A DNA stretch of 31,637 nt, taken from the IMG/VR virus record IMGVR_UViG_3300020183_000303, positions 1-31,637 of that record; one strand, given 5' to 3'. The translations under genes and the position numbers were made by a program. This document shows positions 1-31,637 of this stretch, one piece after another. Source of the DNA: a virus. The notes beneath the pieces are model-generated. The model made no database searches. It was given only the letters and a program-made list of their open reading frames with translations, and was not told the DNA's origin. Each line of letters begins with the position of its first letter. Within the stretch, counting starts at the first letter, position 1.

Positions 1-23
1 AAACTAACCAGAAACGAAATACA

Positions 24-329
24 ATGAAATACAATGACAACAAGCCATATTTGGAATTTATGACGCTGTCTGAAATTGCAGCTATGGGCAAAGAATATGA
101 CGCAAAAATGGATGCAATTTTTGAGCATGATGAAAAGCTCGGATACATCACGATCAATGCCGAATACCCATGCCACATTGAGCTTGCCAGAATACCCGAT
201 GTTCAGGGATTGGTTCATTGGATTGAGTATCTAACCGGGAAAACTTGGATGACCGGCGAACTTGTCGGGGAGTTTATCCGTCGAGTCTATGCAATCAAAG
301 GGTGGGATCTTCATCAGCGCAGACTGTAA
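24..329 (+). CDS. Small early phage protein, unknown function
   Basis: A 101 aa soluble acidic protein with no signal peptide or membrane segment. The C-terminal third (LTGKTWMT, then a helix ending in KGWDLH) reads like a recurrent small phage protein that I cannot assign to a function. The ATG follows an A/C-rich leader (aaacgaaatacaATG) without a Shine-Dalgarno sequence, the pattern of most plus-strand genes here. The next gene starts 12 bases downstream, so the two are probably co-transcribed. The promoter must lie left of the window. The frame is well supported by codon use and leader; the role is unknown. Confidence 0.8.
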   Translation: MKYNDNKPYLEFMTLSEIAAMGKEYDAKMDAIFEHDEKLGYITINAEYPCHIELARIPDVQGLVHWIEYLTGKTWMTGELVGEFIRRVYAIKGWDLHQRRL

Positions 330-341
330 AGCGACAACGAT

Positions 342-560
342 ATGAAATACGAAACCAGACCATCGCAGTGGATCATCGCGCCCGAGGGCGAGCCAACATT
401 CAGCGAACACGCCACGCGAATCACCATTGAGGACGAGGCCGCTGGCGAGTTTGTCCAAGTCGAACAGGAAAACGGCATTATCCAGATCGACACGACCGAG
501 TGGCCGACCCTCCGCGCCGCCATCGACCACGCAATCGACCAATGCCGCGATGACGGATAA
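342..560 (+). CDS. Small acidic phage protein, unknown function
   Basis: A 72 aa acidic protein ending in an amphipathic helix (TLRAAIDHAIDQCRDDG). No enzymatic motif is visible. It lies directly before the C5 methyltransferase gene. Its last codons and downstream leader form the first copy of a direct repeat that recurs before the genes at 1561 and 2521. In the copy before 2521 the repeat includes the coding sequence for this protein's last residues, which looks like a remnant of duplication or cassette insertion. The start ATG follows agcgacaacgat with no SD sequence. Confidence 0.8.
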   Translation: MKYETRPSQWIIAPEGEPTFSEHATRITIEDEAAGEFVQVEQENGIIQIDTTEWPTLRAAIDHAIDQCRDDG

Positions 561-574
561 CGCCGACAAACCAT
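532..574 (+). repeat. Direct repeat copy A before the C5 methyltransferase
   Basis: First copy of a repeat built of two blocks. The first block (532-548, caatcgaccaatgccgc) is the last coding sequence of the 342-560 gene; the second (about 559-574) contains aacgccgacaaaccat. Copy A differs from copies B and C in the centre (gatgacggat against agatgactcct). It lies at the upstream border of the C5 methyltransferase gene. Confidence 0.8.
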
Positions 575-585
575 AACCAAACCAA

Positions 586-1515
586 ATGTGGATACTACCA
601 AAACAATTACACACGTCGGCCTTTGTGCCGGATACGGAGGCATTGAGCTTGGACTCCAACGAGTCCTCCCAACTCTGCGCTCAATCGCTCTTTGTGAGAT
701 CGAAGCCTTCGCCTGCGCGAACTTGGTTGCTAAAATGGAAGCGGGACTCTTGGGCTGCGCTCCTATTTGGACGGATCTTAAAACCTTCCCATGGTCAGAC
801 TTTCACGGAAAGGTGGACATCCTTACTGGAGGATACCCCTGCCAGCCCTTCTCCGCAGCAGGTAAGCGAGCAGGAACGGAAGACCCAAGACACCTCTGGC
901 CATTTATTTCAGCCGGAATTGCTGCAATGCGACCAAGTGCCTGTTTCTTTGAAAACGTCGAGGGACATATCTCGCTGGGGTTGCCCGACGTCATCGAAGA
1001 CTTGGCAGGACTGGGTTACCGAACGACGTGGGGACTATTCTCTGCGGCTGAAGTCGGCGCACCGCATCAGCGAAAGCGAGTGTTTATCTTGGCCTACCGC
1101 TGCGAGTCGGGATTGGAAGGGATGCTACACCACATTGCAGCGCAAGGACGGCAAGATGAGGGGCGATCTGCTGCCCGATGCGGTGAACATCGAGGAGATG
1201 CATGGCCCTCCCGCCCCGGCGAGCAGCAACACTGGTGGGAGCCGCCCAGAGTTGTGGGCAACGCCGATCATGGGCGACTCGCATCTGGCCTCGACGCCGG
1301 AAGTGGCAGCCAAACGTCTGGAGGAGGGCAAAGCAACGTTGAGCAGACAGAATCCAGGCAAGCTGAACCCCCGCTGGGTCGAGACGCTGATGGGCCTGCC
1401 AGTAGGATGGGTTATGCCGAGCTGTGCCTGTCCTGTGACAATCGCACCGACGAGCTGCGCCTTCTCGGCAACGGAGTCGTCCCAGCAACAGCAGAGCGAG
1501 CATTCCGAACATTGA
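586..1515 (+). CDS. Overlapping ORF inside the C5 methyltransferase gene
   Basis: A 309-codon frame covers nearly the whole methyltransferase gene in another phase and begins at ATG 586, two bases before the enzyme's GTG. The translation does not look random. It has LKTSRDISRWG, then RLKSAHRISESECLSWPTAASRDWKG, here read as two adjoining segments RLKSAHRIS and SWPTAASRDWKG, and then GKLNPRWVETLMGLPVGW near the end. From memory, these resemble a family of phage proteins with WPT and LNPxWVExLMGxPxGW motifs found with phage C5 methyltransferases. The canonical A/C-rich leader sits before this ATG. It could be a true second product, a frame conserved only because the enzyme is conserved, or a frame joined to the enzyme by frameshifting. 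Function unknown. Confidence 0.5.
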   Translation: MWILPKQLHTSAFVPDTEALSLDSNESSQLCAQSLFVRSKPSPARTWLLKWKRDSWAALLFGRILKPSHGQTFTERWTSLLEDTPASPSPQQVSEQERKTQDTSGHLFQPELLQCDQVPVSLKTSRDISRWGCPTSSKTWQDWVTERRGDYSLRLKSAHRISESECLSWPTAASRDWKGCYTTLQRKDGKMRGDLLPDAVNIEEMHGPPAPASSNTGGSRPELWATPIMGDSHLASTPEVAAKRLEEGKATLSRQNPGKLNPRWVETLMGLPVGWVMPSCACPVTIAPTSCAFSATESSQQQQSEHSEH

Positions 1516-1541
1516 TGAATGAACTGATGTACCGCAGATGA
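588..1541 (+). CDS. DNA C5-cytosine methyltransferase
   Basis: Transfers a methyl group from S-adenosylmethionine to C5 of cytosine in DNA; in phages such enzymes commonly protect against host restriction. The 317 aa frame has the family motifs in order: SAM-binding motif I (GLCAGYGGIE, residues 11-20), catalytic motif IV (PCQPFS, Cys85), motif VI (ENV, 122-124), motif VIII (QRKRVFILA, about 161-169), a variable target-recognition region, and the closing GNGVVP motif (294-299). The only start upstream of motif I is GTG at 588, which overlaps an ATG at 586 opening a different frame (ATGTG). The gene is flanked by direct repeats shared with the next two genes. The specificity cannot be read from the sequence. 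The variable region (about 171-280) is rich in G, S, R and E and overlaps the conserved part of the other frame. Confidence 0.93.
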   Translation: MDTTKTITHVGLCAGYGGIELGLQRVLPTLRSIALCEIEAFACANLVAKMEAGLLGCAPIWTDLKTFPWSDFHGKVDILTGGYPCQPFSAAGKRAGTEDPRHLWPFISAGIAAMRPSACFFENVEGHISLGLPDVIEDLAGLGYRTTWGLFSAAEVGAPHQRKRVFILAYRCESGLEGMLHHIAAQGRQDEGRSAARCGEHRGDAWPSRPGEQQHWWEPPRVVGNADHGRLASGLDAGSGSQTSGGGQSNVEQTESRQAEPPLGRDADGPASRMGYAELCLSCDNRTDELRLLGNGVVPATAERAFRTLMNELMYRR

Positions 1542-1565
1542 CTCCTAACGCCGACAAACCATGAG
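1532..1565 (+). repeat. Direct repeat copy B between the methyltransferase genes
   Basis: A 34-base stretch identical to 2492-2525. It spans the last codons and stop of the C5 methyltransferase, the A/C-rich leader and the first five bases of the beta-class methyltransferase gene. It contains the aacgccgacaaacc core shared with copy A. Confidence 0.88.
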
Positions 1566-2469
1566 TAAGACACAAATACTAACAGGCGACTGCCGCGAGA
1601 CGCTCAAGACGCTGCCCGATGCGTCGGTGCATACCTGCGTGACGAGTCCGCCGTACTTTGGTCTGCGTGATTACGGACACGACGGACAGATCGGACTTGA
1701 GCAAACGCCCGAGGCGTATGTTGCCAAGATGGTCGAGGTGTTCCGCGAGGTTCGCCGGGTGCTGCGGGATGATGGTACGCTATGGCTGAATTTGGGAGAT
1801 ACATATTCAGCAACCAGATGGAGCAATACGCCGTCCTCAACTGGAAAATCAAGAAAATGCAGCGATGTTCTTATTGAAAAAAAGACTGGGCTGCCTGATA
1901 AAAATTTAATCGGCATACCCTGGCGCGTTGCCTTTGCCTTGCAAGCTGATGGCTGGTATCTGCGGCAGGACATCATCTGGAACAAGCCCAACCCGATGCC
2001 GGAGAGCGTGACCGACCGCTGCACGAAGGCGCATGAGTACATCTTTCTGCTGTCGAAGTCTCCGCATTACTACTACGACGCCGAGGCGGTGAAGGAGCCG
2101 GGCGTGGTGCCAGCGGGGACAAAGGGCGCGAAGGGATCGGCCGAACGCTTCAATGCACCAGGAGTGAATAGCCGTCCACCGGAATATAAGGTCTACGACG
2201 GCACCCGCAACCGCCGCTCCGTCTGGACGATCACGACGAAGCCCTACAAGGGCGCACACTTCGCCACATTCCCGCCAAAGCTCATCGAGCCGTGCATCCT
2301 CGCGGGATGTCCGGTTGGCGGGACGGTGCTTGATCCGTTCGGCGGGAGCGGAACCACGGCACAGGTGGCGTTGCAGAACAACCGCAACGCCATTCTCTGC
2401 GAACTCAATCCAGATTATGTTAACCTAATCAACAAGCGGATTTCGCAAATTCAGCCATCACTCATTTAA
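1561..2469 (+). CDS. DNA methyltransferase, N4-cytosine/N6-adenine, beta class
   Basis: SAM-dependent methylation of an exocyclic amino group in DNA. The 302 aa protein has the catalytic SPPY tetrapeptide (29-32) near the N-terminus and the SAM-binding LDPFGGSGTT motif near the C-terminus (about 255-267), followed by CELNPDYV. This IV-before-I order defines the beta class of N6_N4_Mtase enzymes. The sequence does not decide between N4-cytosine and N6-adenine as the target. The ATG immediately follows the repeated A/C-rich leader also present before 2521. There is no partner restriction enzyme nearby, so it is probably an orphan protective methylase acting with the C5 enzyme upstream. Confidence 0.93.
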   Translation: MSKTQILTGDCRETLKTLPDASVHTCVTSPPYFGLRDYGHDGQIGLEQTPEAYVAKMVEVFREVRRVLRDDGTLWLNLGDTYSATRWSNTPSSTGKSRKCSDVLIEKKTGLPDKNLIGIPWRVAFALQADGWYLRQDIIWNKPNPMPESVTDRCTKAHEYIFLLSKSPHYYYDAEAVKEPGVVPAGTKGAKGSAERFNAPGVNSRPPEYKVYDGTRNRRSVWTITTKPYKGAHFATFPPKLIEPCILAGCPVGGTVLDPFGGSGTTAQVALQNNRNAILCELNPDYVNLINKRISQIQPSLI

Positions 2470-2478
2470 TGAAGACCC

Positions 2479-2525
2479 CAATCGACCAATGCCGCAGATG
2501 ACTCCTAACGCCGACAAACCATGAG
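2479..2525 (+). repeat. Direct repeat copy C after the second methyltransferase
   Basis: Bases 2492-2525 are identical to copy B, and bases 2479-2495 match copy A (caatcgaccaatgccgc), so copy C carries both blocks. It closes the two-methyltransferase segment and acts as the leader of the gene at 2521. The noncoding part preserves the tail of the 342-560 gene, consistent with recombination or duplication at this boundary. Confidence 0.88.
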
Positions 2526-3153
2526 AAACGTTAACTTGCCAAAGTCCCGTGTTTACGTCCGTTGCGATGCTTTTGGAGGCAGCGAGACAGAGTATGAACC
2601 ATCGTGGCTAGTTAGCGTGAGGGCTATGCGGAATCGTCCATTTTGCTTCCAAGTCTGGGTGGATAAATACGCAGCTTGTTACGATAAGATACCGCCACAG
2701 TGCATTTACCACTACAAGCCGGATGAAGATCAAGCAAACTTCCCACTACATAAAGTGCAGTTATGGGAGTGTCTATCTGGCAGTATCGAGGTCTGGCAGA
2801 AAAGCCAACTCTGCGATGTGCCAATGGTTATTAACATGGGTAAGGACTGCCCTCCGATGACTGGTCATTATTGGTTTACGATTGACTTCCTTCCAGAGCA
2901 TCAATGCGTAGGAAACTTGGACATTGGTGACGTTGAACTTTTGGAGGAACACAAAGAGGGTAACGTGGTAAAGCTCTCCAACGGGCAGATTGCTATTTAC
3001 CCAAACAATCGTTTGAAGTGGTTGCCGATTAGCCTCACCCCGAATGGTGCTGCCGAGCTTATCCCTGACTGGGATGTTGCCACAAACGAGCAATGGGATG
3101 AATGGTGGCAGGACTCAACAGAAATCCTTGGAGATGCTAAATGGGCTTACTAA
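2521..3153 (+). CDS. Hypothetical protein (210 aa) beside the methyltransferases
   Basis: I do not recognise this protein. It is soluble and rich in aromatic residues and cysteine in its N-terminal half, with no signal peptide, P-loop or evident catalytic motif. The segment around residues 140-165 (ELLEEHKEGNVVKLSNGQIAIY) looks like beta strands. Its leader and first bases are identical to those of the methyltransferase at 1561, so the two genes share translation-initiation signals through the repeat. The context suggests an early accessory gene, possibly involved in countering host defence, but this is inference from position only. Confidence 0.78.
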   Translation: MRNVNLPKSRVYVRCDAFGGSETEYEPSWLVSVRAMRNRPFCFQVWVDKYAACYDKIPPQCIYHYKPDEDQANFPLHKVQLWECLSGSIEVWQKSQLCDVPMVINMGKDCPPMTGHYWFTIDFLPEHQCVGNLDIGDVELLEEHKEGNVVKLSNGQIAIYPNNRLKWLPISLTPNGAAELIPDWDVATNEQWDEWWQDSTEILGDAKWAY

Positions 3154-3166
3154 TATGGGAAAAACC

Positions 3167-3421
3167 ATGAACGACACGCCAGAAATGACCGACGAAACAG
3201 AGACACTCCGCGAACAAGCGAGACTCCTCGGAATGTCCGGTGAGCGCGAGTGTGCTTTGCGTGGTGAGATCGAGCGACTCAAGCGGGAACTTTCAAACAT
3301 GCAGGATCAGCGAGACTGCGCGATGTGGATCATCGAGCAAAAAGAGAAAAACAAAACGTCTGACAAATCAGACAAAAACCAACACAATGTAGCACAAACA
3401 GGACAAACCCATGAAAATTGA
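3167..3421 (+). CDS. Small coiled-coil phage protein
   Basis: An 84 aa protein. Residues 1-60 form a charged helical stretch (ETETLREQARLL, then LRGEIERLKRELSNMQDQRDC) with heptad-like spacing, followed by a low-complexity polar tail rich in K, N and Q. The frame is open from 3044, but that part overlaps the previous gene. I chose ATG 3167 because it follows aaaaacc, the leader type of its neighbours; ATG 3155 is an alternative. The gene overlaps the next by 11 bases. Proteins of this kind recur in phage early regions without known function. Confidence 0.72.
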   Translation: MNDTPEMTDETETLREQARLLGMSGERECALRGEIERLKRELSNMQDQRDCAMWIIEQKEKNKTSDKSDKNQHNVAQTGQTHEN

Positions 3422-3647
3422 AGTAGATAAATTAGTACCCAAGATGCCGAACCTTTACGAATTACTAGGTGAGGCTATTGAATACGGCGTCCGCCGAGGC
3501 TGGAGCCGCGCCCACAAGCACGACGACAAGCCCACCGAAGAATTGATTTTCGACACAATACCAAAGTGTATTATGGAGGAAATCTTTGAGCGGTTTGAAT
3601 TGATTCAATCAGAATGCGAAGAGAAACCAATTAGACTTGAACCATGA
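3411..3647 (+). CDS. Small early protein, unknown function
   Basis: A 78 aa protein predicted to be mostly helical (LYELLGEAIEYGVRRGWSRAHKH, read as LYELLGEAIEYGV then RRGWSRAHKH), ending in an acidic helix. No cofactor-binding motif is visible. It overlaps the gene before (11 bases) and the MazG-like gene after (ATGA, 4 bases), so its translation is probably coupled to theirs. The leader is acaaacccATG. The arrangement hints at a nucleotide-metabolism or regulatory neighbourhood, but no role can be assigned. Confidence 0.75.
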   Translation: MKIEVDKLVPKMPNLYELLGEAIEYGVRRGWSRAHKHDDKPTEELIFDTIPKCIMEEIFERFELIQSECEEKPIRLEP

Positions 3648-3970
3648 AACAACTGAACCTCTACGAGATCATCAACAGCGTCCGTGTCTGGGGCGAACAA
3701 CGATACATCACCGGCCCCGAGGGGCGTGGCACATTGGAGTCACAACTGGACAAGGCGCAAGAAGAACTGGACGAGACCAGGCAAGCGGCAAGCCTCAATG
3801 ACATCCATGAAATCAAGGATGGCATCGGGGATACGACTATCTGCTTGATCCTTGCCGCAGAACGTGCTGGTTTGCTTTTCGAGGACTGCCTTGCAGCAGC
3901 CTACGACGAGATCAGAAACCGCACCGGGAAGATGGTCGGCGATAAATTCGTGAAAGACGTGATAGCGTGA
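3644..3970 (+). CDS. MazG-like nucleotide pyrophosphohydrolase
   Basis: A 108 aa all-alpha protein of the MazG/NTP-PPase type, which hydrolyses NTPs or (p)ppGpp-related nucleotides to monophosphates plus pyrophosphate. The magnesium-binding pattern is visible: QEELDET in the first helix and, after a gap, EIKDGIGDTTICL in the second, matching the family's ExxE and ExxD motifs. The length fits single-domain phage members. In phages such enzymes are thought to alter the nucleotide pool or stringent signalling; this role is family knowledge. The start codon overlaps the previous stop (ATGA). Confidence 0.85.
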   Translation: MKQLNLYEIINSVRVWGEQRYITGPEGRGTLESQLDKAQEELDETRQAASLNDIHEIKDGIGDTTICLILAAERAGLLFEDCLAAAYDEIRNRTGKMVGDKFVKDVIA

Positions 3971-4000
3971 AAATAAAAACCAACTAACCAAAACAACACC

Positions 4001-4201
4001 ATGAAAACGCAAAGTGCAAAAATGAAACTCCGCAAGTGGATTATGAGCGGGAAAAGCATCACCCCACTGCAAGCCCTAGATAAGTTCGGGATCTTCCGCC
4101 TCGGGGCGAGAATCCTTGAACTTCGCAGAGAGGGGTACAACATCGTCACCGAGATGACCCACAAGAACGGCAAGCGATTTGCCAAGTACACTTTGGCCTA
4201 G
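4001..4201 (+). CDS. Helix-turn-helix domain protein (HTH_39-like)
   Basis: A 66 aa basic protein consisting of one compact winged-helix-like domain: KLRKWIMSGKSITPLQALDKF, a short turn, then RLGARILELRREGYNIVT and a basic tail GKRFAKY. The pattern ITPLQAL...FGIFRLGARILELRREGY matches the phage helix-turn-helix family I know as HTH_39. It probably binds DNA as a small regulator of phage genes. The leader is an exemplary A/C-rich one (accaactaaccaaaacaacaccATG, given here in part) with no SD. A gap of 105 bases to the next gene holds a palindrome at 4281-4295. Confidence 0.85.
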   Translation: MKTQSAKMKLRKWIMSGKSITPLQALDKFGIFRLGARILELRREGYNIVTEMTHKNGKRFAKYTLA

Positions 4202-4280
4202 TCGGGTGGCTAGGTCATGCTGGGGTGGGGAACCACACAAGCTGGGGAGCATGGGTGGGTTCCTCATCCCGGCAACACTC

Positions 4281-4295
4281 ATCACAAATTGTGAT
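4281..4295. promoter_or_regulatory. Perfect 15-bp palindrome, candidate operator
   Basis: atcacaaattgtgat is a perfect inverted repeat (7-bp arms around a central A). It ends 11 bases before the ATG at 4307 and lies just after an HTH gene. It could be a binding site for a dimeric regulator, perhaps that HTH protein, or a hairpin in the leader. Confidence 0.55.
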
Positions 4296-4306
4296 CTTAA
4301 ACGAAA

Positions 4307-4513
4307 ATGGCAGGGAAAGGTGACAAACCAAGACCGTACAACTATCGAGCGTATGCGGAATCGTATTCGCGAATCTTTGGAGATAAACCCAAACGCACCG
4401 ATAGCCAACCCGAAGAAGTACAGATTCGTGAAACAGGACGAGATGCCGCCGGAGTACAGGAGGGTGAGCGTGACGCTACGGCTCACGCTACCGACCTACC
4501 ACCGGATTGCTGA
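4307..4513 (+). CDS. Small MAGKGDxPRP-type phage protein
   Basis: A 68 aa basic protein whose start (MAGKGDKPRPYNYRAYAESY, then SRIFGD) matches a small protein signature seen often in phages and bacteria, with the pattern GKGDxPRP followed by a tyrosine-rich segment and RIFG. Such proteins are usually 40-60 aa and their function is unknown. Here the recognisable part covers about residues 1-30. The remaining 38 residues look like an unconserved tail and run through the start of the next gene in another frame. The leader is cttaaacgaaaATG, with no SD. Confidence 0.68.
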   Translation: MAGKGDKPRPYNYRAYAESYSRIFGDKPKRTDSQPEEVQIRETGRDAAGVQEGERDATAHATDLPPDC

Positions 4514-4703
4514 AGTCATGGCCAAGAACCAGTGCGGGATGTCCGATGCGGTGGAGGCAATGCTCCAGGGTGTTGAGGCGCAGCGGGTGATGCCGCTAGA
4601 TCCCAAGTGGAAGGACAAGTACGCCACGAAGAAGAAGACCTTATGGCAATCTTTTGATCTTTACAGGACAGCAGGGTTGCGTAAACGTAAACACGCACGA
4701 TGA
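4353..4703 (+). CDS. Small DNA-binding-like protein, possibly ribbon-helix-helix
   Basis: A 116 aa basic protein. Residues 36-75 read as a beta strand (RRVSVTLRLT) followed by two helices (TYHRIAEVMAKNQ and MSDAVEAMLQGV), resembling the ribbon-helix-helix fold of small repressors. The C-terminus is lysine- and arginine-rich (YATKKKTLWQ, then RKRKHAR). The frame is open from 4179, but the stretch before 4353 does not look coding. ATG 4353 lies within the 4307-4513 gene, so about 160 bases are read in two frames; ATG 4443 would give an 86 aa form. The gene ends in an ATGA overlap with the ATPase gene, suggesting coupled translation. The fold assignment is my inference. Confidence 0.65.
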   Translation: MRNRIRESLEINPNAPIANPKKYRFVKQDEMPPEYRRVSVTLRLTLPTYHRIAEVMAKNQCGMSDAVEAMLQGVEAQRVMPLDPKWKDKYATKKKTLWQSFDLYRTAGLRKRKHAR

Positions 4704-5266
4704 ACAAGACAAAGGGATTTCCCACGCGCTACGGAGGCACTGAACTGGTCGGGGAGGGCTGGTGGAGCAACTACCGCAAGGCACTGCCTATCGCCGAATC
4801 TGGGGGCATTGTAATCGCCTACGGGCAGCATGGCACGGGCAAGACCCGAATGGCCTACGAGATTGCCCACAATGGCAAGTTCCGAGGGTCGGTCGTCAAG
4901 GTGTTCGGAGTCCCAAAGGACATCCCAAGTATCTACACCACCGCCGTGGACTTCTTCATGGAGATCCGGGATACCTACCGGCAGGGTTCCGAGCGGTCGG
5001 AGAAGCAGGTCATGGGCGAGTTCACCGAAGCACCCTTCTTGGTGATCGACGAGATCCAAGAGCGTGGGGAAACGGCATTTGAGGATCGCAAGCTCACCGC
5101 AATCGTGGATGCTAGATACCGGAGGGAACTCCCTACGATGCTCATCTCGAACTACCGAAGGAGGGACTTCGCCAAGACGCTATCGCCTGCCATCCTCGAC
5201 AGGATCTACGAGAACGGAGTGGGGATTGAGTTCAACTGGGACTCTTACAGAAGGAAGCTAGACTAG
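4700..5266 (+). CDS. DnaC/IstB-like ATPase, candidate helicase loader
   Basis: A 188 aa AAA+-type ATPase. The Walker A motif is GQHGTGKT (42-49), Walker B is LVIDEIQ (114-120), a sensor-like SN follows at 150-151, and DRI (167-169) fits the arginine-containing box VII. This layout is typical of the DnaC/IstB group that loads replicative helicase onto DNA. It is shorter than DnaC and lacks a clear N-terminal helicase-binding domain, as in many phage loaders. It is the only replication-linked protein in the window, so the phage probably recruits the host helicase or encodes one outside. It is the last gene of the plus-strand arm; its TAG stop is the reverse complement of the opposing gene's stop (shared CTAG). 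Confidence 0.82.
   Translation: MNKTKGFPTRYGGTELVGEGWWSNYRKALPIAESGGIVIAYGQHGTGKTRMAYEIAHNGKFRGSVVKVFGVPKDIPSIYTTAVDFFMEIRDTYRQGSERSEKQVMGEFTEAPFLVIDEIQERGETAFEDRKLTAIVDARYRRELPTMLISNYRRRDFAKTLSPAILDRIYENGVGIEFNWDSYRRKLD
5263..5266. other. Shared CTAG forms stop codons of two converging genes
   Basis: The palindrome CTAG provides TAG for the plus-strand ATPase gene (5264-5266) and TAG for the minus-strand membrane protein gene (5263-5265). The early and late arms meet here with no intergenic space and no terminator-like hairpin nearby, so transcripts may overlap and form antisense RNA. Confidence 0.85.
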
Positions 5267-5412
5267 GACTTCGCAGCCCAGATAAGCCCCACGTTGGCGG
5301 CAGCGTAGGATAGCCACGTCAATGCCCACGGCCAATTACGCTCGCAGGCATACATGATCCCTACTGTGGCGTAGATCACCATCACCACCGCAACCAGTAT
5401 CGTCTGGTTCAT
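5263..5412 (-). CDS. Small two-segment membrane protein, possible holin
   Basis: A 49 aa protein with two hydrophobic segments (about residues 3-20, TILVAVVMVIYATVGIMY; and 31-47, ALTWLSYAAANVGLIWA) separated by a short polar loop (ACERNWPW). The frame is open further upstream, but the sensible start is ATG at 5412, one base after the stop of the endolysin gene. Small membrane proteins of this kind are common in phage lysis regions and may act as a holin or antiholin, though holins cannot be identified by sequence alone. It is the last gene of the late block and meets the early arm at a shared CTAG. Confidence 0.72.
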   Translation of the reverse strand: MNQTILVAVVMVIYATVGIMYACERNWPWALTWLSYAAANVGLIWAAKS

Positions 5413-5413
5413 C

Positions 5414-5983
5414 CTAATACGGCTGCGTAGCCTCGAAATGCATCGAGTCCCGGCTCCAGAACGCCCCGGCAGCTTGCCACCCCTCCTTGGCAAACATCTC
5501 CATCACCTCGATGGGCATCGTCGCCTTGGTGGGCCAATGGTCGTGCAAGCCATTCTCCGCAGGCCAGAGATCAATCGCCGCGCCCCATGAGTGTTTCGAT
5601 GGGCGTAGGCCGTTCCGCATCGGGCGGTTGTTGTAGCACCCAGCGTAATGCTTCAGCACCCATTTGAACGGGCTGTTGGAAATATCGGTCAGTATTTTCA
5701 ACAAGCTACTACCCACCCTCTTGTGGCATCGGATCGTGGATACCGGTTTCCCAAGGTATTCAACCCCTAGCTTGGATACGTCAATGAAGGACAAGCTACC
5801 CTCGTCTCCTGGTCGTCCGAAGAACGCTCGCATGGATCGGTCGTCGGACTTGGGCCACGGGTTGGGTTTGGGCATCATGTGCAGCAAATGCTCCTCGCAA
5901 GCCTTGACGGACTGCCTGCCCCAGAACCCATCAGCGGTTGTCCCAATGCGCTCTTGCAGCGTGATAATTTGATCTCTAGTCAT
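5414..5983 (-). CDS. Endolysin, M15-family peptidase
   Basis: A 189 aa peptidoglycan-degrading enzyme. The first 35 residues (ITLQERIGTTADGFWGRQS) resemble a peptidoglycan-binding repeat. The rest fits the zinc-dependent M15 fold of D,D-carboxypeptidases and L-alanyl-D-glutamate endopeptidases: the zinc motif SKHSWGAAIDLW (HxxxxxxD, near residue 130) and MHFEAT near the C-terminus (about residue 182). There is no signal peptide, so release would need a holin; small membrane proteins lie just downstream and further upstream in the same cassette. The start overlaps the previous stop (ATGA). The exact bond cut cannot be read from sequence. Confidence 0.88.
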   Translation of the reverse strand: MTRDQIITLQERIGTTADGFWGRQSVKACEEHLLHMMPKPNPWPKSDDRSMRAFFGRPGDEGSLSFIDVSKLGVEYLGKPVSTIRCHKRVGSSLLKILTDISNSPFKWVLKHYAGCYNNRPMRNGLRPSKHSWGAAIDLWPAENGLHDHWPTKATMPIEVMEMFAKEGWQAAGAFWSRDSMHFEATQPY

Positions 5984-6219
5984 GGCGCGGAATAGACGTT
6001 GCAGATTTTACCCTTGATGTTGACCTTGCGGCATTTTAGCTCGCCATTCGCAACCAAGCGGCGGAGATGCTCACTGGCGGATTGCCTGCATATCGGTTTC
6101 CCTTGCTCCTTGGATAGGTCACAAAAATCGTAAACTGTGAACTCATCGTCATGCACTTCTTGCGTGATCGCCGAATCTAGTGCCGCCATCATAGCGTCTA
6201 ACTTTCCTATTGTTTTCAT
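5980..6219 (-). CDS. Small winged-helix-like protein
   Basis: A 79 aa protein. After an acidic N-terminal helix it has a probable winged-helix core: VYDFCDLSKEQG, PICRQSASEHLRRLVANGEL and a beta wing KCRKVNIKGKICNVY. The helix SASEHLRRLVANGEL is typical of recognition or adjacent helices. It may regulate transcription or bind nucleic acid. The leader (aacacaccacgacaaaaccaATG) is A/C-rich like that of the early genes, unlike most late genes. It sits just before the endolysin with a 4-base overlap. Confidence 0.7.
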   Translation of the reverse strand: MKTIGKLDAMMAALDSAITQEVHDDEFTVYDFCDLSKEQGKPICRQSASEHLRRLVANGELKCRKVNIKGKICNVYSAP

Positions 6220-6239
6220 TGGTTTTGTCGTGGTGTGTT

Positions 6240-7034
6240 TTATCCTGCCGTGTAGACCCGCCGGTGGATGGTCGGGGAATCCCCCTCCTCCAGCCCCCGG
6301 TGGTCGAAAATGACTGCTGACGGCTGCGGAACAGCGTCAGGAACCACCTTGTAGCCGTAGCGGGTCAACCCCTGCCACGCCCCGGTGATCACGCTTGTCT
6401 GGTTGCCGTCCTCCCAGATGCCATGGCGGTGTCTGTGGCCACGGCACATGACCTTGGGGACTGGCTTCCCAGACCTAGCCCTAGAATGCGTCAGATTGCC
6501 CAGAGAGATGCTGTGTGCGCTCGCCTCTAGGTATGTCCTAGAAGTGGCACTGATGTGGTGTGCGAAGTTGTAGAGGCATCCGTGGGCCTCCAGATCCAAA
6601 GTGTCCCAGGCGTGTTGCCCGTTCTCTGGGTTCTGCGTCCCGCCGAGGGAGTAGCCGATCCGAACCTCGTCGTTCCGAGTGTGGATCTCCGTCCCCTTAA
6701 TGATGTGGAGGTTGTTGCAAGTTTCTGCCAGAAACCCCAGCACCTGCTTCACCGCCGTGGTCTGGTCGCCGGGATCGGGTGTCATCACTTGCAATGTTTT
6801 ATGGTGGATGCCGTCCACAAGGTCGCCATTGACGACCAGATCGAACTTGTCCTCCCCGATGACCCGCTGCGCCCAGCACAGCATATCCTCCCAGCATTCC
6901 CATAGCCACTCTTGGAAGCGGTTCTGGCCGATTGGATTCCCCTCGTTGGACACAAAGTCCTTGGGCCACAAACCCACAGTAGATCCAACGTGGAGGTCGC
7001 TCAACAACATGATGAGCCTCGATGATGTAGTCAT
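6240..7034 (-). CDS. Calcineurin-like metallophosphoesterase
   Basis: A 264 aa metal-dependent phosphoesterase, recognised by SDLHVG (12-17), NGDLVDG (69-75), an altered GNHE-type motif (IKGTEIHT, about residue 110) and RGHRHRHG near residue 205, which supply metal ligands in this superfamily. The substrate could be a nucleotide, a nucleic acid end or a phosphoprotein; the sequence does not say. The frame is open 33 bases further upstream, but ATG 7034 overlaps the previous stop as ATGA and starts with a normal core. It lies oddly between a metalloprotease-like gene and the endolysin. Confidence 0.82.
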   Translation of the reverse strand: MTTSSRLIMLLSDLHVGSTVGLWPKDFVSNEGNPIGQNRFQEWLWECWEDMLCWAQRVIGEDKFDLVVNGDLVDGIHHKTLQVMTPDPGDQTTAVKQVLGFLAETCNNLHIIKGTEIHTRNDEVRIGYSLGGTQNPENGQHAWDTLDLEAHGCLYNFAHHISATSRTYLEASAHSISLGNLTHSRARSGKPVPKVMCRGHRHRHGIWEDGNQTSVITGAWQGLTRYGYKVVPDAVPQPSAVIFDHRGLEEGDSPTIHRRVYTAG

Positions 7035-7339
7035 AGTTTTTTTAGTTTGGCGTCTAGTGTGTCCCATGCCGGAAGCAGGAGATGCTCAAGACTACGAATT
7101 ATTGGCTCTTCGTCAAACTTTTCTGCCCACCCATGCCCAGAAACCATGAATGAAGCATGGCAAAGCTCATGGAATAGGGTGGTGCGGAGAAGCTCCCGGC
7201 TTTTGAGGGCGGCGTAGGACACCGAGATTTTTCTGGTATCCCACTTGCACAGCCCCCAGTCGTCCATGTGTTCCACGCAGATGGCGAACGTCTCGCCACC
7301 CACCCGGACAGACTTCGGAACCCTACTGGGTTGGATCAT
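7031..7339 (-). CDS. Small zinc-metalloprotease-like protein
   Basis: A 102 aa protein with the zinc-protease signature TLFHELCHA (HExxH) about residue 60, followed by FDEEPIIRSLEHLL, where an acidic residue may be the third ligand. The plan matches compact phage and bacterial gluzincin-like proteins related to SprT or ImmA/M78 groups. A target cannot be named. I chose ATG 7339 because it overlaps the stop of the lipoprotein gene (ATGA); the longer open frame upstream has an arginine-rich segment that looks non-coding. Confidence 0.75.
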   Translation of the reverse strand: MIQPSRVPKSVRVGGETFAICVEHMDDWGLCKWDTRKISVSYAALKSRELLRTTLFHELCHASFMVSGHGWAEKFDEEPIIRSLEHLLLPAWDTLDAKLKKL

Positions 7340-7500
7340 TTTGTCGGGTTGACGACAATCGGGCGCGGGTGCGGCACGATGACGATCTCTCCGTTCTCGT
7401 CTTGCGAGACTGTTCCCCACTGGGTTTCAGTCGTCCACGGGCCGACGTTGGCGCAGGACGCGAGCAGCAGGGCAAGGATGGTGGTTGCTGTGGTTTTCAT
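7336..7500 (-). CDS. Small lipoprotein, possible outer spanin
   Basis: A 54 aa protein with a lipoprotein signal peptide: MKTTATTILALLLASC with a lipobox LLASC and the lipidated Cys at position 16. The mature 39 residues are polar and proline-rich at the end (PHPRPIVVNP). Small proline-containing lipoproteins in lysis regions are often outer-membrane spanin subunits (Rz1-like), but no clear inner spanin with a coiled coil sits next to it. A lipobox implies a bacterial envelope suited to lipoproteins, most likely diderm. It is coupled by ATGA overlaps to both neighbours. It is short but the signal peptide and both overlaps support it well. Confidence 0.78.
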   Translation of the reverse strand: MKTTATTILALLLASCANVGPWTTETQWGTVSQDENGEIVIVPHPRPIVVNPTK

Positions 7501-7676
7501 TTTGAATCAGCGGCCTTGACCAGACCAATCCCAGCGGTAATCGCTGTAATCGTCGCGCCAAAGTCCACGTCTTGGTTATTGATTAGTGCAACTGCTGTAT
7601 TTACAACAGCCGCAACAATGGTCAGGATTCCGAGCAGGGTTGTTTTCACGTTATCGTTTGGTTTTTGCTTTTTCAT
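7497..7676 (-). CDS. Small membrane protein of the lysis cassette
   Basis: A 59 aa protein. A basic N-terminus (MKKQKPNDNVK) precedes a hydrophobic segment (TLLGILTIVAAVVNTAVALI) and a second, weaker one (ATITAITAGIGLVKA). Small proteins of this layout occur near phage lysis genes and may be holin-like. It overlaps the lipoprotein gene downstream by ATGA, and the upstream gene by 26 bases in another frame. The start ATG at 7676 therefore sits inside the upstream gene. Its function is not proven. Confidence 0.75.
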   Translation of the reverse strand: MKKQKPNDNVKTTLLGILTIVAAVVNTAVALINNQDVDFGATITAITAGIGLVKAADSK

Positions 7677-7854
7677 TATTCGATCTTATCAGATTTCTCA
7701 AAGAAATCAATGCCACCCAAAGAAGAACAACCGCAGTTGAAAGTCGAACCCACGCTTCCATCGCCTCAATAAACGTCACCATAAACCCAGAAGCAGATGC
7801 TAACACACCTGTCACCCCATTTGCAATTGTGTGAGAATTTCCGCTAGTGATCAT
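7651..7854 (-). CDS. Membrane protein, candidate holin or spanin partner
   Basis: A 67 aa protein with a moderately hydrophobic N-terminal half (GVTGVLASASGFMVTFIEAM), a strong membrane segment (TAVVLLWVALISL) and a short basic tail (RNLIRSNNEKAKTKR). The positive C-terminus inside the cell and the hydrophobic core are compatible with a holin. The start overlaps the previous stop (ATGA); the end overlaps the next gene by 26 bases. With 7497 and 5263 it is one of three small membrane proteins in this cassette, and I cannot tell which one triggers lysis. Confidence 0.72.
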   Translation of the reverse strand: MITSGNSHTIANGVTGVLASASGFMVTFIEAMEAWVRLSTAVVLLWVALISLRNLIRSNNEKAKTKR

Positions 7855-8156
7855 GGCGCATCAGGGTCGATGATGTCTTGGGGTTGGATGGTCACGCGAG
7901 CGTCGAGGCCACCGAGCGATTCGACGATCTCCGCGAACTCTGGGAAGTCAACAGGCGTGAGTGGCGGGTTGCCGCGCAATGGAGTGGATAAGATAATCTC
8001 GTCGCACGGGACAAACGTAAGCCCAGCGTGGTATCCGGTGTAGATGTGATAAGCTCCGGGCAACCAGAACACCGGCAGTCCGCGAGACGTTTGCGCTAGT
8101 GCAACCGCATCGTTTGCGGCTTGAGCTTGTTCAGCAGTGACGGCAAATCCGATCAT
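7851..8156 (-). CDS. Hypothetical protein next to fibre gene
   Basis: A 101 aa soluble protein. It starts MIGFAVTAEQAQAANDAVAL and contains a motif-like stretch YHIYTGYHAGLTFVPCDEIIL, ending in an acidic, proline-rich tail. I do not recognise it. The frame is open ten codons further upstream, but ATG 8156 overlaps the fibre gene's stop (ATGA). By position it may be a fibre-associated factor (chaperone or accessory) or an unrelated accessory gene. Confidence 0.7.
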   Translation of the reverse strand: MIGFAVTAEQAQAANDAVALAQTSRGLPVFWLPGAYHIYTGYHAGLTFVPCDEIILSTPLRGNPPLTPVDFPEFAEIVESLGGLDARVTIQPQDIIDPDAP

Positions 8157-8977
8157 GGAATTGTCAATCCGGTGCAGGTTTCCCACATGGTTTTGAGCGC
8201 AAGCGTGAATTTGTTACCATCGGAATCGGAGAATCCAAGTCCCAACCCATACAACCCCATCTTGGCATCGCACCATGATGCTACTGTCCCGTTGTTGTTC
8301 AACGCCATTGCGAAAACATTTCGCGCAGACGACTGGATGTTTGCATCTGTCTCCGTGCGTGTAGTTGTGTATGCTATCCCACTGGATGCACGTCTTTTCA
8401 AATATCTGTTGCTGGTGGTATTTACAACACCAATGAATACGCCAGTTCTCGCCGAACTTGAATTTGTTACAGAGATTCCAGCATTATAAAGAGTGGTAGA
8501 GATTGCTGTTGATCCATCTTGCCGTAAGAAAACCCTTCTATTGGATCCATCAGTTTGCCCCAAGAAATATCTAGTGTCTGTTCTGCTGTCCTGTTCATAG
8601 ACTAGAGCGAATGCACTGCCCCCGCTTGTGGACATTCCGAGCGCATTGGGGGTGCTACCGATATCGAAAAATCCGGTCGTTCCGTTTCCTTGAACAAAGC
8701 CAGCCCCGTGCGTCAATGTACCGATAAATAATCCGCTCGTCAGACCGATGATGTCAATGGCGTTTGGCGATGCTGCACCCCATATCGGCAAGTACAACCG
8801 CTTGATCGACGAGTACCACCCATCGGCCTTGCCAGTCTTTACGAAGTCGCTGATGGCATTCTTCTGCGCCGCAGAGACAGTTGCCCCAGTAGCAACCACG
8901 GCATTGGCATACGCCTTTGCGTCAGGGTCTAGGCCTGCTGGCTTTGTCCCAAGTCTGTTTGAATACTGGTAAATCAT
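8153..8977 (-). CDS. Fibre-like or receptor-binding virion protein
   Basis: A 274 aa protein. The N-terminal 60 residues are helical and end in a domain beginning KTGKADGWYSSIKRLYLPIWG; the rest is glycine-, serine- and threonine-rich and looks beta-structured, like concanavalin-A-like or other jelly-roll host-binding modules. The end (ALKTMWETCTGLTIP) is a pattern I recall from tail-fibre-like phage proteins. The start codon overlaps the adaptor stop by one base (TAATG). A carbohydrate-binding role is inferred. Confidence 0.62.
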   Translation of the reverse strand: MIYQYSNRLGTKPAGLDPDAKAYANAVVATGATVSAAQKNAISDFVKTGKADGWYSSIKRLYLPIWGAASPNAIDIIGLTSGLFIGTLTHGAGFVQGNGTTGFFDIGSTPNALGMSTSGGSAFALVYEQDSRTDTRYFLGQTDGSNRRVFLRQDGSTAISTTLYNAGISVTNSSSARTGVFIGVVNTTSNRYLKRRASSGIAYTTTRTETDANIQSSARNVFAMALNNNGTVASWCDAKMGLYGLGLGFSDSDGNKFTLALKTMWETCTGLTIP

Positions 8978-9600
8978 TACGAGTTTCTTACTTGCATATT
9001 GGCATTCGTGTAGATGCGATTCGCGACAATTTGTTGCGTATGCATCTCGTCAAGCTTCATCAATTCGTCTTGTAGGATGAGGTCTGCCTCTTGGTCTGCA
9101 AGTGCCGACTTCTCCTGCTGCCCTTCCGCACGGAGGAAATCCGCATACGTCCCATGCGCTAGGTACTCAAACCACTCGTCCGGGATCGTGGCAGTAGATC
9201 CACCAGTCCCATCTCCGTAGGTATCGCTGAACTGCTTCTTGTATGTCACCCATGCGCTCGTCGGCGCAAGGTTCCCCGCTACTAGCTTTGCGCCAGATGC
9301 CGTAACCATGAAATCAAACTCCTGCACCGAGGCGGTCTGATACGGATCTTGCCGTTGAATCCGCAGGTAGGTGTCAATACTATCCAGCCCACCCTGCGTA
9401 TATGGGATCACATTCGTCGTGACAGTCCGCTCTTCCGCAATCTTCAAGAACCTCGTCCAGTAGTTGCTGGCACGATACGCCCTCTTCGCCCTGCGATTCA
9501 CCATCGCCTTGATACGAGGCAACTCAATCGTCGAGAACTCCACACCGCAAAGTGCCTTGATTAGCGGAATCAAATCGGTCGTGTAGTTCTTCGTCTGCAT
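8977..9600 (-). CDS. Head-tail adaptor (tail tubular protein A-like)
   Basis: A 207 aa protein resembling gp11-type adaptors that sit between the portal and the nozzle in short-tailed phages. Signs are the helical N-terminus (DLIPLIKALCGVE, then RIKAMVNRRAKRAYRASNYW), an extended central section, and a C-terminal helical region (YADFLRAEGQQEKSALADQE). Its place among capsid genes fits. It is one of the few genes here with a convincing SD-like leader (gatgtaaggaATG). Confidence 0.72.
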   Translation of the reverse strand: MQTKNYTTDLIPLIKALCGVEFSTIELPRIKAMVNRRAKRAYRASNYWTRFLKIAEERTVTTNVIPYTQGGLDSIDTYLRIQRQDPYQTASVQEFDFMVTASGAKLVAGNLAPTSAWVTYKKQFSDTYGDGTGGSTATIPDEWFEYLAHGTYADFLRAEGQQEKSALADQEADLILQDELMKLDEMHTQQIVANRIYTNANMQVRNS

Positions 9601-9603
9601 TCC

Positions 9604-9894
9604 TTACATCTTGTGAACGGCCATTGTAGGCTCTAATCTCTGGAAGTCACGCAAAAATTCCCTGTCGTCCCAGCACTCCACCCCGTACTTGTTTACCATT
9701 TGCAGGTATTCCCGCTGGGGGATCTCTGCCAGATGCCGCCAGTTCTTCCCTGGGGCGTGTTTCCTAGACTCGGCAGCAATCGCCGCAGCCTCAATCTCAC
9801 GCTTGTGAGACATCGAATCCATAAGCTGCCGTCCGGTGCATAGCTCACGCACCAAGGCCGCAGTCATGGCCTCCTCGCTTGCTGGGATAATCAT
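9604..9894 (-). CDS. Small virion-region protein, unknown function
   Basis: A 96 aa protein, mostly helical and charged (EEAMTAALVRELCTGRQLMD; REIEAAAIAAESRK). It lies between the decoration protein and the adaptor, where small head-completion or connector proteins are often found; similar short proteins recur in this position in phages. No motif allows a firm assignment. It is separated from the decoration gene by a strong hairpin at 9909-9934. Confidence 0.72.
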   Translation of the reverse strand: MIIPASEEAMTAALVRELCTGRQLMDSMSHKREIEAAAIAAESRKHAPGKNWRHLAEIPQREYLQMVNKYGVECWDDREFLRDFQRLEPTMAVHKM

Positions 9895-9908
9895 GTGGTC
9901 AGCATGAG

Positions 9909-9934
9909 GCAGGGGAGGTTTTACCCTCCCCCGC
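9909..9934 (-). terminator. GC-rich hairpin after the decoration gene
   Basis: A stem of seven G-C-rich pairs (ggggagg, 9912-9918, with cctcccc, 9925-9931) around a 6-base loop, extended by two further pairs after a mismatch. It follows the stop of the decoration gene in the direction of transcription. There is no T-run on either strand, so it may be an attenuator or mRNA-stabilising hairpin rather than a true intrinsic terminator. Confidence 0.5.
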
Positions 9935-9948
9935 CAGTAGCTTACGAA

Positions 9949-10380
9949 TTAGGACACCAACGCACCGGGATCAAGGATCGTAAGGCAAATCGCCCACTCT
10001 CCAGCAGTGACAGTACCAGTGAAGTTCGGTTCAAGGATAATGTTCACATCGCTCGCCGTATTGTTGATGGCATATCCAGCAGCGGTATTGACCAGCACAT
10101 CACCAGTATTGAACGCAGCCTTGGTGAGTGCATCAAGGTCAAGCGCATTAATGTACTCGTCTGGATCGGCAGTAGTGGTTCCGACATCAAGCGTTAGGTC
10201 GGTTGAAGTACCAGCAGAAGTGGTAATCTCAAACACCGCAGCTTGCGTGACAACTCCGCCCGGAGGAAGAATTGCAATAGTCTTTTGATTGCCGGTTCCA
10301 AGAGATGTGATCTCTGCGGCAGTCAAACGATAAACATCGGTGAACCCGAGGTATTTTTCTTGTTGTGCAACTTTAGCCAT
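9949..10380 (-). CDS. Capsid decoration or head-fibre-like protein
   Basis: A 143 aa protein rich in T, A and G with alternating beta-strand patterns (ITTSAGTSTDLTLDVGT; DVLVNTAAGYAINN). It follows the major capsid gene by 30 bases, the usual position of a decoration or head-stabilising protein in many phages. The leader is gaactagaatATG without a clear SD. There is no enzymatic motif. The assignment rests on position and composition. Confidence 0.62.
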   Translation of the reverse strand: MAKVAQQEKYLGFTDVYRLTAAEITSLGTGNQKTIAILPPGGVVTQAAVFEITTSAGTSTDLTLDVGTTTADPDEYINALDLDALTKAAFNTGDVLVNTAAGYAINNTASDVNIILEPNFTGTVTAGEWAICLTILDPGALVS

Positions 10381-10410
10381 ATTCTAGTTCTTTCTTATTT
10401 GGGGTTGGAA

Positions 10411-11412
10411 TTAGTAAGCGATCTTGCCGTGCGCTCCGGGGTGTTTGCACACCAGAGTGCCAGTCATATCGACATAGCCGCGCTCGCCGCCACCTTGGTT
10501 CTCCAGACGGGTGCTGCCCATCGGAATGAGCGAGGCAAACGCCAGATACTTCGGATTGAGGACATAGCCCACGTTCGCCGAATCGGTAGGCATACACGCA
10601 GGGTTGCCGTTGACGATCTTCACCACACCAAAGTCGGAGTCGTAGAGCGACACCGAAAGGGTGATCGTCTTGCTCGTCGCGTCTTGGATGACTTGGTAGA
10701 TGTTCTCGTTAGAAGCACCACTGTCGTTGCGGCTGAAGTCGGAGATGATCCGACGAAGGGCCACGTTCGCAACCAGCGTGAGGCTGTTCATCTCGCCATT
10801 CACGCCGAAGATGCTGCCAAGCATGGTGTTGAACCCAGCTTCGGTAAGCGTCGAACTGACGACAGAAGCTGCCGGTGTGCGGAACGCAGGCGGAACCGGG
10901 TTGGTCGTCTGGGCCGGGGTGTTGACGATCCAGCTACCAAGGCCACGGAAGCTGTACGGAGTGCCAGCACCATTCTCCACAGTCATGTCACTGGCGGAGG
11001 CGATACGGGCTTCAACGTCACGCTTCAGTTCGCGCATCGACTTTGCTTCGGCTTGTGCCACGTTAGCAGGGCCAACGCTCGTCACAGCTTGTTGCAGGTT
11101 CGACACGAGATAGTCGCGGCGGAACGTCTGAACATAGTTGCCAAGTCGCGCACGACCGCTGAAGGCGTCCGTGAACGAGGTGACATCCGATCCTTCAGCA
11201 ATACCGGCAGTGCTGGGCGAGGCAAGGTTGTCAACAACCCACTCATGGAAGGTCGAGGATGCCTTGGTCTTGCCGCAAAGCGAAAGCAGCGGGGTTTCTT
11301 CGGGAGCCAGGATCGTCAACTCATTGGACAGATCCTCGCGGTTGCCCACGGCGGAACCCGTGGTGGTTTTGCCCGTCGGGGCATTCGGTTGATAGGTATT
11401 TGAAATAGCCAT
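10411..11412 (-). CDS. Major capsid protein, SU10-like (DUF5309-type)
   Basis: A 333 aa protein resembling the SU10-type major capsid family. The key part is the N-terminal segment PEETPLLSLCGKTKASSTFHEW followed by VVDNLASP and GSDVTSF, and a later pattern of alternating helices and strands with conserved glycine and proline residues. It assembles the icosahedral shell, normally over the scaffold encoded directly upstream. The length is typical. The leader (gaaccaattaaaccactATG) is A/C-rich without SD. It is preceded by the scaffold gene and followed by the decoration gene. Confidence 0.88.
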   Translation of the reverse strand: MAISNTYQPNAPTGKTTTGSAVGNREDLSNELTILAPEETPLLSLCGKTKASSTFHEWVVDNLASPSTAGIAEGSDVTSFTDAFSGRARLGNYVQTFRRDYLVSNLQQAVTSVGPANVAQAEAKSMRELKRDVEARIASASDMTVENGAGTPYSFRGLGSWIVNTPAQTTNPVPPAFRTPAASVVSSTLTEAGFNTMLGSIFGVNGEMNSLTLVANVALRRIISDFSRNDSGASNENIYQVIQDATSKTITLSVSLYDSDFGVVKIVNGNPACMPTDSANVGYVLNPKYLAFASLIPMGSTRLENQGGGERGYVDMTGTLVCKHPGAHGKIAY

Positions 11413-11427
11413 AGTGGTTTAATTGGT

Positions 11428-12471
11428 TCAAGTTTGCATTCTTGCAATACGCGCAGCAACCCAATCATCGACGGAGCCAGTAGACTCAAAGCGTTTGTAC
11501 ACCTCTTGTCCCTTCGCCTTCGGATTCTTGCCTGATCTTGCTGCTCCGGCCCCTACGGGACTGCTGGGTGGTTCCACCTTCAGCCGTGTTCCCGTGCCAG
11601 TTGGCACTCTAGACTTTCCTCCGAAGATACTCCTCGCTGCGTGGGCTAGGAGATATTCCATCTGGAAGCCGACTTCCGGGATTTGTTCTTTTACTTTGGC
11701 GACTAGCGGATCTTCGACCAACGCCTTGAAGTTCTTCCCGATAGCGGACTCTTCGTCCAGAATCTCGGGAACTTCCTTCTTCGCCGCCTCTTGGTATTGC
11801 GTACTCAACTGCTCAAACTGCTGGAGTTTGGCAAGGTGAGCGTGTTGCGCCGGAAGAAACTTTGTAATTGCTTCCTTTGCGTTCCGATTGGCCTTGCGAA
11901 TCTGGCGTTTTGTGAACTCCTTGTTTCCTACTGTGATAATGTCATCGCTGCCATAATCCTCGTATTCGTCGAGAAGTTCGTCTGTTGCGTTAAGGGTCTC
12001 CTCAAGTTCAGAATACTTTGCTTGCAGGGCATCCATCGTCTGGATGTCGCTGAAAGGATTCTTATCTTGTGGAACCTCTTTTGCCGCCGGTTGCGCCTTC
12101 TGGAGTTGTTCTTCAAGGGTTTTTGTCTTTGCCGTTAGCTCTCCAATTCGTTGGAGAAGGCGACTTTTCCCTTTCTTTGCAAGCTCCTGAATTTGCTCTG
12201 GTGACAAATTCAACAGGTCTATGTCTGATTCCTCGGGTTCTTCCTCACCGATGTCATCCGTGAGTTCCTCCTCTGGTTCCGCAGATTCTTCCGATTCAGT
12301 ACCTTCTGGCACTTCTTCTTCTTGCGGCTCCTCGGGAGACTCCTCGGTTTGCGCCGGCTCGTCATCACCCATTGCTTGTCGCGTCCGTTGAGCTACAAAC
12401 TCCTCGAAACTCAAGCTATCATTTCCACTGGTTTTTACGTCTCCAGCGTCCGACGGATTTGTTGCTTTCAT
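11428..12471 (-). CDS. Scaffold protein
   Basis: A 347 aa strongly acidic protein. Residues 35-75 are runs of glutamate with serine and proline (EESPEEPQEEEVPEGTESEE), followed by coiled-coil stretches (GELTAKTKTLEEQLQKAQP; FSDIQTMDALQAKYSELEET) and a basic C-terminal region. This profile, directly upstream of the capsid gene, is that of a capsid assembly scaffold. A promoter-like site lies upstream (12517-12545), with a terminator-like hairpin before it, so this gene and the capsid gene may be transcribed more strongly than the block before them. The start lacks an SD. Confidence 0.82.
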   Translation of the reverse strand: MKATNPSDAGDVKTSGNDSLSFEEFVAQRTRQAMGDDEPAQTEESPEEPQEEEVPEGTESEESAEPEEELTDDIGEEEPEESDIDLLNLSPEQIQELAKKGKSRLLQRIGELTAKTKTLEEQLQKAQPAAKEVPQDKNPFSDIQTMDALQAKYSELEETLNATDELLDEYEDYGSDDIITVGNKEFTKRQIRKANRNAKEAITKFLPAQHAHLAKLQQFEQLSTQYQEAAKKEVPEILDEESAIGKNFKALVEDPLVAKVKEQIPEVGFQMEYLLAHAARSIFGGKSRVPTGTGTRLKVEPPSSPVGAGAARSGKNPKAKGQEVYKRFESTGSVDDWVAARIARMQT

Positions 12472-12516
12472 GTCTGATACACCAATTATACGCCTTGGCG
12501 GTGGCGAAGTGAGACC

Positions 12517-12545
12517 AGATAACTATGAAATTGCATATCTGTCAA
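12517..12545 (-). promoter_or_regulatory. Sigma70-like promoter before scaffold and capsid genes
   Basis: On the minus strand TTGACA (12540-12545) is followed after 17 bases by TTATCT (12517-12522). The predicted start is near 12510, giving a leader of about 40 bases before the ATG at 12471. A separate perfect TATAAT lies further downstream (12485-12490) without a good -35. The site directly follows a terminator-like hairpin. Confidence 0.6.
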
Positions 12546-12553
12546 CTATGCGT

Positions 12554-12591
12554 AAAACAAGACAGGCCGCCGGGGATACCGACGACCTGTC
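12554..12591 (-). terminator. Rho-independent terminator-like hairpin
   Basis: On the minus strand a GACAGG...CCTGTC stem (12561-12591 with a few mismatches and a loop near 12575) is followed by ttgtttt (12554-12560). It lies after the small gene at 12664 and before the promoter of the scaffold gene, which separates the packaging and portal block from the capsid block. Confidence 0.6.
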
Positions 12592-12663
12592 TGACACACT
12601 AACCAAGGGAGGTACAATGAACAAAACCTCCGGGCGTGGACATACCACGATTCCGTGGATTTG

Positions 12664-12867
12664 TCAACCCAGCACGGAAAGAAGCTCGTCGATGGTGGCA
12701 ATGCTCCCAGCCACCTTCATCACGTCATTGGAACTTTCGCACTGGCGAAGATCCGCAAAGAAGCGTTCCCGCTCATCCCGCATAAACTGCAAAACAACCT
12801 TGTATTCGTCTCGGTCTAGTAGGGTGTCAACCGCTTGCTGTAGTGTTGGTTTTGGTATCGGTGTCAT
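12664..12867 (-). CDS. Small helical protein, unknown function
   Basis: A 67 aa helical protein (LQQAVDTLLDRDEYKVVLQF; ERERFFADLRQCESSNDV). I do not recognise it. It sits at the end of the small-gene run between portal and scaffold, with 3 bases between it and the basic protein before. A terminator-like hairpin follows about 70 bases downstream. Confidence 0.68.
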   Translation of the reverse strand: MTPIPKPTLQQAVDTLLDRDEYKVVLQFMRDERERFFADLRQCESSNDVMKVAGSIATIDELLSVLG

Positions 12868-12870
12868 AAG

Positions 12871-13113
12871 TTATTTCATGGATTTGCTTCCACGGCACTT
12901 CCACTTGCGTCTCGACAAGTTGTTCGGGCTGTTCGGGTCTGACTTCCAATCGCCTTTGATCTTTGCAGAACGAGCGCAGTAGGCATCGCCCTTGGATGTG
13001 CCTGGGCGAATCCGATCCCCGCCGTCCTTGGCTTTCCCAGCCTGCCCGTAACGGACTGTCCTAGTGCGCCCAGTTTCGGGGTTCTTCACCACCTTCTTGA
13101 ACCGCTTTTGCAT
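12871..13113 (-). CDS. Small basic protein with conserved YCARSAKIKG motif
   Basis: An 80 aa strongly basic protein. The C-terminal half (GDAYCARSAKIKGDWKSDPN, then SPNNLSRRKWKC) is a recurrent pattern in phage and metagenome proteins of unknown function. The two cysteines could bind metal, but spacing is atypical of zinc fingers. The first codons overlap the previous stop (TAATG). The leader has an SD-like aaaggaaaa. With its neighbours it forms a run of lysine- and arginine-rich proteins between portal and scaffold, perhaps minor virion or DNA-packaging proteins; this is inference. Confidence 0.72.
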   Translation of the reverse strand: MQKRFKKVVKNPETGRTRTVRYGQAGKAKDGGDRIRPGTSKGDAYCARSAKIKGDWKSDPNSPNNLSRRKWKCRGSKSMK

Positions 13114-13238
13114 TAGATTTTTCCTTTCTGCTTAAGACGCTCTTTGCGTTGCTTGCGGAAAGAATCCTTATCTTTTTTGCGTTCTGATTTGTCATTCCCG
13201 CAACCATACGACTTCTCTTTTTTGCCAGTATTTTTCAT
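13113..13238 (-). CDS. Tiny lysine-rich protein (41 aa)
   Basis: MKNTGKKEKSYGCGNDKSER followed by an almost entirely charged helix; 17 of 41 residues are lysine or arginine. The stop TAA overlaps the next ATG (TAATG), and the three-base gap to the previous gene shows normal packing for this operon, which supports a real gene despite its length. The role is unknown; the charge suggests nucleic acid binding. Confidence 0.6.
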   Translation of the reverse strand: MKNTGKKEKSYGCGNDKSERKKDKDSFRKQRKERLKQKGKI

Positions 13239-13241
13239 AAA

Positions 13242-13478
13242 TTACCTGTATGCTGATGTCTTCTTAGCAATCTTTTTAGGTTGCGCTACATATTGCTTAC
13301 CTGCGCGATTGCCTTTTGCTTTTGCCCTATTGGTTGCCGCTTTCTCCGCAGGAGTCATAGCCTTCCATGCCGCATCTGGTAGGTAACGCTTCTTGCCCTT
13401 GCTGGGCTTACTATCGGAAGTCCGCCACTTCTGGTCTCCCCAACGCTTCAGGGACTCCTGTGATTTTGCTAGTGCCAT
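13242..13478 (-). CDS. Small basic phage protein (DUF5872-like)
   Basis: A 78 aa basic protein. The segment QKWRTSDSKPSKGKKRYLPD, followed by AAWKAMTPAEKAATNRAKAK and QPKKIAKKTSAYR, matches the pattern I recall for DUF5872, a small protein of phages and giant viruses with unknown function. The start overlaps the previous stop (TAATG). Confidence 0.75.
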   Translation of the reverse strand: MALAKSQESLKRWGDQKWRTSDSKPSKGKKRYLPDAAWKAMTPAEKAATNRAKAKGNRAGKQYVAQPKKIAKKTSAYR

Positions 13479-13678
13479 TAGTTTTTGTACCCTCCACCCT
13501 TTTTCTTGTATTCACTAGCCAAAAGCTGTGCCTTCCTCGCGCTCCACTCGCCAGGATCACCACCTTTAGTGCCAGCCTTGATGCGCTCAAACAATGCTTT
13601 TCGCATACCCGGCTTGGTGTAGTTACCGGCTTCGTTAACCCTGCTCTTTGTTTTTGCTGTTTTTTTCTTCATAGACAT
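13478..13678 (-). CDS. Small basic phage protein, VNEAGNYTKPGMRK type
   Basis: A 66 aa basic protein. The stretch VNEAGNYTKPGMRKALFERI followed by KAGTKGGDPGEWSARKAQLL recurs in many environmental phages and viruses; its function is not known to me. ATG 13678 overlaps the previous stop (TGATG); the internal ATG at 13672 is an alternative. It is one of the lysine-rich run. Confidence 0.76.
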   Translation of the reverse strand: MSMKKKTAKTKSRVNEAGNYTKPGMRKALFERIKAGTKGGDPGEWSARKAQLLASEYKKKGGGYKN

Positions 13679-13821
13679 CAGTATTCAATACGACCCTTGA
13701 GCTTCTGGCGCATTTTCCGCATCTTGGGGACTTTCTCAACAGTCGGCTCCTCCAGCTTCTTCTTTGCTGCTCGCAGCGCACGAGTGCTGGTCTTTGGCTT
13801 GTCTGCTCGGTACTTCTTCAT
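13678..13821 (-). CDS. Tiny basic protein (47 aa) after the portal gene
   Basis: A 47 aa protein with 18 lysines and arginines (MKKYRADKPKTSTRALRAAK at the start, GRIEY at the end). Its start overlaps the portal stop (ATGA) and its stop overlaps the next start (TGATG), the packing expected of a real gene. Function unknown; possibly DNA or capsid interaction. Confidence 0.65.
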   Translation of the reverse strand: MKKYRADKPKTSTRALRAAKKKLEEPTVEKVPKMRKMRQKLKGRIEY

Positions 13822-15890
13822 TGCTGCATTCCTTGGGTCTGGACGCCGCCCATGTCTGCCGGTGCTGTGCCAAGTCTGCCAATCTCGGCGTTCTGTGCTT
13901 GCTGTAGCTGGAACTGATACTGGCCAGCGTATTTCTGAAGCCTCTCTGCAAACGCCTGATCCTGTTGCGCCCTCGCCGCGACATCTTCCTGCTGGACATA
14001 GGCTTGGACGAGTTGTAGGGCAATCTGTGCGCCATTGGGACGTGCTGGCACTTCGATGCCTGCGTAGATCTTGGACAGGTCGTCCGTGATGTCCTTCATC
14101 GCCTTCTCTTGAGCTTCTTCAGCAGGCTGGAGAATGTAGTCTGCAAACGCCGGATTGATCGTCGCCGCGATGAACTCCAGCAACTTGTTCACATCAATGC
14201 GTCCATTCCGGTCAAACTGCAACAAGGACACCATGTTCTTCAACTGCGTCTCCGCCGTCTCTGGGTCGGTGGACTGGCTGTCGAAGTTGACCATAATCGA
14301 GAAGTCCTCGTCGGCACTACCCTTGGTCATGATCTGCGGGTTGGCGATGCCCGACACCTGGAAGAACACCTCGTCTGGCCCCATGCGCTGATACAGCTTC
14401 CACGCCAGCGTTAGCACGTCCTTCACATGGTCAAGGTACTTGCTGATGTAGAACTGCTGTTTGAACTGCGCCAACGGGCTATTCATGTCTAGCCCCACGG
14501 CAGCATCCGCTTGCGCTCGCATGGACAACTCCACTTCGGAGCTGCCCTGCGCCGGGTCTGCTGGCGGGATCGGCCCCCATGCAATCTCACCCAGCCTGCG
14601 GTATGGAACCCTCCGTCCCGGCCCCCAGTCGCTTGGTGGTCGCCCAGCGGGGTGCATCAGTGGTGGCAGCACCGCGAGGCTTGCCCTGTCGATCCGTTGG
14701 TCACGCTCCGTTTTAATCTGCATCTGCGGCCCACGGAGAATGTCAGAAAAAGTCTGCACCTCGTACATCCGCTTCTGGTCGTTCGACAATCGGGTAACGA
14801 CAAAGGGATAGTCATCATAACCATTGAGAAGCTCATGCTTCGCATATCCATCCGTTGTCGGGTGGAACACAGTACAGTAGATGCCTTCAGACCCATCCTC
14901 TTCGTCGATCAGACGTTGATACGCATAAACAACCATAACGAGGTCGTTGTCGTCGGTAATGGGGATGCGGTCGATGGTCTTCTGTTTCTCTCCGTCGAGG
15001 TAGAACGAGTCCTTGCCTCGGAGATTTTCGATAGCGGACTCCACCCACTTCTTGTCCCAGCCCTCGTTGGCTGCTTTCTTCTCAAGTTCTTGGGATGTAA
15101 GGAATGTACGCCAAAAGATGTAGGGGCTGCGCTGCGGGTCGCTGACATACGCCGGGAACATTACCTCGCCGTCTGGAGCGCAGGAGTACACCACGGGGCA
15201 GTCCACGCTGGTGCGCGGGATCGGGATCTGCGTGATACCCTTCTTGCGGAGTTCGCGGATCGCCTTCTTCCCACGCTTGTCGGACACCGCTGGGAATGCC
15301 TGTTGGATCATCGCCAGCACCGCCTCGTCGTCGTTGCCCAATGCAATCATCTCGGCAAGGTCGGGAGCTATCGCTGCGATCTCCTCCAACGAGACAGTCT
15401 GAAGGTAGGTGCGCTTCTCGCGCTTCCAGCCGACATACGACACCATGATGCCCTTCTCCAGTAGGTAGTTCGCTCCCAACTCCATCTGGTTCTTGAAGTC
15501 TGGGATGTACGAGTTCCTCATCCACTTGAGGAAGTTGGAGACGACGCCAGCACGGGGCATCGCCGCCATGCTTGTCGGGAACGCCTTGATGTGGCTTCGC
15601 TCAAGGGCTTGGTCGAACAGAGAAACGTATGCGTTGATCCGCTCGCCGATGACGTTGACTTCCATGTCGGAAGCACCCTGCCAAGGGAATGCGTTCGGCC
15701 CGTTCTTCCGCAGGTCGTCGCTCTTGCCAGGCCACAAGTTGCGCCTCTCGTCATACGACCGAAGACACGCTTCAAAGTATTCTTCTAGGTCTAACAGGCA
15801 GGTATCATAGGCATTGGAAAGCGCATTGATATTAGGCTCTCCGTCGGCGTAAATCATCGCCTCCACCTCTTCCATCGTAGGATCACTCAT
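13818..15890 (-). CDS. Portal protein
   Basis: A 690 aa protein of the kind that forms the ring at the unique capsid vertex through which DNA enters and leaves. Support comes from length typical of podovirus-like portals, the N-terminal acidic helical region (YFEACLRSYDERRNLWPG), NAFPWQGASDMEVN, the central mixed domain (VYSCAPDGEVMFPAYVSDPQ), and a C-terminal Q/A-rich helical barrel-like region (AFAERLQKYAGQYQFQLQQA). It lies downstream of the terminase genes, as expected. The start overlaps the previous stop (ATGA) without SD. Confidence 0.85.
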   Translation of the reverse strand: MSDPTMEEVEAMIYADGEPNINALSNAYDTCLLDLEEYFEACLRSYDERRNLWPGKSDDLRKNGPNAFPWQGASDMEVNVIGERINAYVSLFDQALERSHIKAFPTSMAAMPRAGVVSNFLKWMRNSYIPDFKNQMELGANYLLEKGIMVSYVGWKREKRTYLQTVSLEEIAAIAPDLAEMIALGNDDEAVLAMIQQAFPAVSDKRGKKAIRELRKKGITQIPIPRTSVDCPVVYSCAPDGEVMFPAYVSDPQRSPYIFWRTFLTSQELEKKAANEGWDKKWVESAIENLRGKDSFYLDGEKQKTIDRIPITDDNDLVMVVYAYQRLIDEEDGSEGIYCTVFHPTTDGYAKHELLNGYDDYPFVVTRLSNDQKRMYEVQTFSDILRGPQMQIKTERDQRIDRASLAVLPPLMHPAGRPPSDWGPGRRVPYRRLGEIAWGPIPPADPAQGSSEVELSMRAQADAAVGLDMNSPLAQFKQQFYISKYLDHVKDVLTLAWKLYQRMGPDEVFFQVSGIANPQIMTKGSADEDFSIMVNFDSQSTDPETAETQLKNMVSLLQFDRNGRIDVNKLLEFIAATINPAFADYILQPAEEAQEKAMKDITDDLSKIYAGIEVPARPNGAQIALQLVQAYVQQEDVAARAQQDQAFAERLQKYAGQYQFQLQQAQNAEIGRLGTAPADMGGVQTQGMQQ

Positions 15891-16183
15891 TTGTCTATGT
15901 AGTCGTAAATGACTTCACCGCCATCCAGATTGGTGCGGGAAATCTTGATGATTTTTCCGATAAGCCTGTCACGGACACGCCTAGACGCTCTTACTACTAT
16001 CTTTTCGCCATTTAGTAAAGCCTCCACCATAGTCGGGTTTTTACACGCTCGGATGGTTTTTACCTCGTAAATGCCACGCATGGGCATATTGGGTTCCTTG
16101 TCGGGAATCACCTCGGCTACATTCTCCACCACGGGTTCAACAACCTTCTTGGGTCGTCCACGTTTCTTCGCTTGTGTTTTCAT
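15887..16183 (-). CDS. Small basic protein with AT-hook-like N-terminus
   Basis: A 98 aa protein. Residues 6-13 (KKRGRPKK) form an AT-hook core that could bind the DNA minor groove; a hydrophobic linker and a compact beta-rich section (KTIRACKNPTMVEALLNGEK, IGKIIKISRT) follow. It is encoded between large terminase and portal. A role in DNA packaging is possible but unproven. A GGAGGAGG tract in the terminase's last codons may by chance act as its SD. Confidence 0.7.
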   Translation of the reverse strand: MKTQAKKRGRPKKVVEPVVENVAEVIPDKEPNMPMRGIYEVKTIRACKNPTMVEALLNGEKIVVRASRRVRDRLIGKIIKISRTNLDGGEVIYDYIDK

Positions 16184-16186
16184 AGA

Positions 16187-17788
16187 TTAGTATCCACCTC
16201 CTCCTTGTCTTGTCGCCATTGTGCGGCTGTCGTCAACATGGTCAATCGCGGCAATCGCAGCGTAACGGCAAACATCAATAACATCCTTCCACGCTTCTTT
16301 TAGCCCTTGTTCCCCAGTGTATTCCGACAACCCTTGGATGATGTTCTCGCAGTCCTCGGTGATGTAGAAGTGTGGGCGGTTTACGGAGTCCATTTCCTTC
16401 GTCGTATCCCACGCCATCTTGCCAATCAGGGCTTGCAGCCCATCGTCAATGTCCAACCCCGGAGCCGGGATCACCACCATGCCGTGGTCGCTCAAGTCCT
16501 CGATGATCGACGAGGAACCATCAGATCCTTGGTACTTGGCAGCACCTAGCCTCGGGTCGATCAGCCGCTCAAAGATCTCCTCCTCGCCCTCCATCTCCTT
16601 GACTAAATCCACATAGTCCCTGATGCCGAATCCCTGCCCCTTGGCCCCATCGCCCGGAACCCACTTGCCGCCCTTCCACTCTGCCCAGTCCCCCACGTCC
16701 ACCCCAGGCCATTCTCGGTAAACGTAGAACGTCCCTGTGGCATCCACCGCGATCCAGCACATGAACCAGTTCTTGGCTCCGGCGGGGTCGATAACATGGT
16801 ATCGGGTGATCCCCGATTTGGGAACTTGATCTGCCTTGATGACGTTGACCGCCTTGTTGAACTTGGGGAACTTCGTGTGGTGCGACTTGGTTGCCACCCC
16901 ATACGCCCGGACGAGGATCTCGTTTCTAGGCTTGCCAACTAGGGTGTCCTTGATCCGCTCATACCCGCCCCACGGGTTGTCCTCTGACCAGAAGTAGTGG
17001 ACTGTCCCCTTGATGTGTTTGCACTCAAGGATCGTTGGGATCTTGTCGTTCTCCAGAAGTTCTGCATGACGGCTTTCCAGCACCCTCCCTCCATCGACGT
17101 ATTGCTTGACGACATCCGTCATCCCGAAGATCGGGGTGAACGTGAGGATCATCTTGGAGTTCCTCGTCGCCAACCGGAACCGCAGGGTTTCGATGATCTC
17201 CGGGCCTCCAAGGTACTCGTCAAGCCACACGCCAATGTTTAGCCAGTTGGCACTCAACGACCCAAGCTCCGCACCCTCTAGGATCGTCGGATTATTGCTG
17301 TACGCAGCATACGTCTTGAACGATACCCGCGATCCATTCGGCAGGATGAACGAGTTGTCCGTGAACCCAGTCTTGCGCTTGTAGCTGATGTAGGCACTAG
17401 CACTTGTTTGCTTCGTCTTGTACTCCGATGGAAGCCAATCGTACACCGCGCTTTGTTGCTGTCGGATCGAGACTTCCGCAGTTTGGGCAAAGCAGAATAT
17501 CTCGGAGTTCGGATTCTCTACAGCAGCACGAACAACAGCATAAGAACCAAACTGTGTTTTCCCACTCCGGTTTCCACCACTAATCAACGCTTCGTTTCGA
17601 TCCGCGATGTAATGCTCAACCTTTTTCCAGTTCTCAAAGATCCATCCGTAGCGATACTTGTCGTTGATGCTGTTGCGGATTGCTTCTTCACGGAACTCAT
17701 GGATCTTCACAAGTTCATTCGGGGAAAGCTCTGCGATTTCCTCGTCGGAGGGAACCGGCAACATCGGATGTGGCGTCCAAGTCAACAT
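16187..17788 (-). CDS. terL: Terminase large subunit
   Basis: Cuts concatemeric phage DNA and pumps it into the prohead. The 533 aa protein has Walker A GGNRSGKT (71-78), Walker B-like IGVWLDE (185-191), and a C-terminal RNase H-type nuclease with an acidic residue in YHVIDPAGAKNWF (about 330) and further ones such as LIDPRLGAAK. The order and length fit phage terminases. An in-frame stop lies two codons before ATG 17788, fixing the start. The preceding gene is the probable small subunit. Confidence 0.92.
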   Translation of the reverse strand: MLTWTPHPMLPVPSDEEIAELSPNELVKIHEFREEAIRNSINDKYRYGWIFENWKKVEHYIADRNEALISGGNRSGKTQFGSYAVVRAAVENPNSEIFCFAQTAEVSIRQQQSAVYDWLPSEYKTKQTSASAYISYKRKTGFTDNSFILPNGSRVSFKTYAAYSNNPTILEGAELGSLSANWLNIGVWLDEYLGGPEIIETLRFRLATRNSKMILTFTPIFGMTDVVKQYVDGGRVLESRHAELLENDKIPTILECKHIKGTVHYFWSEDNPWGGYERIKDTLVGKPRNEILVRAYGVATKSHHTKFPKFNKAVNVIKADQVPKSGITRYHVIDPAGAKNWFMCWIAVDATGTFYVYREWPGVDVGDWAEWKGGKWVPGDGAKGQGFGIRDYVDLVKEMEGEEEIFERLIDPRLGAAKYQGSDGSSSIIEDLSDHGMVVIPAPGLDIDDGLQALIGKMAWDTTKEMDSVNRPHFYITEDCENIIQGLSEYTGEQGLKEAWKDVIDVCRYAAIAAIDHVDDSRTMATRQGGGGY

Positions 17789-17834
17789 GGGTCAGGCCAG
17801 AGGACGGCTCCACAGGTTGGGGTTGAGAATCATT

Positions 17835-18401
17835 TTACTCGATGATTTCTGCCTCCAAAGTCTTTCTTTGTGACTTTTTCGCCACACGCATCCGGGCCTC
17901 CTCAATCATCTGGGCAGCTTCGTCCAAGGACGCACCCCTCCGATGCTCGATCACCGCAGTTGCCATCCCCGCCAATTGAGAGGATTTATCGGTCATAATG
18001 CCCACAACCAAGGCCAGTCTGTCCGGGCTGATCTTCGCCAACTCCTCGGGACTCTGGGATAATTGTTCGGCTTTGTGGAACAAAAGATCCGTGTACTCCG
18101 CAGCCGCCATCGCGTATCGGTTGGCAAACTCCTTGCGCTTGGACTCCAAGGTGTCCCCATGCGTCCATTCTAGCCTTCTGACGGACTCATGCCCCAGTCC
18201 TGTAGTCCGTGCCACATCGCAGATCCTAGCCCCTTGTGCGAGCATCCAGAGGGCTTTAGCGGCAATGTCCGGCTTGGTCTTCTCGACGCACCCCCGGCCC
18301 ATGCCCTTCGCCCTCTCGCGGATCTCACCCATGAACTCCTTCATGGCCTCCGGGCTGTCGATCCTAGCGTCCTCCTGGATCGCTTGTTGGTCTGTGGTCA
18401 T
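17835..18401 (-). CDS. Probable terminase small subunit
   Basis: A 188 aa protein. A helix-turn-helix-like stretch (AARGICDVARTTGLGHESVR in essence, actually QGARICDVARTTGLGHESVR, about residues 55-75) suggests DNA recognition, and the C-terminal half is helical with a final charged tail. Being directly upstream of the large subunit, it is best explained as the DNA-recognition component. An HTH regulator is the alternative. Start overlaps the previous stop (ATGA). The gap of 46 bases to terL holds a 13-codon frame that I do not call. Confidence 0.72.
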   Translation of the reverse strand: MTTDQQAIQEDARIDSPEAMKEFMGEIRERAKGMGRGCVEKTKPDIAAKALWMLAQGARICDVARTTGLGHESVRRLEWTHGDTLESKRKEFANRYAMAAAEYTDLLFHKAEQLSQSPEELAKISPDRLALVVGIMTDKSSQLAGMATAVIEHRRGASLDEAAQMIEEARMRVAKKSQRKTLEAEIIE

Positions 18402-18538
18402 TTGCGCTTGGCAGATTTCCTAACCCTGACCTTGCCAGAATGCAACTCTTTTTCAAACTTGGACTTCTGGGAAGGAGAAAGCGGGGAACCCTTACTCATC
18501 AGATAACGCACCTGCTTTTTAGTAGGATTCTTTGGCAT
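18398..18538 (-). CDS. Tiny basic protein (46 aa) before terminase
   Basis: A 46 aa protein (MPKNPTKKQVRYLMSKGSPL at the start, RVRKSAKRK at the end) with many lysines and arginines. Its ATG follows the stop of the large ejection protein after one base, and its TGA overlaps the next ATG (ATGA). The segment KQVRYLMSKGSPLSPSQKSK resembles small proteins found near phage packaging genes. Role unknown. Confidence 0.65.
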   Translation of the reverse strand: MPKNPTKKQVRYLMSKGSPLSPSQKSKFEKELHSGKVRVRKSAKRK

Positions 18539-18539
18539 T

Positions 18540-21500
18540 TTATTCTTCCCCCATTATTTTATCCAATTCTTCTTGGTCATCTCTAAATTTATTCGCCATT
18601 TGAGACAAATACATTGAAAATTCCTCGTCATTTTGCGCCTGCCTAGCCAATGCCATCAAACCATTTCTGGTTGTGAACATAGATCCAAGCATATTTTTGT
18701 ATGCAGCATCAATTTGCCCAGAACTTCCAGTTCCAGCAGCCATTGCACTAATTGCTTTATTGAGCGTTTTCTTTTCTGGAGTTGATGCGCTCAACATTGC
18801 CGCCATCAAGCTATTCCTAACTCCACCAGTAACTCCGTGAGCCAGATAAAGGCTGACTCCAGCAAGTCCGGCAGTCATACGCAATGGTTCACCTTGATTT
18901 GCTATTCTTATTTGATTTGCATTGTTTACTTTGGCGAGATCATAAAGAAATTCAGCATCCCCTTTGCCAAGAGCAAGCTCCATTTTTCTCCGAAGGTTGG
19001 ATGTGCCAACAGGAGCATCCATTGCTTTCACAAAAGCTTCGGTGTCAAACATTGGAGTATTAGGCAAACCGGCAGGGTGGTTGCCACCGGGGAAACTATT
19101 CAGTAGTTCTCTAGCGAAATCACCTTTGAACGCATTTCTTGATGCAGGATCAAGTTTCCCTAGTTGAAGAAGTGCCTTTTCTGCTTGGGACGTGGTTGTC
19201 CCATCGCTCAAAAGAAACCTCGCGAACATATCCGGGTCGATGCTCGCGAAATCACCTTTTTGGGCTAGTTTGTAAATTTCGCTATTTTGCAAAGACTCAA
19301 GATTTCTCTCCGCATCTAACCGAAGGTAAATTTGCTTTATTGCTTTTTTGCGGCTTGCATCATCAAGAGTGCCTCCGAGCATTCTAATGTCATCGTAAGA
19401 AAGATTTTTGCCAAGCCCTGCCCTACTCAATGTATTATTGAGTTCGTCAAGCGAAAGCATCATTCTATCAGCGGAACCACCCCACAGTTCCTGCATCATG
19501 CCACGATCATACTTGACTGATGAAATTTTCACACCAGGCTTCCCAAAACCAAGATCATAAAGATACTGTTGCTGCATCATATCCCTGATGCTTGCGGTGA
19601 TACCATTCCTAGATGGATTTTGTGCTTCATACCTAGAAACGGCATCCATCACATTGCGGATCTTCGCAGGCTCCCTCATGACAGCTGAAACAATCTCTCT
19701 GGGAAACATTTTCAAATCGCCGCCTTCTTCTCGCAAAACTTTGCCAAGAAGGTTCACCTCAAACTCCATTCTTTGCTGGTATTGATTTACAGCATTATCA
19801 TAAAGAGATCCAAGATTTGCACTTGTCCCGTCAGGCAGTTGTCCGTCGAATTTGGAATAAAAGTCCCTTCTGTATGCAGACATATTTTTAGATACAGCAG
19901 CACCAAGTTGATCCCTTGTGGCTGCACCAACAGCATTTTCCGGCCTAGCATCATTAAATGCTCTAATCCAATAGTCAAACTCACGGGCATCCATTGGCCC
20001 AGTCAACCCGCGCAATTCAGCAATTTCTTTTTCTAAACTTCGCGGTATTTCCTTGCCTTCTCGTGAAAGTTTTAAAAGCCTGTTTGTAGCTTTAGAAAGA
20101 AGTTCTTGTGCATTTGCCCTTCTTTCTAGTCTTCTTTCCACAGCCTTTACAGCGGTATTATCAAAAGCCCCTTTTTGACTTTCCCGAATCCTTGTTTGAA
20201 CTGCAAAGTCAAGAAGTTCTTGCGGGTTTAATCTAGCACCAACTGAATCAGCAAAATCAAAAGCCTTACCAAATGTTTCGTTTTTAATCAAAACTTCAGC
20301 TTGTTCTGCTTCCCTAACAACATCTCCAACCACTTTGCCAAGCTTGTCTTCATTTGCAGCAAGGTTAGAATAACGTGTAAGTTTATCGTCAAGATTTTGT
20401 CTTACAGCATTAACTGATAGATTGGCTCTTTTGGCAACTTCTTCAGCAAGTTTCTGCCTATTATCAAACTGTTGTTTTGCAGCAGTCTTGTATGCAGATA
20501 CCTTTGTGGGGGTCTTATTAACATACGAATCCCACAATTCACGCAAAGTGTCTTGCGTTCTTTTCATTGAACCAGCAAACCCAGAGTTTGGCCTAGCACC
20601 AGCAAGATACTGTTGGCTTTCAAGCCCCAATGGGCCACCTATTCTTGCCCCCATCGGGGCATACACTTCCCCGGCTTCTCGACCAACTGCTGCCGCAGAA
20701 GCCTTCTCACGCTTCGCCAGTCTAGCAGCAGATTGCTCAAGTTGTTCAGCAAATTGATTGGTAAACTTTGGGCTGATCCTATTCGCCAAAAACTTCGATC
20801 CAGCGACATCTGCAACACCGCCTATTAAATTGCCAACAACTGCTTCAGTCCCACGCCTTGTGGTTGCTTTGAAGTAATTTTCTGAAAACGGAGCAACACC
20901 CAGGACTTGCTCAAGACCAGAATCAATTACAGACCCCATTGCAGTCCTTGTGGCGGCAGCAGCAGCATAAGAAAGGGCTGGGCTTTTAGTAGTAGAAAGC
21001 GTTCCAAGAAATGCAGCGGTTTCTCCCACAACTATTGGGGCTTCCACGGCGATTGCTCCAGCAGTTCCAGCAAAACTTTTATCCTCGGTTGTAAATGCTG
21101 TCCCATTTGGGCGAACAACCAAGAACTCATCTCTTCCATCAATGTTTACTGGATAAACCCCCTGTCCTTTGTACTTCCCTTGGATGTATTTAGCTCTAGA
21201 TTCTGAAGTTTGCAACGCGCCCATCGCGAATCGCTGACCAGCAGGAACATCTTCTGGGCTTAAATCAATGTTTTCTGGTGCTATCCCAGAAACATACGCC
21301 AAATCTTTTTTCTTTTCTTCAGCAACCCTTGAAGGATCAAACCTGGCTGGAGAAAACGCAGGCATTGATCCACCCATGCTAATGGTTGCAGGAGATACCA
21401 TTGCCTCCTCGCTGGGGCGACCTCTTGATAAGCGTTCAGATGCGCCAGATCGCATCTGCTCGGAAATTTCAAAATCAAGATCTGCGTATCTTTGGCTTTT

Positions 21501-21677
21501 CCGATCTGCTTCTTGCTTGATTGCCAAAATTTCATTGGACAATGTTGTGGCAAGATTTGTATCACCGGCAGCTTGTGCTTGTTCCAGTTGTTGATTGAGA
21601 ATAGGTACTCCCCTATTTACTTGATCAAAAAACTGATCAAGTTGGGATTTCTCATTCAAAAGCTGTTCTCTTGCCAT
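18540..21677 (-). CDS. Large internal virion (ejection) protein
   Basis: A 1045 aa protein, the longest here, in the place of the big internal core proteins of podoviruses, which are ejected into the cell to carry DNA through the envelope. The N-terminus is helical and polar (LNEKSQLDQFFDQVNRGVPI), followed by hydrophobic, glycine- and alanine-rich patches (AGAIAVEAPIVVGETAAFLG; LSYAAAAATRTAMG; AGLAGVSLYLAHGVTG) that may insert into membrane, and long amphipathic helices. I see no lysozyme or transglycosylase motif. The gene has lower GC than the packaging genes. The function is inferred from size and context. Confidence 0.68.
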   Translation of the reverse strand: MAREQLLNEKSQLDQFFDQVNRGVPILNQQLEQAQAAGDTNLATTLSNEILAIKQEADRKSQRYADLDFEISEQMRSGASERLSRGRPSEEAMVSPATISMGGSMPAFSPARFDPSRVAEEKKKDLAYVSGIAPENIDLSPEDVPAGQRFAMGALQTSESRAKYIQGKYKGQGVYPVNIDGRDEFLVVRPNGTAFTTEDKSFAGTAGAIAVEAPIVVGETAAFLGTLSTTKSPALSYAAAAATRTAMGSVIDSGLEQVLGVAPFSENYFKATTRRGTEAVVGNLIGGVADVAGSKFLANRISPKFTNQFAEQLEQSAARLAKREKASAAAVGREAGEVYAPMGARIGGPLGLESQQYLAGARPNSGFAGSMKRTQDTLRELWDSYVNKTPTKVSAYKTAAKQQFDNRQKLAEEVAKRANLSVNAVRQNLDDKLTRYSNLAANEDKLGKVVGDVVREAEQAEVLIKNETFGKAFDFADSVGARLNPQELLDFAVQTRIRESQKGAFDNTAVKAVERRLERRANAQELLSKATNRLLKLSREGKEIPRSLEKEIAELRGLTGPMDAREFDYWIRAFNDARPENAVGAATRDQLGAAVSKNMSAYRRDFYSKFDGQLPDGTSANLGSLYDNAVNQYQQRMEFEVNLLGKVLREEGGDLKMFPREIVSAVMREPAKIRNVMDAVSRYEAQNPSRNGITASIRDMMQQQYLYDLGFGKPGVKISSVKYDRGMMQELWGGSADRMMLSLDELNNTLSRAGLGKNLSYDDIRMLGGTLDDASRKKAIKQIYLRLDAERNLESLQNSEIYKLAQKGDFASIDPDMFARFLLSDGTTTSQAEKALLQLGKLDPASRNAFKGDFARELLNSFPGGNHPAGLPNTPMFDTEAFVKAMDAPVGTSNLRRKMELALGKGDAEFLYDLAKVNNANQIRIANQGEPLRMTAGLAGVSLYLAHGVTGGVRNSLMAAMLSASTPEKKTLNKAISAMAAGTGSSGQIDAAYKNMLGSMFTTRNGLMALARQAQNDEEFSMYLSQMANKFRDDQEELDKIMGEE

Positions 21678-21679
21678 AA

Positions 21680-23026
21680 TTATTTTGGTGCAACCTTATT
21701 AAGAATACCTTGAACTTGGGGGTCAATAAGAGCAGGATTTCTAGTTTGAGAAACCCCTCTTCTTCTCACAATTTCTCCTTTTGCATTGATTGTTTCCGAA
21801 GGATAAAGCAAATCAATTTCTTCATTTTGATCTTGTGTAAGTTCCCCTTTTTTCACAAGCATATCACGTTGGTTTTTTGCCCCATATGCAACATCAAGAA
21901 GTTTTTCAGTAAGCCTCAACCACTCCCTATTAAATGCTTCTGGAGTTTGAGATCCCTCTAGGCTTGTTGCTGCATCACGGACAATTGCAACATCTTTATC
22001 AGAAACATTTCCAAGAGATGCACCTGTTGGGGAATTCTGTCTCATTGATTGAATCTCTTCCAATGTAAGGGATGACTTAACTCTATCAATAATTGACTTA
22101 AGTGATCTTGTTTCAGTTCCTGGAATATTACCAGCAACAATTCTTGACATTGCAGGTATTACTCCTCCTTGTGGCTCTAAATCAGAATACCTTCTTTTAA
22201 TTTCAAACAAATCTTGTGTAAGTGTTACAGCTTTTGATTCTTTTGCTTCTTGCGCCCGTTTTTCTTTAGCCTGCTGCGGATTAAAAGCTTCTACAATTTC
22301 AACTTTTCCTGTTGCTGGGTCGATTCTTGTAATAACTTGTTTTCCATCTGCTTGCTGAACCGGCTGCTCGTAAACCTGTGGTTGATACGGCACACCAACA
22401 TCACCAGAGATTTGCGCTTGCATTAATGGTGAGAATTGCCCGGCAAGTCTTTCATTCACCACTCTTGTGTTGATGTCTCCAACCGAAAGAGGTAATCCCG
22501 CTGTGCTGTATCTTGTTCCGCTTTGTTCACCAACAAGAACCTGCGTGTTGTCTTCAAGACGCTGGAGGGTTTTCTTTTCCTTTCGCTGGATGTCTAGCGC
22601 AACTTTGTAGTCAGCATCAAACTCTTTGTAAAGCCTTGCAAGCGTATTGTTATCCCCGATAAGCGCAGCATCCGCATAGTCACGAAGCGACTCTGGATTC
22701 AACGCAATGTTTCGCGCTTGGGACTGCTTGGCGAGATTTTCGATTGAAGCAGCAAGATCAGTTGGTAGTTCCTCAACTTTCTCCTTTTCTCCTGCTGATT
22801 TAGTTGTTTTTAGATTTGCAGAATAAACTTGCCCAAGTGCTGAAAGGTTGCCAGCAATTGATTCATCTCTCTTGTTGATCTTATCAGAAATTTGCCGAGC
22901 GAACAAATCCGCTTCTTGGTTTAGACCTTTTTCGCGAAGATATTCAATTTGGTCATCAGCAGCAGAGATTGCTTGGCTGAATTTAGGGCCAAAGTTTTGG
23001 CCAGCAAGTTGTTCAGATAGCTTCAT
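21680..23026 (-). CDS. Internal virion protein with coiled coils
   Basis: A 448 aa hydrophilic helical protein. A long N-terminal coiled coil (AADDQIEYLREKGLNQEADL) precedes a glutamine-rich centre. The C-terminal domain carries SLKSIIDRVKSSLTLEEIQS and QNSPTGASLGNVSDKDVAIV, a pattern common in phage internal or tail proteins (SPTGAxGLGxLS type). I chose ATG 23026; the longer frame would need a TTG start at 23038 inside the previous gene's end. Its base composition is very AT-rich (about 30% G+C at 21781-21840). A structural or ejection role is inferred. Confidence 0.7.
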   Translation of the reverse strand: MKLSEQLAGQNFGPKFSQAISAADDQIEYLREKGLNQEADLFARQISDKINKRDESIAGNLSALGQVYSANLKTTKSAGEKEKVEELPTDLAASIENLAKQSQARNIALNPESLRDYADAALIGDNNTLARLYKEFDADYKVALDIQRKEKKTLQRLEDNTQVLVGEQSGTRYSTAGLPLSVGDINTRVVNERLAGQFSPLMQAQISGDVGVPYQPQVYEQPVQQADGKQVITRIDPATGKVEIVEAFNPQQAKEKRAQEAKESKAVTLTQDLFEIKRRYSDLEPQGGVIPAMSRIVAGNIPGTETRSLKSIIDRVKSSLTLEEIQSMRQNSPTGASLGNVSDKDVAIVRDAATSLEGSQTPEAFNREWLRLTEKLLDVAYGAKNQRDMLVKKGELTQDQNEEIDLLYPSETINAKGEIVRRRGVSQTRNPALIDPQVQGILNKVAPK

Positions 23027-23027
23027 T

Positions 23028-23507
23028 TTATTGATCAAAAATACTTACAGCAGGAGCATTCTGCCTATTACCACCCATCTGCGACATACGCTGACGCTGC
23101 ATATCAATCTGCTCATCTTTCATAAACAGATTTGTGTAGTCGCTCAAAGATTTCTGACCAGATGAAAGAAGTGCCGCTTTCTCGTATGGAGAAACACCAG
23201 GATCATTTGCCATCGACAACAGGCTGTCGATTTGTGCAGCTAGTCCCGGAACCTTGTCGCCCAGCAATGTTTTTGCGCTATTGAGATAATTCTCTGCACT
23301 CTTGGACTGCGCGTTAAACATTGAAGTTTGTTTCTTCATGTCTGCAAAATTAGTAATTGCGCTGCCGATGGATTTACCAAGGTCGGCGTATGCTTGCCCT
23401 TGGATTTCTCCTGCCTTAGCAAACCCGCTGTAGTCTTGTCTGAAAAGACTTGGGTCTACACCTGCACCGAGCATCTGCCCTCTTCCGTATGTTCCTGCTA
23501 TTGCCAT
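23028..23507 (-). CDS. Small internal virion protein
   Basis: A 159 aa protein, glycine-rich at the start (MAIAGTYGRGQMLGAGVDPS) and helical later (MKKQTSMFNAQSKSAENYLN), with a polar C-terminus rich in Q, M and R. It lies between a PP-loop enzyme and the coiled-coil internal protein. Its composition fits a minor ejection protein. The leader ctaaaattATG belongs to a recurrent late-gene type (aatt before ATG) without SD. Confidence 0.65.
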   Translation of the reverse strand: MAIAGTYGRGQMLGAGVDPSLFRQDYSGFAKAGEIQGQAYADLGKSIGSAITNFADMKKQTSMFNAQSKSAENYLNSAKTLLGDKVPGLAAQIDSLLSMANDPGVSPYEKAALLSSGQKSLSDYTNLFMKDEQIDMQRQRMSQMGGNRQNAPAVSIFDQ

Positions 23508-23511
23508 AATT

Positions 23512-24318
23512 TTAGTTTGTCATGTATGATGGGATTGTTTGGTCGGCCCAGACGACCCTTGACGATACGTTTTCTATCACGCAATCAAGTTTTGGGCAAT
23601 GAACGAATTTAGGTGCGGACTCCCGGCGATCTACGCAGGCCGTGCAAGCATGGACATAATCGCAGTTGTGTGTGCGGTCTGCTTTTTCGCGCCACTTTCC
23701 ATCCACCTTCTCATACCGGCTTGTCTGAATCGGAACATCATGTTCCTCGCAATACTGAAACACATCATCGTGCGTCCAATCCTTCATCGGAAAAAACGCA
23801 TTACATTGCCCAGGATTAATCCTCACATCAATTCTTGTTCCTGCGTCTCCACCATAAATCGGGTCGCTATCGCACAGCTTGTGTCCTACAAGCATCCCGT
23901 CCCACCCAGCAGCAATCCCATGGCTTTTGGGCCGATGGTAAATATCCAACGCACAAACCCATGGCTGTCCTTCCTCAATCGGGGTGATTCCGGTTGGGCA
24001 GGTCATGTCCGTCGAGTCAAAAATGTATTTGTTTTGGATCTCAAACTCATCATCTGTTTGCTGAAAATTACTGTATGTTGGATGCCACGTGTAAACTTCT
24101 AGCCCCCATTCCTCAATAATCCTGTTCTGAAATGCGTATTTGTGTGGCTGCCATTGCTCACGATAAAACACAACAGGAGTTTTCGCTCCAACTTTGTTGA
24201 AAACAAGATCAAGCAATGCCATGCTGTCTTTGCCACCACTCCATGCAAGAACTGGTTTGCTAGAATGCTTCAAGCAAAGATCAATGTTTCGCAGTGCTTT
24301 CTGTATTTTGATTTCCAT
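23512..24318 (-). CDS. PP-loop ATPase, PAPS-reductase-like
   Basis: A 268 aa enzyme of the phosphoadenosine-phosphosulfate reductase/adenine-nucleotide alpha-hydrolase family. The PP-loop SGGKDS (27-32) binds nucleotide, and LAWSGGKDSMALLDLVF is a classical core. Later segments (MLVGHKLCDSDP; CNAFFPMKDWTHDDVFQYCE) also fit. A C-terminal cysteine group (HNCDYVHACTACVDR, then HCPKLDC) may bind metal or take part in thiol chemistry. Relatives reduce PAPS, or activate bases in tRNA thiolation and DNA phosphorothioation (DndC); which applies here is unclear. No dnd-type partners are present. It is an enzyme inserted among virion genes, coupled by TAATG to the previous gene. Confidence 0.85.
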   Translation of the reverse strand: MEIKIQKALRNIDLCLKHSSKPVLAWSGGKDSMALLDLVFNKVGAKTPVVFYREQWQPHKYAFQNRIIEEWGLEVYTWHPTYSNFQQTDDEFEIQNKYIFDSTDMTCPTGITPIEEGQPWVCALDIYHRPKSHGIAAGWDGMLVGHKLCDSDPIYGGDAGTRIDVRINPGQCNAFFPMKDWTHDDVFQYCEEHDVPIQTSRYEKVDGKWREKADRTHNCDYVHACTACVDRRESAPKFVHCPKLDCVIENVSSRVVWADQTIPSYMTN

Positions 24319-25181
24319 TAGATTGCAACAATCGCAGCTCCAGCAACCGCGCCACCAGCACTCATCAACCCAGCACTCCTTGAAGCACGCGCTTGTGCGT
24401 TGGCACTCTGTGCCGCAACTTGGTTTGCTCTATTCGCAGCACCGATGTTCAGCGCGGTTCCAATGTCGTAAAGCTGCGGCGTTCCTGCACCAATCGCGCC
24501 CAGCCCAAGGCCCACTTGCTTCTGCCCAGCCGTGTAGGACGTAGGCAAACCACCAAGAATTTCAAGCAACGGGGACGTGTAGAACGCCTGCCCAAGCTCA
24601 AATGCTCTGCCTCCTGCTTGTGCTGCTTCCGCCCTGGCTTCCTGCTGAACCCCCCTGCGGTACACATCCCTATTGAGGATCTCGCTTGCCACGGAGCCGG
24701 TGGAGCCAAGCATACCACGCTGACCAAACGCCTCGCGGGTCTGCTGTGTTACATCCCGCTGTTCTTGCGGGGAAAGCTGGCGTTGATCTGCTCTGCGGTA
24801 AGCCTGCTCTGCCGCACGGGTGGCGGCTTGTACTTGTGCCGCAGACTCCGGGGAGAGCGTCTCCATCAATCCTCGGCCAATCCCAGCCTGCCCAGTCATC
24901 CCAAGGATCTCTGCCTGCCGTGCCGCTTGAAGCTGCCGCTGGGATTCCTCCGTAGCTAACGAGCCAAGGCCGAATAATCCTTGTTGCCCACCTACTCCAC
25001 CAAGGAACGCAGAAATGTCACCAAGGTTTAGCCCTTGGAACTCCGGGCGATACTGCCGTTCAGATCCAAGAATTGTTGGAAGCTGCCCTTGGAAACCAGA
25101 GACGTATGATTGGATTTCCGAACCAAGTTCCGCCGCCCCTACTTGCGGTGCTTTTGCTTTTTTACTTTTTAGGAAACTCAT
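24318..25181 (-). CDS. Internal virion protein, alanine/glutamine-rich
   Basis: A 287 aa protein with a basic N-terminus, a long helical Q/A/R-rich centre (EESQRQLQAARQAEILGMTG; SAAQVQAATRAAEQAYRRAD) and a hydrophobic glycine/alanine-rich end (SAGGAVAGAAIVAI) that could be a membrane segment. This plan is common in the first ejection protein of podoviruses. GC content is markedly higher than in the next genes. The 3' end overlaps the PP-loop gene by one base (TAATG). Confidence 0.68.
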   Translation of the reverse strand: MSFLKSKKAKAPQVGAAELGSEIQSYVSGFQGQLPTILGSERQYRPEFQGLNLGDISAFLGGVGGQQGLFGLGSLATEESQRQLQAARQAEILGMTGQAGIGRGLMETLSPESAAQVQAATRAAEQAYRRADQRQLSPQEQRDVTQQTREAFGQRGMLGSTGSVASEILNRDVYRRGVQQEARAEAAQAGGRAFELGQAFYTSPLLEILGGLPTSYTAGQKQVGLGLGAIGAGTPQLYDIGTALNIGAANRANQVAAQSANAQARASRSAGLMSAGGAVAGAAIVAI

Positions 25182-25183
25182 AC

Positions 25184-25519
25184 TTACTTCAGTTTGGAAT
25201 ACATCTTTTGAATATCAATTACGCGCATCCTGTCCGATCCTTTTGTTTGTCGTTGGAATGCAACGTATCTAACTTGGTTGAGAAACGGCTTGAAAATGGA
25301 ACGCATACACCCACCTCCCCAAGTAAAGTAAATGCAGTTGTGCTTATCGCATGGCGCAATTGGTTGCTCTGGGTCACTTGAGTCACAAAAGTAAACCATA
25401 GCAAAGTAATCAGGGTGGCACAGAACAGCACCATAGCAAAGATGCCAGTTGAATATGTCTGTAAACCTTGTACCTGCTTCTTCATATTTTGCTATTGCTT
25501 TTGCTAGGTGTTGGTTCAT
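25184..25519 (-). CDS. Small virion-region protein, unknown function
   Basis: A 111 aa protein with several cysteines and aromatics (NWHLCYGAVLCHPDYFAMVY; YFTWGGGCMRSIFKPF) and a C-terminus with a basic strand (YVAFQRQTKGSDRMRVIDIQ). I do not recognise it firmly; it loosely resembles small phage proteins with an acyltransferase-like fold. It overlaps the fibre gene (ATGA). Another 88-codon frame with a hydrophobic stretch runs inside it (25219-25485); I treat that as a shadow. Confidence 0.68.
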   Translation of the reverse strand: MNQHLAKAIAKYEEAGTRFTDIFNWHLCYGAVLCHPDYFAMVYFCDSSDPEQPIAPCDKHNCIYFTWGGGCMRSIFKPFLNQVRYVAFQRQTKGSDRMRVIDIQKMYSKLK

Positions 25520-26424
25520 CCGATAAACATAACATTTAAGAATCGAGCGTCGTCAGGATGATAAACATGACCTTGATAAATAGTATTTAATTGAGTTGTG
25601 CCAAGTGTATCTTCACTTCCCAAAGAAGAGAACGCACCGGGATAGTGCTGTCCAGTTACAAATGTTGCATAATTAACATTTGGCATTGGCGTTGTAAAAT
25701 TTAATACAATATGATCATCGTTCGAACTGTACCATGATGCTGTAGATATATTTCCCGATCCTTGTATTGCTACGAATTGGGCGGTTACATTACCAGTTGT
25801 TGAACTTCCCGTGTGGTTGACAACAAACTCATTTGCATTTGCGGAAGATGTGACAGTATAAAGCCCATCTGTTCCGCTTCCACTTGTAAAGTCCAGTCTA
25901 ATTTTATCATTGGTTTTTAAGCCATGATTAACAATAGTGACTGTTGTTTCTGTCGCAGTTCTTGAATAAGTTCCAGTTTTGTATGCACCAGTTCTAACGG
26001 AACCAACAAATGGGTTTAGTTTGGCCCATGCCCTAGCTCCATAGATTGGTGCAGAACCAGTTTGTGCGCCATCAAGTTTGGCGGCTGTGATGTTGGCATT
26101 AATAATTTCCGCTGTGCCAACAGAGCTGTCTGCCATCTGTGCTTGCTGAACTGCGTTGTCAGCAATTTTAGCGTTTGTAACCGCATCGTCTGCGATCTTT
26201 GCGGTCGTCACATTGGAGTCCGCAATCTTCGCGGTAGTCACTGCATTTGACGCAATGTTGCCGCTGTCAATTGTTTTGACCACAATCGTACCTGACGCAA
26301 GTTGAGTGGTGACATTGTCAACCGATGATGGGTCAAACGTGGCGTTATCGACAAGATTGTTGAGACTAGTACTTGTGACCTGATCTCCGTCCGAAAACGT
26401 GGTTCCTTTGACTAATACTCCCAT
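25516..26424 (-). CDS. Tail fibre-like protein with 10-residue repeats
   Basis: A 302 aa protein. After a short N-terminus, residues 56-125 consist of about seven 10-residue repeats (consensus KIADxxVTxA, e.g. KIADSNVTTA, KIADDAVTNA, KIADNAVQQA), a type found in fibrous or trimeric phage proteins. A central beta module begins TVTIVNHGLKTNDKIRLDFT and a C-terminal domain ends in DARFLNVMFIG. It likely forms a fibre or spike recognising the host. The stop is followed by an ATGA overlap to the next gene. The aatt-type leader precedes the ATG. Confidence 0.72.
   Translation of the reverse strand: MGVLVKGTTFSDGDQVTSTSLNNLVDNATFDPSSVDNVTTQLASGTIVVKTIDSGNIASNAVTTAKIADSNVTTAKIADDAVTNAKIADNAVQQAQMADSSVGTAEIINANITAAKLDGAQTGSAPIYGARAWAKLNPFVGSVRTGAYKTGTYSRTATETTVTIVNHGLKTNDKIRLDFTSGSGTDGLYTVTSSANANEFVVNHTGSSTTGNVTAQFVAIQGSGNISTASWYSSNDDHIVLNFTTPMPNVNYATFVTGQHYPGAFSSLGSEDTLGTTQLNTIYQGHVYHPDDARFLNVMFIG
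26050..26259 (-). repeat. Tandem 30-bp repeats coding for the fibre decapeptide
   Basis: Seven consecutive units of about 30 bp encode KIADxxVTxA-like decapeptides (residues 56-125 of the fibre). The DNA copies are diverged but still recognisable, for example atctttgcggtcgtcac and atcttcgcggtagtcac on the plus strand. Copy number may vary between related phages by slippage or recombination. Confidence 0.7.
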
Positions 26425-26427
26425 AAT

Positions 26428-28911
26428 TTAGTATTGTGAAATTGTTTGTCTATTCGTAATTGTCCCGTCAACTGTGATAGAATTGACTTTGGGTCGCCCC
26501 ACAGGAGCAGATCCTACGAGGTTGGCTGATATTGTCAATGTTCCGTAAAGTCCACGGGGGTTCCCTAACCTCATTCGGAAGTTCCCGGTTTCTCCTCCGG
26601 GAAGGTCTGTTCCAATCAGGTCGTTCACGGTAGAAACCAAAAACTTATCTGTATCTGGGTCTTCGCTGCTAAAGTAGAAGTCTACGTCCGACGAATCTAC
26701 ATCGGATTGTAGTTGAACCTGCGCTCGATGGAACTTTTTCCGCTCGTAGTTGGACTCACCCAACTGATAGCCCCTGCTTACAAGCTCGTAATTTACGTTA
26801 GCCTCATTGCTACCACCAAGGACGTTGGTCGAAAACAAGTCAACGGCTTGTCCTCTGGCGTCAACTTCGTGGATTCCTCCAGTTTCGTTGATCAAATACA
26901 ACGCATTACGCTCCTCAAACTGACCAATGTGGAAATTGGTGATGTTGAACTCTGGAATTGCGTAGGTGTCGATGCTTTCCCACGCTTGATTCAACGTGTT
27001 GAAAATAAGCACGGCATTGTTTCCGGGAGCATCATCCGCACCTTTGCTGGAATCCAGTGGAACCGCCAGCCAATACCGGTTGTTGAAAAACACACCAACA
27101 GCCTTGGTGGCCAAACTGTTGTTGATCCTGTCAATAAACGGCTGGATGTTCTTTGAGAGGGGTTCTTGGGTTCCGCGAAGGTTGTATTCGTCGATGAACT
27201 CGACCCCGTAAACGCCGCTATCTGACAGGAAGAACGTAGCATTCCCCTTGGACACCACGGACTTTCTAGCAAGGCATCCAATCTCACGGGTCAACTCGGT
27301 GACCACAGTATCCGCTAGTGTACCCTGTGTGCCACGGATAAGGTGGATGCTGTTCCGATTGAGAACCATTAGGTTGTCGTCGTAGAACGGCTGCATCGCC
27401 ACAATGTAGTCTGCAATACCTGCGGTAATCGAGAACTGGCTGTAAATCTGGTCAAACGTATTTGAGTCCAAAATATCGGAAACTACGATCTCTGACCAAA
27501 TATCCCTGCTTGCATACGTCGGTGACGCCGCAGAGCCGGTGGTTTCGTACAAATATGGCCCCCACAGTCTCCGCTGGAAATAAATTGCCCACGGCAACGC
27601 TGGTTGGTGGGTGAATCCTCCACCCTGCGAGAACCTTCCGCTAAAGTCGAACTTGTCCGTATTCGTTCCGGTGAACTCCCCGGCAGGAACGTAGAACTTG
27701 ATGTACTGGCCGTCTGCCTCTACCACCTCGTAGCGGTTCCCTTGGAGTTGGGCAAGCTCCGGGATCTCTGTAAAGTGTACTGTGACAAAATCACCCTTCT
27801 TGATCGTGGTGTTGCCCCCAACACCAACGTCAGCAGTCAACAACCCATCGGATACAGTGACATCCCCAGCCTCGATGGAGAACGATTGTGGGGCCGTGTA
27901 CGGGCCTCCTTGAACCTTTGTAAATCCAGATGCCACCATTGTCGCATTGGACGTATTATAAGTTACATTAGGAGACGTGAGTGCAAACGTGAAGGTATCT
28001 GCCGATGGTGCCCCTGTCACCGTTCGCAACCCATTGGGGTCTGTATCAACTCCAAAACCAGTCAAACCGCTTATTGTCACTTGGTCTCCGGTTGTCAGTC
28101 CGTGTGCCGTGACGGTTATGGTCACCGAGCCTGAAGCAAGAGACCCAGCCGAAATTGGTCTCCCAATTGGAATCCACTCAAGACCCCGTTGTCCATCGCG
28201 GAAGATAAACACCTTGTCAAACGCTTGGATGAGTTCAACTGGTTCGCTGATCACCACATCTGACGGGTACGGAATGCTTGTCACGCTGTAGTCGCTCAAC
28301 GCAACACGCTTGGCCTCCAAGTTGGTTGCAAGAACGATGCTTTCTTCAACATTGTTCGTCGGGTCGCTATAAAGACAAGATCCGTAAATGGCACTCACCG
28401 CCTTGTCGTCAACCTGCGTCTGCACCTTCCCATAAGTCCCGTCTGGCGTAAGAGACTCATTCCCGCCAGTATTCTCAAATGTCAAAGTTGTCGCTGTTGC
28501 AGCCGTCATTAGGTATGCACCGGGGACAACAGGAGTCGCGCCACTTAACGGATTCGTGGAGACGCTCACATCACCCAACGTCGCGTAAGCCGTACCAGTT
28601 AACCCGTGAGCAGACGAAAATGTCAACGTCACCAAATTGCCAGACCTAGCTGCAGATGACACAGTCTTGGCAGTATTAATCACAAAGAAATCCAACCTCA
28701 ATGGAAACGATGTCGTTGCCAACGCACCACTACGAAGTTCAAGACCCTTCCTCGGTTGCCAATACCCGTCGATCCGCCCATTCCTGGAAAGCACCACCTC
28801 ACCGGCCTTCAGTTGGTTTGGCTGCAACCTCTGGTTCATCCCAACAAACGCCACATCCCCATCAGTAAGAATCTGATCGTCTAATCCACCAAATGATCCA
28901 TACGCCGGCAT
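26428..28911 (-). CDS. Tail nozzle (tail tubular protein B-like)
   Basis: An 827 aa, beta-rich protein. Length, the opening (FGGLDDQILTDGDVAFVGMN), the many repeated strand patterns and its pairing with an adaptor gene fit the nozzle proteins at the end of short tails (gp12 of T7). Two HGL-type beta modules occur (SSAHGLTGTAYATLGD near 98 and TAHGLTTGDQVTISGL near 270), and the following NRYWLAVPLDSSKG-type segments suggest a propeller-like core. Its coding strand is strongly G/T-rich, like its neighbours. Short intergenic spacing (3 bases) joins it to the fibre gene. Confidence 0.72.
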   Translation of the reverse strand: MPAYGSFGGLDDQILTDGDVAFVGMNQRLQPNQLKAGEVVLSRNGRIDGYWQPRKGLELRSGALATTSFPLRLDFFVINTAKTVSSAARSGNLVTLTFSSAHGLTGTAYATLGDVSVSTNPLSGATPVVPGAYLMTAATATTLTFENTGGNESLTPDGTYGKVQTQVDDKAVSAIYGSCLYSDPTNNVEESIVLATNLEAKRVALSDYSVTSIPYPSDVVISEPVELIQAFDKVFIFRDGQRGLEWIPIGRPISAGSLASGSVTITVTAHGLTTGDQVTISGLTGFGVDTDPNGLRTVTGAPSADTFTFALTSPNVTYNTSNATMVASGFTKVQGGPYTAPQSFSIEAGDVTVSDGLLTADVGVGGNTTIKKGDFVTVHFTEIPELAQLQGNRYEVVEADGQYIKFYVPAGEFTGTNTDKFDFSGRFSQGGGFTHQPALPWAIYFQRRLWGPYLYETTGSAASPTYASRDIWSEIVVSDILDSNTFDQIYSQFSITAGIADYIVAMQPFYDDNLMVLNRNSIHLIRGTQGTLADTVVTELTREIGCLARKSVVSKGNATFFLSDSGVYGVEFIDEYNLRGTQEPLSKNIQPFIDRINNSLATKAVGVFFNNRYWLAVPLDSSKGADDAPGNNAVLIFNTLNQAWESIDTYAIPEFNITNFHIGQFEERNALYLINETGGIHEVDARGQAVDLFSTNVLGGSNEANVNYELVSRGYQLGESNYERKKFHRAQVQLQSDVDSSDVDFYFSSEDPDTDKFLVSTVNDLIGTDLPGGETGNFRMRLGNPRGLYGTLTISANLVGSAPVGRPKVNSITVDGTITNRQTISQY

Positions 28912-28912
28912 A

Positions 28913-29440
28913 TTAACTCAAACAGGTTGCTTGCATCCGCATACGAACAGGGATCAACGATTTAGACCCCTCTCCGGTTGCTGTCGCCAAGAATACTTCA
29001 ACATAATCGTCTTTTTCAAGCTCCAGTATCCACATCGAGTGCAGCTTCCCAACTCCGTTGTTCGGGATAGTCGCATTGCACTGCGTAGCATCAATCACAC
29101 CACCATTCTTACCCAACTTGATCGAAACCTGCACGGATGACCCAGTCGAGTGCTTAACGTCCAAGGTGGCAACCACATTGAAAAACCTCGTCTGACTGCC
29201 CACATACGTCAACCTACCATTGTTGCCAGGACTATCAAAGTACAACGCACTCGCCGTATCCAACGTCGTGGTGTTGTCCACCTTCACATACGTCTCGGTA
29301 ATCGTCGCGCTAGTCGTATTCCCCTGAAAGTAAATCTGACCCCGAGGCTGCCTACGCAACCCCACATCCCAATTCACCAAACCCAACTGCCCCTTCAACC
29401 ACGAAAGGCTACGATCACCAACTGTCGTCTTAACCAACAT
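28913..29440 (-). CDS. Virion surface protein, beta-rich
   Basis: A 175 aa protein, mostly beta-structured (ATITETYVKVDNTTTLDTAS; TRFFNVVATLDVKHSTGSSV) with a final strand pair (DDYVEVFLATATGEGSKSLI). This resembles jelly-roll or C1q-like domains used by phages for surface or fibre proteins. It overlaps neither neighbour but is only 1 base from the nozzle gene. Function inferred. Confidence 0.62.
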   Translation of the reverse strand: MLVKTTVGDRSLSWLKGQLGLVNWDVGLRRQPRGQIYFQGNTTSATITETYVKVDNTTTLDTASALYFDSPGNNGRLTYVGSQTRFFNVVATLDVKHSTGSSVQVSIKLGKNGGVIDATQCNATIPNNGVGKLHSMWILELEKDDYVEVFLATATGEGSKSLIPVRMRMQATCLS

Positions 29441-29446
29441 CCAGCA

Positions 29447-29701
29447 TCAATCGTCAAGATACGCAACCACTACCCCAGAGCTTAAACTAATGTAGTGAAT
29501 CGCACCCATGAAAACCTGCCCAGCCTTCAAATCAAAAGTCCCAACATTAGGATTATCAATGTTATTAAACCCAAGGCCCATCTGGGAATCCTCAATCGCC
29601 AAAATCGCCCTCCAACTACCCTCAACCCCACCACCACTAGATGGGTTAAATACATTACCACCCTGTTGCCCCTGCAATAAATATGACTCTCCCCTTGGCA
29701 T
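29447..29701 (-). CDS. Small virion-region protein, paralogue 2
   Basis: An 84 aa protein. Its N-terminus (MPRGESYLLQGQQGG) and the stretch GSWRAILAIEDSQ match the next gene upstream (MARGDSYQLQGQQGG, GSFRWIQAIEDTV). The rest differs, with a glycine-rich loop and a beta-rich end (HYISLSSGVVVAYLDD versus VQISSGTAVVYSD). The two are tandem paralogues, 3 bases apart. The pattern recalls small head-fibre or surface proteins. Role unknown. Confidence 0.72.
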   Translation of the reverse strand: MPRGESYLLQGQQGGNVFNPSSGGGVEGSWRAILAIEDSQMGLGFNNIDNPNVGTFDLKAGQVFMGAIHYISLSSGVVVAYLDD

Positions 29702-29704
29702 ACG

Positions 29705-29965
29705 TCAGTCAGAGTAAACAACCGCAGTCCCACTCGAAATCTGCACCTTCGTAAACTTACCACCCAACCCAGTCCCAGCAGCCAACGTCTTCCCATCCAA
29801 GTCAATGATGTCCGTCAAATTCCCAGCAGTCTCACCAGTGTCACACAACAACACAGTGTCCTCAATCGCCTGTATCCACCGGAAACTCCCAGTAACACTA
29901 TCCGCCCCAGTCAACACAACACCCCCCTGCTGACCCTGCAATTGATACGAATCTCCTCTAGCCAT
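29705..29965 (-). CDS. Small virion-region protein, paralogue 1
   Basis: An 86 aa protein, the first gene of the late block. It shares an N-terminal xRGxSYxLQGQQGG motif, the GSFRWIQAIED segment and the terminal beta strand with its neighbour. Strong alternation of hydrophobic and polar residues suggests a small beta sandwich. First position after the candidate late promoters implies high expression, so a structural surface protein is plausible. The leader is agagaattATG, with no SD. Confidence 0.72.
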   Translation of the reverse strand: MARGDSYQLQGQQGGVVLTGADSVTGSFRWIQAIEDTVLLCDTGETAGNLTDIIDLDGKTLAAGTGLGGKFTKVQISSGTAVVYSD

Positions 29966-30021
29966 AATTCTCTATGTAAGTTATCACAGCCGCAGTTCAC
30001 TCCCCGCAGCCAACACACAAC

Positions 30022-30051
30022 CCAATACACCACCACACCACACCCTGTCAA
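30022..30051 (-). promoter_or_regulatory. Candidate late promoter, proximal
   Basis: On the minus strand TTGACA (30046-30051) is followed after 18 bases by TATTGG (30022-30027). The -35 is perfect; the -10 is weak. A start near 30015 would give a 50-base leader before the first late gene. Two direct repeats sit immediately upstream, so an activator may compensate for the weak -10. Confidence 0.48.
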
Positions 30052-30061
30052 TACCCCCCAT

Positions 30062-30101
30062 TGCAAACTTTTACTCTGCCCGGTTTATCAATGCAAACTT
30101 T
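30062..30101. repeat. Tandem direct repeats upstream of late promoter
   Basis: tgcaaacttt occurs at 30062-30071 and 30092-30101, exactly 30 bp apart (about three helical turns). On the minus strand they read AAAGTTTGCA and end about 10 bases before the -35 of the proximal late promoter. This spacing is typical of activator sites. Confidence 0.55.
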
Positions 30102-30131
30102 CGTCCATGCCTGCGTCGCGACCCCCTCCCC

Positions 30132-30337
30132 CCTAGTGTCGTAGTGTGTGTGTGTGTGCTAGGCGTGTGAGCGTGCGACGTGTGCGCGTGCGCGTGGTGA
30201 GTGATCATCATCGCTAGCCGGTGTGCGCCTGGTGCGATGCTTGTGGGCGTGGTGAGTCGATCCTAGTGTGACGATGCGTGATGCGTGGATAGTCGCATCC
30301 AGTGTGGCGCGATGCCGGCGAGTCGATCCTAGTGTGG
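30132..30337. repeat. Iteron-like repeats in GT-rich tract
   Basis: CCTAGTGT recurs at 30132, 30262 and 30328 (spacing 130 and 66 bp, about 2 x 65 and 65), with a related tccagtgtgg at 30298. Two copies lie within a 17-bp identical block (gagtcgatcctagtgtg, 30254-30270 and 30320-30336). The region also holds the (GT)n run at 30144-30156. Spaced repeats in a noncoding region at a strand-composition switch suggest a replication origin or a control site. Confidence 0.5.
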
Positions 30338-30630
30338 ATAGTCACTCTCAACTTGGCACGGCTCGCCATTGGCTCGATGCTCTTACTATATACCAGTGCA
30401 CACCGCTACGCGCTTGCGGTATCGGTTAGTAATGGGAAGTGAAATGGATATCCCCGGGCAATCACCGAGAGCGAATGAGAATCGATGGAGAGTCAACCTT
30501 AGTCTTACGGCCTATGCTGTGGTACTGCGCCGGTCGCTTGTTGATTTAATGAGTGAACCAAATCCACCCATCCAATCACAATCTAATGCGGGCAGTCGCT
30601 GGGTGTTGCCATGTCGATGGCTTATCCTTT

Positions 30631-30670
30631 CCTCCGGAGGATTTTAGCGAGGCTCCAGGGAATCTGTCAA
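30631..30670 (-). promoter_or_regulatory. Candidate late promoter, distal, with operator palindrome
   Basis: On the minus strand TTGACA (30665-30670) and TAAAAT (30641-30646) are separated by 18 bases, a good sigma70 match. The predicted start (about 30634) lies inside a perfect 10-bp palindrome, cctccggagg (30631-30640), a possible operator. A transcript would run 670 bases through the noncoding region before the first late gene. Confidence 0.55.
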
Positions 30671-30917
30671 TCCGTTTTTTGCATAGTGGACAATCCGGCG
30701 ACGCTTGTCCTGGCTAGTGGCTTGTGCGTTTCGGTGGTCGGCTGGGCATCCGGGGTTCGGATTGCGGAAATCGTGCAATTATTTTTCTAGGAAATACAAG
30801 GGGAATTCGGAAAAGTGAAGAAAAAGTGAAAATAGGTATTGCCAACCCCGAATGCCACGCTAGGGTTGCGACGTTGCCAGTGGCAGCACCAACACCTAAC
30901 CACACAAACCGAAACAA

Positions 30918-31070
30918 ATGAAAAGATACCTGATTGAGTATTCTGAAGCTGGGGAGATCCACCAGTGGACATGCAAGGCATACGATAAGGCTCACGCCGT
31001 GGAGAAATTCCTGGACCCAGAAGCCGGATTCACCTTGGATATGATCCGGAGAATTGTGGCAATCAGATAA
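30918..31070 (+). CDS. Small early protein (50 aa)
   Basis: MKRYLIEYSEAGEIHQWTCK followed by an amphipathic helix and a strand (DMIRRIVAIR). It has a typical A/C-rich leader (cacacaaaccgaaacaaATG) without SD and is followed by a gene with the same leader type 36 bases later, which supports it despite its length. The alternating strand-helix-strand order suggests a compact ferredoxin-like fold. Function unknown. Confidence 0.68.
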   Translation: MKRYLIEYSEAGEIHQWTCKAYDKAHAVEKFLDPEAGFTLDMIRRIVAIR

Positions 31071-31106
31071 CCACACCAAACCTAACCACAAACCGAACCA
31101 AAAACA

Positions 31107-31454
31107 ATGAAAAAGACACTCAACACTAACCAAATCGCCGACGCCTTACGCGCCGATGATAATGCAAACTGGAGCTATAACGGCGCGCGTGCGCTTGCCG
31201 AGTACTTGGAAGAGTACGAGGAAAACGCCGGGCAGGAAATGGAATTGGACGTGGTCGCGATTCGTTGCGACTTCTCCGAATATGCGAGCTTGCGCGCCTG
31301 GGCTGGCGAGTATTTCGCCGACTGGCGGGATGAGCTTTCGCTGCCTGAGGGAATGGCTGGCGAGGAAGAAGAAGACGATGCGATTCGCGAGTACATCCGC
31401 GACCATGGCGACGTCATCGAATTTGACGGTGGCGTTATTGTTTCCAATTTCTAA
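31107..31454 (+). CDS. Acidic early phage protein, unknown function
   Basis: A 115 aa acidic protein (EYLEEYEENAGQEMELDVVA; GEEEEDDAIREYIRDHGDVI). The pattern LNTNQIADALRADDNANWSY is one I recall from many small phage proteins without proven function. An acidic profile could mimic DNA, as in some anti-restriction proteins, but that is speculation. The leader is aaaccgaaccaaaaacaATG. Confidence 0.75.
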   Translation: MKKTLNTNQIADALRADDNANWSYNGARALAEYLEEYEENAGQEMELDVVAIRCDFSEYASLRAWAGEYFADWRDELSLPEGMAGEEEEDDAIREYIRDHGDVIEFDGGVIVSNF

Positions 31455-31465
31455 CCCACAAAGCC

Positions 31466-31603
31466 ATGAACACATTGAAATTAAGACGTTATTTTTTGGA
31501 TGAAATGCAAGAAGGTCTCGCGCCCATGAGCGCGGAAAAATTTCGGCGTATCGCCCGGGTTGTCGTCTACCTAACACGCCGCATGGAAAGGGGTGAAGCA
31601 TGA
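31466..31603 (+). CDS. Tiny basic protein (45 aa)
   Basis: MNTLKLRRYFLDEMQEGLAP followed by a basic amphipathic helix (RIARVVVYLTRRMERG). The leader cccacaaagccATG is the early type, and the stop overlaps the next ATG (ATGA). The packing supports a real gene. Role unknown. Confidence 0.65.
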   Translation: MNTLKLRRYFLDEMQEGLAPMSAEKFRRIARVVVYLTRRMERGEA

Positions 31604-31637
31604 ACACACACACACCCGGCCCTTGGCATATCGGCAC
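31600..31637 (+). CDS. Partial gene, MNTHTPGPW-type phage protein
   Basis: Only the first 12 codons are in the window. MNTHTPGPWHIG is a start seen in a widespread group of small phage proteins of unknown function (HTPGPW motif). The ATG overlaps the previous stop (ATGA). The gene is cut by the window end. Confidence 0.7.
   Translation, partial: MNTHTPGPWHIG

Follow-up and report, generated by a model that had tools for sequence, protein, structure and literature searches.

We found that a phage C5-cytosine methyltransferase gene contains two long, overlapping reading frames on one strand, with conserved motifs IX and X in different frames, both frames conserved and under selection, and their start codons paired. 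The gene very probably encodes a two-subunit C5 methyltransferase that works like M.EcoHK31I, its halves read from overlapping same-strand frames, with the second chain (B) spanning the whole catalytic frame (A) and the two starts set side by side. The window (the complete 31,637-nt stretch analysed here, from IMG/VR record IMGVR_UViG_3300020183_000303) is a phage contig with matches to a major head protein, terminase large subunit, DnaC-like loader, endolysin and tail fibre. Frame B lies inside the span of A except for its first two bases, and is thus a second polypeptide in another frame inside the first gene. The coordinates, lengths (309 codons for B at 586-1515, 317 for A at 588-1541) and ATGTG start overlap are all as the first-pass annotation gave them. 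The main features are listed below; substitutions were classed as nonsynonymous (N) or synonymous (S) first in A and then in B, NN/NS being the measure for B and NN/SN the measure for A, with sequence pairs that are not independent and intervals from bootstraps over columns.

586..1515 (+): frame B, +1 relative to A; ATG start, 309 aa; N-terminal domain overprinted on A, followed by a recognition region of WPT type and motif IX
588..1541 (+): frame A, chain of a C5-cytosine methyltransferase bearing motifs I-VIII and X; GTG start, 317 aa
586..590 (+): paired start ATGTG, the ATG of B and the GTG of A two bases apart, in the window and in 89 of 102 relatives
630..644 (+): frame A motif I, GYGGI (from motif positions)
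648..827 (+): A codons 21-80, both frames under purifying selection, the B N-terminal domain lying over A motifs I-III; NN/NS 0.30 (0.21-0.46), NN/SN 0.22
837..854 (+): frame A motif IV, PCQPFS, with the catalytic Cys (from motif positions)
1003..1077 (+): frame B residues 140-164, confidently predicted helix; pLDDT 80-89 in blocks 141-160
1065..1085 (+): frame A motif VIII, HQRKRVF, where the catalytic half ends (from motif positions)
1087..1122 (+): frame B SWPTAASRDWKG, where the recognition-type region with its WPT/WATP modules begins; similar modules are in-frame in Rita gp76
1188..1253 (+): frame A codons 201-222, WPSRPGEQQHWWEPPRVV region, constraint in A only; NN/SN 0.45, NN/NS 1.35
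1360..1410 (+): frame B motif IX, KLNPRWVETLMGLPVGW, absent from A; NN/NS 0.27, NN/SN 1.58, and a profile match
1461..1532 (+): frame A motif X, LLGNGVVPATAERAFRTL and the following helix, with A constrained and B not (from motif positions and substitution tests)

Frame A had been called the C5 methyltransferase gene from its letters, and the Pfam search bears this out, PF00145 covering residues 10-177 (E=1.3e-31). Motif search, AlphaFold2 and Foldseek found the hallmarks of the family, namely the PCQ catalytic motif and the AdoMet-binding fold, with Foldseek matches to M.HaeIII and M.HhaI. In the alignment of A proteins the PCQP and S of motif IV are invariant and the F nearly so, and the catalytic half aligns with both single-chain and split C5 enzymes (E=7e-45). 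Motif IX was not found in frame A of the window. AlphaFold2 gave a confident catalytic domain and motif X helix (residues 299-315), while residues 193-291 were mostly below pLDDT 50; the region of A that corresponds to the half found in B is predicted to be disordered.

The missing half is found in frame B. PHROG 1008, annotated "DNA methyltransferase", matches the window's B (E=2.1e-18) and 65 of 65 aligned B proteins; it also matches the single-chain enzyme gp76 of mycobacteriophage Rita over residues 196-388 (E=2e-61), the +1-frame ORFs of phages C72C1, R23.9, ABMM1, C75C1 and JY39, and that of Gordonia phage Upyo (E=2.3e-75). The profile spans the recognition region and motif IX of B and extends to motif X, where the window's A gives a weak match; its annotation is silent on the protein being half of a split enzyme and on any overlap with another gene. 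Because PHROG 1008 matches both B and the C-terminal half of Rita gp76, B is a homologue of the C-terminal half (recognition region and motif IX) of ordinary, single-chain C5 methyltransferases. In profile-profile comparison B's KLNPRWVETLMGLPVGW aligns with motif IX as it occurs in frame in single-chain and split enzymes (E=2e-6 and 1.6e-9), and in Rita gp76 the similar WPT/WATP modules share a frame with the catalytic domain. Residues W140, R148 and R154 of B are invariant, and W169 and P170 nearly so. By homology the recognition modules belong to B, but codons 201-222 of A, which are constrained in the A frame, may also contribute.

The first-pass annotation had left the second product with no known role, which was wrong given this homology, and had suggested a partner, a regulator or an anti-restriction factor. 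The first of these suggestions fares best: B is most probably the half of the enzyme that A lacks, and the homology disfavours the other two. Searches with B found nothing in Pfam or, by profile or by fold, in the PDB. By itself B was modelled poorly (pLDDT 55), a low-confidence result that is compatible with obligate co-folding but is not proof of it. The homology to the recognition half (PHROG 1008) likewise disfavours an unrelated accessory protein.

A possible objection is that B is untranslated, a shadow of frame A or of base composition. The window alone speaks only moderately against this, since B stays open as far in 4 of 200 synonymous shuffles of A, a weak single-sequence test. The relatives are more informative. 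In nearly all of 110 distinct genes B is open to ~0-34 codons short of A's end, and for most of them such openness is reached in 0-1% of synonymous shuffles, the exceptions being mainly loci cut by contig ends, two genes with A running past B, and a few more permissive genes. Among W-like loci (those retrieved using the window's own A or B protein), 105 of 106 distinct viral genes have no +1 stop across the first 160 A codons; the rate of +1 stops there is 0.00-0.01 per 160 A codons, set against 6-7 in their +2 frame, and it is about 2-4 in the related single-chain, split and internal-frame classes. The identity of B to the window's B averages 0.56, whereas synonymous shuffles predict 0.31, and z is 5.6 or more in 101 of 101 homologues. 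Judged across these sequences, the openness of B is far beyond chance.

Substitution classes point to purifying selection on the B product itself. NN/NS is 0.17 at A codons 1-20, 0.30 at 21-80 and 0.27 at 259-280, although with a broader set of pairs the value at codons 21-80 goes up to 0.60 (0.44-0.86). The rate of changes that are synonymous in A and nonsynonymous in B is 0.079 at codons 21-80 versus 0.27-0.33 in A-dominated parts. For A, NN/SN is 0.12-0.26 over codons 1-170, 0.45 at 201-222 and 0.19 at 281-312, and rises to 1.58 at 259-280, where A is free. The third base of A, which is the second base of B, shows unusual conservation at codons 21-80, and at 261-280 it is conserved more than the other two; codons 81-140 and 281-320 show the ordinary A-type pattern. 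Selection thus acts on both frames at A codons 21-80, on B alone at 259-280 and on A alone at 281-312.

The B signal is missing from single-chain control relatives (NN/NS 0.75-1.15). In the C72C1-like internal-frame class, where B opens at about codon 55, NN/NS is 0.82-0.96 at codons 1-57, before the opening, 0.86 at 58-100 (weak) and 0.52 at 101-160 (clear). From the regional ratios and these controls we infer that both frames in the window's family are under purifying selection over their shared DNA, codons 1-80 included, and B from its first codons. The B-specific selection, confined to B over motif IX, together with the controls, leads us to reject a shadow or composition artefact, which we regard as hardly credible. 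Dual coding, as the first-pass annotation proposed it, is strongly supported by B-frame selection and by conservation in relatives. Homologues with many stops in B and variation that is not reduced, which it had named as evidence to the contrary, were not seen within the W-like family; stops in B are present in distant single-chain relatives and, in the internal-frame class, upstream of the B start. Its further idea, that conserved stretches in one frame face variable ones in the other, describes B motif IX and A codons 81-140, 201-222 and 281-312 well, but not A codons 1-80, where both frames are constrained.

The two start codons are themselves conserved as a pair. The ATG of B precedes the A start in 102 of 102 viral relatives, by two bases in 89 (ATG/GTG, giving ATGTG), by five in 12 (ATG/ATG) and by eight in one. 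The N-terminus of B is MWILPKQLH in most relatives; in the 89 proteins with an ATGTG start M1 and W2 never vary, and positions 3 and 5 vary once each. Upstream 4-mers resembling a Shine-Dalgarno sequence occur in 43 of the 102 relatives (background 19%), and a clear Shine-Dalgarno sequence was not found before the window's ATGTG.

These starts bear on a second alternative, programmed frameshifting, in which ribosomes starting in A would slip into B to read the recognition region and motif IX, then back into A for motif X, and so make one chain. The order VIII (A), IX (B), X (A) would indeed restore a normal single-chain enzyme, and related phages possess single-chain enzymes. Two shifts would be required, however, and the scheme leaves unexplained the B-frame selection on B's first 80 codons, which lie upstream of any shift, the paired starts with the conserved MWILPKQLH, and the A-frame constraint at codons 201-222; we consider it very unlikely.

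The two-subunit reading would instead proceed as follows. Chain A would fold the AdoMet-binding catalytic domain (motifs I-VIII) and add the motif X helix, with a long, mostly unconstrained linker between them. Chain B, probably translated from the ATG at 586, would bring the recognition region and motif IX that A lacks, behind its own N-terminal domain overprinted on the catalytic frame of A. With starts only two bases apart in ATGTG, ribosomes arriving at one site could begin in either frame, and both chains would come from one mRNA, a mechanism suggested by the position of the starts. A and B would then associate into one active methyltransferase, as the alpha and beta chains of M.EcoHK31I do; they would form a heterodimer, with neither chain active alone.

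The arrangement is not peculiar to the window. In IMG/VR a search with B gave 279 relatives, of which 80 loci were kept, and a search with A gave 69 loci; at every locus kept by either route B lies in the +1 frame over A. The length of B in these relatives runs from 241 to more than 500 aa. A plasmid search with B returned one partial match, and four loci were found in genomes, three of them in Verrucomicrobiota records.

The constant company of the two frames bears on a third alternative, that B is a separate protein derived from a methyltransferase half and now doing a job of its own (regulator, anti-restriction or DNA-binding factor). Its N-terminal domain is without known relatives in Pfam or the PDB and might serve a purpose of its own. 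At 80 of the 80 loci retrieved by B, however, A overlaps it, A has neither motif IX nor, in the AlphaFold2 model, a folded small domain, and motif X is found in either frame; we regard a separate job for B as improbable.

Motifs IX and X were placed by pattern in the related loci, and most loci of the scan seeded with Rita were unclassifiable by these patterns. Motif IX in the +1 frame with motif X in A was found in 85 W-like loci and in seven of 11 classifiable annotated phage records, including Lacticaseibacillus, Acinetobacter and Synechococcus phages. Both motifs lie in the +1 frame, as in M.AquI, in nine Rita-scan loci, in PainterBoy and Upyo, and in four W-like loci; all motifs lie in a single frame in nine other Rita-scan loci, Rita and Fushigi. 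The W-like loci without a pattern match show a variant motif IX in B by eye, apart from those cut by a contig end. In L013, L038/L106, L058 and L065 an insert shifts motif X from frame A into frame B, and frame A ends early. The insert, located between motifs IX and X, includes a zinc-ribbon-like run rich in CxxC. In L038 an ATG in the frame of motif X seems to overlap the stop of A, and motif X could therefore be a short reinitiated peptide there.

In a further class (L155, L162, L152 and L175-L254 of the A3 scan) motif IX is in the +1 frame and B opens internally, near A codon 55. This internal-frame class appears to be common in viral contigs, motif IX in +1 with motif X in A being found at all 58 classifiable loci in a scan of 80 seeded with C72C1. 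In the phage records examined the internal B is unannotated. In a tree of the catalytic domain the W-like full-overlap genes fall on one side of a branch with 99/99 support, the tree being rooted at its midpoint and the root therefore arbitrary.

Where full-length phage records were examined, GenBank annotates one frame only, B in JY39 and A in C75C1. In Synechococcus phage Ssp-JY39 (L156) the annotated frame B is called a hypothetical protein and the methyltransferase frame is left unannotated. PainterBoy 87/86 (L151) and Upyo 54/53 (L160) are gene pairs in which each member is called a DNA methylase or methyltransferase, the two being halves of one split C5 enzyme; in both pairs the open stretch of the second frame reaches upstream of its annotated start.

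Two known split enzymes offer the closest comparisons. In M.EcoHK31I the beta chain (176 aa) is encoded in a different frame nested within the gene for alpha (309 aa). Its large chain holds motifs I-VIII and X and, according to a review, the recognition domain; motif IX is on the small second polypeptide (PMC3404938). The window resembles this enzyme (specificity YGGCCR) in that its large chain A has motifs I-VIII and X without IX, which is on the second polypeptide. It differs in that B is 309 aa and spans the whole catalytic frame, with B starting two to eight bases before A among relatives; in that the N-terminal domain of B is under selection, with no restriction partner known; and in that homology puts most of the recognition region on B, unlike M.EcoHK31I as reviewed. 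With M.AquI (CYCGRG) the window shares the placing of the catalytic half (I-VIII) and the recognition/IX half on separate chains. M.AquI carries motif X on its second chain, whereas the window has it in A, and motifs IX and X are not together on the second chain; among W-like loci motif X is in frame B only in the four insert-bearing cases above. Gordonia phage Upyo 54/53 and Mycobacterium phage PainterBoy 87/86 do have the M.AquI layout, with IX and X in the +1 frame. Single-chain Rita gp76 and Fushigi gp80 have a catalytic half homologous to A and a C-terminal half homologous to B but, unlike the window, hold all motifs in one frame and show no +1-frame selection.

For the origin of the arrangement we lean towards reciprocal overprinting, with a good deal of reserve. 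Each frame would have kept one ancestral half (the catalytic one in A, recognition and motif IX in B) and gained a second half over that of the other, B acquiring a new N-terminal domain above the catalytic frame of A, and A a linker that crosses the recognition region of B to motif X. With their starts two bases apart, the subunits would be locked to one mRNA, one initiation site and almost the same bases, and the internal-frame form would be widespread and mostly unannotated.

The splitting of motif IX onto a second chain has itself been known since M.EcoHK31I. For overlapping phage C5 methyltransferase genes we found no report in the open-access literature of full-length overlap, of paired starts or of a widespread +1-frame motif IX. 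Long overlaps with both frames constrained are usually thought to join an old gene to an unrelated new one. Here each frame most likely encodes one half of the same enzyme, along 309 codons in the window and over 500 in certain relatives, and this across about 100 distinct viral genes. If so, the single chain annotated for many phage C5 methyltransferases is without motif IX, and a recoded clone of the annotated gene in which frame B is destroyed would yield a dead enzyme. With single-chain, split, internal-frame and full-overlap forms in one family, the birth of a dual-coding gene can be tested directly.

Some neighbouring genes of the window may be noted. An N4/N6-type DNA methyltransferase (1561-2469, +; PF01555, E=3e-51) begins 19 bases past frame A; this neighbour is not conserved, being near two of 102 W-like loci with the window counted. 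A 210-aa protein at 2521-3153 (+) matches a PHROG named ferredoxin (phrog_3704, E=7e-37), and the gene at 23512-24318 (-) has weak matches to phosphoadenosine phosphosulfate reductase PHROGs.
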